The position numbers and the translations under genes were made by a program. Shown piece after piece: positions 1-63,810 of a DNA stretch of 63,810 nt. This stretch comes from Lachnospiraceae bacterium (GTDB lineage Bacteria > Bacillota > Clostridia > Lachnospirales > Lachnospiraceae). The stretch covers positions 1 to 63,810 of the forward strand of contig JAJPWX010000113.1 of the NCBI GenBank assembly GCA_021205755.1. The letters run 5' to 3'. The notes below the pieces were generated by a model that was given only the letters and a program-made list of their open reading frames with translations, did not search any database and was not told the origin of the DNA. Every line of letters begins with the position of its first letter. Position 1 is the stretch's first letter.

Positions 1-43
1 TATGAATTATAAAGAATACATTTGAAACAAAGTACACAACCTA

Positions 44-144
44 TTATGAGAAGAAAAGCACTTCTCATAATACTCCAGAATCTGGCGATTCTGTCGTTGA
101 CCTATCAAGAAAAGTCCGCAAGCGCACTTTTCTTCTGATAGGTC
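44..144. repeat. Three consecutive hairpins at the left edge
   Basis: Three inverted repeats sit back to back. The first is a perfect 10-bp stem (44-53 with 61-70). The second is a 6-bp stem (76-81 with 88-93). The third is a larger nested stem (99-106 with 137-144 outside, 108-115 with 126-133 inside). The third has one extra base on its left side and three on its right, the asymmetric build of the other palindromes in this window. No T-run follows, so a simple terminator is unlikely. I see no gene in 1-215. The block is probably another copy of the palindrome family, but its host gene cannot be judged from here. Confidence 0.6.
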
Positions 145-215
145 ATATTATCAGTATGATATGAACTGCGCACGTACAACGCTGACATGCCTGTCGGAAC
201 AGTATAACTTTCCTG

Positions 216-610
216 TCAGCGATGATGTTTACACTGCAGCCATTGGAATGCATGGTGCCGGTGGGCTTCGGAAACGCCCCCCTCACATACGTTCGGCGGC
301 AGGATACCGGTTTCTTCTGAAATATGCCTCGCCGTCTCAGAAGCCCGCACCAGAGGCGAATACAGGATCTCGTCTATTGTCAGTTTTTCAGCGGCAAGCT
401 GTTTGCCAAGCACGATTGCCTGTTCATGCCCACGCTCCGTAAGGGCAATATCCGTAGCGCCGCAGATCTTATTCCCGCGTCGCAACGAGCCAAGTAGCCG
501 TGCTTGCACGGATATTTGGCGACTGCCGCGAGGATCCCATACCCTCAGGGTATGGGACTGTCGACATTCCAGATTGTCTCTCCATGTCTTGTGAAATAAA
601 GTGTTCCCCC
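216..610 (-). pseudogene. Histidine phosphatase (phosphoglycerate mutase family), disrupted
   Basis: The minus strand at about 560-604 encodes TLYFTRHGETIWNVD, the N-terminal catalytic RHG motif of the family. About 90 bp further on, in another frame, 216-470 encodes KICGATDIALTERGHEQ and then LYSPLVRASETA, the next conserved blocks. The two parts are separated by a hairpin-rich insert (469-559), so no continuous protein can be made. No ATG is evident before the RHG block although a GAGGAGG-like site lies near 620, and the last third (second catalytic His and C-terminus) is missing. The gene is therefore both interrupted and truncated. Intact members are small acid phosphatases or alpha-ribazole or phosphoglycerate phosphatases; the substrate cannot be told. 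Confidence 0.8.
469..559 (+). repeat. Hairpin-rich insertion A inside the phosphatase gene
   Basis: The insert separates the RHGET block from the GATDIALTERG block. It begins with ttattcccgcg at its left edge. It then carries a stem-within-stem palindrome at 489-520 (outer gccaa/ttggc, inner ccgtgc/gcacgg) and ends in a perfect 10-bp hairpin at 535-557 (loop tca). Its first 51 bases (470-520) match, apart from two bases, the reverse complement of insertion B in the acetyltransferase gene at 1624-1675. It has no coding capacity of its own and looks like a non-autonomous palindromic element. Confidence 0.8.
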
Positions 611-623
611 CCTTCTCTCCTCC

Positions 624-1112
624 TCAGAACAAATGCTCAAGATAACTCCCATCCGGCTGTAATTCCTCAAAGCATTCCGTCAAATTATCATCATACATGA
701 TCTGCAGCACTTGCCGCATTCCACCGGCCAGTTCCTTTTTCTCATATTCTTCTCGAGTAATCCAGTATACCTGTCCTTCTTCAGAGCTTTTCAAATCTCC
801 CTCGAATGACTCTGCACGGTAAAGCAGACCAACGTTATGTAAACCATCCCGATACCAGTGATAGATCCCTTTCAGCACCGGATGATGAATCGTCAGTCCC
901 GTTTCTTCCTTCATTTCCCGGATCATCGCTTCTGTAAATGTCTCCCCGGCTTCCACATGGCCTCCGGGGAATGTCGTACCGCTGTAATTGCTGCCTGTTT
1001 TATCCAGGGCAAGTATCTGATCCCCATCGCACAGCATACACATATTCATGAAGATTACTTTTTCCGGCGGATGTTTCTCCGCCTTTTCATGATTTTTCAT
1101 TTGCATCACCAT
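624..1112 (-). CDS. NUDIX hydrolase, MutT/8-oxo-dGTP diphosphatase-like
   Basis: A 162-residue protein with a complete Nudix box at about residues 49-71 (GGHVEAGETFTEA, then REMKEETGL). This box binds Mg and cleaves nucleoside-diphosphate-linked substrates. Members with this length and a VIFMNMCMLC-type N-terminus are usually annotated as 8-oxo-dGTP diphosphatases that clean oxidised nucleotides from the pool; that is family knowledge, not proof of substrate. The start is uncertain: ATG codons lie at residues 1, 3 and 5 and the ribosome site is weak (GGTG). It stands alone between two broken genes and appears intact. Confidence 0.85.
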   Translation of the reverse strand: MVMQMKNHEKAEKHPPEKVIFMNMCMLCDGDQILALDKTGSNYSGTTFPGGHVEAGETFTEAMIREMKEETGLTIHHPVLKGIYHWYRDGLHNVGLLYRAESFEGDLKSSEEGQVYWITREEYEKKELAGGMRQVLQIMYDDNLTECFEELQPDGSYLEHLF

Positions 1113-1163
1113 TTATAATTGATATCTATTTTCATCCAAAATCAAGTCAAGAGCTCATATGCA

Positions 1164-1893
1164 TCAAGGGCACTGATTTTCTTTTGACACATAGGGTTTG
1201 CATAGTCGACCGTAGAATGGGCGGTAGATTTCCCGATACAAATCCTGTACGGCGCGGTGCAGCTGTTCCGCTGGTAAATCAATACCAGATCGTCCAATAT
1301 ATAAAATATTATAATCCACGCCAAACAGCAGGCATTTTGTATTCGTCAACACAGCGCCGTTTGAAAGATAAAAATGTATTCGTCTTCGGCGGAGAGTTAC
1401 TTCCTCATCAGTCTTTGCCGTATCAGGACTTTCTGCCTCAATGAAAACACCGTTTTGGGCCGGAAGCTCGTCCTCCAGTTTCTGCAGAAATTCACTGCCG
1501 GTTCCATGACCACGCAGTTCAGGAATCACTGCAAAGTCAAATACCCTCCGGGCATTTGACCCTCGCGGATCTACACTCCGTTCCGGTCGGCGCTAAGCGA
1601 ACGTCCACTGGACGTTCAGCGCCGCCAAATATCCGTGCAAGCACGGCTACTTGGCTCGTTGCTTCGCGGGAATAATCCAGAAGTGCATACATGCCGTCTT
1701 CTGTCAGGATATAGCAGGCATAAGCCAGCAGTTGATCATCGTCATGGTAGCCATAGCTGGCATATTTTCCTTCGCTTGTCATTTTCTCCATGGACGAGTA
1801 CGGTCGACGCTCATTGCGGGGAAAATCCTCTCTGATATGCGCTTTGTATATCTGCTTTAACTCATCCAGTTGCAGCTTTTTTATTTGTTTCAC
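1164..1893 (-). pseudogene. GNAT-family N-acetyltransferase, disrupted by an insert
   Basis: The upstream part (1893 down to about 1673) encodes the N-terminal half and stops its natural reading at MYALLDY. The downstream part (1535 down to 1164) resumes in another frame with FAVIPELRGHGTGSEFL, the acetyl-CoA-binding R/Q-x-x-G-x-G/A signature of GNAT enzymes. In relatives these two segments join directly (LLDY-FAVIPELRG). A hairpin-rich insert of about 137 bp lies exactly between them, shifts the frame and adds a stop, so only two fragments can be made. Apart from the insert both halves look well preserved, which suggests a recent event. Confidence 0.85.
1536..1672 (-). repeat. Hairpin-rich insertion B inside the acetyltransferase gene
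   Basis: The insert holds three palindromes in a row. They are a perfect stem with loop gga at 1536-1560; a nested palindrome at 1589-1623 (outer ggcgct/agcgcc, inner gaacgtcc/ggacgttc, loop agt on the minus strand); and a nested palindrome at 1624-1655 (gccaa/ttggc with inner ccgtgc/gcacgg). A tail beginning gaccgg and containing cggagtgtaga links them. The nested unit at 1589-1623 is identical to the first unit of the block at 40365-40399, and 1624-1655 is identical to insertion A. Its outer 24 bases (1652-1675) recur beside spoIIGA at 42712-42735. Confidence 0.85.
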
Positions 1894-1962
1894 AGTTTTT
1901 CCTCTAATTGTACGCAGTCGGAGAAGGCTCCGTAAGATTACACAAATTATATCAACAAGAAA

Positions 1963-2544
1963 TCACCTGTGCGAGATCACAGCCCCTACCGTAATTACAG
2001 CCATTATAACAGCTACCAGAAGAAGCGGTATCATCCCATCTACATAACCCTTCACTTTATCCAGGCCATAATATAGAAGGTAACAAATCATACTGACAGC
2101 GGCAAAAATCAGTGTCATGACAAGAAACACGATCACTGTTGATTTCGTAAACTGTCCCTGCGCAAACAGAGCGTTCAGTTCCAGAAACATCAGAGTCGTC
2201 CATCCGACAATCAGAAACAGTTCTGTCGTTACCTGCCGCTTTAAAAGTACACTGGTTCCAATCAGCAGGACGATATAAACAACCACGCCGCCGATCAGCA
2301 CCGCATTTCGAGGAATTAACAGCGCTTCACCCTCCACAGCACCACTACCCTGAACGATCTTCGTTACTGCAGCCACACCAAACAACAGCGCCGGGATTAA
2401 AAGCCACCTGCTCCGGAGACCTTTGACTGCGCCTTCCGGCTTGAACGCAATCAGCCACCATGCCAGATAAAAGGCACAGCAGCCAATCATCAGCAGATTC
2501 CCCGTCAGTATCTGACGAGTCTGTGCAGCTAAATCTGAAAACAT
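1963..2544 (-). CDS. Unrecognised integral membrane protein
   Basis: A 193-residue hydrophobic protein with about six predicted membrane segments (for example LLMIGCCAFYLAWWLIAF near residue 17 and MIPLLLVAVIMAVITVGAVI at the C-terminus). I do not recognise a family. The start at 2544 is well supported by GGGAGG eight bases upstream. It lies between the broken acetyltransferase and mcrC and ends about 70 bp before the acetyltransferase start. Its charged loops are short and no catalytic motif is visible, so a role in transport or stress can only be guessed. Confidence 0.7.
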   Translation of the reverse strand: MFSDLAAQTRQILTGNLLMIGCCAFYLAWWLIAFKPEGAVKGLRSRWLLIPALLFGVAAVTKIVQGSGAVEGEALLIPRNAVLIGGVVVYIVLLIGTSVLLKRQVTTELFLIVGWTTLMFLELNALFAQGQFTKSTVIVFLVMTLIFAAVSMICYLLYYGLDKVKGYVDGMIPLLLVAVIMAVITVGAVISHR

Positions 2545-2650
2545 ACTGCTTCCTCCCTACCTTGTTCATCGTCTAATCATCACTTTTTTATCTAGCTGTT
2601 CCGATAGACAAATAATTCCGTTTACGGTCTGGCCTTTCATGTCTACATAT

Positions 2651-3967
2651 TCATTGCCGCAGTCCATTTTTAAACTCCTGCTCGTTTATCTTCATCATTT
2701 TGACAAAATCATCGTAATTGTCTGCATCTTTCGGAATCTTCAGGCCATGCTTAATAATACAAACATCTGTCTCCTGTACCTCCTTCACTTCATAACTGGT
2801 GCCCTTGCTCATCCAATAAGATCTGTTGCTCGATAGTTCTGCATCGGGATAAAGGTAGTAGCCTTTCTTAGATTCAAAACGAAACAGGTAAGCAAGTAGC
2901 TGCAGATAATCTTTGTTACCGATATTATTGACCGGCTTATACTTAGCATCAGCAATGACACGATTTTCGTTATTATGGCTGATAAAGTCCGGATATATAA
3001 GGCCAGCTCTTCCTGTAAACAGCCACTGGGCGCCTTGTCCTGCCTTGTTTCTGGGATGATAAAACAGGTCTTCTATGAGGAGATTAATATATTCTTCCCA
3101 CAACCAGGCACCGTCAAATAAAATCCCATAAATCTGTCGGTTCCCCATTCCTATCTGGTGTTTTTCCTGCTGTAAAATCAAAATACATAAGTTCTGTAAA
3201 GCACGGTATTCCCGGTAATAAGCATGTCTGATCGTATTATGTTTGTTTTCTGTAAGTATCTTTGTTTTATCAAATGGTTCATAGTGAGGCGTAGCACTTA
3301 CAACAAGTTTAACCTCATCTTTTACACCTGACAAAAGGCGATTGCCATATGGCTTTTTCTTAATAAATTCAATGGTGTGACGTACCAGTTCCATCAACGA
3401 ATTATCATAAGAATATTCTCTCTGGCTGTAAGCCACATTCCCAGTAAAAGGCGTATTTTTCGCAATATGCCTTGCTATGTCTATAGTTCCCTTTACATTA
3501 CTATTGTTGTAGTTTTTACGGATATAGGTTTTAAAAATTCCTTTCCGCATCGCCACCTGAAGGTAATGAGGAAACAAAAAGAGCAAAAGGCTGAAAAGCC
3601 GATTATCCTGATCAGTGTCTGTCTCAAGATCTAACATACTCGGGAAATCCATTACCTGATCAAGCATATACTGAAAAAAGAAATCGCTGTTCTTACCGCT
3701 AAAACGGGATTCTATAACAAGCCGCTCAGTGCCACATCCAAGAAAACCCATAATATTCCCGGATTGATAAGTATTATTCACACTTTGGAGAATAAACTGA
3801 TCTTTTGTGAGATCTTCTGTGTCATCAACCGTATCTGGAAAAACAAAGATTCCTGCTCTTTCCAACTGCTCTAATGTTTTATCCGCGATTTTCTCGGTCA
3901 GTTTGGGAATAACAGTAAAATCTTCCTTTCGTGTCTGCGTGTTATCTCTAATTCTGAACTGCTTCAT
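2651..3967 (-). CDS. mcrC: McrC-family subunit of a type IV restriction system
   Basis: This is the nuclease partner of McrB. The protein ends in a PD-(D/E)xK nuclease domain: YPDFISHN followed by VIADAKYKPV supplies the Asp and Asp-x-Lys catalytic residues. Its length (about 438 residues) fits the McrC family. I chose the ATG at 3967 because GAGGG lies eight bases upstream; this start overlaps the end of mcrB by 20 bp, typical of translational coupling. Longer in-frame starts up to 4099 would lie inside mcrB. Family members recruit to McrB rings and cut DNA carrying modified cytosines. Confidence 0.9.
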   Translation of the reverse strand: MKQFRIRDNTQTRKEDFTVIPKLTEKIADKTLEQLERAGIFVFPDTVDDTEDLTKDQFILQSVNNTYQSGNIMGFLGCGTERLVIESRFSGKNSDFFFQYMLDQVMDFPSMLDLETDTDQDNRLFSLLLFLFPHYLQVAMRKGIFKTYIRKNYNNSNVKGTIDIARHIAKNTPFTGNVAYSQREYSYDNSLMELVRHTIEFIKKKPYGNRLLSGVKDEVKLVVSATPHYEPFDKTKILTENKHNTIRHAYYREYRALQNLCILILQQEKHQIGMGNRQIYGILFDGAWLWEEYINLLIEDLFYHPRNKAGQGAQWLFTGRAGLIYPDFISHNNENRVIADAKYKPVNNIGNKDYLQLLAYLFRFESKKGYYLYPDAELSSNRSYWMSKGTSYEVKEVQETDVCIIKHGLKIPKDADNYDDFVKMMKINEQEFKNGLRQ

Positions 3968-6041
3968 CGGCAATACCCTCATCCGACTTCCTGTATCCAT
4001 ATGCTTTTGCAAATTTATCCATGATCCCACTCTCATCATACATTCCCTGAACATATTCCTGCAAAAGCGGCTGAAGGTAATCGGTCCATAGCTGATCAAA
4101 ATCCAGCGTTTTAAGCTTCAAAAAGTAAGCAGCACCAATCTGATAATTCTCATTCAATTCTTCCACATTTACAATTTCCCGATTCAATGCGTTCATCCGG
4201 CGGATTGCTTCTGCTTCCAGTTCATCATTATTAAGAGAAGCGAGCATTTCCAGATGATCATCAGCCCGAAGTTCGACAAAACGGAATCGTCGGCGCATAG
4301 CAAAATCGAAACTATCTACAGATCTGTCAATATCATTCATAGTTCCGATAATATACACATTTTCCGGGATATAAAACTTATCATCCGGGTCTTCGTGCAG
4401 ATTAGAATATTGTGTAGATACTTCACCGGCGCGACCGCGGTAACCAGGATCTATGGCAAAAAATAATTCTCCGAAAATCTTTGAGATCTCGCCTCGATTG
4501 ATCTCATCAATGATAAAAATATATTTTTTTAATTCTACCGAATCAGCAATGGAATTGGACTTCCGCGATTTCTTTGCCTGAATCGCATGAAAAACAGGAA
4601 GTTCATAGGAATAGCCCTGTGTTCCAAATTTCTTACCAAAGAATTCCGTCAGGTCTTTCACCTTACTGAATTTCTTGCCGGATTCAATCATCTTCCGAAT
4701 ATTATCACGGCTGATAGAAAGCTTATCTACTGTTTCGTTATCCGGAATAGAAACATTTATATGTCGTTCATCATAGCTTGTAATATAGAACTTATGGCCA
4801 CTTAAAGTTTGCAATCCTGCCTCTTTGCTATCCAGATCAAGATTATCAAGATATTCTTCAATCATTGTGTTGGCAGATACCTCTTTTGCAATCTCTTCCC
4901 TTGACTTCTGTGAGTCTTCGTAATTTTTCCTCGCCCGGGCAACAAATCGCTTAAATACGCCGTCATACAGTTCAAACCCCATAGATCCGTCTTCGTTAAT
5001 CCTTGGGCGCAGGCCTTCTACAAAATCTGTATAGTCATAACTGGGATGAAATTGAACAAACTCCACCTGTTTCCTCTGTTCATCGGATAACATCGTATAA
5101 TCATCAAAATAACCGTCACTGATAATATCTGCTGCGATTTCTTTCGCCAAATATGATTTACCAGTGCCGGGTGCTCCACGAAAAATGATGTTCTTCGATT
5201 CTATCAACATAGAGGAGTAGGGATTCCTGTAGCCTTTAAATTTTTGAACCAGTTCTTCCTGTACAGCCATCTCTGTTTCTTCCTGTACAGCCTCTGCTTC
5301 TTCTTTTTCCCGATAAATAAGAACAAACTGATCTCCATCCTCACCGAATCGCTTCAGACATTCCTGTACGAAAATAATTGTTGAAAAAATATTCCAACTG
5401 TAAATAACAAACATCCGGCCATTATCATAGGCATACGTTAAATATTCTATCGTATTTCGATGTTTTTTGAATTCATCCACACTTGAAAAGATACCGCAGA
5501 TCATTTCGCTGCCTGTATTATACTTACATATCGGGAATGCCTCTTTTTCTTCAACTGACAATCCCGAAATCTGTTTTTCAAATATCTGGCAGGCTATACG
5601 CGGCATTGTCTGGTTAGAATTCCTTCTTTCCCCTTTGCTATAGGAACGTTTAATTACTTCTCCATTCGCGCGCCTGAAATATGCTTCAAGTGGTTTATAA
5701 TTATCGCCCAAGGACAAATTGCTCATAGTAAAGCGCTTATCTGTCGATTTCACAGCATCGGCTGTAATCGTTAATTCAAACTTTTCCTGTTTCGTTTGAA
5801 TGTCAAAGCCCTGTCCCTGCAGAAAATTTTTTGCCTCCACAGCATTAAAGCCATCTGCAGAAATATCTGTGTCATTCGCAAGATGATCTGCTACAGCTAT
5901 CACATATTTCGGAGGGTATTTTCTCCCACTCTCTGTAACAAGCTCATACTTCGTGCTTTGATTATGAAACGGAACACCGTTCTCATCAATATATTTCAAA
6001 GCATCCATAATATCTTTTAATTTGATTTTTGGTATAGCCAT
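3948..6041 (-). CDS. mcrB: McrB-family AAA+ GTPase of a type IV restriction system
   Basis: The motor subunit of McrBC. The AAA+ module occupies the second half, with Walker A GAPGTGKSY, Walker B FIIDEINRGE, and the McrB-type GTMNDIDRSVDSFDFAMRRR segment. The N-terminal 90 residues (KYIDENGVPF, then KYPPKYVIAVA) resemble the head domain found in ScoMcrA and other modification-dependent nucleases, a likely modified-DNA reader. I place the start at 6041 (AAGGAG nine bases upstream) rather than the longer 6068. It is followed immediately by mcrC. The pair looks intact, unlike several neighbours, and probably restricts DNA with methylated or hypermodified cytosine. Confidence 0.9.
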   Translation of the reverse strand: MAIPKIKLKDIMDALKYIDENGVPFHNQSTKYELVTESGRKYPPKYVIAVADHLANDTDISADGFNAVEAKNFLQGQGFDIQTKQEKFELTITADAVKSTDKRFTMSNLSLGDNYKPLEAYFRRANGEVIKRSYSKGERRNSNQTMPRIACQIFEKQISGLSVEEKEAFPICKYNTGSEMICGIFSSVDEFKKHRNTIEYLTYAYDNGRMFVIYSWNIFSTIIFVQECLKRFGEDGDQFVLIYREKEEAEAVQEETEMAVQEELVQKFKGYRNPYSSMLIESKNIIFRGAPGTGKSYLAKEIAADIISDGYFDDYTMLSDEQRKQVEFVQFHPSYDYTDFVEGLRPRINEDGSMGFELYDGVFKRFVARARKNYEDSQKSREEIAKEVSANTMIEEYLDNLDLDSKEAGLQTLSGHKFYITSYDERHINVSIPDNETVDKLSISRDNIRKMIESGKKFSKVKDLTEFFGKKFGTQGYSYELPVFHAIQAKKSRKSNSIADSVELKKYIFIIDEINRGEISKIFGELFFAIDPGYRGRAGEVSTQYSNLHEDPDDKFYIPENVYIIGTMNDIDRSVDSFDFAMRRRFRFVELRADDHLEMLASLNNDELEAEAIRRMNALNREIVNVEELNENYQIGAAYFLKLKTLDFDQLWTDYLQPLLQEYVQGMYDESGIMDKFAKAYGYRKSDEGIADEAVQN

Positions 6042-6075
6042 AGTTACACGCTCCTTAGTTTTACTCATCTTGCGT

Positions 6076-6501
6076 TTATCTTATCTCTATAAATACCCTT
6101 CCAATCCCATGTACCGGATTCATCAAACTTCGTATCCGTGCTTTCTGCCCTAAGCTTATCATTTCCTGACTCAAAAGCTCAACCAATTCATGCACAACAG
6201 ATTCCATAGATTCTTTCCCGACATAGCGAAAATAACAATCCATCTGGTTACATTGCAGCCCGTATCTGACATATCTGGATAGACTGTGCTGATCTCGGAA
6301 TACAAGATGATTCCTGACAAAATAATTCTCATCTTCTCTATCACATGAAGGAATACGCGAAAAGTCACTGTGGTCATTCCCTATCATCATATCTGACAGG
6401 CAATAATAATCATAACAGATACGACCATCTTTAGAATTTGCCAGATCCCAGGTGACATCCAGATTATAGGGTTCTCCGTTTATCTTTACAATGTTCCACA
6501 T
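6076..6501 (-). pseudogene. C-terminal remnant of a transglutaminase-like protein
   Basis: The protein begins MWNIVKINGEPYNLDVTWD, the His-to-Asp stretch of a transglutaminase-like (TGc) fold, in which HxWN carries the catalytic His and DVTWD the catalytic Asp. The codon before the ATG is CAT, giving H-M-W-N, so the His motif is present but lies outside the annotated start. A stop codon lies five codons before the ATG, and the upstream catalytic Cys block is missing. The remaining 141 residues therefore look like the tail of a larger, probably secreted, cysteine-peptidase-like protein. It ends about 35 bp from the mcrB start. Confidence 0.6.
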
Positions 6502-6653
6502 ATGCGGTATGTTTTAAAGATGTTTTTCTGTAAATTTTCATAAACAACTGCCTGTAATCATACCATATTGCAGTAATTTTTACAATTAGAACATTTCTGT
6601 TCGCACAGATTTCTTCCATGTTTGAGTGATTTACATATATCTTAATTCACCAA

Positions 6654-6974
6654 TTATTTTTTCATATAGTGATTCATATCCCCGAAAAGTCCTCTGTCAC
6701 TGTGCCCTGTCTTATGTCCCTTAGCATCATAATGATCAATGTCACTGAATATACCCGGATCGCTTCTTCCAGTTTTGTGTCCGTGATTGTCATGGTGCGT
6801 TAGTCCTCCGGTCAGGTTCTGTGTGCTATATCCCACTTTATGCCCTTTGGCATCATAATTTGTCGTACCGCCAAACAGACTCGGCCTGCTCTCACCAATC
6901 TTCTTCCCTTTTGCATCATAATGATTTACCGTACCAAAAGCTCCTACTCTGCTGTAACCTTCTTTTTTTCTCAT
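6654..6974 (-). CDS. Small protein built of 21-residue tandem repeats
   Basis: A 106-residue protein made of about four and a half copies of a 21-residue unit. Each unit starts with NHYDAKGKK-, TNYDAKGHK-, THHDNHGHK- or DHYDAKGHK- and continues with a T/V-G-x-S segment and a short GLFG-like stretch. It is rich in His, Asp, Gly and Lys, with no signal peptide and no membrane segment. The start is firm (GAGGAG eight bases upstream). I do not recognise a named family; the His/Asp pattern could bind metal, but that is inference. The DNA repeats are diverged, so this is an old repeat array. Confidence 0.75.
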   Translation of the reverse strand: MRKKEGYSRVGAFGTVNHYDAKGKKIGESRPSLFGGTTNYDAKGHKVGYSTQNLTGGLTHHDNHGHKTGRSDPGIFSDIDHYDAKGHKTGHSDRGLFGDMNHYMKK

Positions 6975-6993
6975 AATTGATCTCCTCTCATTT

Positions 6994-7372
6994 TTGTGGT
7001 CTTACCAATCAGTTTTCAAACTCTGGCGAGCTAGGGTAAGGACTACCGCCCATTTGCTTTTATTATGCATCATTTTTACATATTTCAAAGTAACTGGCAC
7101 ACCAGACAACACTTACTGCAATGCCTGTCACCACGCAGCGTCTTCCGAATCCAATACAGGAACCGCAACGGAACCACCTCTTTTCTTCTGAATACCTTAA
7201 ATAGCTTAAATATAACATACCTTATAATGAGTCCAAAAACAGGTCTTGCAAAAGAACTTTTGTTCGCGCTGAATCTGATGAATCTTAGTCTATCGCAAAT
7301 TACTGCACGGATGGTCGCCTTTAGTGCGACATTTCCTTGTTCTCACTATAGAAATTTTTTTATACAGGTATT
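6994..7372. other. Intergenic stretch, no supported gene
   Basis: About 380 bp between the repeat protein and the small membrane protein. On the minus strand a 51-codon frame beginning MLYLSYLRY at about 7220 is open, but its ribosome site is too close to the ATG and it resembles nothing I know. Plus-strand frames here are low-quality shadows. The region is AT-rich and may hold the promoter of the repeat protein. Confidence 0.4.
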
Positions 7373-7588
7373 TCAAAACGGATACACGACTCTTCCCGCC
7401 AGACGCATCAAAGATGACCCGATTGGTGCAAGAATCAGCGTGCAGCACAGAATCACTCCAATCATGATAAACATCAAAGCCAGCGGTATACCAACGCAAA
7501 GTACATAGCAGACTTTCAACATAACCCAGGTAAATTTAACAAACAGCCAAATCATAAGAAAAAACATCAATAAAATCAGTATTGACAT
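7373..7588 (-). CDS. Small hydrophobic membrane protein
   Basis: A 71-residue protein with two long hydrophobic stretches: residues about 1-30 (MSILILLMFFLMIWLFVKFT) and 34-60 (VGIPLALMFIMIGVILCCTL). GGAG lies eight bases before the ATG. It begins 11 bp after the stop of the disrupted gene at 7600-8115 and so shares its transcript, including the riboswitch upstream. I do not recognise a family. By position its expression should respond to the same ligand as the leader. Confidence 0.7.
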   Translation of the reverse strand: MSILILLMFFLMIWLFVKFTWVMLKVCYVLCVGIPLALMFIMIGVILCCTLILAPIGSSLMRLAGRVVYPF

Positions 7589-7599
7589 ATCATCATCTC

Positions 7600-8115
7600 C
7601 TATCCAATCCGCATATCCTGCAGTTTTCGTATCGCCATCTGTACCTGTTGCTTCGTTTCTTTCACTTTCCGCTTCGACTGTTCGATCTTGTTCTGAACCA
7701 TTACGTCTGCAAAAATATTATCACAAAAGATGTCTATAAACTCTGTTACTCCATCAAATTTCACGGAGATTTCGCTGTAAAACTGAACATCCTCCAGTTC
7801 CCGGCTGAATGCTCGAAGCTCTCTCTCCTGTCCATGATTTTCCTTTCAAATCATGGACGTAGGCCGCGCCATTGTGCGAAGCACAATTCTGCATGCGCGG
7901 CTCTCCAAATACGCTTCTTCCAGACACTCCTGCGCGTCCCCGATTTTTGAGTGCTTCATCATACTGCTGAACATTCCGCCGCCGAATATGTCCCATAAGC
8001 CAAATGCGCTGGCACTGTCCAGACATTTTTCCGTCTTGTTCAGCGCCGTGAGAGCACGGTTCCCTGCCACGATTGCCTCATCAATCTCTCTTCTCTGAGC
8101 ATCATTCATTCCCAT
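7600..8115 (-). pseudogene. Unknown protein gene interrupted by an in-frame palindromic insert
   Basis: Translation from 8115 gives MGMNDAQRREIDEAIV and runs to DAQECLEEA; it then enters the insert and stops at 7846. The same frame reopens after the insert with ELRAFSRELEDVQFYS and ends naturally at 7600 with KLQDMRIG. Joining the flanks gives a coherent protein of about 140 residues, mostly helical, with a Gly-rich GLWDIFGGGMFSSMM segment. The insert is about 90 nt, a multiple of three, but contains one TGA. Function unknown. The gene sits directly behind a Mn-type riboswitch and is followed by a small membrane protein, so a role in metal or envelope stress is plausible but unproven. Confidence 0.75.
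7822..7911 (-). repeat. Hairpin-rich insertion C, 90 nt, in frame with one stop
   Basis: It holds two palindromes. One is a 10-bp perfect stem at 7831-7840/7848-7857. The other is a nested palindrome at 7863-7901, with outer gccgcgc/gcgcggc, inner attgtgc/gcacaat, loop gaa and a 7-nt bulge on the 3' side. The tetramer GTAG lies at the foot of the second (7859-7862). The sequence differs from insertions A and B but the stem-in-stem build is the same. Confidence 0.75.
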
Positions 8116-8161
8116 TGTTTTTCCCTTTCTCTGGTTGGTGGCAGATGTCTATATATAAAAA

Positions 8162-8199
8162 AAGACTTCTGCCACAATATACGTTGTCGCAAAAGTCTT
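8162..8199 (-). terminator. Riboswitch expression-platform terminator
   Basis: Read on the minus strand, the arms aagactt (8193-8199) and aagtctt (8162-8168) form a stem extended inside by tgc/gca and aca/tgt pairs. A run of seven T follows (8157-8163). The 5' arm is the same stretch that closes the aptamer, so aptamer and terminator are mutually exclusive. The terminator lies about 45 bp before the ATG at 8115. Confidence 0.75.
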
Positions 8200-8282
8200 G
8201 TTTTTAATTCATCCCGTGCAGAAAAACGATCCTGCATGATAGTCGGTGCGAAAGCCTGTCGGCCAACTACTCCCTTTTGATG
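8186..8282 (-). ncRNA. yybP-ykoY-like (manganese) riboswitch aptamer
   Basis: The 5' side on the minus strand reads caaaagggagtag (8267-8279) and the 3' side acaagacttttgcg (8188-8201). These match the hallmark segments of the yybP-ykoY class: a closing stem, then GGAGUAG in loop L1, and a 3' AAGA before the closing arm. Here the stem is CAAAAG/CTTTTG rather than the more usual CAAAGG/CCTTTG, a compensated change. Internal stems gttgg/ccgac and tgcag/ctgca fit the middle of the fold. In this class Mn2+ stabilises the aptamer and prevents termination, raising expression. The downstream genes are not the usual Mn exporters, which makes the placement unusual. Confidence 0.7.
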
Positions 8283-8288
8283 AACCAG

Positions 8289-8317
8289 ATTATACATCTT
8301 TGTTAATTTATTGTCAA
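8289..8317 (-). promoter_or_regulatory. Sigma-A promoter for the riboswitch transcript
   Basis: The minus strand carries TTGACA, a 17-bp spacer and TATAAT, a full consensus match. Transcription would begin at about 8281, just before the aptamer. With aptamer and terminator this makes a complete regulated leader. Confidence 0.85.
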
Positions 8318-8379
8318 TATGTTTTTTCGAAGATTTCAACTGATTTCAGCTGAAACTTGGCCGAATTCCGATATGTGCC

Positions 8380-8709
8380 TTAATGCCAGTTCTGCATAAT
8401 CGCGAGTATCTCAGCCTCGTAATCTCCGAAATTTGTGGTAAGGAGGGACCCGCTTGCGGGAGGATACCTTGCCACCTACGCACCTGCCCATCGCCGAAGG
8501 CGATTTAAATGCAGGTGCTCCATGTTCCGTCCTCCATGCCGCAGATTGGTCTCCACTCCGCGTTCTCCATCATCAAATTCCCAGATATGATAAGCAAGGC
8601 CACGATATTCAAAATCAATACTTCCACATCCGTCCTCTTCCGAATAACTATACTTCCAGCCCCGCTCCTCTATAAAAGAGCGAACCCGTTCCAAACGCTT
8701 TTCATCCAT
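8380..8709 (-). pseudogene. Unknown small protein gene interrupted by an in-frame palindromic insert
   Basis: Translation from 8709 gives MDEKRLERVRSFIEERGW and a conserved-looking core (GSIDFEYRGLAYHIWEF) to GRNME, then enters the insert and stops at 8476. After the insert the same frame resumes with NFGDYEAEILAIMQNWH and a natural stop at 8380. The flanks join to a coherent protein of about 80 residues. The insert is about 87 nt, again divisible by three, but carries stops. I do not recognise the function; it is a compact alpha/beta-looking protein without signal or membrane segment. Confidence 0.75.
8431..8517 (-). repeat. Hairpin-rich insertion D, about 87 nt
   Basis: It contains two nested palindromes. 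One lies at 8437-8473 (outer ggtaagg/ccttgcc with one wobble, inner cccgc/gcggg, loop tt). The other lies at 8480-8518 (outer gcacctgc/gcaggtgc, inner atcgcc/ggcgat, loop gaa, 6-nt bulge on the 3' side). A CTAC (GTAG on the minus strand) lies between them. The build matches insertions B and C although the bases differ. Confidence 0.75.
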
Positions 8710-8742
8710 ACTGTCAATCCTCCGTCAAAAATCTTGCTATAT

Positions 8743-9885
8743 TCATCCAACCACTTCCAACACCGCATCCACGGTCTGCTGCCACTGCTCCTCTCTGGAA
8801 ATCGAAGCGGTTCCATCCCCAGCCTGCTCTCCATAGAGGCCAAACCATGCATGACAGCCACCCTCTATACATATTTCGGTGTAATTTGTCGAATATTCTC
8901 TTCCAGCTTCGACCTTTTCCATGCTCAGGACACCATCATTGCTGCCATAAATGGAAAGCACCGCAAGATCTCCCAGGTCTTTTGTTGCATAAGCAGCCAA
9001 CAGGATAACGCCATCCAGCTTGTCTGTATTTCCTGCCGCATAAGACGCAGCCATTGCGCCTCCAAGAGAATGACCAGAGATATACCAATGCTCATAATCA
9101 TACTCTTCCATCACGTCATCGGCTCTGTTGATACCGAAAATAGCCATGTTGTAAGGCATCTCGAGTAAAAAGCAGTCCACGCCATTTTCCGCCAGCTTCA
9201 TCATCAGCGGTGCATATGCCGTATACTCAACCTTTGCTCCCGGATAGAAAATAATCGCGCTGTCCTCTCCTGCACCATCAAAAAAGAGTCCATTGTCTAT
9301 CTCGATTACCTCTACACTGCCGTTGCTTTCCAGATAGTCTGTGACTTTCGCATCAGCCCTGTAGTAATCACACGCATACCAGATCATCAGCACACCAAAC
9401 AAAATACAAAGCTGCGCTGCCAGATTTACCAGCTGCTCGATCCAGTTTGTGCGTTTACTCGAGGAATCCATCTTTGCACCAAGAATTCCCATCACAACAA
9501 ATCCGACGATAGCTAACAGAAACAGGATATTGCACGGAAATGAGGATATGTTTTTCCACAGTTCTGACAAGGACGGACGGCTGATAATCAGGGAAAGAAG
9601 AATCAGTACAAAACCGCCCGGCATCAGATAATGAAACTGCCTGTATAACAGTTGAATATCCTTATGTGCAGCAGCCAGTATTAATTTCCACAGGACTTTT
9701 CCAAGGCCAGCTATGATGCACAACAGTGCGCCGACCAAAAATATTGCTGAATGGTACATTGACGCAATCAGAGCTATTGAGATGCTGAAACATATGACCG
9801 GCAACGCATCTACAAGAGCCATTCCGAAAGATGCTTCAAGCTGTGTCTGATTCTTTTCTATCTTATTCGTCTCATCCGTTCCCAT
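8743..9885 (-). CDS. Membrane-anchored alpha/beta hydrolase
   Basis: The N-terminal half (to about residue 170) has some five hydrophobic segments (for example LFLLAIVGFVVMGILGAKM). The C-terminal half is an alpha/beta hydrolase: IIFYPGAKVEY precedes the oxyanion region, GHSLGGAMA holds the nucleophile Ser, SIYGSNDGVLS the acid, and GGCHAWFGLYG the His. The catalytic domain probably faces outside or lies at the membrane surface. I chose the ATG at 9885 because AAAGAGG abuts the ATG at 9894 but lies at a normal distance from this one. The substrate is unknown; such proteins act as esterases or lipases. It sits in the accessory region and appears intact. Confidence 0.75.
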   Translation of the reverse strand: MGTDETNKIEKNQTQLEASFGMALVDALPVICFSISIALIASMYHSAIFLVGALLCIIAGLGKVLWKLILAAAHKDIQLLYRQFHYLMPGGFVLILLSLIISRPSLSELWKNISSFPCNILFLLAIVGFVVMGILGAKMDSSSKRTNWIEQLVNLAAQLCILFGVLMIWYACDYYRADAKVTDYLESNGSVEVIEIDNGLFFDGAGEDSAIIFYPGAKVEYTAYAPLMMKLAENGVDCFLLEMPYNMAIFGINRADDVMEEYDYEHWYISGHSLGGAMAASYAAGNTDKLDGVILLAAYATKDLGDLAVLSIYGSNDGVLSMEKVEAGREYSTNYTEICIEGGCHAWFGLYGEQAGDGTASISREEQWQQTVDAVLEVVG

Positions 9886-9922
9886 AAAAATCATCCTCTT
9901 TCATACACAAAAATACGCGATT

Positions 9923-10618
9923 CTATTTCAAAAGCTTCTTTAACTGCGCTTCTGCTGCAAATGGATAGCTATGGCTTAAGTGTTCAAAAATCTTTTCCCG
10001 ACTTTCCTCCGGTTCTTCCTTATAATTCACGGTCACCATGTCATAGCCCCACAAGTCTTCTGGCTTTGAATAGACGCATACCGGCATTCCATATTCTCCG
10101 CCTCGCTTGTTTACCTTGCGGCGAAAGTCTTTAATCACCAGATAGGTCTGCATCTGAAGATCCGTCAGAATCCCGTTGAAGTTCTTTTCCCCACCTTTGC
10201 CGAAGCCGGCGCGTCTTTTCAGTTCCAGACCAATCAATTCATCCTGATCCTCAAAACAGTCCATGATCTTCTTACTGCGGATATTGGCCAGTTCATCATC
10301 CCATCTGGCATCAAAGTCATAGCCGTCTCTGCGGTAATTCGCGAAAACCGGAAACCATTCCAGGCTCACAAAAGCCGACTTTTTCCCGAAAAACTTTCCA
10401 TATGCGACTTCATGACTCCGTGTAATCAGCTCCCGCCATTCCCACGGGTCCTGTTCCGGATCACCCGTCCACCAGAAGAGATTCGAGGTATGTTCTTCCA
10501 CTGAAAAGCCTTCGATCTCATTCTTAAATAGTGGCAGAAAGCCGATCTCATTGATCCAGCTGATCAGATCGTGCCAACTGCGAATCCGCATGGGGTCGTT
10601 CCAGTCCATTCCGTACAT
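9923..10618 (-). CDS. AlkZ-related conserved protein
   Basis: The core contains RSWHDLISWINEIGFLPL, SLEWFPVFANYRRDGYDFDA, RRAGFGKGGEKNF and TDLQMQTYLVIKDFRRK. I associate these with proteins annotated as AlkZ-related, that is, distant relatives of the winged-helix DNA glycosylases that unhook interstrand crosslinks. This is recognition from memory; the catalytic QxQ motif of AlkZ is not obvious, so activity is unproven. The start at 10618 has GGAG eight bases upstream; an extension to 10681 would use weaker starts. It is the last intact gene before the spoIVB end of the operon. Confidence 0.6.
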   Translation of the reverse strand: MYGMDWNDPMRIRSWHDLISWINEIGFLPLFKNEIEGFSVEEHTSNLFWWTGDPEQDPWEWRELITRSHEVAYGKFFGKKSAFVSLEWFPVFANYRRDGYDFDARWDDELANIRSKKIMDCFEDQDELIGLELKRRAGFGKGGEKNFNGILTDLQMQTYLVIKDFRRKVNKRGGEYGMPVCVYSKPEDLWGYDMVTVNYKEEPEESREKIFEHLSHSYPFAAEAQLKKLLK

Positions 10619-10681
10619 AATCCATTCTCCATTTTCATTTGCCATAATTCTTTTTATCTTCTGTTCCTGCAAGAACAGCAA

Positions 10682-11217
10682 CAGTCCTTCCTCATAGATG
10701 TCCTGCTTCTTTCGTGATGCAATACTATCACAAATTCATCCATTCTTCCACAGACAAATAAAAATCAATGTACAATCAGCAGCACATAGCAATGACATTT
10801 TTTTCGACAAAAAAAGCCCGCAACCATCGAAACAGAAGATTTTCTTCAGCTGCAGAGTTCTCTCTGCGTCAGGTTTCTACCTTTATAAAAGCATCCGATC
10901 ACTGGATGCTTCGTAAGTCGTCCCAGTCCGTTCTTAATCGGAACCGTGTTCCTGGAAATCACCGGCAGCAGGACTTTATTTTTTTAGAGGTATACATAAT
11001 TCAGTGCAGAACCTACAATATTGTTTATAGATCTATTCAAAATTATCCTCTGCCAGAGCAGAGCTTCCGGAAGAATGGAAGTCATATAAGATATTGTTTT
11101 CCGGGATTCGCTTAATCATTCAAAAACGCATTTCGCTGCCGTTAGATTCCTTACGCAGCCCTGCGCATAAAAAAGGACGCATTGGATCGTCACCAACACG
11201 TTCTCTGCCTTCCTATA
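10682..11217. other. Intergenic stretch with decayed sequence, no supported gene
   Basis: About 540 bp with no convincing gene. It contains small inverted repeats (gcatcc/ggatgc around 10888-10906, and a gcagag/ctctgc hairpin near 10855-10870). A minus-strand frame reads like a fragment (NGLGRLTKHPVIGCFYKGRN) but has no start. In many relatives spo0A would lie here, next to spoIVB; nothing resembling it is visible in any frame. Confidence 0.5.
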
Positions 11218-12300
11218 TCAGTTTTGAACCATTTTTCTGAGAAAACACTGAAAAAAATCATGAATTTGTCGGTACGAGATATGCACAGACACGTGTGTCA
11301 CCGCACCGATGAGACGGCCATTCTGTATAATTGGTGAGCCGGACATTCCCTGCACAATGCCTCCGGTCTTCGCAAGAAGTACGGGATCGGTCACTTCGAG
11401 CACCATTCCCTTGTTGACATCGCTGCCATTTAAACGAATTTCTTTGATTTCTACCTCGTATTCCTGACAGGAACCATCGACCGTACACAGGATTACAGCC
11501 GTTCCCAACTCGATCTCCTGCCTGAGGGCAGTCTCATAAAGAGTCTGGTCTTCTATGGCCAATGAGAAGCCGGTGACGCGCCCAAAGATGCCATTCTCAC
11601 TGTTTTCCTCTATCGTGCCGATCTGGTAACTGCTGCTGTAGTGTATGATTCCGGACAGTTCCCCAGGTGACCCGGATTCGCCTTTGACCACAGAAACAAC
11701 CTCCGCATCATAGAGTGTGCCCTTCTGGATATTCAAAAGCTCGGCTGTATCAACGTCGCTGATGCCATGGCCGAGCGCTCCGAAATAGCCATCCTCATCG
11801 ACATAGGTAAGCGTACCGATTCCCTGCGTATCATTGCGCACCCAGATTCCGGCCCTGTATTCGCCTTCCGAATCCCTGACCGGGACTACCTGAAGACTGA
11901 TCTGCTCGCCCTGACGGTCGACATCCATGACCAGTGCTCCGCCGTCCGATTCCCGAATACAGGCGACCAGCTCCTCTTTGGTATTGACAGACGCTCCATT
12001 TACTGCCTGAATATAGTCGCCGGACTGCACAATATTTTCTGCCGGGCAGCAGGCGCTGCCATCCTCTGCCGTAATGGTTCCGGTATCTACGACAAACACG
12101 CCATCCGTCTCCAGATAAATCCCGATCGGCGTGCCGCCAACATAGACCTTCTTTCTTTCCGCCACGGATGCGCTGCTCTCCACCTGGCGTTCGGCCAATG
12201 TCATGTCCTGGAACACCGCCATTGCACAGAGTGCCAGAGCAAATACACTAAATAACAAAAGAGAGCAGACAAACCTTCTGTACTTTTTCCTGACATTCAT
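11218..12300 (-). CDS. spoIVB: SpoIVB sporulation serine peptidase, atypical C-terminus
   Basis: SpoIVB is secreted by the forespore and triggers sigma-K activation across the intermembrane space. An N-terminal membrane anchor (FVCSLLLFSVFALALCAM) is followed by a PDZ-like domain (GDYIQAVNG) and the S55 peptidase domain with catalytic His in ALGHGISDVD and Ser in GIVQGMSGSPII. The start at 12300 gives MNVRKKYRRF; the longer frame to 12372 is unlikely. After GAVTHV the family normally continues with an LVNDPTRGYGIF-like tail; here it reads SVHISYRQIHDFF. The end therefore looks altered by a small frameshift or a rearrangement. Downstream spo0A is absent. Confidence 0.85.
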   Translation of the reverse strand: MNVRKKYRRFVCSLLLFSVFALALCAMAVFQDMTLAERQVESSASVAERKKVYVGGTPIGIYLETDGVFVVDTGTITAEDGSACCPAENIVQSGDYIQAVNGASVNTKEELVACIRESDGGALVMDVDRQGEQISLQVVPVRDSEGEYRAGIWVRNDTQGIGTLTYVDEDGYFGALGHGISDVDTAELLNIQKGTLYDAEVVSVVKGESGSPGELSGIIHYSSSYQIGTIEENSENGIFGRVTGFSLAIEDQTLYETALRQEIELGTAVILCTVDGSCQEYEVEIKEIRLNGSDVNKGMVLEVTDPVLLAKTGGIVQGMSGSPIIQNGRLIGAVTHVSVHISYRQIHDFFQCFLRKMVQN

Positions 12301-12375
12301 CTTTTGCACCTCACAATCCTTCCAGATGCGTCGGGCGCAATTTTCGATTGAACAAAAAAACGCACACGACAAACA

Positions 12376-12432
12376 TTTGCCAGACCAGGCAGCATCGCCG
12401 CGTAATGGTCTGGCAAAGACCGATTTCGGTCT
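12376..12432. repeat. Two strong hairpins between recN and spoIVB
   Basis: A perfect 12-bp stem (tttgccagacca at 12376-12387 with its complement at 12406-12417) is followed at once by a 7-bp stem (agaccga/tcggtct, 12417-12432, loop tt). They lie in the 190-bp gap between the recN stop and the spoIVB start. On the minus strand there is no clean T-run directly after the stem, so they may modulate read-through or RNA stability, or be another member of the palindrome family. Confidence 0.6.
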
Positions 12433-12491
12433 CTGTTGTCAGTATGCGAACTTTTGTTGTAATTCACACTGGTAGTTTGTAACAGTTACAC

Positions 12492-14174
12492 TTATTTTTT
12501 CACTTTCGCCGCCAGTTCCTTCATCTCCCGCGCGTTTTCAAGCACTGCGTCGGTAATTTTTGCCCCGCCGAGGATTCTCGCCAATTCTTCGACGCTCTCT
12601 TCCTCGTTCAGCAGTCCAATGTTGGTCACAGTCTTGCTGTCGGCGGGCTTTTTTTCTATGATGTAATGGCGGTCTGCCATGGCTGCAATCTGGGCAAGAT
12701 GGGTGATACACAACACCTGATGGCTGGCCGCGATCACTGCCATTTTTTCGGAAACCTTCTGAGCAGTACGGCCGCTGATGCCAGTGTCGATCTCATCAAA
12801 AATCAGGGTTTCAATGTTGTCTTTATCCGCCATGACCGCTTTGATCGCCAGCATGATACGGGAAAGCTCGCCGCCGGAGGCCACAGCTCCAAGTGGGCGC
12901 ATCGGCAAACCCGGATTCATGGAAATCTGGAAGCAGATGGCGTCCAGGCCGTCTTCTCCTGGCTCCGGCAGTTCCTCAAAGGAAATCTCAAAACGTACAT
13001 CCAGGAAATTCAGGTCAACCAACGCGGCGCGAATCTGTTCCGCAAGAGATTTCGCGCAACGTTTGCGGATGGCCGATAGCTCCTGTGCAGTCGTAAACAG
13101 CTGTTTACGGCATTCGTCAAGCGTGCGGTGCAGTTTTTCCAGATAACCCTCATAGTCCATCAGGACTTCTACCCGCTCTTCCTTTTCCCGGCAGGCGGCA
13201 AGGATTTCTTCGATTGTATTGCCGTATTTCGTTTTCAGACGGTTGATCAGGTCCAGGCGCTCTTCCGTGTCATGCAGTGCCTGCGGATCAAAAACAAGGT
13301 TGTCCATGTATTCGGACAGACTGCGGTTGAATTCACCAATCAGGGATTCGATGTCCTCCAGCGTGCTTCCCAGTTCGCCGAGAGACGCATCATACCCGCG
13401 CACGGATGCCAGGGAGCGCGCAGCCCGCGCGATCTCATCCTCCGCACCGCTTCCATAGCTGCCCGCGCCCGTCAGGTTGCCTGCCTCGGAGAGCGCTTCC
13501 ATGATCTTCTGTCCGTTCGCCATCCGTCGATAGCTGTTCTCCAGCTCCTCGTCCTCCCCTGGCCGCAAGGCAGCGGATTGAATTTCCTGAATTTCATATT
13601 GCAGAAAGTCAAGTTCTTTCGTCCGATCCTTGCCGGAGGCAGAAGCCTGCTCCCATTCCCGCTTTGCCTTCTGATAGCGGTGATACTGCTTCGCGCAGGT
13701 CGAAAGCAGCGGTGCTGTCTCTTTTTTGGCAAAGGAATCAAGAATCGTCAGATGATTTTTCGCATACAGCAAAGACTGGTGTTCGTGCTGGCCATGGATA
13801 TCGATCAGCTCAGCAGAGAGTTTCCGCACAAAGGAGAGTGGCACGGTCTCTCCATTTATTTTGCTGGTGCTCCTGCCGCTTTTGTATTTTCGCGTCAGGA
13901 CAATCACGCCATCCTCGCAGGGCAGATCCTGCTCTTTAAGCATCTCCAGAACGTGCGGATTTTCCGTAGTAAACGTCAGCTCCACCAGCGCATAGTCTGC
14001 GTCCTCCGGCACGTAATCCTTGAAATTACCCGTGCCGAGCGCGATGTTAACCGATCCGATGACAATCGACTTGCCCGCGCCGGTCTCTCCGGTCATGATG
14101 TTCAGGCCGGGACCAAACTCTACCTCCGCTTCCCGGATCAGAGCCATGTTTTTTACATATAAGCTTGCCAGCAT
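12492..14174 (-). CDS. recN: DNA repair ATPase RecN
   Basis: SMC-like ATPase that organises broken DNA ends during double-strand-break repair. At 560 residues it has the family length. It has an N-terminal Walker A (TGETGAGKSIV), the central coiled-coil, the ABC-type signature region near ASGGELSRIMLAIK, and Walker B ETLIFDEIDTGISG. The start MLASLYVKNMALI is standard. It lies in the long leftward operon after argR, the usual order in Clostridia, with a gap of under 90 bp. Confidence 0.95.
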   Translation of the reverse strand: MLASLYVKNMALIREAEVEFGPGLNIMTGETGAGKSIVIGSVNIALGTGNFKDYVPEDADYALVELTFTTENPHVLEMLKEQDLPCEDGVIVLTRKYKSGRSTSKINGETVPLSFVRKLSAELIDIHGQHEHQSLLYAKNHLTILDSFAKKETAPLLSTCAKQYHRYQKAKREWEQASASGKDRTKELDFLQYEIQEIQSAALRPGEDEELENSYRRMANGQKIMEALSEAGNLTGAGSYGSGAEDEIARAARSLASVRGYDASLGELGSTLEDIESLIGEFNRSLSEYMDNLVFDPQALHDTEERLDLINRLKTKYGNTIEEILAACREKEERVEVLMDYEGYLEKLHRTLDECRKQLFTTAQELSAIRKRCAKSLAEQIRAALVDLNFLDVRFEISFEELPEPGEDGLDAICFQISMNPGLPMRPLGAVASGGELSRIMLAIKAVMADKDNIETLIFDEIDTGISGRTAQKVSEKMAVIAASHQVLCITHLAQIAAMADRHYIIEKKPADSKTVTNIGLLNEEESVEELARILGGAKITDAVLENAREMKELAAKVKK

Positions 14175-14261
14175 AGTATTCCCTCGTCTTCTGATTTCTA
14201 TCTGCCAAAAAATAATTATCTTTCATACATAAGAAACGCTTTTTAAACCATTTTGTTTCTC

Positions 14262-14714
14262 TCACTTTCCAACAATCCGGTGAATTTTTTCCATCACGAT
14301 CAGGGTGTCGTCTGTGCTGCGGTTCGCGCACATGATAGTATCGTCTCCGGCGATGCATCCGGCCACCTCCGCCCAGTGCATCGCGTCAATCGCTGCGGCG
14401 ACCGCCATCGCCATGCCGGAAACCGTCTTTACTACAAGGATATTTTGCGCCATTTCCATTGATACAAAACCTTCCTTGAGAACGCGCAGGTAGCGTTCTG
14501 CTGCCTCTGCGTTCTGCGGCTGCATCAGCGCATATTTCTGTCTGCCGTCAGCCAAAGAAATTTTTGTCAGCTTCAGCTCACGGATGTCCCGCGATACCGT
14601 CGCCTGTGTCACCTGGAAGCCCTCTGCTTTCAGGTACTCCGCCAGCTCCTCCTGTGTCTCAATCTCGTATTTTCCAATCAAATCAATGATCTTTGCGTGA
14701 CGTCCGATTTTCAT
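14262..14714 (-). CDS. argR: Arginine repressor ArgR/AhrC
   Basis: A 150-residue regulator of arginine metabolism. The N-terminal winged helix contains TQEELAEYLKAEGFQVTQAT followed by SRDIREL, the DNA-reading helix. The C-terminal hexamerisation and arginine-binding domain contains AGDDTIMCANRS (Asp residues that contact arginine). Its place between nadK and recN is a conserved Clostridia arrangement rather than a sign that it controls this operon. A small hairpin (gcagcc/ggctgc, about 14758-14773) lies just upstream. Confidence 0.95.
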   Translation of the reverse strand: MKIGRHAKIIDLIGKYEIETQEELAEYLKAEGFQVTQATVSRDIRELKLTKISLADGRQKYALMQPQNAEAAERYLRVLKEGFVSMEMAQNILVVKTVSGMAMAVAAAIDAMHWAEVAGCIAGDDTIMCANRSTDDTLIVMEKIHRIVGK

Positions 14715-14795
14715 GATAGGTTTACTCCTGACTGCTATAAAACGTTTTCACTGTCCGTGCAGCCTTTGGCTGCATTTTTCGGGTACTGGTCTCCG

Positions 14796-15656
14796 TCAAT
14801 TATTCATCTTTTCCCGCAGAATTTCCAGAAAACTTGTATTCTTAATCTTAATCAGCCGGGTCGCCTGCTTCGCCTTTGAAATGACGACACGGTCACCGGA
14901 ATGAAGCTTTACTGAAGTATCTCCGTCAAAAGTAGCCTCCGCTCCGTCCATATCTCTCGCATGACCGGAGCCAATCTCAACTACTACCTCGACATCATCC
15001 GGCAAAACGATCGGACGAGCGTTCATCGTATGCGGCGCAATCGGAGTCAACAGCAGCATGGAAGACGCCGGTTCCACGATCGGTCCCCCGGCGGAAAGGC
15101 TGTAACCGGTCGAACCGGTAGGAGTCGAGACGATAATCCCATCCGCAGCGTAGGAATAGAGAAAAACGCCATCGACGTAAATATTAATATCCACAACCCG
15201 CATTCGGCCGTTGCGGGAAATGACAATATCATTCAGTGCAATATCATTCATCAGGATCCGGTTCTGATGCCAGGCCGCGCCGTTTAACATCATCCGTTCC
15301 TCCGTCATGAATTCATCCGCAATCAATTTGTCCAGCACTTCCGGCAAATTCTTCCGCTCCACTTCCGCCAGATACCCCAGCGTCCCCATATTCACACCGA
15401 GAAGAGGCAGATGGCGCTCCACCAGATCTCGCGCTGCATGCAGCAGAGTGCCGTCGCCGCCGAGCACCAGTACACACTCAACGTCTTCCGGGAGCTGATT
15501 TGCATCAGTATAGCGGCACTGGCCGGGAGCGGCCATGCCGGAACATTCCCGCAGATAGCAGGTCTTGCCCCGTTCTGAAAAATAAGAGCAGATAAAATTC
15601 GCGGTCTCAGCGCCGGGGTCCTTTAGTTCATTCGAGATGACGTAAAAAGTGTTCAA
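14796..15656 (-). CDS. nadK: NAD kinase
   Basis: Phosphorylates NAD to NADP. The signature GGDGTLLHAAR (about residue 66) and the conserved STPTGSTGYSLSAGGP loop are present, and GVNMGTLGYLAEVE follows the first as in other NAD kinases. Length (286) is normal. It lies 28 bp after tlyA and about 80 bp before argR in the operon. Soluble cytoplasmic enzyme; no unusual feature. Confidence 0.95.
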   Translation of the reverse strand: MNTFYVISNELKDPGAETANFICSYFSERGKTCYLRECSGMAAPGQCRYTDANQLPEDVECVLVLGGDGTLLHAARDLVERHLPLLGVNMGTLGYLAEVERKNLPEVLDKLIADEFMTEERMMLNGAAWHQNRILMNDIALNDIVISRNGRMRVVDINIYVDGVFLYSYAADGIIVSTPTGSTGYSLSAGGPIVEPASSMLLLTPIAPHTMNARPIVLPDDVEVVVEIGSGHARDMDGAEATFDGDTSVKLHSGDRVVISKAKQATRLIKIKNTSFLEILREKMNN

Positions 15657-15684
15657 GGGGGCTCCTTTCCTGGGAGTGAGCGAC

Positions 15685-16494
15685 TCAGTCCAAAGTCATA
15701 TGGGCTTCAGATACTATTTTTGAAATACCGTTTTCGGCACCAGAGTTTCCTATTGGTTCGCTATTTTTCTTCAGCCACACCAGATACTCGATGTTCCCCT
15801 CAGGTCCTTTGACCGGAGAATAGGTGAGGGCGATGGCTGGCAGCCCGATGGTAGAAGCATAGTCGATAACTTTGCGAATGACTTCTTCGTGTACCTGCGG
15901 GTCTCTGACAACGCCTTTTTTGCCGACTTTTTCGCGTCCGGCTTCGAATTGGGGCTTGATCAGGCAGACGATGTCGCCAGTCTCAGCCATCAGGTTTTGC
16001 ACGGGAGCGAGCACTTTGGTCAGGGAAATGAAGGAGACATCAATGGAGACGAAGGACGGCGGCTCTTCAATGTCTTCCGGGACGACATAGCGGATATTGG
16101 TCCGCTCCATACAGACGACGCGCGGGTCGTTGCGCAGTCCCCAGTCAAGCTGGCCATGACCGACGTCGACGGCATATACTTTCAGCGCGCCGTTCTGGAG
16201 CATGCAGTCAGTAAAGCCTCCGGTAGATGCGCCAACATCCATACAGACTTTCCCCTCTGGTGTTATACCTGGAAAGGTCTGCATCGCTTTTTCCAGTTTG
16301 AGACCGCCGCGGCTCACATAGCGGAGCTTGCCGCCTTTTACTGTGATTTCGGCTGTTGTATCAATCATGGTACCGGCTTTGTCTTCGCGCTGCCCGCCGA
16401 CCAGAACTTCTCCTGCCATGATCAATGCTTTCGCTTTTTCCCGCGAGGGCGCGAGCCCTTGCTGTACAAGTAAAATGTCCAGGCGTTCTTTCAT
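15685..16494 (-). CDS. tlyA: TlyA-family 2'-O-methyltransferase (RNA)
   Basis: An S4 RNA-binding domain (RLDILLVQQGLAPSREKAK) at the N-terminus is followed by an FtsJ-like SAM methyltransferase domain (VCMDVGASTGGFTDCMLQNG, SAM-binding). TlyA enzymes methylate ribose in 16S and 23S rRNA and affect capreomycin sensitivity. The catalytic-type residues (Lys in the S4-MTase region, Asp in VSIDVSFIS, Lys in CLIKPQFEAG) are present. The last 28 residues after LVWLKK form an extra tail (NSEPIGNSGAENG) not expected in the family. It sits between dxs and nadK. Confidence 0.9.
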   Translation of the reverse strand: MKERLDILLVQQGLAPSREKAKALIMAGEVLVGGQREDKAGTMIDTTAEITVKGGKLRYVSRGGLKLEKAMQTFPGITPEGKVCMDVGASTGGFTDCMLQNGALKVYAVDVGHGQLDWGLRNDPRVVCMERTNIRYVVPEDIEEPPSFVSIDVSFISLTKVLAPVQNLMAETGDIVCLIKPQFEAGREKVGKKGVVRDPQVHEEVIRKVIDYASTIGLPAIALTYSPVKGPEGNIEYLVWLKKNSEPIGNSGAENGISKIVSEAHMTLD

Positions 16495-16516
16495 CGATTG
16501 CTATTCCTCATTTCTA

Positions 16517-18436
16517 TTAAGGCAGGTACTCTGCCACAATTTTTTTGAAAATGGACTCCGCGTCGATGCAGGTCTCTTTTTTCAGAAGCTCTACGTTGCC
16601 GTGCTCGATATAGTCATCCGGAAGAGCGATCTGCATAACACGCAGGTCTGTGCAGGTATCGCTGTAGTATTCCAATACCTTTTCACCAAATCCGCCGCTG
16701 CGCACGTTTTCCTCCATCGTCACGACCAGACGATGATCTTTGGCGAGATACGCCAGCATATCCTCGTCAATCGGCTTGACAAAACGGGCATTGACGATCG
16801 TGCAGGCATAGCCCAGCGTTTTCAGAAGCCTGCGCACCTCCAGCGCTGTCTTCACCATGCTGCCCACTGCCACAAGCGCAAGAGAGCATTCGTCGTAAAT
16901 GATCTCACTTTTTCCGTAAACGATCGGCTCACGGAAATCTTCCAGACCGTCAAAGGCTTCGCCCCTCGGGTAACGCAGCGCAATCGGGCCATCGTAGGCG
17001 ATTGCATATTTCAGCATGTCTGCGAGCTCCCATTTGTTTTTGGGCGCCATCACACACATGTTCGGCATTTCCGATAAGTAAGAAAGATCAAAAATCCCCT
17101 GGTGCGTCTCACCGTCACTGCCAACCAGTCCGGCACGGTCGATCGCGAATACGACTGGCAGATTCTGAATACAGACGTCATGGATGATCTGATCATAAGC
17201 CCGCTGCAAAAAAGAAGAATACACGGCAACCACCGGCTTCAGGCCGCCGGCCGCCAGTCCGGCCGCAAAGGTCACGGCATGCCCTTCCGCGATACCGACG
17301 TCAAAAAAGCGGTCTTTGTACATATTGCGGAAACGCTTGAGGCCGGTGCCGTCCGGCATGGCCGCAGTCACTGCGACCAGCTTTGGCTCCCTGGCTCCCA
17401 TTTTACACATGACGGTAGAAAAAATGTCTGTATAGGCAGCTTTCTTCTTTCGCGCAAGCGGAAGTCCGGTCTCCGGGTCAAACGGTTCCGTTCCGTGGAA
17501 GCGCGCAGGCATCCGCTCCGCCGGCTCGTAGCCCTTGCCTTTTTTTGTAACCACATGGACAAGCACCGCGCCTTTCGTCCGCTTTGCATCATTAAACACA
17601 CGCTGCATCTGCGCGATATTATGTCCGTCAATCGGCCCCAGATAAGTAAGCCCCATTTCTTCAAAAAACATCCCCGGCACAACCAGCTGCTTGATCCCCT
17701 GTTTGGTCCTGCGAAGGCCGCGTACCAGCGGATCGCCGTAAACCGGTATCCGGTTCAGCTTTTGTTCCAGGTCAGATTTGAAGCGGGTATAAGACTCGGC
17801 CGTGCGGATATTACCGAGATAAGCGGAGATTCCGCCGACATTTTCCGAGATTGACATGTTGTTATCATTCAGGACAATAATAAAATTAGTCTTCAACTGC
17901 GCCGCATTATTCAGCGCTTCATAGGCCATGCCTCCTGTAAGCGCACCGTCGCCAATCACGGAGACAACATGATAATCTTCTCCCTGAATGTCCCTGGCAC
18001 AGACATATCCAAGCCCGGCGGAGATGGAGGTGGAGCTGTGCCCCGTGTCAAATGCGTCGCAGTCGCTCTCCTTGCGCTTCGGGAAACCGCTCATGCCGCC
18101 ATATTTGCGCAGCTGGTCAAATCCATCCTTGCGCCCGGTCAGTATTTTGTGCGTGTAGGACTGATGCCCGACATCCCAGATGAGCTTGTCCTGCGGCAGA
18201 TTCAACGACAGGTGAAGCGCCATTGTCAGTTCTACCACTCCCAGATTGGAAGCCAGATGGCCGCCGGTCTCACTGATTTTTTCAATCAGAAAATCCCGGA
18301 TTTCCTGCGCCAGAGCCGGTAAATCTTTGCGATCTATTTTCTTGATATCGTTTACTTCCTGAATCTGCTCCAGAAAAATAAAAACCGCCCCCTTTGCTTT
18401 TGTATATGGTCTGTCATCAAAACGCAAGCGTTCCAT
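16517..18436 (-). CDS. dxs: 1-deoxy-D-xylulose-5-phosphate synthase
   Basis: First enzyme of the MEP isoprenoid pathway; joins pyruvate and glyceraldehyde 3-phosphate using thiamine diphosphate. The ThDP motif GDGALTGGMAYEALNNA and the GHSSTSISAGLG, DVGHQSYTHK and YSSFLQRAYDQIIHD blocks are present. The start is uncertain: family proteins begin near FLEQIQEVNDIKK, where no ATG or GTG exists, so I use the ATG at 18436, which adds about 20 residues; a TTG at 18478 would overlap ispA. It follows ispA, which consumes products of the same pathway. Confidence 0.9.
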   Translation of the reverse strand: MERLRFDDRPYTKAKGAVFIFLEQIQEVNDIKKIDRKDLPALAQEIRDFLIEKISETGGHLASNLGVVELTMALHLSLNLPQDKLIWDVGHQSYTHKILTGRKDGFDQLRKYGGMSGFPKRKESDCDAFDTGHSSTSISAGLGYVCARDIQGEDYHVVSVIGDGALTGGMAYEALNNAAQLKTNFIIVLNDNNMSISENVGGISAYLGNIRTAESYTRFKSDLEQKLNRIPVYGDPLVRGLRRTKQGIKQLVVPGMFFEEMGLTYLGPIDGHNIAQMQRVFNDAKRTKGAVLVHVVTKKGKGYEPAERMPARFHGTEPFDPETGLPLARKKKAAYTDIFSTVMCKMGAREPKLVAVTAAMPDGTGLKRFRNMYKDRFFDVGIAEGHAVTFAAGLAAGGLKPVVAVYSSFLQRAYDQIIHDVCIQNLPVVFAIDRAGLVGSDGETHQGIFDLSYLSEMPNMCVMAPKNKWELADMLKYAIAYDGPIALRYPRGEAFDGLEDFREPIVYGKSEIIYDECSLALVAVGSMVKTALEVRRLLKTLGYACTIVNARFVKPIDEDMLAYLAKDHRLVVTMEENVRSGGFGEKVLEYYSDTCTDLRVMQIALPDDYIEHGNVELLKKETCIDAESIFKKIVAEYLP

Positions 18437-18461
18437 TCCTGACTCTTGGTCCCTTGTATAA

Positions 18462-19367
18462 TCATATCGTTCGATCAATCAAATGCAAGATTAGTTCTGT
18501 CAGAAATTCATTCTCGCATGGCAATTCCGCTAGTAAACGGACGGCCTCCTCAGAGTATTTTTTTACATCCTCCCGCGCCGCCTCCAGGCCGCGAACCGTC
18601 ACATAGGTCGTCTTCTGGTTCCGCTCATCGCTTTTGACGGGCTTGCCCAGATCTTCCTCCCGGCCGGTCACGTCCAGGATATCATCCTGAATCTGGAAAG
18701 CCATCCCGACACATCGTGCAGCTTGCTCCAACTGCTCCACTTCTTCTTCCGAAGCCCCCGCAAGCACTGCGCCAATCATCATAGAAGCCTCAATCAGCGC
18801 CCCGGTCTTCAGGCTGTATATAAAAAGAAGCTGCTCTTCCGTCAGCGGTTTCCCCGCGTTTTCCACATCCACCGACTGGCCGCCGAGCATGCCGTAAATC
18901 CCGGTCTTGTGCGTCAGAATCGTGAACGCGCGCGCTACATTCGGATTCCCCGGGTCTTCGGTAAATGCTTTTGCCGCTGTCTCATAAGCCAGATTCAAAA
19001 GAGCATCCCCGGCAAGAATCGCCATCGCTTCCCCGTAGACAGCATGCGTCGTCTTTTTACCGCGGCGGTACTCATCGTTGTCGAGCGCCGGAAGGTCGTC
19101 GTGAATCAAAGAGTGTGTGTGAATCATCTCAATCGCCGCCAGAAATGGCCCTATCGCCTGCGACGTTCCGCCAAACATCACATACGTCTGCTGCATCAGA
19201 AGCGGGCGCAGCTTTTTGCCGCCAACCAGCATACTGTAGTCCACCGCTTCCAGAAGTGTCCGCTGATAGCCTTCCTCTTCCGGAAGATAATTCTGAATGA
19301 TGCTCTTAATCTCAGTCACACGCCGTTTCATCAGATCGTCAAAATTCGTCAAAACTACCATCTCCAT
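18462..19367 (-). CDS. ispA: Farnesyl/geranyl diphosphate synthase
   Basis: Trans-prenyl transferase that builds C10-C15 (possibly C20) chains for undecaprenol and quinone-type lipids. The first Asp-rich motif appears as DDLPALDND and the second as QIQDDILDVTG; LRPLLM and KTGALIEAS are also typical. It overlaps the end of xseB by 29 bp, and dxs follows closely, so the three are translated from one transcript. Length (301) is normal. Confidence 0.95.
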   Translation of the reverse strand: MEMVVLTNFDDLMKRRVTEIKSIIQNYLPEEEGYQRTLLEAVDYSMLVGGKKLRPLLMQQTYVMFGGTSQAIGPFLAAIEMIHTHSLIHDDLPALDNDEYRRGKKTTHAVYGEAMAILAGDALLNLAYETAAKAFTEDPGNPNVARAFTILTHKTGIYGMLGGQSVDVENAGKPLTEEQLLFIYSLKTGALIEASMMIGAVLAGASEEEVEQLEQAARCVGMAFQIQDDILDVTGREEDLGKPVKSDERNQKTTYVTVRGLEAAREDVKKYSEEAVRLLAELPCENEFLTELILHLIDRTI

Positions 19368-19563
19368 TCAAAACCTGAATTTTCTTTTCCACGGTATCAA
19401 TTTTTTCATTGCAGCTTTTCATAAGCTCCAATCCCTGCTGGTACAGGGAAAAAGCCTCTTCCAGAGGAAGCTCTCGGTCTTCCATGCGCTCCAGGAGGGA
19501 ATCCAGCTTTTCAAAGGATTCCTCAAGGGTATCTTCGTTTTTCTTCACATTTGTCTCAGCCAT
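19339..19563 (-). CDS. xseB: Exonuclease VII small subunit
   Basis: A 74-residue subunit. The motif LEESFEKLDSLLERMEDREL, then LEEAFSLYQQGLELMKSC, is the XseB signature. The ATG at 19563 has GGGAGG eight bases upstream; the longer frame to 19713 would extend into the xseA end and is rejected. It binds XseA to make the enzyme that degrades single-stranded DNA from both ends. Confidence 0.95.
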   Translation of the reverse strand: MAETNVKKNEDTLEESFEKLDSLLERMEDRELPLEEAFSLYQQGLELMKSCNEKIDTVEKKIQVLNGDGSFDEF

Positions 19564-19645
19564 CGTCCGCCTCCCATCCTTCCGATTTTTCCTATTCTGA
19601 ATAATCCTGATTTTATCGCTTCTTGAGTCCCACACAGGCCGTATC

Positions 19646-20848
19646 TTATATCTGCTCCATCTTTTGGACCTCTGCCTCCATATAGCCATCGGACACATAC
19701 ACACGGATCGCATCCCCGGCCGCTACCTGGCCAATCGAATAAACCCGTCCGCCCGCGTCATCCGTGACACAGGCATAGCCCTGCGTCAGCTTTTCCAGCG
19801 GAGAAACATTTTTGAGCTTCTGCGCGTACAGAGCGAGAGAATGTTTTCTCGCCTCCAGAATCTGATTCATCGCGCGCTCCAGATTCTCCTCCAGATCAGC
19901 AAGGCGCTGCCGCTGTTCGCGCGCCCGCTGCACAGGAGATGCATATTTCAGGCGCGTCTGCTCCTGCTCCAGCCGCATCCGGTATTCCGCAATCCGGCTG
20001 CGCATCAGCCGCTCCATCTCCGACTTCCGCGCAAGAAGCTGCTCAGATACCGCTACCGTATCCGGCACCGCCAGCTCTGCCGCTGCTGAGGGCGTCGGTG
20101 CGCGCAGATCTGCGACAAAGTCCGCAATCGTGGTGTCCGTCTCATGCCCAACCGCAGAAATCACCGGCGTCTGGCACTCGAAAATCGCCCGTGCGACGAT
20201 TTCCTCATTAAATGCCCACAGATCCTCGATCGAGCCGCCGCCCCGTCCGACAATTATGGCATCCAGGCCCAGCGAATCCAGCGCCCGGATTCCGTCTGCG
20301 ACACTCTCGGCCGCCCCCTCTCCCTGCACCTTCGCCGGATAAAGAATGATCTGTATGCCCGGGCTGCGCCGCCTGGAGATATTGATAATATCCTGCACGG
20401 CCGCTCCGGTCGGTGCGGTCACCACCCCAAGCTTTCTGACAAACGCCGGGATCGGCTGTTTGTACTCGGGTGAGAACATCCCCATGTCCTCCAGCTCCTG
20501 CTTCAGAGCCAGAAACCGCTCATACAGAAGACCCGCGCCGTCTTTTTGCATCCGGGATACATAAAGCTGGTATTTGCCGTCGCGCTCATAGACGCTGACG
20601 CTCCCGTCCGCAATCACCTGCATCCCGTCAGAAAGTCGAAAAGCCAGTCCCTTTCTGGCACTGGCAAACATCACACAGGCAATCGTCCCCGTCTCATCCT
20701 TCAGGGAGAAATAAATGTGCCCCGACGTGTGATATTTGCAGTTGGAAACCTCCCCCGAAATACTGACCCGGTTCAGCACAAAATCCTGTGTGAACATCAT
20801 TTTAATGTAGCTGTTAATCTGACCGACAGAATAGACCTTTTGCCGCAT
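19646..20848 (-). CDS. xseA: Exonuclease VII large subunit
   Basis: Catalytic subunit of exonuclease VII. An N-terminal OB fold (VYSVGQINSYIK, GEVSNCKYHTSGHIYFSLKD) binds DNA. The nuclease core contains GAAVQDIINISRRRSP, DAIIVGRGGGSIEDLWAFN and the HETDTTIADFVADLRAPTPS segment, and a long coiled coil lies before the C-terminus. The start at 20848 (GGAGAG upstream) is preferred to the longer 20926, which would run into nusB. Confidence 0.95.
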   Translation of the reverse strand: MRQKVYSVGQINSYIKMMFTQDFVLNRVSISGEVSNCKYHTSGHIYFSLKDETGTIACVMFASARKGLAFRLSDGMQVIADGSVSVYERDGKYQLYVSRMQKDGAGLLYERFLALKQELEDMGMFSPEYKQPIPAFVRKLGVVTAPTGAAVQDIINISRRRSPGIQIILYPAKVQGEGAAESVADGIRALDSLGLDAIIVGRGGGSIEDLWAFNEEIVARAIFECQTPVISAVGHETDTTIADFVADLRAPTPSAAAELAVPDTVAVSEQLLARKSEMERLMRSRIAEYRMRLEQEQTRLKYASPVQRAREQRQRLADLEENLERAMNQILEARKHSLALYAQKLKNVSPLEKLTQGYACVTDDAGGRVYSIGQVAAGDAIRVYVSDGYMEAEVQKMEQI

Positions 20849-20858
20849 TCTATCTCTC

Positions 20859-21284
20859 CTATGCGAGCTTCGCCAAAACCCCATTGACAAAGGAAGAGGC
20901 ATCGTCTCCGCCATATTTCTTGGCAAGCTCCACCGCCTCGTTGATCGCCACCTTCACGGGAACCTCGTCGTCATACAGCATCTCGTATACTGCCAGCCGC
21001 AGAATCGCCAGCTCCGCCTTCCCCATACGGTTCGTTTTCCAGCCCATGGCAACCTCGTCAATCTTTGCGTCCAGCTCGTGCACTCTCATCTTTATCTGGT
21101 TAAACTTTTCTGTGATGACTGCCTGTTCTTCCTCGCTGAACTGGCAGAAACCCGTCTCCTCATCCGGCAGGGATACCTCCTCAAAATAACGGTCTACCTG
21201 CCCCGGCAGCTCATCCATTCCATGAAAATCTCCACAGAAAACCAGCCGGAATACATTTTCCCTGATCTCGCTTCTCTTCATCAT
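20859..21284 (-). CDS. nusB: Transcription antitermination factor NusB
   Basis: A small helical protein (141 residues) that joins NusE on boxA RNA in rRNA antitermination. The ending [24 protein letters not shown] is diagnostic. The start at 21284 (ATGATGAAGAGAAGC) lies one base after the asp23 stop; the longer frame would overlap asp23. xseA follows 10 bp later. Confidence 0.95.
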
Positions 21285-21285
21285 A

Positions 21286-21669
21286 TTATGCATTCTCTTC
21301 CATCTGTACATTGACAATCTTCACATTGACTTCCGCCACCGTCAGCCCCGTCATCGTCTCAATCGCAGTTTTCACTCTTTCCTGAATCTGCGCGCAGGTC
21401 GTCGGTACATTATAGCCATAGCGGATATTGATTGCCAGCGCTACCGTCACAGTCTTATCCACGACCGTAATCCGGACGCCCTTTGACAGACTCTTCATGC
21501 TAAGCTTATTGATTAAATCGCGCGTCACATTGCCCGCCATTGAGGCAACGCCATCCACCTCAGACGCCGCAAGTCCGGCGATAATCGCCACCACTTCATC
21601 CGCAATGCGCACCTCTCCAAACTGCTCATCATTTTCCAGTTTATAGGTATGAACCTCTGCATTTTCCAT
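21286..21669 (-). CDS. Asp23/Gls24 family envelope-stress protein
   Basis: A 127-residue protein of the Asp23/Gls24 (AmaP-associated) family. It shows [23 protein letters not shown] and [21 protein letters not shown], both typical. In Firmicutes these proteins gather at the membrane and relate to envelope stress. It is the first gene of the leftward operon that runs through nusB to spoIVB, with a good promoter upstream. Confidence 0.9.
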
Positions 21670-21742
21670 GTCATAACCCTCCGAAACTTTTTATAAATAG
21701 CGATTTTCGATGCTATTCTGAACTGTAACAAAATTAGATTTT

Positions 21743-21770
21743 ATTATATCAGAACCGCATTTATTTGCAA
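21743..21770 (-). promoter_or_regulatory. Promoter of the asp23-nusB-...-spoIVB operon
   Basis: The minus strand shows TTGCAA, a 16-bp spacer and TATAAT, ending about 75 bp before the asp23 ATG. It is the only strong promoter I see before this long co-directional run. Confidence 0.65.
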
Positions 21771-21830
21771 GGTGAAAAATCATATAACAATTCTGCACAG
21801 CCTGCTTTTTCATTTCGATGCTGTTCTGAA

Positions 21831-23417
21831 TTATTTTCCAAACTCCGACAGCACCAGCCCTTTGTTCCGCTCCAACACCATGCCCACAGACCAGCTGTTG
21901 ACAAACAGCAGCAGCGGACGGCCTTTCAAATCGCGGATCTTTTTCATATCTGAGGTGCCAACCAGGTGATCCAGATCCACATCCTCATTCTCAATCCAGC
22001 GGATGTATTCGTATGGCAGCATTTCCAGGCGGATATCCACGTTGTATTCGTTCTCCAGGCGGTATTTCAATACGTCAAACTGCAGAACGCCGACCACGCC
22101 GACAATGATCTCCTCCATGCCGATGCTGGACTCCTGGAAAATCTGAATCGCGCCCTCCTGGGCGATCTGGGTGATACCCTTGACGAACTGTTTGCGCTTC
22201 ATCGTATCAAGCTGGCGCACACGGGCAAAATGCTCCGGCGCGAAAGTCGGGATTCCTTCATAAGCAAACTTTTTGCCCGGCATACAGATCGTGTCGCCGA
22301 TGGAAAAAATGCCCGGATCAAACACGCCGATGATGTCCCCCGCATAAGCCTCCTGTACGACGTGGCGCTCCTGCGCCATCATCTGCTGCGGCTGAGAAAG
22401 GCGCTGCGTGCGGTCGCCCTGTACATGGTAAACCTCCATGCCCGCATCAAACTTTCCGGAACAGATACGCATAAAAGCAACACGGTCACGGTGCATCTTG
22501 TTCATGTTGGCCTGTATTTTAAATACAAACGCAGAGAAGTCCTCTTCCATCGGGTCGATGAGACCGCAGTCCGCCTTCCGCGGCAGCGGCGAGGTCGTCA
22601 TTTTCAGAAAATGCTCCAGAAAAGTCTCCACACCAAAGTTTGTCAGTGCCGACCCAAAAAAGACCGGCGAAAGCTCCCCCGCGCTGACCAACTCCTGGTC
22701 AAACTCCGCGGACGCCCCGTCAAGGAGCTCAATCTCATCCAGCAGTTTTTCTTTATTCTCCGCGCCGATGAACGCTTCCAATTCCGGAGAATCGATATCA
22801 ATCCGGTTCTCCACGCCCATCTTCGTACCCTTTTGGGTATCAGTAAAGGTCAGCACCGAATGGCTCTCTCGCTCATAGACGCCCTTAAAATTCTTGCCGG
22901 AACCAATCGGCCAGTTGATCGGACAAGTCGCGATGCCCAACTCCTTTTCAATCTCATCGAGCAGTTCAAACGTATCATTCGCGTCGCGGTCAAGCTTATT
23001 AATAAAAGTAAAAATCGGAATGTGACGCATCACGCAGACCTTAAACAGCTTGCGTGTCTGCGCCTCGACGCCCTTCGACGCGTCGATCACCATCACCGCT
23101 GAATCCGCCGCCATCAGCGTGCGGTAGGTATCCTCCGAAAAGTCCTGGTGCCCCGGCGTATCCAGAATATTGATACAATAACCGCCGTAGTTAAACTGCA
23201 GCACCGAAGAGGTCACCGAAATACCTCTCTCCTTTTCAATCTCCATCCAGTCTGAAACTGCGTGGCGCGCCGTCGCCTTTCCTTTCACCGAGCCCGCGAG
23301 ATTGATTGCGCCTCCATAGAGAAGAAACTTCTCCGTCAGGGTCGTCTTTCCCGCATCCGGGTGGGAAATAATGGCGAATGTGCGCCGTTTTCTTATCTCT
23401 TCTATAATATCACTCAA
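21831..23417 (-). CDS. prfC: Peptide chain release factor 3
   Basis: GTPase that recycles RF1/RF2 from the ribosome. G1 SHPDAGKTTLTEKFL, G3 DTPGHQDFSEDTYR and G4 NKLDRDANDT are intact, and SDWMEIEKERGISVTSSV is the RF3-specific switch region. Length (528) is standard. It stands as a single gene between the asp23 operon and the RelA-like gene. Confidence 0.95.
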   Translation of the reverse strand: MSDIIEEIRKRRTFAIISHPDAGKTTLTEKFLLYGGAINLAGSVKGKATARHAVSDWMEIEKERGISVTSSVLQFNYGGYCINILDTPGHQDFSEDTYRTLMAADSAVMVIDASKGVEAQTRKLFKVCVMRHIPIFTFINKLDRDANDTFELLDEIEKELGIATCPINWPIGSGKNFKGVYERESHSVLTFTDTQKGTKMGVENRIDIDSPELEAFIGAENKEKLLDEIELLDGASAEFDQELVSAGELSPVFFGSALTNFGVETFLEHFLKMTTSPLPRKADCGLIDPMEEDFSAFVFKIQANMNKMHRDRVAFMRICSGKFDAGMEVYHVQGDRTQRLSQPQQMMAQERHVVQEAYAGDIIGVFDPGIFSIGDTICMPGKKFAYEGIPTFAPEHFARVRQLDTMKRKQFVKGITQIAQEGAIQIFQESSIGMEEIIVGVVGVLQFDVLKYRLENEYNVDIRLEMLPYEYIRWIENEDVDLDHLVGTSDMKKIRDLKGRPLLLFVNSWSVGMVLERNKGLVLSEFGK

Positions 23418-23546
23418 AACGAGTCCTCCATCTTTCTCTCATTCCTTAAACAACGATCTCAACCGTATCTTTCACGCTTGCAGGTCACACCTGACCTGTT
23501 ATGCGTTATCTCAGTCTCTGCTGGTGCAGCCTGCAGCTGCAATTCA

Positions 23547-25574
23547 TCAGCCCGGAATCTCCGTCATAATTTCCAGCTGAAATCCTTCCCACATATCCGC
23601 CGAGACATTCCAGTCGCGCAGATCGGTCACAATCTTATGGTAAAACGCCTGTCCGCCGCGGACAATATCATAGGTACGGGCGTCGCTGCGCGCCTCCAGG
23701 TGGCGGCCAAAGCTGCAATTTTCAACATCCTCCGGGCCGAAATCGTCAACCTCCCCGCCCGGCCAGAAAATGTACATCCGCGGGATATCTCTGTCAAACG
23801 CCGCAAAATTCTCTGACGCATAAGCCGGAGTCTGGCGCAGATGAGCAAGAAGCTTCTTTCCGACCTCCTCATAGCAAGTCAGCACATGCGCGTAACGCCA
23901 AACAGTCCTCGTAAAATCCGAAACGCGGAACGCGCCCAGCCAGTCTTCGTCCATCATCCCATCGCTGTCCTCTTTCGACATAATCATAACGATCGGAAAT
24001 TTCCGGTTCGGATCCTGTATCGCCTCTTCCAGCGCGGGCAGGCCATCCTCCCGGATAATCCGCCTGCGGTTCGAACAGGGGATACTGTTAAAAATACCAA
24101 TGCCATCCACAATCAGCTTGTAGTAGCCCGGATAGCTGAAAAAGATACCCGCGCCCTCGCGCTCCGGCCGGTCATCGCGCTTTGCCTCAGCATAGCCATT
24201 TGAAACACTCAGATAAACCTTCCGCGCATCCTTCATCACAAGGCTCGCTTCCGAATACCAGATCCGGCCGCCCACATCCGGATCCATATGCCGGACATGC
24301 ATATTCATCCGTTTTCTCTGTGTATCCAGGTTCACCGCCACATGATACGCAAGGATATCCGCATGGTAAGTCGTCGGCTGCGGCGGCATATCCTTAAACA
24401 GGGGGCCATATTTTTTCACAATCCAGCCGTAAATCTGCTCCACACAGGCAGAAAAAATATCTTCCGCGGCCACAGCGGCCATATCGGGGTCCGTCAGAGG
24501 CGGATTCTCCGAAGCCCCCGTGCGCGCAGAGTTTTCTGTCGGCAGGGCTTTCTCCATACCTCTCATACGGCTGCCATCCACCTCGGTACACATCTGAAAG
24601 ACGGTCTGCCGCGTCAGCGGGCGCAGCTCATAGTGCCTGGACTCCGCCAGACTCTCCTCGCGGCCATCGTTATACACGTCATGTTTACGGAAAATCGTCG
24701 TCAGGCGGCTGTCATGAAGTACCTCGTCATTGAGCAGCGCAATGATCGTATTGACATTAATCGGCACCCGGCGGCTGCGTTTCAGAAGCTGGTCAATCAG
24801 CACGATACGCTTCGTCTTATACAGCTTCTTCGCCAGCTTATTTCCATTCTCAGAATCGGAATCCAGCAGCTCCTGCACCTCCGGGTAAAGCGACGTATCG
24901 CTCATTTTCAGGCGGAAATGGCTTTTGATCATATCACTCCAGCGGCCGTCCTTGTACAGGGTATGCCCCAGATCCTCGAAAAGAGTCACCATCGACTTAT
25001 CGCAGAGCTCCAGCGTCGCAAGGATACTGTTCAGATAGCGGGAAAACCCAGAGTAATTGACCCACAGCTCCTCGCCTTTGTAGCGCATGTCATGCTCTAT
25101 CTCATGCCATCCCTCAAAAAACATGGTCTTAATCTGTACTTCAAACGTATCGTCGATACCCATCTCCCAGGTATCCGCGGAAATCTCATCTTTTAAATAT
25201 TCCGGCAGGCGGAACACGCCATTTAGCTTGATCGGCTTAAACTCGTCTTCATTGCGCTCCGAAGTCGACCAGTCCACCACCTCAAACGTCTGCTCCATGA
25301 TATGGCGGCAGATCTCCACATCATCGTCAAAGTACAGATTGATCCGTACTCCGACCAGATCCTGAATCCTGCGCTCTCCGCCGTATTCCTTCTGCTCAAA
25401 CTTGCGCGCCATCGAGGTCGCCGTCTTGACTCTCGAAAACACGCGAAAATACAGGCCGCACTGTTCCATCCGATCCGTAATAATCTGTTTCAGATCTGCC
25501 TCTACGACAGGCGATACCTGTATCCGCTCCGCAAGTTCTTCTTTCGTAAATAGAAACCGTTCACTTTCTTCCAT
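23547..25574 (-). CDS. RelA/SpoT-domain protein fused to an unknown C-terminal half
   Basis: Residues about 40-200 resemble a (p)ppGpp synthetase: SRVKTATSMARKF (ATP-side basic motif), IQDLVGVRINLYFDDDVEI, and FEVQIKTMFFEGWHEIEH followed by DMRYK. The expected Gly-Tyr-x-Ser-x-His nucleotide-stacking segment between the last two is replaced by KLNGVFRLPEY, so normal ppGpp synthesis is doubtful. There is no HD hydrolase, TGS or ACT domain. The C-terminal 300 residues contain FPIVMIMSKED, AHVLTCYEEVGKKLLAHL and RMYIFWPGGEVDD, a pattern I cannot assign. I use the ATG at 25574; a TTG at 25601 is possible. It may be an atypical synthetase, a defence toxin, or a signalling receptor. Confidence 0.7.
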   Translation of the reverse strand: MEESERFLFTKEELAERIQVSPVVEADLKQIITDRMEQCGLYFRVFSRVKTATSMARKFEQKEYGGERRIQDLVGVRINLYFDDDVEICRHIMEQTFEVVDWSTSERNEDEFKPIKLNGVFRLPEYLKDEISADTWEMGIDDTFEVQIKTMFFEGWHEIEHDMRYKGEELWVNYSGFSRYLNSILATLELCDKSMVTLFEDLGHTLYKDGRWSDMIKSHFRLKMSDTSLYPEVQELLDSDSENGNKLAKKLYKTKRIVLIDQLLKRSRRVPINVNTIIALLNDEVLHDSRLTTIFRKHDVYNDGREESLAESRHYELRPLTRQTVFQMCTEVDGSRMRGMEKALPTENSARTGASENPPLTDPDMAAVAAEDIFSACVEQIYGWIVKKYGPLFKDMPPQPTTYHADILAYHVAVNLDTQRKRMNMHVRHMDPDVGGRIWYSEASLVMKDARKVYLSVSNGYAEAKRDDRPEREGAGIFFSYPGYYKLIVDGIGIFNSIPCSNRRRIIREDGLPALEEAIQDPNRKFPIVMIMSKEDSDGMMDEDWLGAFRVSDFTRTVWRYAHVLTCYEEVGKKLLAHLRQTPAYASENFAAFDRDIPRMYIFWPGGEVDDFGPEDVENCSFGRHLEARSDARTYDIVRGGQAFYHKIVTDLRDWNVSADMWEGFQLEIMTEIPG

Positions 25575-25698
25575 AATATAATAACACCACCAAAGCGGCA
25601 ATCCAACCGACTGCCAATCTGTTTTCAGTCATTCGACCGTAGTATCATCATATCGAAAAACCCCCCGGAAGTCAATCCGTAACCCATTATTTTTCCTC

Positions 25699-25727
25699 TT
25701 GAATTTCCGTCCGATATAGAGTATGAT
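25699..25727 (+). promoter_or_regulatory. Promoter of pyrBI
   Basis: TTGAAT, a 17-bp spacer and TATGAT lie 41 bp before the pyrB ATG. The leader is short, and I see no attenuator or PyrR-binding hairpin in it. Confidence 0.7.
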
Positions 25728-25767
25728 AGGGAAAGTTGTGAGGAATTTTTTCTAAAAGGAGGATCCC

Positions 25768-26688
25768 ATGAGACATTTGATGAGCCCGCTGGATTTTTCA
25801 GTTGAAGAGCTGGACCGGCTTCTCGATCTCGCCAACGACATAGAGGCGAACCCTTCCCGATACGCCCATTCCTGTGAGGGCAAAAAATTAGCAACTTTAT
25901 TTTATGAACCAAGTACCCGCACCCGTCTCAGTTTTGAAGCAGCGATGTTGAATTTAGGCGGCAGCGTACTTGGTTTTTCTTCGGCTGATTCCAGTTCCGC
26001 TGCCAAAGGAGAGAGCGTCTCCGACACCATCCGCATCATTTCCTGCTACGCAGATATCTGCGCTATGCGCCACCCGAAAGAGGGCGCGCCGCTGGTCGCA
26101 TCCATGAAATCATCCATCCCGGTCATCAACGCCGGCGACGGCGGCCACCAGCATCCGACCCAGACTCTGACCGACCTTCTGACCATCCGCTCCCTGAAAG
26201 GACGTCTGGACAATTTCACGATCGGTCTGTGCGGCGACCTGAAATTCGGCCGCACCGTTCACTCTCTGATTCAGGCGCTGATCCGCTATCCGAATGTCCG
26301 TTTCATCCTGATTTCTCCCGAAGAGCTCCGTCTCCCGGACAACATCCGTGACGGTGTGCTCCGCAAAAACAACCAGGATTTCCGCGAGGAAGTGCGCCTG
26401 GAGGACGCCATTCCGGAGCTTGACCTGCTCTATATGACCCGTGTGCAGAGAGAGCGCTTCTTCAACGAGGAAGACTACATCCGCATGAAGGATTTCTACA
26501 TTCTGGATCGTGAAAAGATGAAGCTTGCAAAAGAGGACATGCTGGTGCTGCACCCGTTGCCGCGCGTCAACGAGATCTCTACCGAGGTCGACGATGATCC
26601 GCGCGCGGTCTACTTCAAACAGGCACAATACGGCGTCTATGTCCGCATGGCATTGATTCTTACATTATTGGAGGTGGAAGTATGTTAA
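25768..26688 (+). CDS. pyrB: Aspartate carbamoyltransferase, catalytic subunit
   Basis: Makes carbamoyl-aspartate, the committed step of pyrimidine synthesis. Motifs: [15 protein letters not shown] (carbamoyl-phosphate binding), [25 protein letters not shown] and HPLPRVNEI. Length (306) matches the class B, regulatory-subunit-dependent type. AAAGGAGG lies six bases before the ATG. The 3' end overlaps pyrI by 7 bp. Confidence 0.97.
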
Positions 26689-27131
26689 ACGTAGGAGCGC
26701 TCAACGAAGGCGTCGTGCTCGACCACATCGAAGCCGGCAAAAGCATGGATCTCTACCGCTATCTGAAGCTCGACCGCATGGACTGCTGCGTTGCGATCAT
26801 CAAAAACGCGCACAGCAATAAAATGGGCAAAAAAGACATCATCAAGGTCGAGTGCCCGATCGACCGGCTCGACCTGAATGTCCTCGGCTACATAGACCAC
26901 CGGATCACGGTCAACATCATTAAAGACGGCCAGATTGTCGAAAAAAGGCGCGTAGAACTCCCGGAGCGCCTGGTCAACATCATCAAATGCCGGAACCCGC
27001 GCTGCATCACTTCCATCGAGCAGGAATTAGATCACGTCTTCTTCCTCGCCGACCCGGAGGAAGAAATCTACCGCTGCCTGTACTGTGAGGAAAAATACCG
27101 GACTTCGCGGAAGAAAAAGAAAAGTGAGTGA
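26682..27131 (+). CDS. pyrI: Aspartate carbamoyltransferase, regulatory subunit
   Basis: Binds CTP and ATP and tunes PyrB. The N-terminal allosteric domain contains [10 protein letters not shown]. The C-terminal zinc domain has four Cys in KCRNPRC and RCLYCEEKY. At 149 residues it is normal length. Overlap with pyrB indicates translational coupling. Confidence 0.97.
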
Positions 27132-27135
27132 CAAA

Positions 27136-27180
27136 AAACGCTCCTGCCGATGGAAATCTGTCGGCGGAGCGTTTCTTTTT
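27136..27180. terminator. Bidirectional terminator between pyrI and the glycosyltransferase
   Basis: Arms aaacgctcc (27136-27144) and ggagcgttt (27166-27174) pair perfectly, with gccga/tcggc inside. A-rich sequence lies on the left and T-rich on the right, so it can end both the pyrBI transcript and the opposing one. Confidence 0.85.
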
Positions 27181-28202
27181 CAGTTAAATCCAACCAGCTT
27201 CTGCGCTACCTTATAGCCTCCGACTGATATTTTCCGTCCGGTCTTCCCCGGCAGATTCATTCCAATCCCGAACAGATTGTAGCGGAGGGAGTGATAAACC
27301 TCTGCATCCTTTTCTTCCAGATACTTCCAGATATCATCCTTCTTTGCAAGCGCTTCCTCCGTACCCGAAAGAATCAACATAATCGAAGTCACCGTCATAA
27401 TCTTAGACAGATAATTGAGCATATATTTTTTCAGCTTCGGGCTCTTATCCGAAAAGTCCACCGCCGCCATGACATCAATCATGATCTTATTCACCAGAAT
27501 CTGCTGGTCGATGCGTCCGATCATCACTTTTTCATTGACCGACTGATCCTCGCGCCCGATAAAATAGTGATACAGGTTCACGTCCATATAACAAATGCGC
27601 TTCACATACGGCAGCGGCTGAAACGCAAAAATATTATCCACATAGAACGTATGCTTCGGCAACTCCATCCCGCAGTCCCGCAGCATCTGCGTGCGGTAGA
27701 AAATATTGTGCATCAGGATATACTGCGTCTGCGGCATCTTATGCATCTCATCCCAGCCAAAGCTCACATCTTGCGGAAATACCCTCGGAAAACGCATCAG
27801 CCTCTTGTGGCTGGCTCCCATCTTGTCATAGACAAAGTTCGCAAGCAGCATGTCCACGCCGCCTTCTTCCTCCAGCTCCCTCATCTTCTCCACAATGCGG
27901 ATCAGCCCTTTGGTATTCACCCAGTCGTCGCTATCCACTACCTTGTAATAGACACCGGTGGCATGGCGAATGCCATTGTTGACGCCCTCCCCGTGGCCTC
28001 CGTTCTCCTGATGGATCGCGCGGACAATCTGCGGATACTTTGCCGCGTATCGGTCCGCGATCTGGGGCGTCTCATCCTTCGTCGACCCGTCGTCTATAAT
28101 CAGAATCTCCACCTCATCTCCCGCCGGGAGGATCGAGCGGATGCATTTTTCCATATACTCTGCAGAATTGTAGCACGGAATGGCTACGGTTAATATTTTC
28201 AT
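27180..28202 (-). CDS. Family 2 glycosyltransferase
   Basis: GT-A type enzyme of 340 residues. The N-terminus TVAIPCYNSAEYMEKCI is the nucleotide-sugar fold, IIDDGSTKDET follows, and VVDSDDWVNT carries the DxD metal motif. The C-terminal half is helical, without clear membrane spans. It probably adds sugar to a cell-surface polymer; donor and acceptor cannot be read. It is a single gene next to mutY. Confidence 0.85.
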   Translation of the reverse strand: MKILTVAIPCYNSAEYMEKCIRSILPAGDEVEILIIDDGSTKDETPQIADRYAAKYPQIVRAIHQENGGHGEGVNNGIRHATGVYYKVVDSDDWVNTKGLIRIVEKMRELEEEGGVDMLLANFVYDKMGASHKRLMRFPRVFPQDVSFGWDEMHKMPQTQYILMHNIFYRTQMLRDCGMELPKHTFYVDNIFAFQPLPYVKRICYMDVNLYHYFIGREDQSVNEKVMIGRIDQQILVNKIMIDVMAAVDFSDKSPKLKKYMLNYLSKIMTVTSIMLILSGTEEALAKKDDIWKYLEEKDAEVYHSLRYNLFGIGMNLPGKTGRKISVGGYKVAQKLVGFN

Positions 28203-28249
28203 AACACAGTCTCCTCTGTTGTAAAAATCCTTGCTTTGATCAGTTTATA

Positions 28250-29434
28250 TCAAAACAGCTTTTCTGACAAGCCATTTTTTACATTCCTGGCATATGCATC
28301 CGAAAAATACCTTTGATAAGCCGCAAACGCGCTCGGTATCGAGTAATTCTCGCGGATTGTCTTCGGCTCAACAAATATCAGCTGCTCCTTCCCCTGATTC
28401 TCCTGCGGTTTTTCCATGTCCTCCACCAGCACAAAATACCCGCACATATGCCACTCCACATGGCTGAAAATATGCTTTGCTTCCGGGAGCGGCCAGATCT
28501 GGAGCGTAGAAAATCCATTCCCGGCCATACGCTCTGCCACCTCCTCCTGCGTCAAATGCCCCAGGTAGTTCGGCAACTCATAAAGTCCGGCCAGCAGCCC
28601 GTGCGCCGGCCTGCGGTCAATAGCAGCATGTGTGCTGTCACGAATCACCAGTACCGTGCGTTCTTCTACACGGCGCGGCTTCTTCGCCGCTTTCACCGGG
28701 TACTCCATCTGACGGCCATCCAGATTGGCCCGGCACAGATGGCGCACCGGACATTCCTCACACAGCGGGGCGCCGTTGGGGACACAGATCAGCGCGCCCA
28801 ACTCCATCAACGCCTGATTAAAGGTACCGGGGCAGGCCTGCGGCATCACTTCTCTGAGCGCGTCCTCCACACTTTTTTTCACAGCCTGTTTTGAGATATC
28901 CTCCGCATTCTCCGTTATGCGGGTCATCACACGCAGCACATTGCCATCCACCGCAGGCACCGCCTGTCCATAGGCAATCGAAGCAATCGCCCCCGCCGTG
29001 TAGCTACCGATTCCCGGCAGAGTCAGCAGCTCTTCATATTTCACTGGCAGTCTGCCATTGTATTTTTCCATCACCACAATCGCCGCTTTCTGCATATTCC
29101 TGACCCGGCTGTAATACCCCAGCCCCTCCCAGAGCTTCAAAAGGGCGTCCTCCGGACATTCAGCAAGCGCCCCGATATCCGGCAGCGCATCCATAAAGCG
29201 CAAATAATACGGCTTAACCGCCTCCACCCGCGTCTGCTGCAGCATAATCTCCGATACCCAAACCGCGTACGCACGGTCGGGCTTCATGGCGGGAGACTGC
29301 TCCGAACGTTCCGCCCCGACTGTCCGACCGGAAACCGGAAAAGGATGCTCCCGCCATGGAAGCACCCGCGCGTTCTCCTCAAACCAGCTGACCAGCGGTT
29401 TTTGTATCTGTGTCAAAAGTTCCCTGTCTGTCAT
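28250..29434 (-). CDS. mutY: A/G-specific adenine glycosylase MutY with an inserted segment
   Basis: Removes adenine opposite 8-oxoguanine. The catalytic module has WVSEIMLQQTRVEAV, LPGIGSYTAGAIASIAYGQ and VDGNVLRVMTRI. The iron-sulfur Cys are in CPVRHLCRAN with CVPNGAPLCEECP, and a NUDIX-like C-terminal domain recognises 8-oxoG. Between PWREHP and YAVWVSEIM, where relatives have only a few residues, there are about 22 extra residues (VSGRTVGAERSEQSP). Their DNA contains an inverted copy of part of the PWRE coding sequence. The reading frame is intact. Confidence 0.92.
   Translation of the reverse strand: MTDRELLTQIQKPLVSWFEENARVLPWREHPFPVSGRTVGAERSEQSPAMKPDRAYAVWVSEIMLQQTRVEAVKPYYLRFMDALPDIGALAECPEDALLKLWEGLGYYSRVRNMQKAAIVVMEKYNGRLPVKYEELLTLPGIGSYTAGAIASIAYGQAVPAVDGNVLRVMTRITENAEDISKQAVKKSVEDALREVMPQACPGTFNQALMELGALICVPNGAPLCEECPVRHLCRANLDGRQMEYPVKAAKKPRRVEERTVLVIRDSTHAAIDRRPAHGLLAGLYELPNYLGHLTQEEVAERMAGNGFSTLQIWPLPEAKHIFSHVEWHMCGYFVLVEDMEKPQENQGKEQLIFVEPKTIRENYSIPSAFAAYQRYFSDAYARNVKNGLSEKLF
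29285..29358. repeat. 11-bp inverted repeat flanking an in-frame insert in mutY
   Basis: catggcgggag (29285-29295) is the exact inverse of ctcccgccatg (29348-29358), and the arms extend further with one bulged base. The 52 bp between them hold a perfect 8-bp palindrome (gaacgttc) inside a near-palindrome. One arm is the conserved PWRE coding region; the other lies in the extra segment. This suggests a palindromic coding insertion or a target-copying event. Confidence 0.6.
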
Positions 29435-29506
29435 TGTTTTTTATCCATCTGTCTCCAATGATTCACTATATTTTATTTGATCCTGTTCTTCCCGATTCCC
29501 TGTATT

Positions 29507-30373
29507 CTACTCGACAGTGATAAACGTCGAATACCCCGCTTTCCGCAGAGCCGCCTCCATCCGAATCGCGTTTTCCAGCTGCGCAAATGCACCCACCTGC
29601 ACCTTGTACAGACCGTCCGAATAAAGCAAAAAGGCCGGATAATTCCGCTGCTGCAGCCGGAATAACAGGTCCTCCGCGTAAGCGCGGTTCGAGAAGGCGC
29701 CGGTCTGCACACGGTACAACGTCGCTCCCTGCGCTGCGCTTCCTGTATTCACACTTCCGCCTCCGTCTGTATTCCCGGCGGATTCTCCATCGCCCGCCGC
29801 AGCTCCATTCGCTGCTCCAATCGCTCCAGGCGAGTACAGCCCCATCTCTTCGAGCGTACTCAAAATCCCGCCCGCGATCGCCTCCGCAACCGCCTCAAAC
29901 TGCGCATCAAACAGCTGATTATCCGCGTCCGTATTTAAAAAACCGACCTCCACCAGCACCGCCGGCATCTGCGTCCGCTTCAGCACGACCAAATCCGTGC
30001 GTTCATTCACACCCAGGTCACGAAAACCGACTTCGGCGAGCTCCGCATTGATCGCCTCCGCCAGAGCCGCCTTATCCCCTGACGCATCATACACCAGCGT
30101 CTCCACGCCAGAATACTGATTTGCCTCCGGGCTGGAATTCCGATGAAACGAGATGAAAAAGTCCCCGCCTTCCTCGTTCGCGATCTGCGCTTTCTGCAGC
30201 GGCGTATCATAGACATCCTCCGTCCGGGTATACGCCACCTCTATTCCCTGATTTTCCAGAATCTCCCCGACTGCCAGCGCCAGGCGCAGATTATCGTCCT
30301 TCTCCTGTCTTCCCTCATGCACCGCGCCCGGTTCCACACCGCCGTGCCCGGCGTCCAGAATCACCTTTGCCAT
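29507..30373 (-). CDS. N-acetylmuramoyl-L-alanine amidase with SPOR domain, CwlC-like
   Basis: Amidase_3 domain (residues about 1-175): ILDAGHGGVEPGAVH supplies the first zinc His, FFISFHRNSS the second, and AVLVEVGFLNTDADN the catalytic Glu. A Gly/Ala/Ser-rich linker leads to a C-terminal SPOR domain (residues about 215-288: TLYRVQTGAFSNRAYAEDLL) that binds glycan stripped of peptides. There is no signal peptide, as in Bacillus CwlC, which is made in the mother cell and acts at lysis. That role is inferred from the architecture. Confidence 0.85.
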   Translation of the reverse strand: MAKVILDAGHGGVEPGAVHEGRQEKDDNLRLALAVGEILENQGIEVAYTRTEDVYDTPLQKAQIANEEGGDFFISFHRNSSPEANQYSGVETLVYDASGDKAALAEAINAELAEVGFRDLGVNERTDLVVLKRTQMPAVLVEVGFLNTDADNQLFDAQFEAVAEAIAGGILSTLEEMGLYSPGAIGAANGAAAGDGESAGNTDGGGSVNTGSAAQGATLYRVQTGAFSNRAYAEDLLFRLQQRNYPAFLLYSDGLYKVQVGAFAQLENAIRMEAALRKAGYSTFITVE

Positions 30374-30490
30374 AAACGTCTCCCATACACATTTTCAGTC
30401 TATTGTATGAGAGCAAGGCTCAGAACGTGCAAAACATATGAACCACCCAACGTCTAGCGCCAATAAGCTTGCTGCCGACTTATTTCGAGT

Positions 30491-31810
30491 TTACATAACG
30501 CAATATTTCGCGTACCGCCCTGCATCGCTTTTTTTGCAGAGAAGCTGCAGAAGGGCGCCGTCCGCGCCGTATTCCAGGGAGGAGACGACCGCATTTTCTT
30601 TCAGATAGGCGACCGCCGAGCCATCCGCATACGGGATCAGCATTTCACAGCTGACATAGTCCGCAAACAGCTTTTCGCGGATCAGTTCCAGCAGTTCTTC
30701 CAGTCCGGTTCCATCTTTGGCTGACATGTAAATCTTATCGCCGACGACCTTGGGCAGGTCGTGCGCTTCCATCATCCGATCGGCCTTGTTCATCACGTAA
30801 ATACAGGGGATTTTTTCTGCGCCCAATTCACGGAGAGTGTCTGCGGTTACCTCCATCTGCTCCCGGTAGTGCGGATCGGAGTAGTCGACCACCTGCAGTA
30901 GCAAATCCGCGCCGCAGGCCTCAGCCAGTGTAGAGCGAAAGGCCTTGATCAGGGTATGGGGCAGCTGATCAATGAAGCCGACCGTGTCCGAGAGAAGGAA
31001 ATCACGGTTGTCCCCCGGGGAAATGCGGCGGACGGTCGTGTCCAGGGTTGCAAAAAGCATGTCTTTTTCGAGGACTTTTTTCTCCTCCGTGCTTTTGCCC
31101 GCATGATCCGGATTCGCCTCTCCCGCGCATACATCCAGCATCCTATTTAATAAGGTAGATTTTCCTGCATTCGTGTATCCCACTAAGGCTACAGACGGCA
31201 GCTCGCTCTTCTGCCGCTTCTGGCGCTGGATGGCGCGGTCCTGCTCGATGGCCTCGAGCTCCCGGCGCAGCTCACTGATCCGCTTTTCGATCTTCCGGCG
31301 GTCCAGCTCCAGCTTCTGCTCGCCGGCACCGCGGTTTGCCAGACCGCCGCCCGCACCGGAGCCGCCGCCCGCTCCCGCGCCGCCGCCCTGTCGCGACAAA
31401 GCTTCCCGCATGCCGACCAGACGGGGCAGCATGTACTGTAGGGACGCGCTCTCGACCTGCAGCCGGGCTTCCTTTGTCCGCGCACGTTTCTCAAAAATCT
31501 CCAGGATCAGGTTTGTCCGGTCGAGCACAGGCAGATCCAGTTCCTTTTGCAGGTTTCTCTGCTGGGAAGGCTTCAGGGAGTTGTCAAAGACAGCGCAGTC
31601 CGCCTCTACTGTCTCCGCCGCCAGACGAATCTCTTCCACCTTGCCGGTGCCGACGTATAGAGCCGCATTCGTCACGGCCATCTTCTGCGTCACCCGCGCC
31701 ACGACCTCCATCTCACAGGCCTCCGCCAGGCCTGCCAGCTCTTCCATATGATAATCAAAATTCGGATCATTGCCGAGGTCCACCCCGACGAGGATTGTTC
31801 TTCGCATCAT
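30491..31810 (-). CDS. hflX: Ribosome-rescue GTPase HflX
   Basis: Splits stalled ribosomes. The N-terminal HflX domain (VGTGKVEEIRLAAE, DNSLKPSQQRNLQKEL) is followed by the G domain: VALVGYTNAGKSTLLNRM, FATLDTTVR, LSDTVGFIDQLPH and VMNKADRM. The loop that normally reads SRQGGG-x-GTRGPGE is expanded here to a run of about twenty Gly/Ala/Ser residues (QGGGAGAGGGSGAGGGLANR). The ATG is preceded by AAGGAGCC. Confidence 0.95.
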   Translation of the reverse strand: MMRRTILVGVDLGNDPNFDYHMEELAGLAEACEMEVVARVTQKMAVTNAALYVGTGKVEEIRLAAETVEADCAVFDNSLKPSQQRNLQKELDLPVLDRTNLILEIFEKRARTKEARLQVESASLQYMLPRLVGMREALSRQGGGAGAGGGSGAGGGLANRGAGEQKLELDRRKIEKRISELRRELEAIEQDRAIQRQKRQKSELPSVALVGYTNAGKSTLLNRMLDVCAGEANPDHAGKSTEEKKVLEKDMLFATLDTTVRRISPGDNRDFLLSDTVGFIDQLPHTLIKAFRSTLAEACGADLLLQVVDYSDPHYREQMEVTADTLRELGAEKIPCIYVMNKADRMMEAHDLPKVVGDKIYMSAKDGTGLEELLELIREKLFADYVSCEMLIPYADGSAVAYLKENAVVSSLEYGADGALLQLLCKKSDAGRYAKYCVM

Positions 31811-31912
31811 GGCTCCTTTCTCATGTATTCATTATAAATACATTATTTTCTGTCTGATATTGTCATTCACAGATCATTTTATTCTTTCTCATATTTTGTA
31901 GTAATATTTATG

Positions 31913-31941
31913 TGGACATATATTAAATTATGTGATATTGT
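31913..31941 (+). promoter_or_regulatory. Promoter of the 33-residue peptide gene
   Basis: TGGACA, a 17-bp spacer and TATTGT; transcription would start near 31948, about 40 bp before the GTG. The region is otherwise AT-rich and carries no other gene. Confidence 0.55.
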
Positions 31942-31985
31942 ATAGTTGTCGTCGACTCATTCCAAACGGAAGGAGGTGATGTCGT

Positions 31986-32087
31986 GTGGCGGATACTATC
32001 ATTGTTTTTCTGGTTTCTGTCATAGCGAGTGTAATTGGAAGCTACATATACAACTGCATTAGCAAATGGCTGGACAGAAATAAGTAG
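31986..32087 (+). CDS. 33-residue hydrophobic peptide, toxin-like
   Basis: A GTG-started frame encodes VADTIIVFLVSVIASVIGSY and ends with YNCISKWLDRNK. It has one membrane helix and a short basic tail containing KWLD. It is preceded by AAGGAGGTGAT, an exact complement of the 16S rRNA tail, at ideal spacing, and followed by a strong terminator. A compact promoter-SD-peptide-terminator unit with this layout resembles type I toxins of the Fst/Ldr kind. No antisense RNA promoter is obvious, so the toxin call is inference. It is too short for most gene callers. Confidence 0.65.
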   Translation: MADTIIVFLVSVIASVIGSYIYNCISKWLDRNK

Positions 32088-32129
32088 ACGACAGCAGCCT
32101 AAACGGATCAGCTCACCGTAAAGAGCAAG

Positions 32130-32168
32130 AACCCCTCAGAGGACTCACCTTCCTCCGAGGGGTTCGCT
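32130..32168 (+). terminator. Terminator after the 33-residue peptide
   Basis: Stem aacccctc (32130-32137) with gaggggtt (32157-32164), extended inside by gagga/tcctc, then cgcttttttg. Both orientations are possible, but the T-run follows the plus strand. Confidence 0.85.
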
Positions 32169-32324
32169 TTTTGTGTCATGTGGCATCATTGTCTTTCTGA
32201 GACTACCTCTACTTTAATCCCAGACGCCCGAAATGTCAACCTTTTTTTTGCATTTTCCGATTTGTTTTTACCATTACTTTTTCCATTTCCCAACCATATT
32301 TTTTAGCGAATTTCCCCTGATTTC

Positions 32325-32353
32325 TTGACTTTCCTGCTTTAAAGCATTATAAT
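32325..32353 (+). promoter_or_regulatory. Promoter of the ABC transporter operon
   Basis: TTGACT, a 17-bp spacer and TATAAT, about 65 bp before the substrate-binding protein start. No riboswitch or T-box fold is visible in the short leader. Confidence 0.8.
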
Positions 32354-32419
32354 CTTTTTATCTGTGCAGGCGACTTGTCAATTTAAGTGCCTGACGTAAA
32401 AAACGAGGAGGATATTACC

Positions 32420-33418
32420 ATGAAGAAACAGATTCTAGCTTCTATTCTTTCGGCAGCGATGGTTGCCAGCTTCTGTGGCGTTGGTGTAAGCGCAGATGAA
32501 GCCGAGACCTATACGATCGGCATTCTGCAGCTGGTAGAGCATGACGCTCTGGATGCGGCGACACAGGGATTCAAGGACGCTCTGACCGAAGCGTTCGGCG
32601 ACGCGGTTACCTTCGATGAGGTCAATGCACAAGGTGATTCTTCAACCTGCGCAACCGCAGCGAACTCCTTCGTGACCAGCGAGGTTGACCTGATCCTGGC
32701 GAATGCGACAGCGTCTCTGCAGGCCTGCGCGGCGGCAACAGATGAGATCCCGATCCTGGGTACATCTATCACCGATTACGGCTCAGCACTTGACATTGAG
32801 TTCACCGGTACTGTTGGCGGCAATATTTCCGGTACTTCTGACCTGGCTCCGCTGGATGAGCAGGCTGCGATGCTGAACGAGCTGTTCCCGGACGCTGTCA
32901 ATGTCGGCATCCTCTACTGCTCCGCTGAGGCAAACTCACAGTATCAGGCAGACACGATTTCTACATACCTTGAAGAGTATGGATATACCGTAAACTATTA
33001 CTCATTCTCCGATTCAAATGATATCCAGGCTGTAGCACAAACCGCCGCAGGTGAAAGCGACGTTATTTACGTTCCAACTGACAACACGGCAGCTGCCAAC
33101 ACTGAGTTGATCAACAATGTCTGCCTGGACGCCGGTGTTCCAATCATCGCAGGCGAGGAAGGCATCTGCAGCGGCTGCGGTGTGGCGACCCTTTCCATCA
33201 GCTATTATGACATCGGATACATTTCTGGAGAGATGGCTGTTCAGATCCTGACCGGCGAAGCAGATATCTCTGAGATGGCGATTGAGTACGCTCCAGAAGT
33301 GACCAAAGAGTACAACGCCGAGATCGTTGAGACGCTTGGCATTGAGATTCCAGACGACTATGTAGCGATTGGCGCAGAGGAAGAAGCTGAGGCTGAGACC
33401 GAGGCGGCTACGGAGTAA
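32420..33418 (+). CDS. ABC transporter substrate-binding protein, TrpX type
   Basis: The N-terminus MKKQILASILSAAMVASFCG is a signal peptide. The mature part (YTIGILQLVEHDALDAATQG) is the ABC_sub_bind (TrpX) family, a periplasmic-binding fold. A lipobox is weak (ASFCG), so it may be lipid-anchored. The ATG has GAGGAGG nine bases upstream; the frame opens 33 bp earlier at 32387 but without a site. Permease and ATPase follow. Relatives transport aromatic amino acids or other small molecules; the ligand here is not readable. Confidence 0.88.
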   Translation: MKKQILASILSAAMVASFCGVGVSADEAETYTIGILQLVEHDALDAATQGFKDALTEAFGDAVTFDEVNAQGDSSTCATAANSFVTSEVDLILANATASLQACAAATDEIPILGTSITDYGSALDIEFTGTVGGNISGTSDLAPLDEQAAMLNELFPDAVNVGILYCSAEANSQYQADTISTYLEEYGYTVNYYSFSDSNDIQAVAQTAAGESDVIYVPTDNTAAANTELINNVCLDAGVPIIAGEEGICSGCGVATLSISYYDIGYISGEMAVQILTGEADISEMAIEYAPEVTKEYNAEIVETLGIEIPDDYVAIGAEEEAEAETEAATE

Positions 33419-33533
33419 ATCTCTTGCAACAGTTTTCACTGCATCACAAAGTGTAAAAGCTGATTGCTCCGTTCCTTTGGCATTGCAAAAGAGCGGATCG
33501 GTTATAAATGAAAATCCGACAAAAACGTCGGCT

Positions 33534-33569
33534 AACAGCGAGAAAGGGGTCTCCTCTCTCGCTGTTTTT
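33534..33569 (+). terminator. Partial terminator between binding protein and permease
   Basis: Perfect 10-bp stem aacagcgaga (33534-33543) / tctcgctgtt (33557-33566), followed by TTTC. A second small hairpin (ccgac/gtcgg) lies just upstream. Placed inside the operon, it would let the binding protein be made in excess over the membrane parts. Confidence 0.75.
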
Positions 33570-33653
33570 CAAAAAAAATCTTTACATATCCTGGCGAAAA
33601 GGATGTCCATACGGATGACCCGGCTTTGACAGGAAAGAGAAAGGATTTGACAA

Positions 33654-34595
33654 ATGAATATCAACACTCTGTTCAATGCATTGCCGGGTGCCTGTGCCCA
33701 GGGTCTGGTCTGGGGCATTATGGCGATCGGCGTATACATTACTTACCGCATTCTGGATATCGCAGACCTGACCGTGGACGGCACGATGGCCACCGGCGGC
33801 GCGGTCTGCATTATGATGCTGATGAGCGGGCACAATATCTGGGTATCCATGCTGGCCGCGACCGGCGCCGGGATGCTCGCTGGGCTTGCCACCGGTATTC
33901 TGCACACGTTCATGGGGATTCCGGCGATCCTGGCCGGTATTCTCACCCAGCTGTCCCTGTATTCGGTCAATCTGAAAATCATGGGAAAGTCCAACCAGGC
34001 TGTCAACGTAAACAACTATGACCTTCTGGTTTCGCTCCGCTATATCAAGGGCGTTCCCATCTGGCAGAATACCATTTTTATTGTAATTGTCATCACCATT
34101 GTCCTGATCGCCATCCTTTATTGGTTTTTCGGGACAGAGTTTGGCGCTTCTCTGCGCGCGACCGGCTGCAATCCCGGCATGTCCCGCGCTCAGGGCATCA
34201 ATACGAATTTTAACAAGGTGATTGGCCTGATGCTCTCAAACGGCCTGGTTGCGTTTTCCAGCGCCCTGCTTGCACAGTACCAGGGCTTCGCGGACGTCAA
34301 TATGGGCCGCGGCGCGATTGTCATCGGACTCGCGGCTGTCATCATCGGCGAGGCGATTTTCGGAAAAATATTCCGGAACTTTGCGCTGCAGCTGCTGGCC
34401 GTCTCCTTCGGCGCGATTATTTATTACATCGTCCTGCAGGTTGTGATCTGGCTCGGCATCGACACAGACCTTCTGAAGCTGCTCTCCGCATGCGTCGTCG
34501 CCATCTTCCTGGCGGTTCCGTACTGGAAAGGCAAATACTTCAGTAAACCAGTCCACAAAGCCGCCTCCGAAGAATCCCAGAAAGGAGGCCGGTAA
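33654..34595 (+). CDS. ABC transporter permease, TrpY type
   Basis: A 313-residue membrane protein with about eight hydrophobic segments (LVWGIMAIGVYITYRILDIADL near the start). The block ADLTVDGTMATGGAV and the C-terminal LLKLLSACVVAIFLAVPYW match the branched-chain-like permease family used with TrpX. AAAGGA lies before the ATG. The stop and the ATPase start are separated by one base. Confidence 0.88.
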   Translation: MNINTLFNALPGACAQGLVWGIMAIGVYITYRILDIADLTVDGTMATGGAVCIMMLMSGHNIWVSMLAATGAGMLAGLATGILHTFMGIPAILAGILTQLSLYSVNLKIMGKSNQAVNVNNYDLLVSLRYIKGVPIWQNTIFIVIVITIVLIAILYWFFGTEFGASLRATGCNPGMSRAQGINTNFNKVIGLMLSNGLVAFSSALLAQYQGFADVNMGRGAIVIGLAAVIIGEAIFGKIFRNFALQLLAVSFGAIIYYIVLQVVIWLGIDTDLLKLLSACVVAIFLAVPYWKGKYFSKPVHKAASEESQKGGR

Positions 34596-34596
34596 A

Positions 34597-35391
34597 ATGC
34601 TTGATGTGCGAAATATTTCCAAAACCTTTAACCCCGGCACGATCAACGAGAAAACAGCTCTCCGCGATGTTTCCCTGAATCTGGAGGACGGCGATTTCGT
34701 CACCGTCATCGGCGGAAACGGAGCCGGTAAATCTACGCTTCTGAACGCGGTAGCCGGTACCTGGTTCGTCGATGAAGGACAGATTCTGATCGACGGCGTC
34801 AATGTCACAAAGCTTCCGGAGCACAAACGTGCCGCCTATCTCGGACGTGTTTTTCAGGATCCGATGACCGGCACAGCTGCCACAATGGAGATTCAGGAAA
34901 ACCTGGCGCTCGCGGAACGCCGCGGCAAGACGCGTCTGCTGCGTCCCGGCATTACAAAGCAGGAGCGCGCGGAATACCGGGAGCTGCTCACGATGCTCGG
35001 TCTCGGCCTGGAGAACCGTATGACCGCCAAAGTCGGTCTGCTCTCCGGCGGACAGCGCCAGGCACTCACTCTTCTGATGGCGACCCTCCAGAAACCGAAG
35101 CTTCTTCTTCTTGATGAGCACACGGCCGCGCTTGATCCGAAGACCGCCGCCAAGGTGCTGGAGATCACCGACCTCATCGTCAACCGCGACCATCTGACAA
35201 CTCTGATGATCACGCACAATATGAAAGACGCCATCACCCATGGCAATCGTCTGATTATGATGAATGAGGGGAAAATCATCCTCGACATCCGCGGGGAAGA
35301 AAAAAAGAAGCTCACCGTGAAAGACCTCCTCGATCAGTTCGAAAAGGTCAGCGGCGAACAGTTTTCCAATGACTCCGCACTGCTCGGCTGA
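34597..35391 (+). CDS. ABC transporter ATPase, TrpZ type
   Basis: A 264-residue nucleotide-binding subunit: Walker A GGNGAGKSTLLNAVAG, signature LSGGQRQALTLL, Walker B KLLLLDEHTAALDP, and the switch His in MITHNMKDAI. It is coupled to the permease by the one-base gap and closes the operon before a strong terminator. Confidence 0.92.
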   Translation: MLDVRNISKTFNPGTINEKTALRDVSLNLEDGDFVTVIGGNGAGKSTLLNAVAGTWFVDEGQILIDGVNVTKLPEHKRAAYLGRVFQDPMTGTAATMEIQENLALAERRGKTRLLRPGITKQERAEYRELLTMLGLGLENRMTAKVGLLSGGQRQALTLLMATLQKPKLLLLDEHTAALDPKTAAKVLEITDLIVNRDHLTTLMITHNMKDAITHGNRLIMMNEGKIILDIRGEEKKKLTVKDLLDQFEKVSGEQFSNDSALLG

Positions 35392-35404
35392 GCAGACAGT
35401 ATAG

Positions 35405-35483
35405 AAACCCGGCAGCAGGCCAGGGAGCGCCACCGCTCCGATATGCACACGCATATACAACCATCCTGCTGCCGGGTTTTTTT
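35405..35483 (+). terminator. Terminator after the transporter operon
   Basis: A 15-bp perfect stem (35405-35419 with 35465-35479), a smaller inner hairpin (ggagcg/cgctcc) and a T-run after the second arm. It also separates this operon from the opposing lacI-type gene. Confidence 0.85.
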
Positions 35484-35520
35484 GATCTTTTTGTACCTGA
35501 AAAGCACAGCGCCTGTCCAT

Positions 35521-36531
35521 TTATCGAATTCGCTTTACCGACTCTCCCGGCAGAAACGTCCCTTCGATGAGTATGTGCTCGATGAGCATCGTCTTCGGCT
35601 TCTCAATCAGGCCGACGAGCTGCTCGGCCGCGACTTTGCCGATTTCCGCTGTCGCCTGGTGAATCGTCGTCATCTTCGGCCGCAGAATACGATCCATCGG
35701 AATGCCGTCATAACCGACGATCGAAATATCCTCCGGAATTTTCAGCCCCTTTTCACGGATCGCCCGCATCCCTCCCACGGCCGCGTAATCATCTGGGTAA
35801 AAAATACAGGTAGGCGGATCCGGCAGCTCTAGTAGCTCACGTGTAATCGCGCGGGCAGCGGCTGTATCCCGGTAATCCGCCTCCCGGATATACGCGTCCG
35901 GAATCTCAATCCCATGCTCCGCCAGAGAGCGGTAAAAGCCGCCCTTGCGGCTACGGGTGACGGAAGAATCAGCGCCATGTATGTAAGCAATTTTCGTATG
36001 CCCCATGGAACATACATAACTGACCAGGGCGGTCATCCCTTTTACATTATCCGAAACGACCGCAATCCGGTTGTCAAATACATGATCCAGGGTCACAACC
36101 GGCACTTCGCTGCGAATCAGCGCATGCACATCCGGATTGTAAAAGTCGGTACAGGCAATCAGCACGCCATCTACCTGGCGAAAATGGCAGTACTCGGAAT
36201 AGTTCATCCGCTGATCCGCCAAATGCTTATTGATAAAAGTGATGTCATACCCACTGTGCTCCGCCTGTCGCCGGAAGCTGTCCAATACCGGTGAAAAGAA
36301 ATCATGCGTCAGGCCGCTCTGTGCCTCATCTTCATAGAGAATGCCCAGATTCCAGCTACGATTTCTCTGTGCCACACGGGTGACTGTAGTGGGCAGGTAA
36401 CCGGCCGCCTCCGCTGCTTCCCGTACCCGCCGTTTGGTGTCTTCTCCGATATCGCTGTAGTCATTCAACGCTTTACTGACCGTCGCTACAGATACCCCAC
36501 AGATCTTCGCCAGATCTTTCATTGAAACCAT
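35521..36531 (-). CDS. LacI-family regulator, likely of cellobiose phosphorylase
   Basis: The N-terminal HTH (MKDLAKICGVSVATVSKALN) and hinge precede a sugar-binding domain (SWNLGILYEDEAQSGLTHDFF, GVLIACTDFYN, SIVGYDGIPM). I place the start at 36531 (MVSMKDLA); the frame stays open to 36633 without a clear ribosome site, giving an unusual 34-residue extension if used. It is divergent from the GH94 gene, and both upstream regions share an operator-like 16-mer, so it probably represses itself and that gene until a beta-glucoside such as cellobiose binds. Confidence 0.88.
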   Translation of the reverse strand: MVSMKDLAKICGVSVATVSKALNDYSDIGEDTKRRVREAAEAAGYLPTTVTRVAQRNRSWNLGILYEDEAQSGLTHDFFSPVLDSFRRQAEHSGYDITFINKHLADQRMNYSEYCHFRQVDGVLIACTDFYNPDVHALIRSEVPVVTLDHVFDNRIAVVSDNVKGMTALVSYVCSMGHTKIAYIHGADSSVTRSRKGGFYRSLAEHGIEIPDAYIREADYRDTAAARAITRELLELPDPPTCIFYPDDYAAVGGMRAIREKGLKIPEDISIVGYDGIPMDRILRPKMTTIHQATAEIGKVAAEQLVGLIEKPKTMLIEHILIEGTFLPGESVKRIR

Positions 36532-36674
36532 TGTTGTTCCCCAATCTGCCTCTCTGACGGAACTTTCCGGCGCTGTTGCTTCATCCTCTGACTCCGCTCG
36601 CCGAATGCCGCCAACCTCATCTTCCAGTTCCATCAGGCAAAAAATCGCTGCCCGGACGTTTGTCCGTTCCGCTT

Positions 36675-36690
36675 TTACTTAAACGTTTTC
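36675..36690. promoter_or_regulatory. Operator-like site upstream of the LacI gene
   Basis: ttacttaaacgttttc lies just downstream of the predicted lacI-type promoter (minus strand TTGAAA at 36729-36734, 16-bp spacer, TAAAAT at 36707-36712). It matches 15 of 16 bases of the site before the GH94 gene. The central CG flanked by A/T is typical of LacI-family operators. Confidence 0.6.
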
Positions 36691-36834
36691 GTATTCATAC
36701 CTCCCTATTTTACTACTATTTTCGAAAATTTCAAGGGGATTTTCGTGAATCTGTCAATTATTTTTCACAAAAGTTTCGTAAAACCATCCCGTCCGCAGCG
36801 AAAAAAATCCCTTGGCGACAATTCAAAATAATGG

Positions 36835-36863
36835 TTGCTTTTCCAGAAAATATAGGATATACT
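36835..36863 (+). promoter_or_regulatory. Promoter of cellobiose phosphorylase
   Basis: TTGCTT, a 17-bp spacer and TATACT; the start would be near 36870. The operator-like site lies about 30 bp downstream, where a bound repressor would block elongation or initiation. Confidence 0.65.
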
Positions 36864-36897
36864 AGGGCTGAATTAAGTCAAATCAGATTTCGGGAAT

Positions 36898-36913
36898 TTA
36901 CTTAATCGTTTTC
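36898..36913. promoter_or_regulatory. Operator-like site upstream of cellobiose phosphorylase
   Basis: ttacttaatcgttttc differs at one base from the site in front of the LacI gene. It lies between the promoter and the ATG at 36977. Confidence 0.6.
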
Positions 36914-36976
36914 ATTCCGCGCAGGCACAGCTGCTGTTATTACGCGGGAATAAAACCAAAAAAGGAGAGAATAATT

Positions 36977-39412
36977 ATGAAATTCGGTTACTTCGACGAC
37001 GCGAACCGCGAATACGTCATCACCACTCCAAAGACACCGCTGCCCTGGATCAATTATCTGGGCTGCAATGATTTCTTTTCTCTGGTATCGAATACCTGCG
37101 GCGGCTACAGCTTTTATAAGGACGCGAAGCTTCTTCGTATCACCCGGTATCGTTACAATGATGTTCCCTACGACATGAACGGCAAATATTACTATATCAA
37201 GGACGGGGATACCGTCTGGAATCCCGGATGGAAGCCGACCCAGACCGACCTGGACTCCTATGAGTGCCACCACGGCATCGGCTACAGCCGATTTCTCGCA
37301 TCCAAGAACGGCGTCAGTGCGGATCTGCTGGCATTTGTCCCGATGGACGCTTCCTGTGAGGTCAATTCTCTCACGTTGAAAAATACCTCCGATCAGACAA
37401 AATCCCTGAAGCTGTTTTCCTATATTGAATTCTGCCTCTGGAACGCGGTAGACGATATGACCAACTACCAGCGAAACCTGAGCACTGGTGAAGTAGAGAT
37501 TGTAGACTCTGTGATCTATCACAAGACGGAGTACCGCGAGCGCCGCAATCACTACGCATACTCTGCAGTGAATGCTCCGGTGGCATCCTTTGACACCAGC
37601 CGCGACAGCTTTATCGGCGCTTACCGTGACGCGTCCAATCCGGCAGCAGTGGAAAATGGCAAATGTGAGAATTCCGTTGCCAGCGGATGGTATCCAATCG
37701 CGGCGCACCAGATTGATGTGACGCTGGCTCCTGGCGAGGAGAAAAACATTGTCTTCCTGCTCGGCTACGCGGAGCTTCCGAACGACCAGAAATGGGAGGC
37801 GCCCGGCATCATTAATAAGACGCCAGCAAAAGAGCTGATCGCCCGTTTTGACACGAAAGAAAAAGTAGACGCCTCCTTTGCGGCGCTGAACGCATACTGG
37901 GAGAGCCTGCTTTCGAAATACCATGTAGAATCCAAAGATGAAAAAGTAAACCGCATGGTCAATATCTGGAACCAGTACCAGTGCATGGTGACCTTCAATA
38001 TGTCCCGCTCGGCTTCCTACTATGAGTCCGGCACAGGCCGCGGCATGGGCTTCCGTGATTCCTGCCAGGATCTGCTTGGCTTCGTGCATCTGATTCCGGA
38101 GCGCGCCCGCGAGCGTATCATTGATATCGCTTCCACCCAGTTCGCGGACGGCAGCGCGTACCATCAGTACCAGCCGCTGACCAAGAAGGGCAATATGGAC
38201 ATCGGCAGCGGCTTCAACGACGACCCGCTCTGGCTGATCGCCGGTACCTCCGCATACATAAAGGAAAGCGGCGATTATTCCATCCTCGACGAGATGGTTC
38301 CGTTCGACAACGACGAATCGACCGCGGTTCCGCTCTTCGAGCATCTGACCCGCTCGTTTAACTACATCGTAACGCACAAAGGCCCGCACGATCTGCCGCT
38401 GATCGGCCGTGCGGACTGGAATGACTGCCTGAACCTGAACTGCTTCTCCGACACGCCTGGTGAATCCTTCCAGACCACCGGACCGTCTGAAGGACCGGTC
38501 GCTGAGTCTGTATTCATCGCCGGTATGTTTGTCAAATACGGCCGCGAGTACGCTGAGCTTTGCCGCCGTCTTGGAAAAGACGACCTGGCAGCTTCCGCAG
38601 AAAAAGAAGTACAGGCGATGTACGATGCGGTACTTACCGCTGGCTGGGACGGCGAGTGGTTTGTCCGCGCTTATGACGCACAGTCACAGAAGATCGGCTC
38701 CAAAGAGTGTGAGGAAGGTCAGATCTACATTGAGCCGCAGGGCTTCTGCGTCATGGCTGGCATCGGCGTAGAGGAAGGCCAGGCCGTGAAAGCACTGGAT
38801 TCCGTAAAAGAACGTCTCGATACCAAATACGGCATCATGCTCCTGCAGCCTGCTTACACGAAGTATTACCTGAATCTTGGCGAGGTTTCCTCTTATCCGC
38901 CAGGATACAAAGAGAATGCTGGTATTTTCTGCCACAACAACCCGTGGGTATCCATCGCAGAGACCGTAGTTGGCCGCGGAAACCGCGCGTTTGAGATCTA
39001 CCGCAAAACCTGCCCTGCTTATATTGAGGACATCAGCGAGATTCACCGCACAGAGCCGTATGTATACTCTCAGATGGTAGCCGGCGCAGATGCTCCGCGT
39101 CACGGCGAAGCAAAGAACAGCTGGCTGACCGGTACAGCTGCCTGGACTTTCGTGGATATTTCACAGGCCATCCTCGGCATCCAGCCGCAGTTCGACGGAC
39201 TCGGCATTGACCCGTGCGTACCGGAAGGCTTTGGCGACTTTACCATCAGCAGAAGCTTCCGCGGCGCGACCTACGACATCCGCGTCGAAAACCCGAACAA
39301 TGTCCAGAAAGGCATTGCGAAGCTGATCGTAGACGGCCAGGAGATCGAAGGAAATGTCGTACCATTTGCGGAAGGCAAGACCCATTATGAAGTAACCGCA
39401 ATTATGGGTTAA
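36977..39412 (+). CDS. Cellobiose phosphorylase, GH94
   Basis: Intracellular enzyme that splits cellobiose with phosphate into glucose 1-phosphate and glucose, saving ATP. Length (811) equals known cellobiose phosphorylases. The N-terminal block [18 protein letters not shown], the [15 protein letters not shown] region, the general-acid Asp in [14 protein letters not shown], and [19 protein letters not shown] are diagnostic. There is no signal peptide. AAAGGAGAG lies before the ATG. The gene stands alone, under the divergent LacI regulator; no cellobiose transporter is next to it. Confidence 0.95.
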
Positions 39413-39476
39413 TTCGTACATCCATTCAGAACAGCAGCGAAGCATAGATCTATAGATTCATTATGAATCAGAAAAA

Positions 39477-39512
39477 AGGAGGAGAACCCAGCGCGGCTCT
39501 CCTCCTCTTTTT
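39477..39512 (+). terminator. Terminator after cellobiose phosphorylase
   Basis: aggaggaga (39477-39485) pairs with tctcctcct (39498-39506), followed by a T-run. A-rich sequence on the left allows use from both sides, as the next gene reads in the opposite direction. Confidence 0.8.
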
Positions 39513-39528
39513 CTATCGTTACCTGTTT

Positions 39529-40161
39529 TTAATCTTTCCACACGAAGCCTTCCGCTACCTTCTGCCCGACCTCACGGGGCGTATCCAGCTCCTGTGCCTC
39601 TGCCAGATCTGCCTCCGCGCGGTACTCTCTCACCTGCACGCAAAAGCACTGATAATCCCCCACTACATAATGATAAATATCACAGTACTCCTCTGAGGAG
39701 TCGTCCACCAATATGATATAGAGATAATCCATTGACAGCGTATACACCGCACTGGTCGTAATCTGCGCGTTCACGTTATCATAAAGCAGATTGTTCGTCA
39801 GCATATCGCGAAGCTGCTCATAATCCTGCCGGGAATAATTCGTCTCCAGGTAGCTGCAGGAAATCGTGGAGGTCTCCTGTCCTTCCTCACTTGTCTCCAG
39901 CCGATACACCTCTTCCTCCTCGGTACTCAGCTCCTCATCCAGGCACCAGCCCTCTTCCATGGTATAAGTTCCCGGCGACTCTTCCTCTTCCGTCAGCGGC
40001 TGCTCATCCTCCGCAACGCTGCCGCCCGCTCCGGCTCCCGCCTCCTCCGCCAGCACAAGCCTTGCGCTCACACAGCCAGCACAAGCCATCGCCAGAAGCC
40101 AGCAGGCAACCGCCGCCGCAAACTTTTTTACCTTCCATATCCGTTCTCTTTTCATCCTCAT
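39529..40161 (-). CDS. Secreted or lipid-anchored acidic protein, unknown
   Basis: The N-terminus RMKRERIWKVKKF followed by AAAVACWLLAMACAGC is a signal sequence; two Cys could serve as an imperfect lipobox. An acidic, low-complexity segment (EDEQPLTEEEESPG) precedes a compact domain with regular beta-like strands (STISCSYLETNYS, TTSAVYTLSMDYLYIILVD, YCDIYHYVVGDYQCFCVQV). I do not recognise the family. It has its own promoter (GTGACA, 17 bp, TATACT). Confidence 0.75.
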   Translation of the reverse strand: MRMKRERIWKVKKFAAAVACWLLAMACAGCVSARLVLAEEAGAGAGGSVAEDEQPLTEEEESPGTYTMEEGWCLDEELSTEEEEVYRLETSEEGQETSTISCSYLETNYSRQDYEQLRDMLTNNLLYDNVNAQITTSAVYTLSMDYLYIILVDDSSEEYCDIYHYVVGDYQCFCVQVREYRAEADLAEAQELDTPREVGQKVAEGFVWKD

Positions 40162-40227
40162 TCCGACATCTCCTAAAATAGAATGATCAGCGGGTTCACG
40201 TTCAGAACCGCCTCTGTATTTATATAC

Positions 40228-40256
40228 AGTATAATATCATATCTAAGAAATGTCAC
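40228..40256 (-). promoter_or_regulatory. Promoter of the secreted acidic protein
   Basis: Minus strand GTGACA, a 17-bp spacer and TATACT, about 67 bp before the start at 40161. Confidence 0.7.
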
Positions 40257-40299
40257 GAGAATGTTTTCTTAAGATTATGAACAAATCCAGAACAGCATC

Positions 40300-40354
40300 G
40301 AAATGAAAAAACAGCCTGTGCAGGTTTACCTGCTAAGGGCTGTTTTTTCATTTC
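40300..40354. terminator. Large bidirectional terminator
   Basis: A perfect 17-bp inverted repeat (gaaatgaaaaaacagcc with its complement, 40300-40316/40338-40354) encloses an inner hairpin (gcaggt/acctgc). A- and T-runs on both sides make it work in either direction. It insulates the secreted-protein promoter from the repeat block that follows. Confidence 0.85.
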
Positions 40355-40356
40355 GG

Positions 40357-40587
40357 GATGGGCGGGCGCTGAACGTCCAGTGGACGTTCGCTTAGCGCCG
40401 ACCGAAGTGGAACGGAGACGCCCATCAAGCCACAGGTGCTGAGCGCCAGTGGCGCTCGTTTAGCACCGACCGGAGCGGCAGCGGAGAATAAGACGCGTTA
40501 GCGGCTTATAGCCTGCAAAGCAGGCGTCGCTGGACGTCCAGTGGACGTCCGCTTAGCGACGACCGAAGCGGAGCGTAGACCTGTGGC
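40357..40587 (+). repeat. Multi-hairpin block with three covarying stem-in-stem palindromes
   Basis: Units lie at 40365-40399, 40435-40467 and 40526-40560. Outer arms are ggcgct/agcgcc, ggtgct/agcacc and gtcgct/agcgac. Inner arms are gaacgtcc/ggacgttc, gagcgcc/ggcgctc and ggacgtcc/ggacgtcc. Every change in one arm is compensated in the other, while the loop (agt), the 3' bulge (gctt or gttt) and a tail starting gaccg stay fixed. Unit one is enclosed by gatgggcg/cgcccatc (40357-40364/40419-40426). Units two and three are enclosed by gccacaggt/acctgtggc (40429-40437/40579-40587). Between them lie two more hairpins (ataag/cttat and gcctgc/gcaggc). It lies before ymxH and overlaps no gene. Confidence 0.85.
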
Positions 40588-40675
40588 CTTGCTGTTCGTC
40601 ATTACGTCATCTCCTCACCCTCCGTCACCTCCCACTGTTCTCCGGCATACGATAAAAGAAAAAGGCTGCTTTGCC

Positions 40676-40966
40676 ATGAATGATTCTTTGCCCTCTCCTC
40701 CCCCGCCGATGCGCTACTGTAACCTGCGTCAGAAGGAAGCCATCAATATCTGCACCTGCCGGACGCTCGGCTGCGTCAGCGATCTGGAAATTGATCCGCA
40801 CACCGGGTGCGTTCTCTCCCTGATCCTTCCCGGAGAGGGGAAGCTGTGCTGGTTTCTCGGCCGCGAATTTGACTATGTGATTCCCTGGCGCTGCATTGCC
40901 CGTATCGGCGCGGATATCATTCTCGTCGAAGTCGATGAAGAAACGATCCGCAGGAAGTGTGAGTGA
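40676..40966 (+). CDS. ymxH: YlmC/YmxH family PRC-barrel protein
   Basis: The core MRYCNLRQKEAINICTCRTL, then GCVSDLEIDPHTGCVLSLIL, and IPWRCIARIGADIILVEVDEE match YlmC/YmxH, a small PRC-barrel family of sporulating Firmicutes whose gene usually follows sigG. The frame is open from 40541, but that part is repeat-derived. I use the ATG at 40676; the family start at MRYC (40709) has no ribosome site. Here the gene is inverted and converges on sigG. Confidence 0.85.
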   Translation: MNDSLPSPPPPMRYCNLRQKEAINICTCRTLGCVSDLEIDPHTGCVLSLILPGEGKLCWFLGREFDYVIPWRCIARIGADIILVEVDEETIRRKCE

Positions 40967-40991
40967 CACACACATGCTCCATATCAAATGA

Positions 40992-41018
40992 GCAGGCTTC
41001 CGAAAGCCCGCCGTTTTT
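40992..41018. terminator. Terminator between ymxH and sigG
   Basis: gcaggctt (40992-40999) pairs imperfectly with aagcccgc (41004-41011), one mismatch, followed by a T-run on the plus strand. It lies between the convergent stops of ymxH and sigG. Confidence 0.65.
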
Positions 41019-41026
41019 GCGCCGTG

Positions 41027-41803
41027 CTAATTCAGAAAATTCCGCATGGATTTCAATGCGTTTTTTTCAAGACGGCTGACCTGCGCCTGCGAAATGCCGA
41101 TCTCAGAGGCTACCTCCATCTGCGTTTTTCCCTCATAGAAGCGCAGCTCAATGATATGTTTTTCCCGCTCCGGCAGGCGTTCAAGCGCCTCGCGCAGGGA
41201 GATGGACTCGACCCAGTTTTCTTCCCGGTTTTTCTTGTCACTGATCTGATCCATGACATAGAGCGTGTCTCCTCCCTCCGTGTAAACCGGGTCGTAAAGG
41301 CTTACCGGACTTTGAATGGCATCAAGCGCATTGACAATCTCCTCGCTGGATATACCGATCTCGTCCGCGATTTCATTGACCGTCGGCTCCCGCTGGTTTT
41401 GTTTGGTATAAGATTCCTTTGCATAAATCGCTTTGTACGCGGTGTCCCGCAGGGAACGGCTAACCCGAATCGAATTGTTGTCCCGCAGATAACGGCGAAT
41501 CTCCCCGATAATCATCGGCACCGCGTAGGTTGAAAATTTTACATTCTGTCCGGTATCAAAGTTATCGATCGCTTTCATCAGCCCGATACAGCCGATCTGA
41601 AAAAGATCATCCACATTTTCGTTGCTGTTGGAAAAACGCCGGATGACACTGAGTACCAGCCGCAGATTTCCCTTGATGTACAGTTCCCTCGCATTCTCAT
41701 CGCCTTTCTGAATCTGTTCAAATAAAAAATCCTTCTCTTCGCTTGTCAGAATCGGGAGGCGCGAGGTATTGACGCCGCAAATTTCCACCTTAGTAAATGC
41801 CAT
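41027..41803 (-). CDS. sigG: Forespore sigma factor SigG
   Basis: Late forespore sigma factor. MAFTKVEICGVNTSRLPIL is the conserved N-terminus; region 2 reads NVDDLFQIGCIGLMKAIDNFD, followed by YAVPMIIGEIRRYLRDN; region 4 ends GKTQMEVASEIGISQAQVSRLE. I use the ATG at 41803 (GGAGG nine bases upstream) and reject 41878. It follows sigE, as in other spore formers. Confidence 0.96.
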   Translation of the reverse strand: MAFTKVEICGVNTSRLPILTSEEKDFLFEQIQKGDENARELYIKGNLRLVLSVIRRFSNSNENVDDLFQIGCIGLMKAIDNFDTGQNVKFSTYAVPMIIGEIRRYLRDNNSIRVSRSLRDTAYKAIYAKESYTKQNQREPTVNEIADEIGISSEEIVNALDAIQSPVSLYDPVYTEGGDTLYVMDQISDKKNREENWVESISLREALERLPEREKHIIELRFYEGKTQMEVASEIGISQAQVSRLEKNALKSMRNFLN

Positions 41804-41939
41804 GTGAATCATCCTCCAGTTCCTGTCAGGAATCTGCCCAGGCCATCCCTGACTTTTGTTCCTGATAGAATGATTCACTTTTTGCGGCGCGGCTATGCGC
41901 GCCTGCGGAAAATAAAAAAAATTTCAGGCCTTGACAATC

Positions 41940-42692
41940 TCACCTGGGAAACGCATCCAGCCTTGCGATCTCGCACCGCAGCCTCTTGATGATGCGCTTC
42001 TCAAGACGGGAAATGTAGGACTGCGAAATGCCCAGCAGATCCGCAACTTCTTTCTGCGTTTTTTCCTGCCCGTCCTTCGTATTAAGCCCAAAGCGCAGGC
42101 AGACTATCGTCTGTTCCCGCTTGGAAAGCTTGCTGATCGCGTTCTGAAGAATCTTATACTCTGCTTCCGTCTCCATATCGCGTGAAATCACGTCCTCATC
42201 CGTACCCAGAATATCCGACAGCAAAAGCTCATTCCCGTCCCAGTCGGTATTCAGCGGTTCCTCGATGGAGACCTCCATTTTCGTTTTGCTGTTTCGCCGC
42301 AGGTACATCAGAATCTCATTTTCGATGCAGCGGGAGGCATACGTGGCCAGCTTGATTTTTTTCTCCGGGTTAAACGTATTAATGCCCTTAATCAGTCCAA
42401 TGGTACCGATGGATACCAGATCCTCGACGCCCACTCCCGTATTGTCAAATTTTTTCGCTATGTATACGACGAGCCGCAGATTATGCTCGATCAGTTCTTT
42501 CCTCGCCCGCTGGTCATCCTCCTGTCCGATTGCGGAAAGAAGGATATGCTCCTCTTCCTGGTTCAGCGGCGGCGGAAGGACCTCCGTACCCCCGATGTAA
42601 TGGCTGTCTCCCGGATGTGGAAAAAGCACTTCCGCTGCCCCGGCTGCCATTTTAAATTGAAAACGCTGTGGAACTGCTACTTTTACAACCAT
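41940..42692 (-). CDS. sigE: Mother-cell sigma factor SigE
   Basis: Early mother-cell sigma factor, made as a pro-protein. The N-terminal pro-sequence and [13 protein letters not shown] precede region 2 ([20 protein letters not shown]) and region 4 ([24 protein letters not shown]). The ATG at 42692 has GAGGAG eight bases upstream; the longer frame starting at 42788 lies in spoIIGA. SpoIIGA, encoded just upstream, removes the pro-sequence. Confidence 0.96.
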
Positions 42693-42711
42693 AAAGATAA
42701 CTCCTCTTTTT

Positions 42712-42735
42712 TTATTCCCGCGAAGCAACGAGCCA
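42712..42735 (+). repeat. 24-bp fragment of the palindrome family between spoIIGA and sigE
   Basis: These 24 bases are identical to the reverse complement of 1652-1675, the edge of insertion B. They end three bases before the spoIIGA stop, in the 46-bp spacer to sigE. Only the edge of the element is present; the palindromes that follow it elsewhere are missing. Confidence 0.75.
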
Positions 42736-42738
42736 GGC

Positions 42739-43524
42739 TCACGGCGCATGCTCTGGATGAACGATGACCCGATATCCATTCCCGGCACTCACCTTTCCCT
42801 CATAAAGGGCAATCACCGGCCGGCGAATCACCCGGCTTCCACGCCGCATCGTCACAGTCATCTCATCGAATGTCACCCCGCGCAGCCAGCCGCTGTCCGT
42901 CCCGAGACTGTGGTAGGGAATCAGGCAAAAGCCCTGCCGCTCCTCCCAGCCGTCGCCAAGCAGGGGCGCAACCGCCTGTTCCTCCGCGATGCTGACCGGA
43001 TGGCCCGTCATCGGCTCTGTGAGGAGATTTCCCGTATCAAGAAGCCCCTCCAGTGCCAGGTTCCGATTTTCCAGAGAAATCTGAACCATCGCCGTATTTT
43101 CGGCAACACGGATTTTCTTTTGCAGAAAGGCGGATAGAACAGATATAGCCGCATATGCCGCAAAAAAAGCCGCCGTCAGCGGCAGGGGCAGCAGCGCAGT
43201 GATTGCTTCCAACGCACCGCCAAAGAAGACCGTCACCGCCAGCAGACAAAGGGTGGCGCTCAGATTCCCACGCCACTCCTTTCGAAGCGGCCGTCTCCAG
43301 AACGTGAAAGCGGCAGCGGCGCAGAAGCAAACCGGATAAAGCCCTGGCCATCCAAGACAAATCAGCACCGACATCCACGCTGCCCCTGCCAGGCTTCCCA
43401 GAACCAGCCGGAAACACGAAGGCGACGCCCGGCTGAGTTTCCCGGCTGCCAAAAGCAGCAGAAACCCGCAAAAAAACTGTTCCAGGAAAAACTGATCTAT
43501 GTAGAATTCATAATACATCTGCAT
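42739..43524 (-). CDS. spoIIGA: SpoIIGA aspartic protease for pro-SigE
   Basis: Membrane protease that activates pro-sigma-E at the septum. The N-terminal half has about five membrane segments ([39 protein letters not shown]). The C-terminal domain contains [17 protein letters not shown], the Asp-Thr-Gly active-site motif of retropepsin-like dimers. Length (261) is slightly short. sigE follows after 46 bp. The promoter upstream has the long spoIIG-type spacer. Confidence 0.93.
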
Positions 43525-43565
43525 CCTCCGAATCGGTTTTCCTGCGTCCTTCCTGAATTTTTAGT

Positions 43566-43598
43566 CCGATAGGGAAGTTCGGAGAACTTTCCTATTGG
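43566..43598. repeat. Long hairpin in the spoIIGA leader
   Basis: Arms 43566-43580 and 43584-43598 pair over 15 bp (two wobbles) with loop gga. It lies between the predicted transcription start (about 43624) and the spoIIGA ATG. There is no T-run; it may stabilise the leader or belong to the palindrome family, whose hairpin at 1536-1560 has the same loop. Confidence 0.6.
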
Positions 43599-43630
43599 AA
43601 CAAAAACCCTCCGCGGCTGTATCTGTTGCC

Positions 43631-43664
43631 AGTATACTCCGCAGAGGGTTCACAATTTGTCAAA
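43631..43664 (-). promoter_or_regulatory. spoIIG-type promoter with 21-bp spacer and Spo0A box
   Basis: The minus strand reads TTGACA (43658-43663), 21 bp, TATACT (43631-43636). A spacer of 21 is too long for ordinary sigma-A promoters but matches the known spoIIG promoter (22 bp in B. subtilis), which needs Spo0A. The plus strand over the -35 reads atttgtcaaaaa, one base off the 0A box TTGTCGAA. Confidence 0.75.
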
Positions 43665-43820
43665 AACAGGGGGCTTATTCGATTTTTTTTACGACCTTCC
43701 AAACGAAAAAAAGACAAAAAGACAACTCTTTCGACCCATACGAGTTCTTCCTCACCTGAACCTTTCCAGTTAATACGTTTTAGCCCTGCGCATGCAGAAA
43801 TGTGTTGTCAGACCATGTCT

Positions 43821-44570
43821 TTACTTCAGCACAGAGAGGACCTGCGCCACAAGAGGAGCTTCCATCTGTCCCGGTGCGGAGGACGCCGCCGCCGTCGCAA
43901 AGGTTACCGCCGATCCGGTCAGGGTTCCGGCCAGCCGGCTGATACCTCCCAGACACCCCATGGACATCACAATATAAGGCCGGTCCGCGTACTGCATTTT
44001 CATCTCAACCGCCGCCTGCAGAAGCTTCAGGACATCCGCTTCCTTCCTGGGCATCACGGCCGCTTTCGTCACATCCGCGCCCAGCTCCTGCATCCTGTAC
44101 AGCAGATGAACCAGCGTTTCTGGTTCCGGCGTCTGCGCAAAATCATGGAACGAGGCGATCACCTTCGCTCCATTCTCCTGCAGTTCCCGGCATAGCTTTC
44201 GCAGGAATTCCTCCCCGCGGTTATACTCCAGATCAACAAAATCCGCCGCCTGGGCACGCGCCGCACGTCGGTTGCACGCAGCGTATTCCTCCAGGGAAAT
44301 GGCGCGCTCCCCGCCCTCCGCTTTCGTGCGGAACGTAAACAAAAGCGGCACATCCGGCATCCGCTCGCGCAGAACCGTCAGTTCTTCGATGGGATCTCCG
44401 TCATAGTAGTCCGCGCGCAATTCCACCAAATCGCAGGGAACCGCCCGTACCTTCTCCAGCTGCTCCTCCAGCCCGACCAGGTCACGCGCAGTGATCGGAA
44501 CACAGATTTTGGGAACTCCATCTCCCAGGGTTAAACTTCGGACAGTAACGGTAACAGGATTCAAAATCAT
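43821..44570 (-). CDS. aroD: Type I 3-dehydroquinate dehydratase
   Basis: Third step of the shikimate pathway, using a Lys Schiff base. KICVPITARDLVGLEEQ and DLVELRADYYDGD form the N-terminal strand and Glu/Arg region. SFHDFAQTP carries the catalytic His, GADVTKAAVMPR the Schiff-base Lys, and MSMGCLGGISRLAG closes the site. It is divergent from aroE, with 170 bp between them. Its placement between ftsZ and spoIIGA is unusual. Confidence 0.95.
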   Translation of the reverse strand: MILNPVTVTVRSLTLGDGVPKICVPITARDLVGLEEQLEKVRAVPCDLVELRADYYDGDPIEELTVLRERMPDVPLLFTFRTKAEGGERAISLEEYAACNRRAARAQAADFVDLEYNRGEEFLRKLCRELQENGAKVIASFHDFAQTPEPETLVHLLYRMQELGADVTKAAVMPRKEADVLKLLQAAVEMKMQYADRPYIVMSMGCLGGISRLAGTLTGSAVTFATAAASSAPGQMEAPLVAQVLSVLK

Positions 44571-44640
44571 TCTCCCCTTTCTCTACTATTTATAGATTTG
44601 TTATGTAACCTATGGACTCTCAATTCTGCCAGAGATGGGC

Positions 44641-44670
44641 TTGCCCATGCCGCCTCACCTGTGGTATATT
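44641..44670 (+). promoter_or_regulatory. Possible aroE promoter
   Basis: TTGCCC, an 18-bp spacer and TATATT, about 70 bp before the aroE ATG. The -35 sits in a small inverted repeat (atgggc/gcccat). Confidence 0.5.
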
Positions 44671-44741
44671 AAGAATCATTCCCATATTAAATAATTCAAG
44701 CGACAAAAGGGAAACACATCTCACAAAGGAGGCATCACCCC

Positions 44742-45614
44742 ATGCAAATTACCGGCCACACTCGCCTCGGCTGCCTGCTTGGCTCGCCTGTGGCGCACAG
44801 CATTTCACCCGCTATGTACAACGAATCCTTCCGGCTTCTGGACATCGACCGTGTCTATCTGTGTTTTGACACCAAAAACACTGATCTGGGGACAATGGTG
44901 CGGATTCTCCGCGACATGAACGTCTTTGGATTTAACCTGACCATGCCGGATAAAGAACGCATTATGGAGCATCTCGATGCTATTTCTGACGCGGCCCGCA
45001 TGATCGGCGCGGTCAACACCGTCAATAATGAAAATGGCCGCCTGGTTGGCTATAATACAGATGGAATCGGCTATATCCATTCCATGCAGAAGACCGGCTA
45101 TGATTTCACCAGCGGAGCCATGAGCCTGCTGGGTGCGGGCGGCGCCGCCTCCTCCATCGCGGTGCAATCAGCGCTCGCCGGCGTCCCCGTCCTGCACATC
45201 CTGAACCGGAAAAACGGCCGTTCGTTCCCGAACGCCATGCGCCTCGCGGATCAGATCAATGCCGGAACCTCCTGCAAGGCAGACGTCATTGACCTGAACG
45301 ACCAGACCGCCGTTCGCCAGGCGCTGGAGAGCAGTTCCCTTCTGACCAACGCGACCTCTGTCGGAATGGCTCCGCACACGGACGCGCTGCCGATCGCCAA
45401 TCTCTCCTGCCTGCATCCGGATCTGACGGTATCCGATATCATATACAATCCGCGCCGCACCCGTCTGCTTGAGGAAGCGGGCAAAATCGGCTGCCGCACC
45501 TCCAACGGACTCTATATGCTGCTCTACCAGGGAGAAGCCGCTTTCCGCATCTGGACCGGCCAGGATATGCCCATCGAAGCGATCCGCGAAAAATTCTTCA
45601 GTGAGGCCGAATAA
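44742..45614 (+). CDS. aroE: Shikimate dehydrogenase
   Basis: Reduces 3-dehydroshikimate. LGSPVAHSISPAMYNESF binds substrate; FNLTMPDKERIM carries the catalytic Lys; AVNTVNNENGRLVGYNTDG is the conserved Asp region; SLLGAGGAASSIAVQSA is the dinucleotide fold. After it the cofactor loop reads NRKNGRS, compatible with NADP or NAD. AAAGGAGG lies before the ATG. It works directly after AroD, whose gene is divergent. Confidence 0.93.
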   Translation: MQITGHTRLGCLLGSPVAHSISPAMYNESFRLLDIDRVYLCFDTKNTDLGTMVRILRDMNVFGFNLTMPDKERIMEHLDAISDAARMIGAVNTVNNENGRLVGYNTDGIGYIHSMQKTGYDFTSGAMSLLGAGGAASSIAVQSALAGVPVLHILNRKNGRSFPNAMRLADQINAGTSCKADVIDLNDQTAVRQALESSSLLTNATSVGMAPHTDALPIANLSCLHPDLTVSDIIYNPRRTRLLEEAGKIGCRTSNGLYMLLYQGEAAFRIWTGQDMPIEAIREKFFSEAE

Positions 45615-45681
45615 ACCGAGCGGATTCGTATCCAAATCTACATCCATCGACGAAGCCTCTGGTTCCGTCTTATGTAACAAA

Positions 45682-45701
45682 AGGGCTGCCCACGCAGCCC
45701 T
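45682..45701. terminator. Hairpin between aroE and ftsZ
   Basis: agggctgc (45682-45689) pairs with gcagccct (45694-45701), loop ccac. T and A runs are modest, so it is a weak bidirectional terminator between convergent genes. Confidence 0.55.
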
Positions 45702-45744
45702 CTTATCATTTATGTATCTTTTTACCCGCGTCCGTGTACCAGAA

Positions 45745-46911
45745 TCAGCTTCTCCGCAGGAAATCCGGGATCTGGATATCCTTCTCCTGCACCTTCCCGC
45801 TCGGCACCCGTGTCGAACCGGAAGTCGAAGAAGAGCTCCGGATCGGGGATACAGACGGCATCTTCGGGAACGCCGAAGGGCCAGTGGATGTCTCCCGGTG
45901 AGCAGACGAGGATGCAGTGGAATAACTGCGTCTCGCCGGTCTGTCCTGCTTCGCGCCGCTGGTATCCTCCAGACCAGTCGCAATCACCGTAATGCTGCAC
46001 TCGTCTGCGTAGGTGTCGTCATACATCGCGCCAAAGATAATATTCGTATCGTCGCCCGTCATCTCCTGAACATAGCTTGCCGCATCGTTCGCGTCGATGA
46101 GGGAGATATCTCCCGAAATATTGATAATCACATGGCTCGCGCCGGCGATCGTCGTCTCAAGCAGCGGACTCGATACCGCCTGCTTCACTGCCTCAAGCGC
46201 CTTATCATCGCCCTTAGACTGACCGATACCGATGTGTGCGATACCCTTGTCCTTCATAACTGTCTGCACATCTGCAAAGTCAAGGTTAATCAATGCCGGC
46301 AGGTTAATCAGGTCTGTGATCCCCTGTACTGCCTGCTGCAGCACTTCATCTGCCTTCTTCAATGCCTCCGGCATCGTCGTGCGGCGATCTACAATCTCCA
46401 GAAGCTTGTCATTCGGGATCACAATCAGCGTGTCCACATTCTCTTTCAGCTTCTCAATCCCCATCAGGGCATTATTCATACGGGTCTTCGCCTCAAAGCG
46501 GAACGGCTTCGTCACAACGCCGACCGTCAGAATCCCCATCTCTTTCGCAATCCCGGCCACCACCGGAGCTGCACCGGTACCTGTACCGCCACCCATACCG
46601 CAGGTAACAAACACCATGTCCGCGCCCTGGATCGCCTGGCGAATCTCTTCGGTACTCTCCTCAGCCGCCTGCTGGCCAATCTCCGGTCTGGCACCCGCGC
46701 CAAGTCCCTTCGTCACTTTCTCACCAATCTGTATCGTCGAAGGCGCCTTGCAAAGAAGCAGAGCCTGCTTATCTGTATTAATCCCGATAAACTCCACTCC
46801 GGCGATCGTATCCTCTACCATGCGGTTCACCGCGTTATTTCCAGCACCACCGACTCCAATCACTATGATCTTCGCGGCAGATTCCGTTTCATTTGACATT
46901 ATCTCTAACAC
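45745..46911 (-). CDS. ftsZ: Cell-division tubulin FtsZ
   Basis: Forms the Z ring. [24 protein letters not shown] and the GTP loop [13 protein letters not shown] are intact; T7 residues follow in NLDFADV. After residue 320 comes a Ser/Thr/Pro-rich linker and the C-terminal peptide [10 protein letters not shown] that binds SepF/FtsA. I choose the GTG at 46911 because AAGGAGG precedes it; the ORF extends to 47013. It is the last gene of the division cluster. Confidence 0.96.
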
Positions 46912-47090
46912 CGTGCTTCCTCCTTCTTGCAGTCCGGCACATCCGGTATATGTATGCTGCTCTCTGCGCATAATACTACCCAATATAATATAATTTCTCG
47001 CCGGATTTATCAAGTCTTTTCTTCATTTTTTTTAATAATTCGCAGGCGGCATGCAGCCTTCAGCAGTCTGTGGCACTGAATGATTATAAC

Positions 47091-48263
47091 CTACTGCAGA
47101 TTCAGCGCATCCCCCGTCACCGGATCAATGATGTTCTGGTACGCATCTACAATGTTCCCGTCTTCATTGACAGAGCAGCCGTCGACCGCGTTTCCGCTGG
47201 AGTCTACTACCACCCCGTCCTGAATCGATACATGGTGGATCAGCTGACCGCTGGAATTGAATGCCATCACATCTGCGCTGGATGTAGTCGTACTGGAAGA
47301 GTCATCGGAATCGTCCGCGTCATCCGAATCATCGCTTCCATCATCGGAAGAAGCAGCGCTGTCGCTCCCCGAATCATCCGAACCGTCATCCGTGGTATCG
47401 CCTCCGGAGCTGTCTGCCGTCCCGCTTGCCGCGCTGCCATCAGTGGTAGCGCCGCCCAGTGTAGAAGTATCGGTCGCCGTGCTTTCCTCCGATCCACTCT
47501 CCTCTGAAGTCTCTGTCTCCGTCTCCGTCTCTTCAATCACCTCATCCGACGGTGAGAATACGATATCCTCATTCTTCCCCGTTACATTTTCCAGGTGCAG
47601 CGTACCTGCAGTCGTACTTGACATCGTATCAAGAATCGCTCTTAAGTTCGCTACCTTTTCTTCCAGATATTCATCCTGGCCAAGGATCGCGTCGATATAA
47701 CCGATGGTCACCGTAATATCTGAATTATCTGAGAACCGGATCTCCTTCGCCGTCAGTCCCTGGTAATCCAGCAAATCCAGCAGACTCAGAATCGTGCGCA
47801 GCTGCGAACTGCTCTCCGTCGGCACCTTCTGATATAGAGTCACCTCCCCCAGGCTAAGCCCCGTGACAATCGGAATATCACTGTAGACGGTATCCGTAAT
47901 CTCCAGCACCACCCCGCTGTCATCAAAATAAGCATAACTCCCCGTATCAAAATAACCCACCAGCTCTTTTTCTGTCACCGTAACGGTAACCGCAAACGGA
48001 GAATTCACCGTTATCTCCATGCTCTCCAGATAAGGCATGGTATCCGGTATAGTTCCTTCTTTATAAGTCCACCAGAGAACAAGCGTATTCTTTGAAAAAA
48101 AATCGGTCAGCAGCCCCTCTTCAATCTGCTCTGAAGAATAACGACTGTTGCCGGACACCGTCACCTTGCGCACCCGGAACAAAAACAGGAACGCCAGCAC
48201 CAGAATCACCAGTGCCAGCAGCAAACCGATATTTTTCAGAATCCGTCTCCGTTTCGTTCTCAT
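47091..48263 (-). CDS. ftsQ: DivIB/FtsQ divisome protein with long extracellular tail
   Basis: Bitopic protein: short basic cytoplasmic N-terminus, one membrane segment (NIGLLLALVILVLAFLFLF), a POTRA domain (VRKVTVSGNSRYSSEQIEEG) and the beta domain ending near residue 245. It then carries about 90 residues of Ser/Asp/Thr/Gly-rich sequence and a distinct final part (residues 335-380) starting FNSSGQLIHHV. This end aligns without gaps with the tail of the PBP encoded at 55382-57730. Family members usually stop near residue 260-280, so the tail is extra. Confidence 0.9.
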   Translation of the reverse strand: MRTKRRRILKNIGLLLALVILVLAFLFLFRVRKVTVSGNSRYSSEQIEEGLLTDFFSKNTLVLWWTYKEGTIPDTMPYLESMEITVNSPFAVTVTVTEKELVGYFDTGSYAYFDDSGVVLEITDTVYSDIPIVTGLSLGEVTLYQKVPTESSSQLRTILSLLDLLDYQGLTAKEIRFSDNSDITVTIGYIDAILGQDEYLEEKVANLRAILDTMSSTTAGTLHLENVTGKNEDIVFSPSDEVIEETETETETSEESGSEESTATDTSTLGGATTDGSAASGTADSSGGDTTDDGSDDSGSDSAASSDDGSDDSDDADDSDDSSSTTTSSADVMAFNSSGQLIHHVSIQDGVVVDSSGNAVDGCSVNEDGNIVDAYQNIIDPVTGDALNLQ

Positions 48264-48267
48264 ATGT

Positions 48268-49638
48268 TCACCAAACCTTTTTATCCCCGCTGTCTGTCAG
48301 GCGGATCTCCGCCCCCAGACTCTGAAAATCACGGCAGATATCCTCATATCCCCGCGCAATGTAATCGTACCCCTGTATCCTCGAACGCCCGGACGCCGCC
48401 AGTGCAGCCGCCACCAGTGCGGCTCCGCCGCGCAAATCCGGCGCGCACACATCCGCTCCCTGCAGCATCGCCCTGCCCTGAATCTTTGCGCAGCTGCCCT
48501 CGACCGTAATGCTGGCGCCCATTTTCCGCAATTCTTCTGCGGTGCGGAAACGGTTCTCAAATACCGTCTCACAAATCCGGCTTTCCCCCTGTGCGAGACA
48601 AAGCGCCGCCAGCAACGGTGACTGCAAATCCGTCGGAAAACCCGGATACGGAGCCGTCACGACGTCGCCTGCCGCCAGCAGATCTCCCTGTACTTGCATC
48701 GAGCCATCCTGCGTCACCGTAACACCCATCCGCGAAAGAACCGCCAGCAGTGAAGCAAGCTGCTCCATTGGCAGATTGCGAAACCGGACGCTTCCGCCGC
48801 AGGCCGCGCCCGCCAGCAGATAGCTCCCCGCTACAATTCGATCCGCGTCCAGCCGGTACCGCACCGGCCGCAGCGTCTTTTTCCCAAAAATCCGAATCCG
48901 GCCGCCGCGCTCTCTTTGGATATCTGCTCCCCGCAGATTCAGAAAACGGCACAATTCCTCCGTCTCAGGCTCCAGAGCCGCATTCTCAATCAGCGTCTCT
49001 CCATCGGCAAGCACCGCTGCGAGAATCGTGTTCTCCGTTGCACCGACGCTGGGCTGCGGAAATTGGATGCAGGCTCCGTGCAAATGAGGCGCATTCGCGT
49101 AAATACCGGCGCCGCACAGCTGCAAATCCTTTGTGAAAGCCTCCGCCGCAATCTCAGGCACAGTCTCCCCGGCACGTTCTTTCCGCAGTGTTCCGGTATC
49201 CAGGCTTTCAAAAAAATGTACCCCCAGCTTCTTCAGCGCCTCCAGATGCAGATCAATCGGGCGGCTTCCAATCGCACACCCTCCCGGGTAAGGAAGCGCC
49301 GCTTCTCCCATTCTACCAAGAAGCGCGCCTAAAAACAAGACAGAAGAACGGATTCTTTCCGCTTCCTCGCAGAAAATAGCAGAAAATTCCACCCCGGAAG
49401 CGTCCACAGAGACGGTATGCCCCATGCGGCTGGTTTTACAGCCGAGAAGCCGAAGAAGCGCACAGGTATCTTCGACGTCCTGAATCTGCGGGCAATTCTC
49501 TATCACACACGGCCCATCTCCCAACAGGCAGGCCGTCAGAACCGGCAGCGCCGCATTCTTTGACCCCTGTATCGTCACTTCGCCGCAAAGCGGCTTTTTT
49601 CCCGCAATTTCCAGATAGCGCAAGCGGTCTGCCTCCAT
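48268..49638 (-). CDS. murA: UDP-N-acetylglucosamine 1-carboxyvinyltransferase
   Basis: First committed step of peptidoglycan synthesis. IQGSKNAALPVL holds the substrate Lys; PYPGGCAIGSRPIDLH carries the catalytic Cys that fosfomycin alkylates; FPTDLQSPLLA and the LRGGAALVAAALAASG region are conserved. Length (456) is slightly above average. It lies between ftsW and ftsQ. A strong hairpin (49651-49672) lies just before the ATG. Confidence 0.94.
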   Translation of the reverse strand: MEADRLRYLEIAGKKPLCGEVTIQGSKNAALPVLTACLLGDGPCVIENCPQIQDVEDTCALLRLLGCKTSRMGHTVSVDASGVEFSAIFCEEAERIRSSVLFLGALLGRMGEAALPYPGGCAIGSRPIDLHLEALKKLGVHFFESLDTGTLRKERAGETVPEIAAEAFTKDLQLCGAGIYANAPHLHGACIQFPQPSVGATENTILAAVLADGETLIENAALEPETEELCRFLNLRGADIQRERGGRIRIFGKKTLRPVRYRLDADRIVAGSYLLAGAACGGSVRFRNLPMEQLASLLAVLSRMGVTVTQDGSMQVQGDLLAAGDVVTAPYPGFPTDLQSPLLAALCLAQGESRICETVFENRFRTAEELRKMGASITVEGSCAKIQGRAMLQGADVCAPDLRGGAALVAAALAASGRSRIQGYDYIARGYEDICRDFQSLGAEIRLTDSGDKKVW

Positions 49639-49644
49639 TCATAC

Positions 49645-49683
49645 ATGCTATAGAACAGCAACAACTGTTCTACTATATGCATG
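49645..49683. repeat. Hairpin between ftsW and murA
   Basis: tagaacag (49651-49658) pairs with ctgttcta (49665-49672), loop caacaa; the stem continues imperfectly through catgc/gcatg. It lies in the 71-bp gap of the operon and may pause or process the message. Confidence 0.55.
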
Positions 49684-49709
49684 AACGCTGCCGGATGTGC
49701 AGCAGCCGC

Positions 49710-50828
49710 TCACCGCCGCTTTCCCGGCCAGGTGCTGTAGCGGCTCACAGAGAGCGCCAACCCCATCTCGGCGAGGAGAAACAGCATCGACGTCCCGCCG
49801 TAGCTGATAAATGGAAGCGTGATGCCGGTATTGGGAATGGTATTGGTCACCACCGCGATATTCAGAATCACCTGAATCGCAATATGTCCCATAATCCCCG
49901 CTACAATCAACGCTCCAAACAGATCCGGCGCATGTGTCGCAATGACCATAAACCGCCAGAGCAGGAGCAGAAAAAGAAGAATCAGAAGGCTCGCGCCCAC
50001 AAGTCCCAGCTCCTCGCAGATCACACAGAAAATCATATCATTCTGCGCTTCCGGCACAAACCCCAGCTTTTGCAAACTGTTGCCAAGCCCGAGTCCGAAC
50101 AGGCCGCCAGAGCCGATCGCATAAAGCCCCTGCAAAGTCTGATAGCCTTTCTCGTAGAGCTCCGGATTCCGCCAGATCGCCAGGCGTTCCAGGCGATAAG
50201 ATTCCAGGCTCAGAAAAATCGCCAGAAATCCGGCGCCAGCCACAGCCACCCACAAAAAAGGCAGGATTCTCGGATTCGAGATAAATATCATAAGAACCGC
50301 GATTCCCAGAATAATTACCGCTGTACTTAAGTTATTCGTCCCCACCAGGGCGACGATCGGCAGAACCATCAGAAAGACAACGGCAATCATCCCGCCGCCG
50401 CTCGTTTTCCCTTTTCTCTGGCTGACCACACTGGCCAGCAGGAGAATGACCGCCGGCTTCGCGTATTCCGCCGGCTGAAACGACAGCGGCCCAAGAGACA
50501 GCCAGCGCCGGGAACCGTTGTAGGCGTCTCCTACCAGAAGCACCGCGCCGGAAAGAAGCAGGGAAAGCAGATAGGCTGCCCCGGAAAAGCGTTTCAGCAT
50601 ATGGTAATCGATGGAAGCAATCCCGGCCATCGCGGCCAGTCCAAGCGCCATGGCAAAAAACTGTTTTTTCAGATACCAGGCCGCGTCGCCGAAGCGAACC
50701 TGCCCATTGTACGCACTGGCGCTCGAAAGCACCAGCAGGCCAAAGCCGCATAGAAGCAGAATTGCCAGCGTCAGCAGACTGTCGGCCGTACTGCCAGGTA
50801 TCCGGCCGCCAGAGCGCGCCTCCTGCAT
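49710..50828 (-). CDS. ftsW: FtsW/RodA/SpoVE-family SEDS glycosyltransferase
   Basis: A 372-residue protein with about ten membrane segments that polymerises lipid II with a partner class B PBP. Typical parts are LLVLSSASAYNGQVRFGDAAWYLKKQ near the N-terminus (first 20 residues shown in part), QPAEYAKPAVILLLASV, and NTIPNTGITLPFISYGGTSM at the end. I use the ATG at 50828; the TTG at 50855 is weaker. It follows murD after about 95 bp. Confidence 0.93.
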   Translation of the reverse strand: MQEARSGGRIPGSTADSLLTLAILLLCGFGLLVLSSASAYNGQVRFGDAAWYLKKQFFAMALGLAAMAGIASIDYHMLKRFSGAAYLLSLLLSGAVLLVGDAYNGSRRWLSLGPLSFQPAEYAKPAVILLLASVVSQRKGKTSGGGMIAVVFLMVLPIVALVGTNNLSTAVIILGIAVLMIFISNPRILPFLWVAVAGAGFLAIFLSLESYRLERLAIWRNPELYEKGYQTLQGLYAIGSGGLFGLGLGNSLQKLGFVPEAQNDMIFCVICEELGLVGASLLILLFLLLLWRFMVIATHAPDLFGALIVAGIMGHIAIQVILNIAVVTNTIPNTGITLPFISYGGTSMLFLLAEMGLALSVSRYSTWPGKRR

Positions 50829-50921
50829 CCGATCCTCATCACCTTTTCCATCCAACGGACTGCCAAAGCGTGCGCGGACATTTTCTCCCTCAGAATCCGG
50901 ATTCCAACGCAGAGTACCACC

Positions 50922-52346
50922 TCATCCATCGAGTCGATTTACCAGTTCTTTAAACTGCCTGCCGCGCTCCTCATAGTTCGGGAACATTCCCCAGCTGGCA
51001 CAGGCCGGTGAGAGCAGCACCGCGTCCCCACTGTGCGCATGCTCTGCGCAGAACGCCACGGCCTCTTCCAGAGAATCTTTCAGCACACAGGCCTCAAAGC
51101 CGCAGTTTTTCGCTGCCTCGGCAATTTTCTCTCTCGTCTGTCCGATCAATACCAGGTATTTCACTTTCCCGTCAAACGCCTGAATCCATTCTTCATAGGA
51201 AGAATTTTTATCATAACCACCGCCAATCAGCAGCGTCGGTCGGTTCATCGCCTGAATGCCCTTGATCGCGGCGTCCGGATTCGTTCCTTTTGAATCGTTG
51301 TAATAAACCACGCCTTTTTTCTCTGTCACATACTCTATCCGATGCTCTACCGCCTGAAACGCGCAGACGGTATCGCGGATGACTTCGATAGGCACGCCGT
51401 AAGCAATCGCCATCCCGGCCGCAGCCATGACATTTTCATGGTTGTGGCGGCCCAGAATGTTCAGCTCCTCTGTCGTGCAGATGCAGTTTTCTTTTTCACC
51501 GTCGCAATAACAGATCCGGTTTTCATCCAGATACAGCCCCTTATCCAGTTTATGCAGGCTGCTGAAGAAAATGACGTTCGTCTTTAACGTCTTTCCAAAC
51601 ACCCGTAAAAGTTCATCCTCATAATTCAGAACGCAGGTGTCCGCTTCTCCCTGATTTTCCGTGATCAGCTCTTTCACCCGTATGTACTCCTCCATCGTAT
51701 GATGGCGGTTTAAGTGGTCCGGCGTAATATTCAGAATCGCGCTGACTCTCGGCGCAAAGCCCTCAATCGTCTCCAGCTGAAAGCTGGAAATCTCCGCTAC
51801 CGTGATCGTCGCCTCTGTCGTCTGATCCGCCACATCCGTATAAGGATTGCCAATATTTCCTACAACATAGACCTTGTCCTTCTTACCCTGCTCTCCCGCC
51901 TGCCCCTGCAGCCGCTTCACATAGTTCTCCATGATCTCGCCAAGCAGGCTCGTGGTCGTCGTTTTGCCATTTGTTCCGGTCACGGCCAGGACATCGCCCT
52001 TTCCACACTCCCAGGCAAGCTCCACCTCGCCCCAGATCCGCTGACCGCTCTCCCGCATCGCATTTACCAACGGCAGATCCGTCGGCACGCCCGGACTTAA
52101 GACCACCAGGTCAAGCCCTCCGATCACCTCTGACGGCAGCTCGCCCAGAAGTACGCGCAGGTGAGAAGCCGCCTCCGGCGACGCCATCTGCACCACTTTC
52201 GCGGCCAGTGCATCCCCATCCAGCTGCTCATTTCCATCATATAAAATCACTTTGGCGGCAGAAGCCCGCAAAAGCAGCCCTGCCGCACCAATCCCACTCT
52301 TTCCCGCGCCAAATACCAGAACGCGGCTGTTCTTCAGTTCCATCAT
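50922..52346 (-). CDS. murD: UDP-N-acetylmuramoylalanine-D-glutamate ligase
   Basis: Adds D-Glu to UDP-MurNAc-Ala. VLVFGAGKSGIGAAG is the N-terminal fold; VLAVTGTNGKTTTTSLLGE is the ATP loop; ILNITPDHLNRHHTMEEYI and NDSKGTNPDAAIKGI follow. Length 474 is normal. GGAGGAG precedes the ATG; it begins 30 bp after mraY. Confidence 0.96.
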   Translation of the reverse strand: MMELKNSRVLVFGAGKSGIGAAGLLLRASAAKVILYDGNEQLDGDALAAKVVQMASPEAASHLRVLLGELPSEVIGGLDLVVLSPGVPTDLPLVNAMRESGQRIWGEVELAWECGKGDVLAVTGTNGKTTTTSLLGEIMENYVKRLQGQAGEQGKKDKVYVVGNIGNPYTDVADQTTEATITVAEISSFQLETIEGFAPRVSAILNITPDHLNRHHTMEEYIRVKELITENQGEADTCVLNYEDELLRVFGKTLKTNVIFFSSLHKLDKGLYLDENRICYCDGEKENCICTTEELNILGRHNHENVMAAAGMAIAYGVPIEVIRDTVCAFQAVEHRIEYVTEKKGVVYYNDSKGTNPDAAIKGIQAMNRPTLLIGGGYDKNSSYEEWIQAFDGKVKYLVLIGQTREKIAEAAKNCGFEACVLKDSLEEAVAFCAEHAHSGDAVLLSPACASWGMFPNYEERGRQFKELVNRLDG

Positions 52347-52375
52347 TTTCTCCTCCTGTTAAAAGCCTTGTATCA

Positions 52376-53359
52376 TTACATGGCGTACAGCGCCAGCAGG
52401 CACAGAAATGCAGTCACTACGCTAAACACCGTCACAATCCTGGTTTCCGACCATCCGCACAGTTCAAAATGATGATGAATCGGCGCCATTTTGAAAAACC
52501 GTTTCCCGCCGGTCTTTTTAAAATAAGTCACCTGAATGATTACGGAAAGCACTTCAATCAGATAGATCAGCCCGACAAGCAGAATGAAAATCGGCATTTG
52601 CAGCAGATAAGCGCAGCCAGCCACGAATCCGCCGAGCGCCAGCGAGCCGGTATCGCCCATAAACACCTGCGCCGGATAGACATTGAACAGCAGAAAACCG
52701 ATCAGCGCGCCCGCCACCGCAGCAGTTAGAGGCTCGATCCCGCCGCCGCGAACCATCGAAGCGGCAGTAAAGAAAATTGCCACCATCAGGGTCACCCCAC
52801 TGGCCAGCCCGTCCAGGCCGTCGGTAAAGTTCACACCGTTGACCGTTCCAATGATCACAAAATACGCCAGCGGAACAGACAGGTATTTAAAAAGTCCGCC
52901 AAACGAATCGAGTGTAATCACGTACCCTCCGCTAAACGGAATCAGAAGCTCCAGACAGGTGTTGTCCATTCTCCAGATATAGATAATAAAAATCGTCGTC
53001 ACGATGATCTGTCCGAGCATTTTCTGTTTCGGATACAGGCCGTCAGAGCGGTGCATCACAACCTTCAGATAATCATCCAGGAAGCCGATGATGCCAAATC
53101 CCAGCGTCAGAAACAGCACCGGGATGATCCGCGGATAACGCCCAATATAAAATAAGGAAGTAATCACGATGGCAATCAGCATAATCAGTCCGCCCATCGT
53201 CGGAGTGCCGCCCTTTTTCAGGTGAGACTGCACTCCCTCCTCACGTTCCGTCTGTCCTACCTTCAGGCGTTTCAGAAACGGGATTACCAACGGGCTCAAG
53301 GCCACACTGATTGCAAACGCCACAAATAGTGGAATAAAAATATCCGGATTCATGTACAT
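52376..53359 (-). CDS. mraY: Phospho-MurNAc-pentapeptide transferase MraY
   Basis: Makes lipid I on undecaprenyl phosphate. About ten membrane segments; HLKKGGTPTMGGLIML, GFLDDYLKVVMHRSDGL (Asp-Asp) and NFTDGLDGLASG, then VFMGDTGSLALGG, are diagnostic. The ATG at 53359 has AAGGAGG eight bases upstream; the longer frame to 53410 is rejected. It is followed by murD. Confidence 0.96.
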   Translation of the reverse strand: MYMNPDIFIPLFVAFAISVALSPLVIPFLKRLKVGQTEREEGVQSHLKKGGTPTMGGLIMLIAIVITSLFYIGRYPRIIPVLFLTLGFGIIGFLDDYLKVVMHRSDGLYPKQKMLGQIIVTTIFIIYIWRMDNTCLELLIPFSGGYVITLDSFGGLFKYLSVPLAYFVIIGTVNGVNFTDGLDGLASGVTLMVAIFFTAASMVRGGGIEPLTAAVAGALIGFLLFNVYPAQVFMGDTGSLALGGFVAGCAYLLQMPIFILLVGLIYLIEVLSVIIQVTYFKKTGGKRFFKMAPIHHHFELCGWSETRIVTVFSVVTAFLCLLALYAM

Positions 53360-53472
53360 ACTCTTTTTCCTCCTTAAACGCACCTGCGTTTTCCTGTCGT
53401 TTCCCCACATGGGCCATCCGAATGCCGGGCAGTACTGTTCTCATTGTCCAGAGGAATGCAGAACTGTTTTCC

Positions 53473-55284
53473 TCATTCCTCTGCTGACGCAACCGTTTCC
53501 GTCTTCTCGATTCCCAGATAAGGCAGTATATTTTCAAAAATCTCTTTCACCACCGGCGCGGCAATGGTGCCGCCGTAATAGGTGCCCTGCGGATTGTTGA
53601 TCACACAAAGGCAGATCACCTGCGGGTCATCCGCCGGAGCAAAGCCGATGAACGAAGAAATGTATTTCCCCTGCCCTCGCGGAAGCGTCTCGGACGTTGC
53701 TGTTTTTCCACCGATCCGATAGCCCTCGATATACGCGTTTTTGCCGGAACCGCCGTCTACCACCTGCTCAAGCAGATAGCGCATCGTCTCTGACGTCTCC
53801 TCTGAGAGAATCCGTTCTCCCTCCCCGTACTGATACACCTCCAGCAGGGTACCGTCCCTGGCCTTCGCCTGCACTCCGAAATGCGGCGTGACACGCGTAC
53901 CGCCATTGATAATGGAGCTGACAGTCGTGATCAGCTGAATCGGTGTAATCTGAAACGACTGTCCAAATGAAATCGTAGCGAGCTCGACCTGCCCCACATT
54001 TTCCTTCTGGTGCATGATCGTCGCCGCCTCCCCTGGCAGGTCAATCCCCGTCTTAACATTTAAACCAAACTGATTAAAATATTTATAATAATTGTCAACC
54101 CCCAGGCGAAGCCCGACTTCGATAAACACCGGGTTGCAGGAATTCTGCGCCGCTTCCAGAAACGTCTCCGAACCGTGCCCGGCCGTCTTGTGGCAGCGAA
54201 TCCGCCGGTCGTCTACCAGCTTATATCCCGGACAGTAAAACGTATCGTCCAGCGTGACCACACCCTCTTCCAGCCCAGCAGCTGCCGTGATTATTTTAAA
54301 CGTCGAGCCTGGCTCATAGGTATCATTGATACAGCCATTACGCCACATCTGATTGAGCGCGTTCTGAAGCTCGTCACCCGTAAGCGCCGCGGCCGCACTC
54401 TCCAGAAAACCATCCTCTGCCTCGTCCGAAGCTTCGTCTCCATACGTGATTTCCAGAAACATCTCTGTCAGCGTATACGGATCATTCAGATCAAACTCCG
54501 GCACATTGGTCATCGCGTAGATTTCCCCATTCTGCGGGTTCATCACCAGGATCGACACACTGTCCGCCTGTTTTTCCTCCAGGACATTATAAGCGGCCTG
54601 CTCCACATACTGCTGGATATTATAATCCAGACTGATGATCAGGTCATCCCCGGCAATCGGCTCCACCCGCGTCTCCGCGGTATCTTCAATCTCAATCCCC
54701 CGGGCGTCCGTCAATGTCAGGATGGTTCCGGGCGTCCCAGAGAGGACCTCCTCGTAGCGGACCTCCAGCCCAATGATCCCTTGGTTATCCGCGCCGGTAA
54801 AGCCCAGTACCTTCGACGCCATACTTCCAAAAGGATAATAGCGCCTGTAATCCTCATCCACCTTCACGCCATCCAGCCCATAGCTGCGGATAAGATCTCC
54901 AGTCTCCTTGTCAACATTGCTTTTGATCCGCTCCATAGAGCTGACCTTCTCCACCCGCGTCCGGACGGTTTCCTCCTCCATGCCAAGCACCTCACTCAGC
55001 ACTTTAATCACCGTCTCCGCATCCGTGATCTGGCTGTGGACGACCGATACCGTACAAACCGTCTGGTTATCCGCGAGGACCGTCCCATTGCGGTCCAGAA
55101 TCCTGCCGCGCGCCGCCTTGATTGATCGCTCGCGTTCATGCAGATCCTCCGCCAGGGAAGCATAATACTCCGACTTTCCAATCATCAGATACGCCAGTCT
55201 CCCGATCAGAAAGACCAGCGCCAGCATACATATCGCAAAAATCAGCAGAATCTTTCTGCGGTGAAACGGTCTTGTTTTCTGCAT
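53473..55284 (-). CDS. spoVD: Class B penicillin-binding protein, SpoVD-like
   Basis: One membrane anchor (ILLIFAICMLALVFLIGRLA), a dimerisation domain and a transpeptidase domain: active Ser in YEPGSTFKIITA, SxN as NSCNPVF, and GGKTATSE in place of the usual KTG. Between FDLNDPY and the SxxK motif is an extra acidic segment of about 40 residues (GDEASDEAEDG). There is no PASTA domain, unlike B. subtilis SpoVD. The gene lies between the PBP2B-like gene and mraY, the usual spot for spoVD. Confidence 0.85.
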   Translation of the reverse strand: MQKTRPFHRRKILLIFAICMLALVFLIGRLAYLMIGKSEYYASLAEDLHERERSIKAARGRILDRNGTVLADNQTVCTVSVVHSQITDAETVIKVLSEVLGMEEETVRTRVEKVSSMERIKSNVDKETGDLIRSYGLDGVKVDEDYRRYYPFGSMASKVLGFTGADNQGIIGLEVRYEEVLSGTPGTILTLTDARGIEIEDTAETRVEPIAGDDLIISLDYNIQQYVEQAAYNVLEEKQADSVSILVMNPQNGEIYAMTNVPEFDLNDPYTLTEMFLEITYGDEASDEAEDGFLESAAAALTGDELQNALNQMWRNGCINDTYEPGSTFKIITAAAGLEEGVVTLDDTFYCPGYKLVDDRRIRCHKTAGHGSETFLEAAQNSCNPVFIEVGLRLGVDNYYKYFNQFGLNVKTGIDLPGEAATIMHQKENVGQVELATISFGQSFQITPIQLITTVSSIINGGTRVTPHFGVQAKARDGTLLEVYQYGEGERILSEETSETMRYLLEQVVDGGSGKNAYIEGYRIGGKTATSETLPRGQGKYISSFIGFAPADDPQVICLCVINNPQGTYYGGTIAAPVVKEIFENILPYLGIEKTETVASAEE

Positions 55285-55381
55285 AAAAGCTCCAGAGACG
55301 TCTTGTCTTTATAGTTTATTCCAATCTCTGGTGATACATTCACCGTTTCCTTTTCCAAATTCATCGCCGGATTCGGAAGTT

Positions 55382-57730
55382 TTATTCTTCTTCCTCATCC
55401 GCAATATCCGTCGGATCTACGAGGGTGGTATCCGAGTCATCCGCCGAATTTTCATCCAGCGGCACTGCCATATCCGGATTGGTCGCAATCGACTCCTCCG
55501 TATCCTCATCCTCGCTGCTGCTGTCATCCGTCTCCACTGTGGAGACCGCATTCATATATCCGTCATAGACCGTGCCGTCCTCATCAATATAGGCGCCCGC
55601 GATCACATTTCCATATTCATCCACGACTTCGCCGTCCACAACACGCGCGTTACTGTAGAGATTCCCATAAGAATCAAACGCCTGGAACGTAGTGACGCTC
55701 TCCGCGGAATCAATCTGATCTACATCATCTTCCGTCAGCCCCAGCTGAGCCAGCAGGCTGTCGGTAATCTCTTCGGTCGCTGTCAATCCCAGATACGGAT
55801 AAACCTCCAGCGCGATGGATTGAAAAATCTTCTGCGCGTAGCTGCTGCTCGCCTGATTCTCAACATTCGGCTCATCGACGACCACATAAATCACCACTTC
55901 CGGGTCATTGATCGGCGCCGCGCCGATAAAGGAAACCAGATACAGGCCATCCGCACGCTCTCCGGTCTCCGAATCAATCTTCTCCGCCGTACCGGTCTTA
56001 CCTCCTACCCGGTAGCCCGGCACACGGGCTGTCTTTCCAGTACCTTCTTCTACAACGCTCTCCAGATACTCCTTCAGCGTATCCGATGTGGAAGTGGAAA
56101 TCACCTGCTTTAAGAGCAGACTGGAATTATCCTTTACAATCGCGCCATCCTCATCAAGGATCTTGTCCACCACGTGCGGCTGATAATAATAACCGCCGTT
56201 TACAACCGCGCAAAACGCAGAAATTTCCTGAATCATCGTACAGGTAAAGCCCTGCCCAAACGAACAGGTCGCCAGCTCTACCTCATTCATTTTCTCCTGT
56301 GTATAGATGACGCCGCTCGACTCATTCGGCAGGTCAATGCCGGTTCTCTGTCCAAAGCCAAACAGCGACTGGTATTTCAGGAAATTCGAGACATGCATCT
56401 TTGCTGCAATCTGCATTAGAGCGTCATTGCAGGAATTCACCAGCGCATCCTCTAGCGTCTCCAGTCCGTGCGCGCCCGGATAGGCGTCACAGTGAATCTC
56501 CGTATCTGTGACATATTCGCCGCCGTCACAGTAAAACGTATCATCCGTCGAAATCGCGCCAATTTCCAGCGCCGCCGCGATTGTGATTGGTTTATAGGTC
56601 GATCCCGGCTCAAAGCTATCCGAAACACAGAAATTGCCCCACAGGTCATAGAGGGTCGATACATACTGCGTGGTTTCATTTCCGTACTCATCCGTGATGA
56701 CCGTATCCATCATCTCTTCGACCTCTTCTTCTGTATACCAGTCATAAATCACACTGTCCGGATCTTCGAGGTCATAGCTCTGGTTCGTCGCCATCGCGAG
56801 AATCGCACCCGAATTCGGATCCATCACTACCACGCCGACATTCGCCGCTCCGTGCTTCGCAGTACCATCATCCGTGTCATCGCCATAGGTCTCGTCAAAC
56901 TCTGCGATCACGTTCTCTACAATCTCCTGGATGTTCACATCCAGTGTCGTCACAAGGGTGTAGCCATTTTCCGGGGCAATCGTCTTGGTCTGATAATCAC
57001 TGTCATCATCCAGATAACCGAAAATACGGCCGTTCGTCCCCTGCAGTTGCTCGTCGTAATAAGCCTCCAGGCCGACAATCCCGTCGCCTAAGCTGTTCGC
57101 AAAACCAATCGTATTGCTCGCAAGCGAGCCAAGCGGATAATGGCGGATATATTTTTCCTCAAAAGAAACCCCTGTCACCAGAGAACGATTCTTCTTTTCC
57201 AGTTTTTCCGACTCACTCAGGTCGTCCGAGGAAACGTTGGCAAATTCATCAATATAATCCTCATACGCCTCTTTTTCATCCGCAGTCAGATACTGTTCCT
57301 CATCATCCGCCTTTACCTGCAGCACCTGATACTGGCTGCTGGCGGTGCTCTCATCCGTGATCAGTTTCCGCAGCTCCAGCTCATCCAGGCCAAAATATTC
57401 GCTCAGTACTGTCACCGTGGGCTCCAGATAGGTATCCGCATCCTCATTGATCGCCTTACAGTCCAAAACCAGGTTATAGACCTTCTCGCTGTAAGCGAGC
57501 ACACGCCCATTTGTATCCTGGATCTCGCCTCTTCGCGCGACCAGCGTCTGACTGTCATAGTTGTTCTGGGAAAGCACCTGCTTTGCGTAGGTATTTCCCT
57601 TTGTCACATTAATATACGCAATCTGGATCAGTAAAACCACCAATCCCAACAAAACGAATCCAAATAAAGCCAGAAGCTTTATCTGCATCCGTTTTGAAAA
57701 TCTGCGTTCTCTTTTTACCCGATTTGCCAA
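55382..57730 (-). CDS. pbpB: Class B penicillin-binding protein, FtsI/PBP2B-like, with long tail
   Basis: Septal transpeptidase. A membrane segment (LLALFGFVLLGLVVLLIQIA) leads to the dimerisation region and the transpeptidase domain with Ser in FEPGSTYKPIT, SxN as NSCNDAL, and GGKTGTAEKI. After the domain, residues 685-730 (FDSYGNLYSNARVVDG at the start) align ungapped with the FtsQ tail, then comes an acidic end (DEEEE). The start is a TTG at 57730, about 15 bp after ftsL; AGGTGAAG precedes it. Confidence 0.9.
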   Translation of the reverse strand: MANRVKRERRFSKRMQIKLLALFGFVLLGLVVLLIQIAYINVTKGNTYAKQVLSQNNYDSQTLVARRGEIQDTNGRVLAYSEKVYNLVLDCKAINEDADTYLEPTVTVLSEYFGLDELELRKLITDESTASSQYQVLQVKADDEEQYLTADEKEAYEDYIDEFANVSSDDLSESEKLEKKNRSLVTGVSFEEKYIRHYPLGSLASNTIGFANSLGDGIVGLEAYYDEQLQGTNGRIFGYLDDDSDYQTKTIAPENGYTLVTTLDVNIQEIVENVIAEFDETYGDDTDDGTAKHGAANVGVVVMDPNSGAILAMATNQSYDLEDPDSVIYDWYTEEEVEEMMDTVITDEYGNETTQYVSTLYDLWGNFCVSDSFEPGSTYKPITIAAALEIGAISTDDTFYCDGGEYVTDTEIHCDAYPGAHGLETLEDALVNSCNDALMQIAAKMHVSNFLKYQSLFGFGQRTGIDLPNESSGVIYTQEKMNEVELATCSFGQGFTCTMIQEISAFCAVVNGGYYYQPHVVDKILDEDGAIVKDNSSLLLKQVISTSTSDTLKEYLESVVEEGTGKTARVPGYRVGGKTGTAEKIDSETGERADGLYLVSFIGAAPINDPEVVIYVVVDEPNVENQASSSYAQKIFQSIALEVYPYLGLTATEEITDSLLAQLGLTEDDVDQIDSAESVTTFQAFDSYGNLYSNARVVDGEVVDEYGNVIAGAYIDEDGTVYDGYMNAVSTVETDDSSSEDEDTEESIATNPDMAVPLDENSADDSDTTLVDPTDIADEEEE

Positions 57731-57744
57731 GCTACTTCACCTAC

Positions 57745-58278
57745 TTACTCTTCTGGTATCTCGGAATATTGTCTGACGTAATCATTGGTCTCTGCCTCAT
57801 AAGTCACCACCTGATCCGCTGTGGCCAGCTGCATTCCCAATTCATCCGTCGCTACTTCTTTTACATGCGTCAGGTCTACGCTGTTCATCACGCGGTTATA
57901 CTCCGAGTCATTCTCAAGCACCGCGGAATCCAGCTCAGCAGAAAGAGACGCCACCTTCTCCTGAAGGAGTGTATTGGTCGCGCGCAGCTGCAGAAAATTC
58001 ACACAGACAAACACTGTCATCACTGCCGCCGCCGTCAGGAAAAACACATAACCGACATTCATCTGAAGCTCCCGCTCCCGATTCTTCCGTGTCGCGTGGC
58101 TGACTGTGACCGGCTCCTCCGTCTCCATCGGCTGCGTAGCTACATGAAGCTGGCGCACGGTATTTCCATCCACGTACGTATAAGAATCTCTGTCCCCTGC
58201 CGCACGTTTTGCCCTGCTTTCTGTTCTGCCATTGCCGCTTTTTGGAGAAGCTGCCCTGCTGTATCTCTTTTCTGCCAT
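57745..58278 (-). CDS. ftsL: FtsL-like septal protein
   Basis: A 177-residue bitopic protein: basic, Ser-rich cytoplasmic part, one membrane segment (VGYVFFLTAAAVMTVFVCVNF), then a coiled coil (LRATNTLLQEKVASLSAELD) on the outside. Sequence identity in this family is low; the call rests on size, topology and position between rsmH and pbpB. It would bridge DivIB and DivIC. Confidence 0.82.
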   Translation of the reverse strand: MAEKRYSRAASPKSGNGRTESRAKRAAGDRDSYTYVDGNTVRQLHVATQPMETEEPVTVSHATRKNRERELQMNVGYVFFLTAAAVMTVFVCVNFLQLRATNTLLQEKVASLSAELDSAVLENDSEYNRVMNSVDLTHVKEVATDELGMQLATADQVVTYEAETNDYVRQYSEIPEE

Positions 58279-58403
58279 GATTCTCTCCCGCTCTTACTGC
58301 TAATTTCTTTACCAAAACCTGTTGTTACTGATTTTCTTTGCGTTTTCCTGCTACCCTCGCAGCAAATGCAAAGTCCTTACCGAAACCACTTTTATTCTCT
58401 ACG

Positions 58404-59351
58404 TCAGGCAGGGCTCCCGAATGCTTCAAATACGCGAAGCTTCGCGCTCTTCGCCCTGCTGTTCGACTCCAGTTCTTCCTCTGACGGAACGATCGGCTTA
58501 CGAGTGATTACCTTTCCCTTCGGCTTCTTCCCACACACGCACACCGGAAAATCTTTCGGACATGTGCAGGGATTTTCCAGATTCCGGAACTTGTTCTTCA
58601 CAATCCGGTCTTCCAGCGAATGGAATGTAATCACGCAGATGCGTCCCTCCTCATTCAATAAATCCACCATATCTTCCAGAGACTCCTCGAGAACCTCCAG
58701 TTCCCGGTTCACCTCAATCCGTATGGCCTGAAATGTCTTTTTGGCCGGGTGTCCTCCTACTGCCCGCACTTTCATCGGGATCGCCGCTTTTATAACATGA
58801 ATTAACTCCCCAGTTGTTTCCAGTTTTTTTTGTTCGCGGGCGTTCACGATATGTTTGGCAATATTCTTTGCGAACTTTTCCTCCCCATAGTCGCGGATGA
58901 CGCGGTACAGCTCCATCTCGCTATATTCGTTCACAACATCCATCGCCGTAAGGGTCTGCCGCTGATCCATCCTCATGTCCAGCGGAGCGTCCTCTCTGTA
59001 GGTAAATCCTCTCTCTGCCGTGTCAAGCTGGTAAGAGGAGACCCCCAGATCCAAAATGACTCCATCTACAGATAACACACCGAGTTTTCGGAGCTCGTCT
59101 TTCATATAACAGTAATTGCTGCGTATAATCGTCACGTGATCCTTATACTCGTCCAAGCGCCTCGTAGCCGCCTCAATCGCGTCCGCATCCTGATCAATCC
59201 CGATCAGCCGTCCGCCGCCGGTCAGCCGTTTACATATTTCCAGGGAATGTCCGCCGCCGCCAAGCGTACCATCCACATATATCCCATCTGGTTTTATCTG
59301 CAGTTCCTCAATGCTCTCAGAAAGAAGTACCGATCTGTGGTGAAAGTCCAT
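58404..59351 (-). CDS. rsmH: 16S rRNA (cytosine-1402-N4)-methyltransferase
   Basis: [14 protein letters not shown] at the start, the SAM site [39 protein letters not shown] and [16 protein letters not shown] are all diagnostic. Length (315) is standard. It follows mraZ by 19 bp. Confidence 0.96.
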
Positions 59352-59370
59352 AATAATCCTCCCCAGGATC

Positions 59371-59802
59371 TTAAATGTCTAAGCCCAGATCTGACATCTG
59401 CTCCGCGATCTCATCCATATCGTCATAAGCATTGTTTTCCGTCCAGTCTGCTTTGTTCCAGATTTCAATACGATTCAGGTTTCCTGACAGCACCACATCC
59501 TTATCCAGCTTCGCAAATTCTCTTAAGTTCTGCGGTAAGAGAATTCTCCCCTGCTTGTCCAGTTCGCATGTGGTCGCGCCGCCCATAAAGAAACGTGTGA
59601 ACTTTCTGGCGTTCTTCTGTGTAAGCGGTAATTTGCGCAGCTTCTCCTCGAAGATCTGCCACTCATTTTTGGGAAACGCAAACAGGCATCCATCCAATCC
59701 CTTCGTCACAATAAATTCATCATCTAACAGTTCTCTGAATTTCGCCGGGATGATCAGTCTGCCTTTGGAATCAATCGTATGATTGTATTCTCCCATAAAC
59801 AT
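59371..59802 (-). CDS. mraZ: Transcriptional regulator MraZ
   Basis: AbrB-like fold in two copies: [20 protein letters not shown] and, second, [19 protein letters not shown]. MraZ binds repeated GTGG-type boxes before its own operon and represses it. Three exact 10-bp-spaced repeats occur upstream here. The ATG at 59802 matches the family start; 59805 adds one Met. Confidence 0.95.
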
Positions 59803-59828
59803 CATGACGCACCTTCTTTGGAAAAACA

Positions 59829-59871
59829 GGCGGCATCCTCCATACGCTCAAAAGCGATGAACCCTGCCGCC
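59829..59871 (-). promoter_or_regulatory. Terminator-like hairpin in the mraZ leader
   Basis: On the minus strand ggcggca (59865-59871) pairs with tgccgcc (59829-59835), with agcg/cgct inside, and tgtttttcc follows. It lies about 25 bp before the mraZ start, where it could act as an attenuator of the division operon. Confidence 0.55.
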
Positions 59872-59908
59872 GGTATTTCGACTCATGGCAGCCATCAGAG
59901 GAAGTCTC

Positions 59909-59954
59909 CCCACAATCCCCCAAATAGTCACCACGAAGCACCACTTTTTACCAC
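59909..59954 (-). promoter_or_regulatory. MraZ-binding repeats
   Basis: GTGGT on the minus strand occurs at 59930-59934, 59940-59944 and 59950-59954, spaced exactly 10 bp; a GTGGG at 59909-59913 continues the series slightly out of phase. Tandem GTGG-type boxes with one helical turn spacing are the known MraZ target. They lie just downstream of the -10. Confidence 0.75.
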
Positions 59955-59962
59955 TTGAAGCT

Positions 59963-59991
59963 ACTATACATTAAATTTCCTCAAAAAACAA
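59963..59991 (-). promoter_or_regulatory. Promoter of the mraZ-ftsZ operon
   Basis: Minus strand TTGTTT, a 17-bp spacer and TATAGT. The MraZ boxes begin nine bases downstream, so bound MraZ would cover the start site. Confidence 0.7.
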
Positions 59992-60080
59992 GCCTTAATT
60001 CCAGGAATTTTTGAAACTTGTGTGAATTTCAGGGAGAGGTACAACATCTTGTAATCCTGCTCTAATTGGAAAACTTCCCT

Positions 60081-60133
60081 GTGCGCCCCTGCGCACAAAA
60101 AAGGCTGCCGCTAAAACCAGCGACAGCCTTTTT
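60081..60133 (-). terminator. Terminator after lgt, with adjacent hairpin
   Basis: A-rich and T-rich arms (60098-60107 with 60124-60133) enclose aaggctg and its complement, with agcg/cgct inside. The stop of lgt lies 11 bp before it. A second hairpin (gtgcgc/gcgcac, 60081-60096) follows on the minus strand. Confidence 0.82.
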
Positions 60134-60143
60134 CCCAGTTGAA

Positions 60144-61052
60144 CTATTCTTTTTGGTGGGGACAATTCCCACTGCGCACCCGCCCCCAAGTAAGAAGCAC
60201 CAGAGAACCAATCACCAATACACCCGACAGCACCTGCGACACCGGAAGCCCCGTTCCAAACAGAATCAGCTGATCCGTGCGCAGTCCCTCAATCCAGAGC
60301 CTTCCCAATCCGTACAGAAGAAGGTACAGCAGAAAAACCACGCCGTCGTTTTTCCGTTCCAAATGTCTCTCCGGATCTTTCCGGCAGTGCAGCCGCCGCG
60401 TGACCAGCAGCAAAACCGCCAACACTCCCAGATTCCAGAGCGACTCGTAGAGAAATGTGGGGTGTACCTGAATGTACTCCACCCCGTCAATGGTCTGAAT
60501 GTGCGCGCGCATCGTCTCCGTAATCTCCGAAGCCCGCACATCACTGACCGGAAGCTGCATCGCAAGCAGATTGTCCGTATACTCCCCGAACGCCTCCCGG
60601 TTAAAAAAATTCCCCCATCTGCCAAGCGCCTGTCCCCACACCAGACCCACCGACATCGTATCCAGCATCCTGGCAGCATTCAGCTTCCGGATATGGCAAA
60701 ACACCAGCACCGTCGCCACACCGCCAATCACGCCTCCATAGATCGCCAGACCGCCTTTGCGCAAATTGAAAATCTCAGCCAGATGACTGCTGTAATAATC
60801 CCAGGAAAACACAACATAATAAATCCGCGCACATACCACCGCAATCGCAATCGCCAGAATCCCCAGATCAAAGTAATCGTCCTCCTTCTGGCCGGTCGCC
60901 TTCGCCACCTTCATCACCAGAAAAAGCCCCGTCATCATCGCCGCCGCCAGAACAATCCCATAGCAGGCAATCGTAAGTCCCCCGATCTGAAAACTCTTCA
61001 CCACATTCGTCAGCGTAATGCCCAAATGCGGAAAACGGATGGAACCTTCCAT
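60144..61052 (-). CDS. lgt: Prolipoprotein diacylglyceryl transferase
   Basis: Moves diacylglycerol from phosphatidylglycerol to the lipobox Cys of prolipoproteins. Seven or so membrane segments; GGLAIYGGVIGGVATVLVF and the signature GRWGNFFNREAFGEYT are clear, and HPTFLYESLWNLGVL contains the conserved Tyr-Glu-Ser. Length (302) is normal. It starts about 40 bp after ychF. Confidence 0.95.
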   Translation of the reverse strand: MEGSIRFPHLGITLTNVVKSFQIGGLTIACYGIVLAAAMMTGLFLVMKVAKATGQKEDDYFDLGILAIAIAVVCARIYYVVFSWDYYSSHLAEIFNLRKGGLAIYGGVIGGVATVLVFCHIRKLNAARMLDTMSVGLVWGQALGRWGNFFNREAFGEYTDNLLAMQLPVSDVRASEITETMRAHIQTIDGVEYIQVHPTFLYESLWNLGVLAVLLLVTRRLHCRKDPERHLERKNDGVVFLLYLLLYGLGRLWIEGLRTDQLILFGTGLPVSQVLSGVLVIGSLVLLTWGRVRSGNCPHQKE

Positions 61053-61093
61053 TTAAAAGATGCTGCCTCCTCTCTGCTTATGGCTCACTTCGT

Positions 61094-62191
61094 TCACACG
61101 TTGAAACGAAACAGAATCACATCTCCGTCCTGCACGACGTAGTCCTTTCCTTCCAGTCCAACAAGCCCTTTCTCCCGCGCAGCCGCCAGAGAACCGCAGT
61201 CCAGCAAATCCCGGTAATTCACCACTTCCGCCCGGATGAAACCGCGCTCAAAATCCGAGTGAATCTTTCCGGCCGCCTGCGGCGCCTTCATTCCTTTTTT
61301 AATCGTCCAGGCGCGCGTCTCCTTCTCGCCCGCCGTCAGGAAGCTCAGAAGCCCCAGCAGGCTGTAGCTCGCCTTTATCAGTTTCTCCAGACCGGACTCC
61401 TGTAATCCCAGATCCTCCAAAAACATCTGCTTCTCGTCATCCTCCAGCTCAGAAATCTCCTCCTCAATCTTCGCGCAGATCACAAACACCTCGCTGCTGG
61501 TCTGAGCCGCATATTCCCGCACCTTGCCGACGTAGTCATTCGAAATACCATCATCCGCGAGGTCATCCTCCGCAACATTTGCCGCAAAAATCACCGGCTT
61601 CGCCGTGAGCAGGTTATACTCAGAGAGCCACTTCAGCTCATCCTCATCCTCCGTCTGATAGGTAATCGCCAGCTGTCCATCCTCCAGATGCGCCTTCAAC
61701 GCCTTCATCAGGGCAAGCTCCTTCGCCGCAGCCTTATCATTATTCGCCGCCCGGCCGGTCTTCGCCATACGCCGCTCCAGAATCTCCAGATCCGAAAAAA
61801 TCAGCTCCAGATTAATCGTCTCAATGTCACGCACCGGATCCACCGACCCGTCCACATGAATCACATTCGTATCCTCAAAACAGCGCACCACATGGACAAT
61901 CGCGTCCACCTCACGAATATTCGCCAAAAACTGATTTCCCAGGCCCTCGCCCTTCGACGCGCCCTTCACCAGTCCCGCGATATCCACAAACTCAATCACC
62001 GCCGGCGTCACCTTCGCCGAATGATACATATCCGCCAGAAGCTTCAGCCGCTCATCCGGAACCGCCACCACACCCACATTCGGGTCAATCGTGCAGAACG
62101 GATAATTCGCCGACTCAGCCCCCGCCTTCGTAAGAGAATTAAACAGCGTACTCTTCCCCACATTTGGCAAACCTACAATACCCAATTTCAT
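61094..62191 (-). CDS. ychF: Obg-like ATPase YchF
   Basis: Ribosome-associated ATPase involved in stress control. GLPNVGKSTLFNSLTKAG (P-loop), FCTIDPNVGVV, DIAGLVKGASKGEGLGN and FAANVAEDDL (altered G4, NxxE) mark YchF rather than other Obg proteins; the TGS domain closes with DYVVQDGDVILFRFNV. The ATG at 62191 (GGAGG upstream) is preferred to 62212. Confidence 0.96.
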   Translation of the reverse strand: MKLGIVGLPNVGKSTLFNSLTKAGAESANYPFCTIDPNVGVVAVPDERLKLLADMYHSAKVTPAVIEFVDIAGLVKGASKGEGLGNQFLANIREVDAIVHVVRCFEDTNVIHVDGSVDPVRDIETINLELIFSDLEILERRMAKTGRAANNDKAAAKELALMKALKAHLEDGQLAITYQTEDEDELKWLSEYNLLTAKPVIFAANVAEDDLADDGISNDYVGKVREYAAQTSSEVFVICAKIEEEISELEDDEKQMFLEDLGLQESGLEKLIKASYSLLGLLSFLTAGEKETRAWTIKKGMKAPQAAGKIHSDFERGFIRAEVVNYRDLLDCGSLAAAREKGLVGLEGKDYVVQDGDVILFRFNV

Positions 62192-62339
62192 CTTATCACT
62201 TACCTCCTGCAAGCCCTTCTCTTCTTCATCCCAGGCATTGCCCTGTATTCGATTTGTATTCGCTCTATCTATCGGAACAATCGCTTCATAACCTTCTTCA
62301 CTCGATCCTACGATTCGTCCGCATTAATGAACGCATTCT

Positions 62340-62367
62340 ATTATACACAAAATCGATGGTAAATCAA
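62340..62367 (-). promoter_or_regulatory. Promoter of ychF-lgt
   Basis: Minus strand TTGATT, a 16-bp spacer and TATAAT, with about 145 bp of leader to the ychF ATG. I see no further structure in the leader. Confidence 0.65.
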
Positions 62368-62408
62368 CACCGCTGGCGGCAAAAAAAGACAATCGCCGGA
62401 TAAAAAAG

Positions 62409-62454
62409 CCCCTGCAGCAGCTATCCAGCCTCTCCCGGAAAACTGCCGCAGGGG
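62409..62454 (-). terminator. Terminator after the Rpn-type gene
   Basis: cccctgcagcag (62409-62420) pairs with ctgccgcagggg (62443-62454) with one mismatch, followed on the minus strand by a T-run (62402-62407). It separates the truncated nuclease gene from the ychF promoter. Confidence 0.8.
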
Positions 62455-62492
62455 TAATATTTCAGATATAAATATATATCGCTTTCCGCGTA

Positions 62493-63023
62493 TCACGCAT
62501 TCTGAAGCATCTCAGCTTCAATTTTGCGAACATCCTCCACAGAAGTCGCCTGACAATCTGCGATCTCCTCCACTGTTAATTTTCCTAATTTCAAAAATCG
62601 CCGAATCGCTGCTTCCTTTGTTTCCTTTTCTTTCTTCGCTGCTTCTTTCGCCGCAATCCTTGTCGCTTCTTTCGCCGCTTTCTCTGCAGCGATTTTCTTC
62701 TCGCTCGCAATGTGGATCTCCATAATGCGATCCTGATCATACAAGTCCATCATCATCGTGATTACCTCCTTCTCCCGGGTTGCCAGGTACTCTTTTAATA
62801 TATCCTGATCCTTGCATATCCGGATCGTCTCAGACACCGCTTCCCGCGTCCAACCATGCAAATGCACCTGTTCGTTGAATACTTTTGTAAACAACACATA
62901 CTGCCCGATGATATCCTCACCGACCGTCTGCTTCGGATTCACAGTGCCGTAAAGCATTTTTACCGTCACATCAATCGCCGATTGTTTTTTCTCAAAAAAT
63001 GTTTGATATCGTGTGCCTTCCAT
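62493..63023 (-). pseudogene. C-terminal part of an Rpn-family recombination-promoting nuclease
   Basis: The text DVTVKMLYGTVNPKQTVGED, then IIGQYVLFTKVFNEQV, and EVITMMMDLYDQDRIMEIHI is typical of the second half of Rpn/PD-(D/E)xK transposase-like proteins in Lachnospiraceae. The first half with the nuclease residues is missing. The end has an Ala/Lys/Glu-rich helix (EAAKKEKETKEAA) and a small HTH-like piece (GKLTVEEIADCQATSVEDV). I use the ATG at 63023. Whether it is a functional remnant or a dead fragment is open. Confidence 0.7.
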
Positions 63024-63074
63024 TGTTTTTCTTTGGTGTGATTTCATTATAGTGGAAAACCGACTGCCGTGCAA

Positions 63075-63470
63075 GCAGTGTTTTCCGATTCTATGGAAGT
63101 ACCTACAGAAAATAAAACGAAATTCTGACGGGAATGTGATTATGGATTTTAAAAAATTTCGAAATTTCCTCAGCTGCAGATTTGACCAGCGTCATGAACT
63201 TTGACAATCTAATATCTCTGCACGGTAAGCACTCTATTATGCATAACTTTTAATCTATCTGAATTCGTGGGAAAAATCATACCAAAGTGCCATAAACTCA
63301 GCAACTATGTGTCCTGAGGCCGTTTTCCTACCACCCTTTCACGGAGAGCCTTCCTTTTCAGGCCAATTCTCTTAAAAATAATTCACATCGCCACAATTCC
63401 TTAATTTCAGGCACTTTTTCTTCAAATTTCCCCGCATCTAGACGAAAACGCCGAAAACCCTAAAAAGTAA
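63075..63470. other. Intergenic stretch, no supported gene
   Basis: About 400 bp with no convincing frame. A short plus frame (MDFKKFRNFLSC, about 63142) has no ribosome site. Base composition is more AT-rich than the core genes, in keeping with a transferred region that continues to the right. Confidence 0.4.
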
Positions 63471-63810
63471 TTATAGAGCACTATCTATTAGCTCTTTAGC
63501 TATTCTTAATGAACCCTTCCCATCCACATATTTTTGCATTTCCAATGAACAAAAACATCTTCTAGCATAAGTCTGTTTAGAAATTAAGTTGCACACATTA
63601 TCTTCTATTTGATCATGTCTAGCATCACCGGCGTAATCAATTAAATTTAATTTTTGAAAAAAATAAACATTTTTTAATTGATTATCCGCAATCGCATATG
63701 AAATCGTAGGGACGCCACATGCGCATAATTCGTACAATGTTGTTCCTCCAGCAGAAACGACCAAGTCTGCCCTATCAAATAGGCTTTTCATATGAATATT
63801 ATCAAAAACT
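63471..63810 (-). CDS. PseG-like/GT28 C-terminal domain, cut by window edge
   Basis: The last 113 residues of a GT-B protein: ADLVVSAGGTTLYELCACGV, then PTISYAIADNQLKN, is the sugar-nucleotide-binding loop of PseG (UDP-sugar hydrolase of the pseudaminic acid pathway) and related glycosyltransferases. The frame is open to the window end, so the start lies outside. PseG would point to flagellin or surface-polymer glycosylation genes to the right. AT-rich codon use differs from the lgt-ychF neighbours. Confidence 0.7.
   Translation of the reverse strand, partial: VFDNIHMKSLFDRADLVVSAGGTTLYELCACGVPTISYAIADNQLKNVYFFQKLNLIDYAGDARHDQIEDNVCNLISKQTYARRCFCSLEMQKYVDGKGSLRIAKELIDSAL

Follow-up and report, generated by a model that had tools for sequence, protein, structure and literature searches.

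The window, that is, the whole stretch of 63,810 nucleotides analysed here (contig JAJPWX010000113.1 of a Lachnospiraceae bacterium, assembly GCA_021205755.1), contains at positions 40357..40587 a block of three palindromic units, located at 40365-40399, 40435-40467 and 40526-40560. The third is printed as 40525-40561 by script because one extra flanking pair forms. Each unit displays the layout described in an earlier note on this DNA: an outer stem of 6 bp encloses an inner one of 7 or 8 bp that is capped by the loop AGT, the 3' side carries the bulge GCTT or GTTT, and the tail begins with GACCG. Both stems vary among the units with full compensation. The fourth copy reported at 1589-1623 is also present, on the minus strand. 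With a predicted folding energy of -119.8 kcal/mol (z = -6.57), the block is more stable than any of 200 shuffles. The units stand where the note had placed them, but its coordinates for the block were too short, as a larger element extends over about 40279-40605. The "larger enclosing stems" and "two more hairpins" also mentioned lie outside the repeated palindrome and are arms of this host element.

The host is a degenerate, multi-armed MITE on the plus strand (40279..40605), recognised from folds, from comparison with intact 176-bp copies and from the orthologous locus in other species. Its limits are given to within a few bases because its outermost ends have decayed, while its outer stem (40290-40297 with 40590-40597) is still paired. 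The first arm, H1 (40299..40355), is a long hairpin with an A-rich 5' side and a T-rich 3' side, terminator-like by eye, whose pairs covary in a 34-copy alignment called A4. Arm H2 (40357..40426) has an 8-bp stem, GATGGGCG/CGCCCATC, which reads GATGGGCG-GAA-CGCCCATC in empty host copies. In the window, the GAA-type loop is replaced by a first guest hairpin of 54 nt (40365..40418; 77.1 bits with covariance model R1), composed of the hairpin 40365-40399 and the tail GACCGAAGTGGAACGGAGA. A second guest of 53 nt, belonging to the class with a 7-bp inner stem, occupies 40435..40487 at the edge of host junction H3a, a site that reads CACAGAC-ATATGACG when empty. It is followed by the small hairpin H3 (40488..40509) and by H4 (40511..40525, GCCTGC-AAA-GCAGGC), both supported by the fold and by alignment A4. 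The third guest, of 54 nt (40526..40579; 74.2 bits), sits at the edge of junction H3b, which reads GCAGGC-GGT-CTGCGG in empty copies. All these features lie on the plus strand.

A fourth guest (1570..1623, minus strand) is found outside the MITE, as the middle one of three different palindromes arrayed at 1525-1675. The two unrelated palindromes flanking it are GTCAAATACCC-TCC-GGGCATTTGAC and GCCAAATATCCGTGC-AAG-CACGGCTACTTGGC, the latter with the tail TCGTTGCTTCGCGGG. For the terminal part of the last palindrome of the array (1650-1675), genomes of the genus yield roughly 100 other matches, and the genus thus has further palindrome families. Matches to the repeat number 47 in the genome to which the window belongs (4.02 Mb, 136 contigs), window included, and its recurrence here and in relatives greatly exceeds chance. 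The script extracted 37 units from the own-genome loci and the window, and one (L046) was dropped as a false positive, leaving 36 guest units, including the 4 of the window.

The host element and its IS66-type ends

Intact copies of the host start with GTAACAGTTCAGAACAGCA and end with TGCTGTTCTGAA(C/T)(T/A)GTTAC. They measure 176 bp when empty and near 227 bp when carrying one guest, and consist of the long hairpin H1, the short hairpin H2 and an arm branching into hairpins H3 and H4. With up to two mismatches allowed, the own genome contains the end motif 130 times and the reversed pattern 0 times, and the short end pattern with three mismatches yields 4 matches in the window alone versus 2.29 expected, a chance level. 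Viral contigs match the end pattern in 11 stretches, a number near chance by estimate, the scripted check being for paired ends only.

Target duplications were searched for in 57 non-redundant elements from the loci collected, having paired GTAACAGTTCAGAACAG-type ends 30-420 bp apart. The 8-bp flanks agree at 6 or more of 8 positions in 40/57 elements (2.06 expected with exchanged flanks) and at all 8 in 17/57 (0.05 expected), and 15/57 elements have flanks agreeing at only 1-4 of 8 bases. Among the flank lengths compared, 8 is the only one with a peak in mean identity (0.737 vs 0.363). The paired-end elements fall into several size forms, namely hairpin remnants of 45-64 bp, forms of 109-115 bp with a guest inside, the empty 176-bp form and a 236-bp form. 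The 236-bp relative is present in 8 copies in genome G270, each with two opposed guests, and 7/8 of them are bordered by perfect 8-bp duplications. In the window copy, the ends are decayed and the target duplication is unreadable.

The same ends were also found 1-3.2 kb apart as 6 pairs among the loci searched, with a perfect duplication in one. In Sporofaciens musculi (locus L268), an element of 1817 bp with ends GTAACAGTTCAG... and a perfect AACTTTTT duplication carries a single ORF of 494 aa, which matches Pfam PF03050 (DDE_Tnp_IS66) at 4.2e-19 and scores 137.1 bits against the NCBIfam IS66 model, below the 180-bit cut-off. This element and the host MITE have in common the first 12 bases of their ends and the 8-bp duplication. 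A GTAA start is a hallmark of IS66 family ends, and the IS66-type ends together with the 8-bp duplication place the host as an IS66-family MITE. As far as ends and duplication tell, the host is thus a DDE-type MITE of this family, the decayed window copy itself displaying neither. An IS66 transposase would then move the MITE in the window's genome, the candidate partner being known from Sporofaciens musculi. Among described elements, ISDge4 (IS66 family, ISBst12 group) is reported to have the ends GTGACTACTCAGCA and GTAACTGCTCAGCA and a repeat of 8 bp (PMC12898284), and two IS66 elements appear in a table with the figure 8, taken here as the repeat length (PMC3281130). The host resembles IS66/ISBst12 elements in its GTAAC(A/T)G(T/C)TCAG ends, its 8-bp duplication and its single-gene partner in a related species, whereas it differs from them and from IS-derived MITEs in its conserved, covarying multi-arm fold, with no obvious transposase remnant.

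Alignment A4 displays two-sided changes at 37/50 consensus pairs, and its cells comprise 1594 Watson-Crick, 35 G-T, 69 mismatched and 2 gapped ones. By DNA search, the host was found in 39/47 genomes of the genus and, by covariance model R2, in 49/299 genomes of the family, the own genome being counted in both cases. As R2 scored at most 9 candidates per genome, its copy numbers are minimum values. According to a crude ORF count, the orientation of 36 own-genome copies to the genes is sense for 16, antisense for 8, divergent for 3 and convergent for 2; 3 others overlap an ORF and 4 are undecided. By the same count, 12/36 start at most 10 nt past the stop codon of the preceding gene.

At some loci (L032, L041, L044, L045, L049, L051, L055, L057 and L152), a host copy is followed by a partial second 5' arm of the element, which in several of them has the same private H1 stem sequence as the adjoining copy. 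These partial arms suggest local tandem duplication. Two loci also contain T-box leader matches exceeding the 219 nt of the Rfam model, at 2256-2691 (436 nt) in L051 and at 1202-1545 (344 nt) in L057. The match in L051 is below the gathering score and contains, at 2381-2430, a fragment of the host MITE.

Structure and covariation of the guests

A guest is composed of a palindrome and a tail, and measures 52-55 nt in 118/125 distinct copies. Two alignments of hand-picked copies were built, A2 for the 8-bp inner stem (40/67 distinct copies) and A3 for the 7-bp inner stem (34/58). Paired cells amount to 99.8% in A2 and 99.4% in A3, percentages that are flattered by the source set, filtered for at most one non-Watson-Crick inner pair. 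Covariation reaches 0.331 in A2 (0.127 when shuffled, at most 0.112 for slid structures) and 0.303 in A3 (0.097 when shuffled, 0.068 when slid). The weak measure in A3 is that of further pair types, matched by 43/500 shuffles. Two-sided changes outnumber one-sided ones by 68 to 3 in A2 and by 54 to 3 in A3, together 122 versus 6.

A set of 110 distinct copies collected by pattern only, hence without the pairing filter, has an inner stem that is fully Watson-Crick in 94 copies, versus 7.06 with exchanged arms. Its 822 inner cells comprise 791 Watson-Crick, 10 G-T and 21 mismatched pairs, and its outer cells 635, 3 and 22, respectively, the pattern itself fixing much of the outer 3' arm. In this unfiltered set, G-T pairs (13/1482 cells) are thus fewer than plain mismatches (43).

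The tail forms a mini-hairpin of the type G-Y-loop-R-C. Its inner pair, which is outside the filter, is CG in 29/40 and TA in 11/40 copies of A2, and CG in 28/34, TA in 5/34 and TG in 1/34 copies of A3. In the pattern-only set, it is Watson-Crick in 101/103 copies (82 CG and 19 TA, next to 1 CA and 1 TG), versus about 71 under independence, given that the regular expression for the tail required a purine at this pair and that 7/110 copies did not fit it. The loops are GNA in 79 copies (GGA 50, GAA 28, GTA 1), GNNA in 22 (GGCA 10, GGGA 3, GGTA 3, GACA 3, GGAA 2, GATA 1) and other in 2. As 17/22 four-base loops have a pyrimidine in third place, they are GNNA but not GNRA, which is the RNA loop type. 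GCGNAGC is, for its part, known as an unusually stable DNA mini-hairpin. The guest tail is similar in having GC-GNA-GC, with GT-GNA-AC covariants in addition, and differs in being a conserved part of a dispersed repeat.

The block could also be transcribed and its fold act as RNA, be it a terminator, a 3'-end protector or a small RNA, with compensation reflecting selection on RNA pairing. The deep fold, the two-sided changes at 37/50 host pairs, the terminator-like H1 and the 12/36 host copies lying at most 10 nt from the preceding stop codon are in line with this. G-T pairs are, however, tolerated in RNA and mismatches in DNA, and they make up only 6/1150 guest pairs and 35/1698 host pairs, versus 30/424 in 20 tRNAs of the same loci. 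Rfam 15 gives 0 matches in the window at gathering score and, over four loci, nothing at E<=1 except two T-box leaders. Moreover, host copies lie in several orientations to genes (36 copies), and the 8-bp duplications indicate that the unit moves as DNA. The RNA account is therefore considered improbable, although the element may have a secondary RNA effect. The "RNA element" of the earlier note is not supported as the main reading, in view of the Rfam result, the few G-T pairs and the 17/22 four-base loops that are not GNRA.

The same note had taken compensation to imply selection for pairing. This is one possible reading, but copying of one arm from the other yields the same pattern. Strand switching during replication would rewrite one arm from its partner, so that the hairpin stays perfect while its sequence drifts. 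One-sided intermediates are almost absent (3 in A2 and 3 in A3), as such copying would have it, whereas selection on DNA hairpins, in which G-T counts as a mismatch, predicts the same picture, and the source set of A2 and A3 had been filtered for pairing. Arm copying is accordingly a possible explanation, though held tentatively. Taken together, the near-perfect stem covariation, the few G-T pairs and the covarying GNA/GNNA mini-hairpin of the tail suggest that the guest is a DNA hairpin rather than an RNA, either under selection or rewritten arm from arm.

Occurrence and insertion places of the guests

At least 115 guest stretches were found by a pattern scan of genome contigs. Those listed come from Lachnospiraceae, from genera usually placed there and from unclassified Clostridia, in addition to one from Oscillospiraceae and two labelled "uncultured bacterium". 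Model R1 reveals further copies in relatives. In a sample of the family with a single genome for each species, it matches 173/397 genomes, representing 158/334 genera. At the class level, 26/391 genomes are positive, and 17 of them belong to other families, with 8 family labels among them. R1 rests on 10 pairs and scored at most 14 candidates per genome, so copy numbers are lower bounds. Neither repeat is described in the openly licensed literature searched, nor in Rfam. Hence, from the idea of an undescribed mobile palindrome of Lachnospiraceae, the first part is borne out by the dispersed copies, the filled and empty orthologous sites, the 158/334 genera and the lack of a description in the sources searched, but its restriction to Lachnospiraceae fails with the 17/26 class-level positives outside the family. 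The guest pattern also matched 3 stretches of viral contigs, of which two are identical in sequence and one is no guest, and the phage sequences searched contained no match to the repeat.

The orthologous site of the block was compared in 12 of 29 other loci, which were fetched, the other 17 aligning mostly over the neighbouring gene only. Guests occupy H2, H3a and H3b in the window, H2 and H3b in G021, H3a only in G014 and H3b only in G016, whereas in G007 the host is present without a guest. Partial elements are seen in G015 (H1 alone), G019 (a remnant hairpin) and G009 and G011 (possible remnants); G010 and G012 are without a full element, and G020 and G018 without any element. At this one site, arm H1 also varies between species, both of its sides changing together. 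Guests were probably gained, rather than lost, at the host sites, and this locus with zero to three guests constitutes a ready-made natural experiment.

The host bases replaced by guests vary by site and were read by us as GAA, GAC, GAC and GGT. At H3a, H3b and H1, they lie at helix edges and are partly paired in empty copies, so the proposal that guests enter unpaired bases only is too strong. A fixed insertion chemistry was likewise rejected: as the replaced bases differ by site, no target or clean border is definable. Outside the host, a label set by regular expression that may be imperfect, 6/108 guests have a perfect flanking inverted repeat of at least 6 bp, versus 0.8 expected. At 5 bp or more, the count is 9/108 versus 2.7 expected, and the best of 200 shuffles also gives 9. 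Hairpin loops as a general target were not retained, since the excess concerns a minority of guests and makes no rule.

Some guests stand by themselves, outside any such element, and others are found in genes or in their remains. In L028 (352-2094, minus strand), a guest lies in frame in a GH115 glycosidase gene, to which it contributes about GAACQWQALSTDRSDSGD. By eye, 6/125 copies, out of eight inspected, are in tRNA 3'-half sequence (L178, L219, L255, L259, L274 and L277). In L274, L259, L178 and L255, ARAGORN places an intact tRNA at a distance of up to about 100 nt from the guest; it detects none in L219. In L274 (5495-5864), L259 (112-481) and L178 (5398-5767), the guest stands in a second copy of the tRNA 3' half, located immediately 3' of the intact tRNA gene, and in L274 it takes the place of GT(C) of the variable loop (own reading). 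In L277 (161-275), a minus-strand guest at 222-275 overlaps the end of a tRNA-Pro predicted by ARAGORN at 161-236. A second, MITE-like repeat of about 225 bp, ATGATACCAGGGTCAAAAGG...GTGTATCAT, was found in G316 (L346-L350) with one guest inside; this genome is a single contig and has eight Y1 transposase matches. In G817, a guest variant has a different bulge in the 5 copies read, with shared flanks.

Movement of the guests and the nested reading

The guests could be REP elements moved by a RAYT or by an IS200-type Y1 transposase. They have a REP-like layout, with a short imperfect palindrome, a one-sided bulge and a conserved unpaired flank, and a REP-like distribution, being dispersed, close to gene ends and, for a few, within genes. 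RAYT-like proteins also exist in some relatives, as in L302 (75.2 of the 80 bits of NCBIfam REP_Tyr_transpos). Y1 genes were searched for with PF01797 in the own genome, in 47 genus genomes and in 20 genomes picked for their guests (R1 matches per genome ranging from 4 to at least 14), with 2 matches in the own genome and positives in 25/47 and 12/20 genomes, respectively. The remaining 8/20 guest-bearing genomes (G270, G437, G136, G048, G243, G277, G817 and G643) are those in which Y1 was undetected; three of them are rated 100% complete, one of these, G277, being a single contig, and five are rated 84-99%, such that a missed gene is possible. Besides, only 3/62 stretches around Y1 matches, a few of which overlap, contain a guest-like site, and for the own genome both Y1 genes are assigned to IS200 by score, the stretches of about 3 kb around them being free of guest-like sites. 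Finally, no GTAG or CGTC tag stands beside the guest stem, the conserved flank being GACCG (reverse CGGTC) in alignments A1-A3. With Y1 genes thus lacking a link to the guests, RAYT or IS200 as their mover was rejected and is regarded as rather unlikely. Among the Y1 searches of the own genome and of the 47 genus and 20 guest-bearing genomes, no mobilising enzyme for the guest was found.

REP and BIME sequences associated with RAYTs are, in the portions of the literature used here, likewise short imperfect palindromes in many copies, near gene 3' ends and in some cases within genes (PMC3733652, PMC2817692). Unlike them, the guest has no GTAG/CGTC tag, possesses a 19-nt tail with a GNA mini-hairpin, has no linked RAYT found, is nested in a MITE and is spread in Clostridia. 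CGTC REPs, according to PMC3733652, are apparently also without a linked RAYT. The guest is therefore REP-like by layout and outside the GTAG and CGTC REPs. Rickettsia palindromic elements, as presented in an excerpt of PMC10969869, resemble the guest in that a palindrome can stand in frame in a coding gene, here the GH115 gene, but they are about 150 bp long and frequent in genes, whereas one in-frame case was read here.

Part of the guest spread is carriage by MITEs, as in G270, which requires no enzyme of its own, and the repeat of about 225 bp in G316 perhaps plays the same role. Such carriage does not account for one old MITE having received new guests at several of its sites. For these, a putative enzyme would recognise the guest as folded single-stranded DNA. 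Going further, Clostridia might possess a new class of mobile hairpin, represented by the guests and folded from single-stranded DNA. Its bulged hairpin and its GNA mini-hairpin would be the features by which an enzyme other than HUH/Y1 recognises it and inserts it into the loops and junctions of other elements, such as MITE arms, tRNA halves and terminators, and arm-to-arm copying would keep its stems perfect. In this full form, the proposal is speculative and unlikely.

The preferred reading of the block is that of two nested mobile DNAs, an IS66-moved MITE devoid of genes and three guests of about 53 nt that entered it at different times and in different species, with a probability of about 0.85. 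It is carried by the two layers observed, the ends that intact MITEs display together with 8-bp duplications, the guest polymorphism at one locus and the near-perfect compensation of the stems. In this model, the outer layer would be the gene-less MITE, with four hairpin arms within terminal inverted repeats, mobilised in trans by a single-gene IS66-family transposase that would cut the same ends and duplicate 8 bp of the target. The inner layer would consist of the three guests, each a hairpin-in-hairpin followed by the GACCG tail with its tiny GNA-loop hairpin, which may have entered the MITE at edges of its loops and junctions, on separate occasions and in different species, every entry probably taking the place of 2-3 host bases.

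The presence of the guest in 173/397 genomes of the family, with no enzyme found, reopens the question of a mover of REP-like DNA without RAYT. The MITE ends and target duplications, for their part, supply a testable IS66 partner, and genome annotators would gain a label for a repeat now hidden in "intergenic" sequence.
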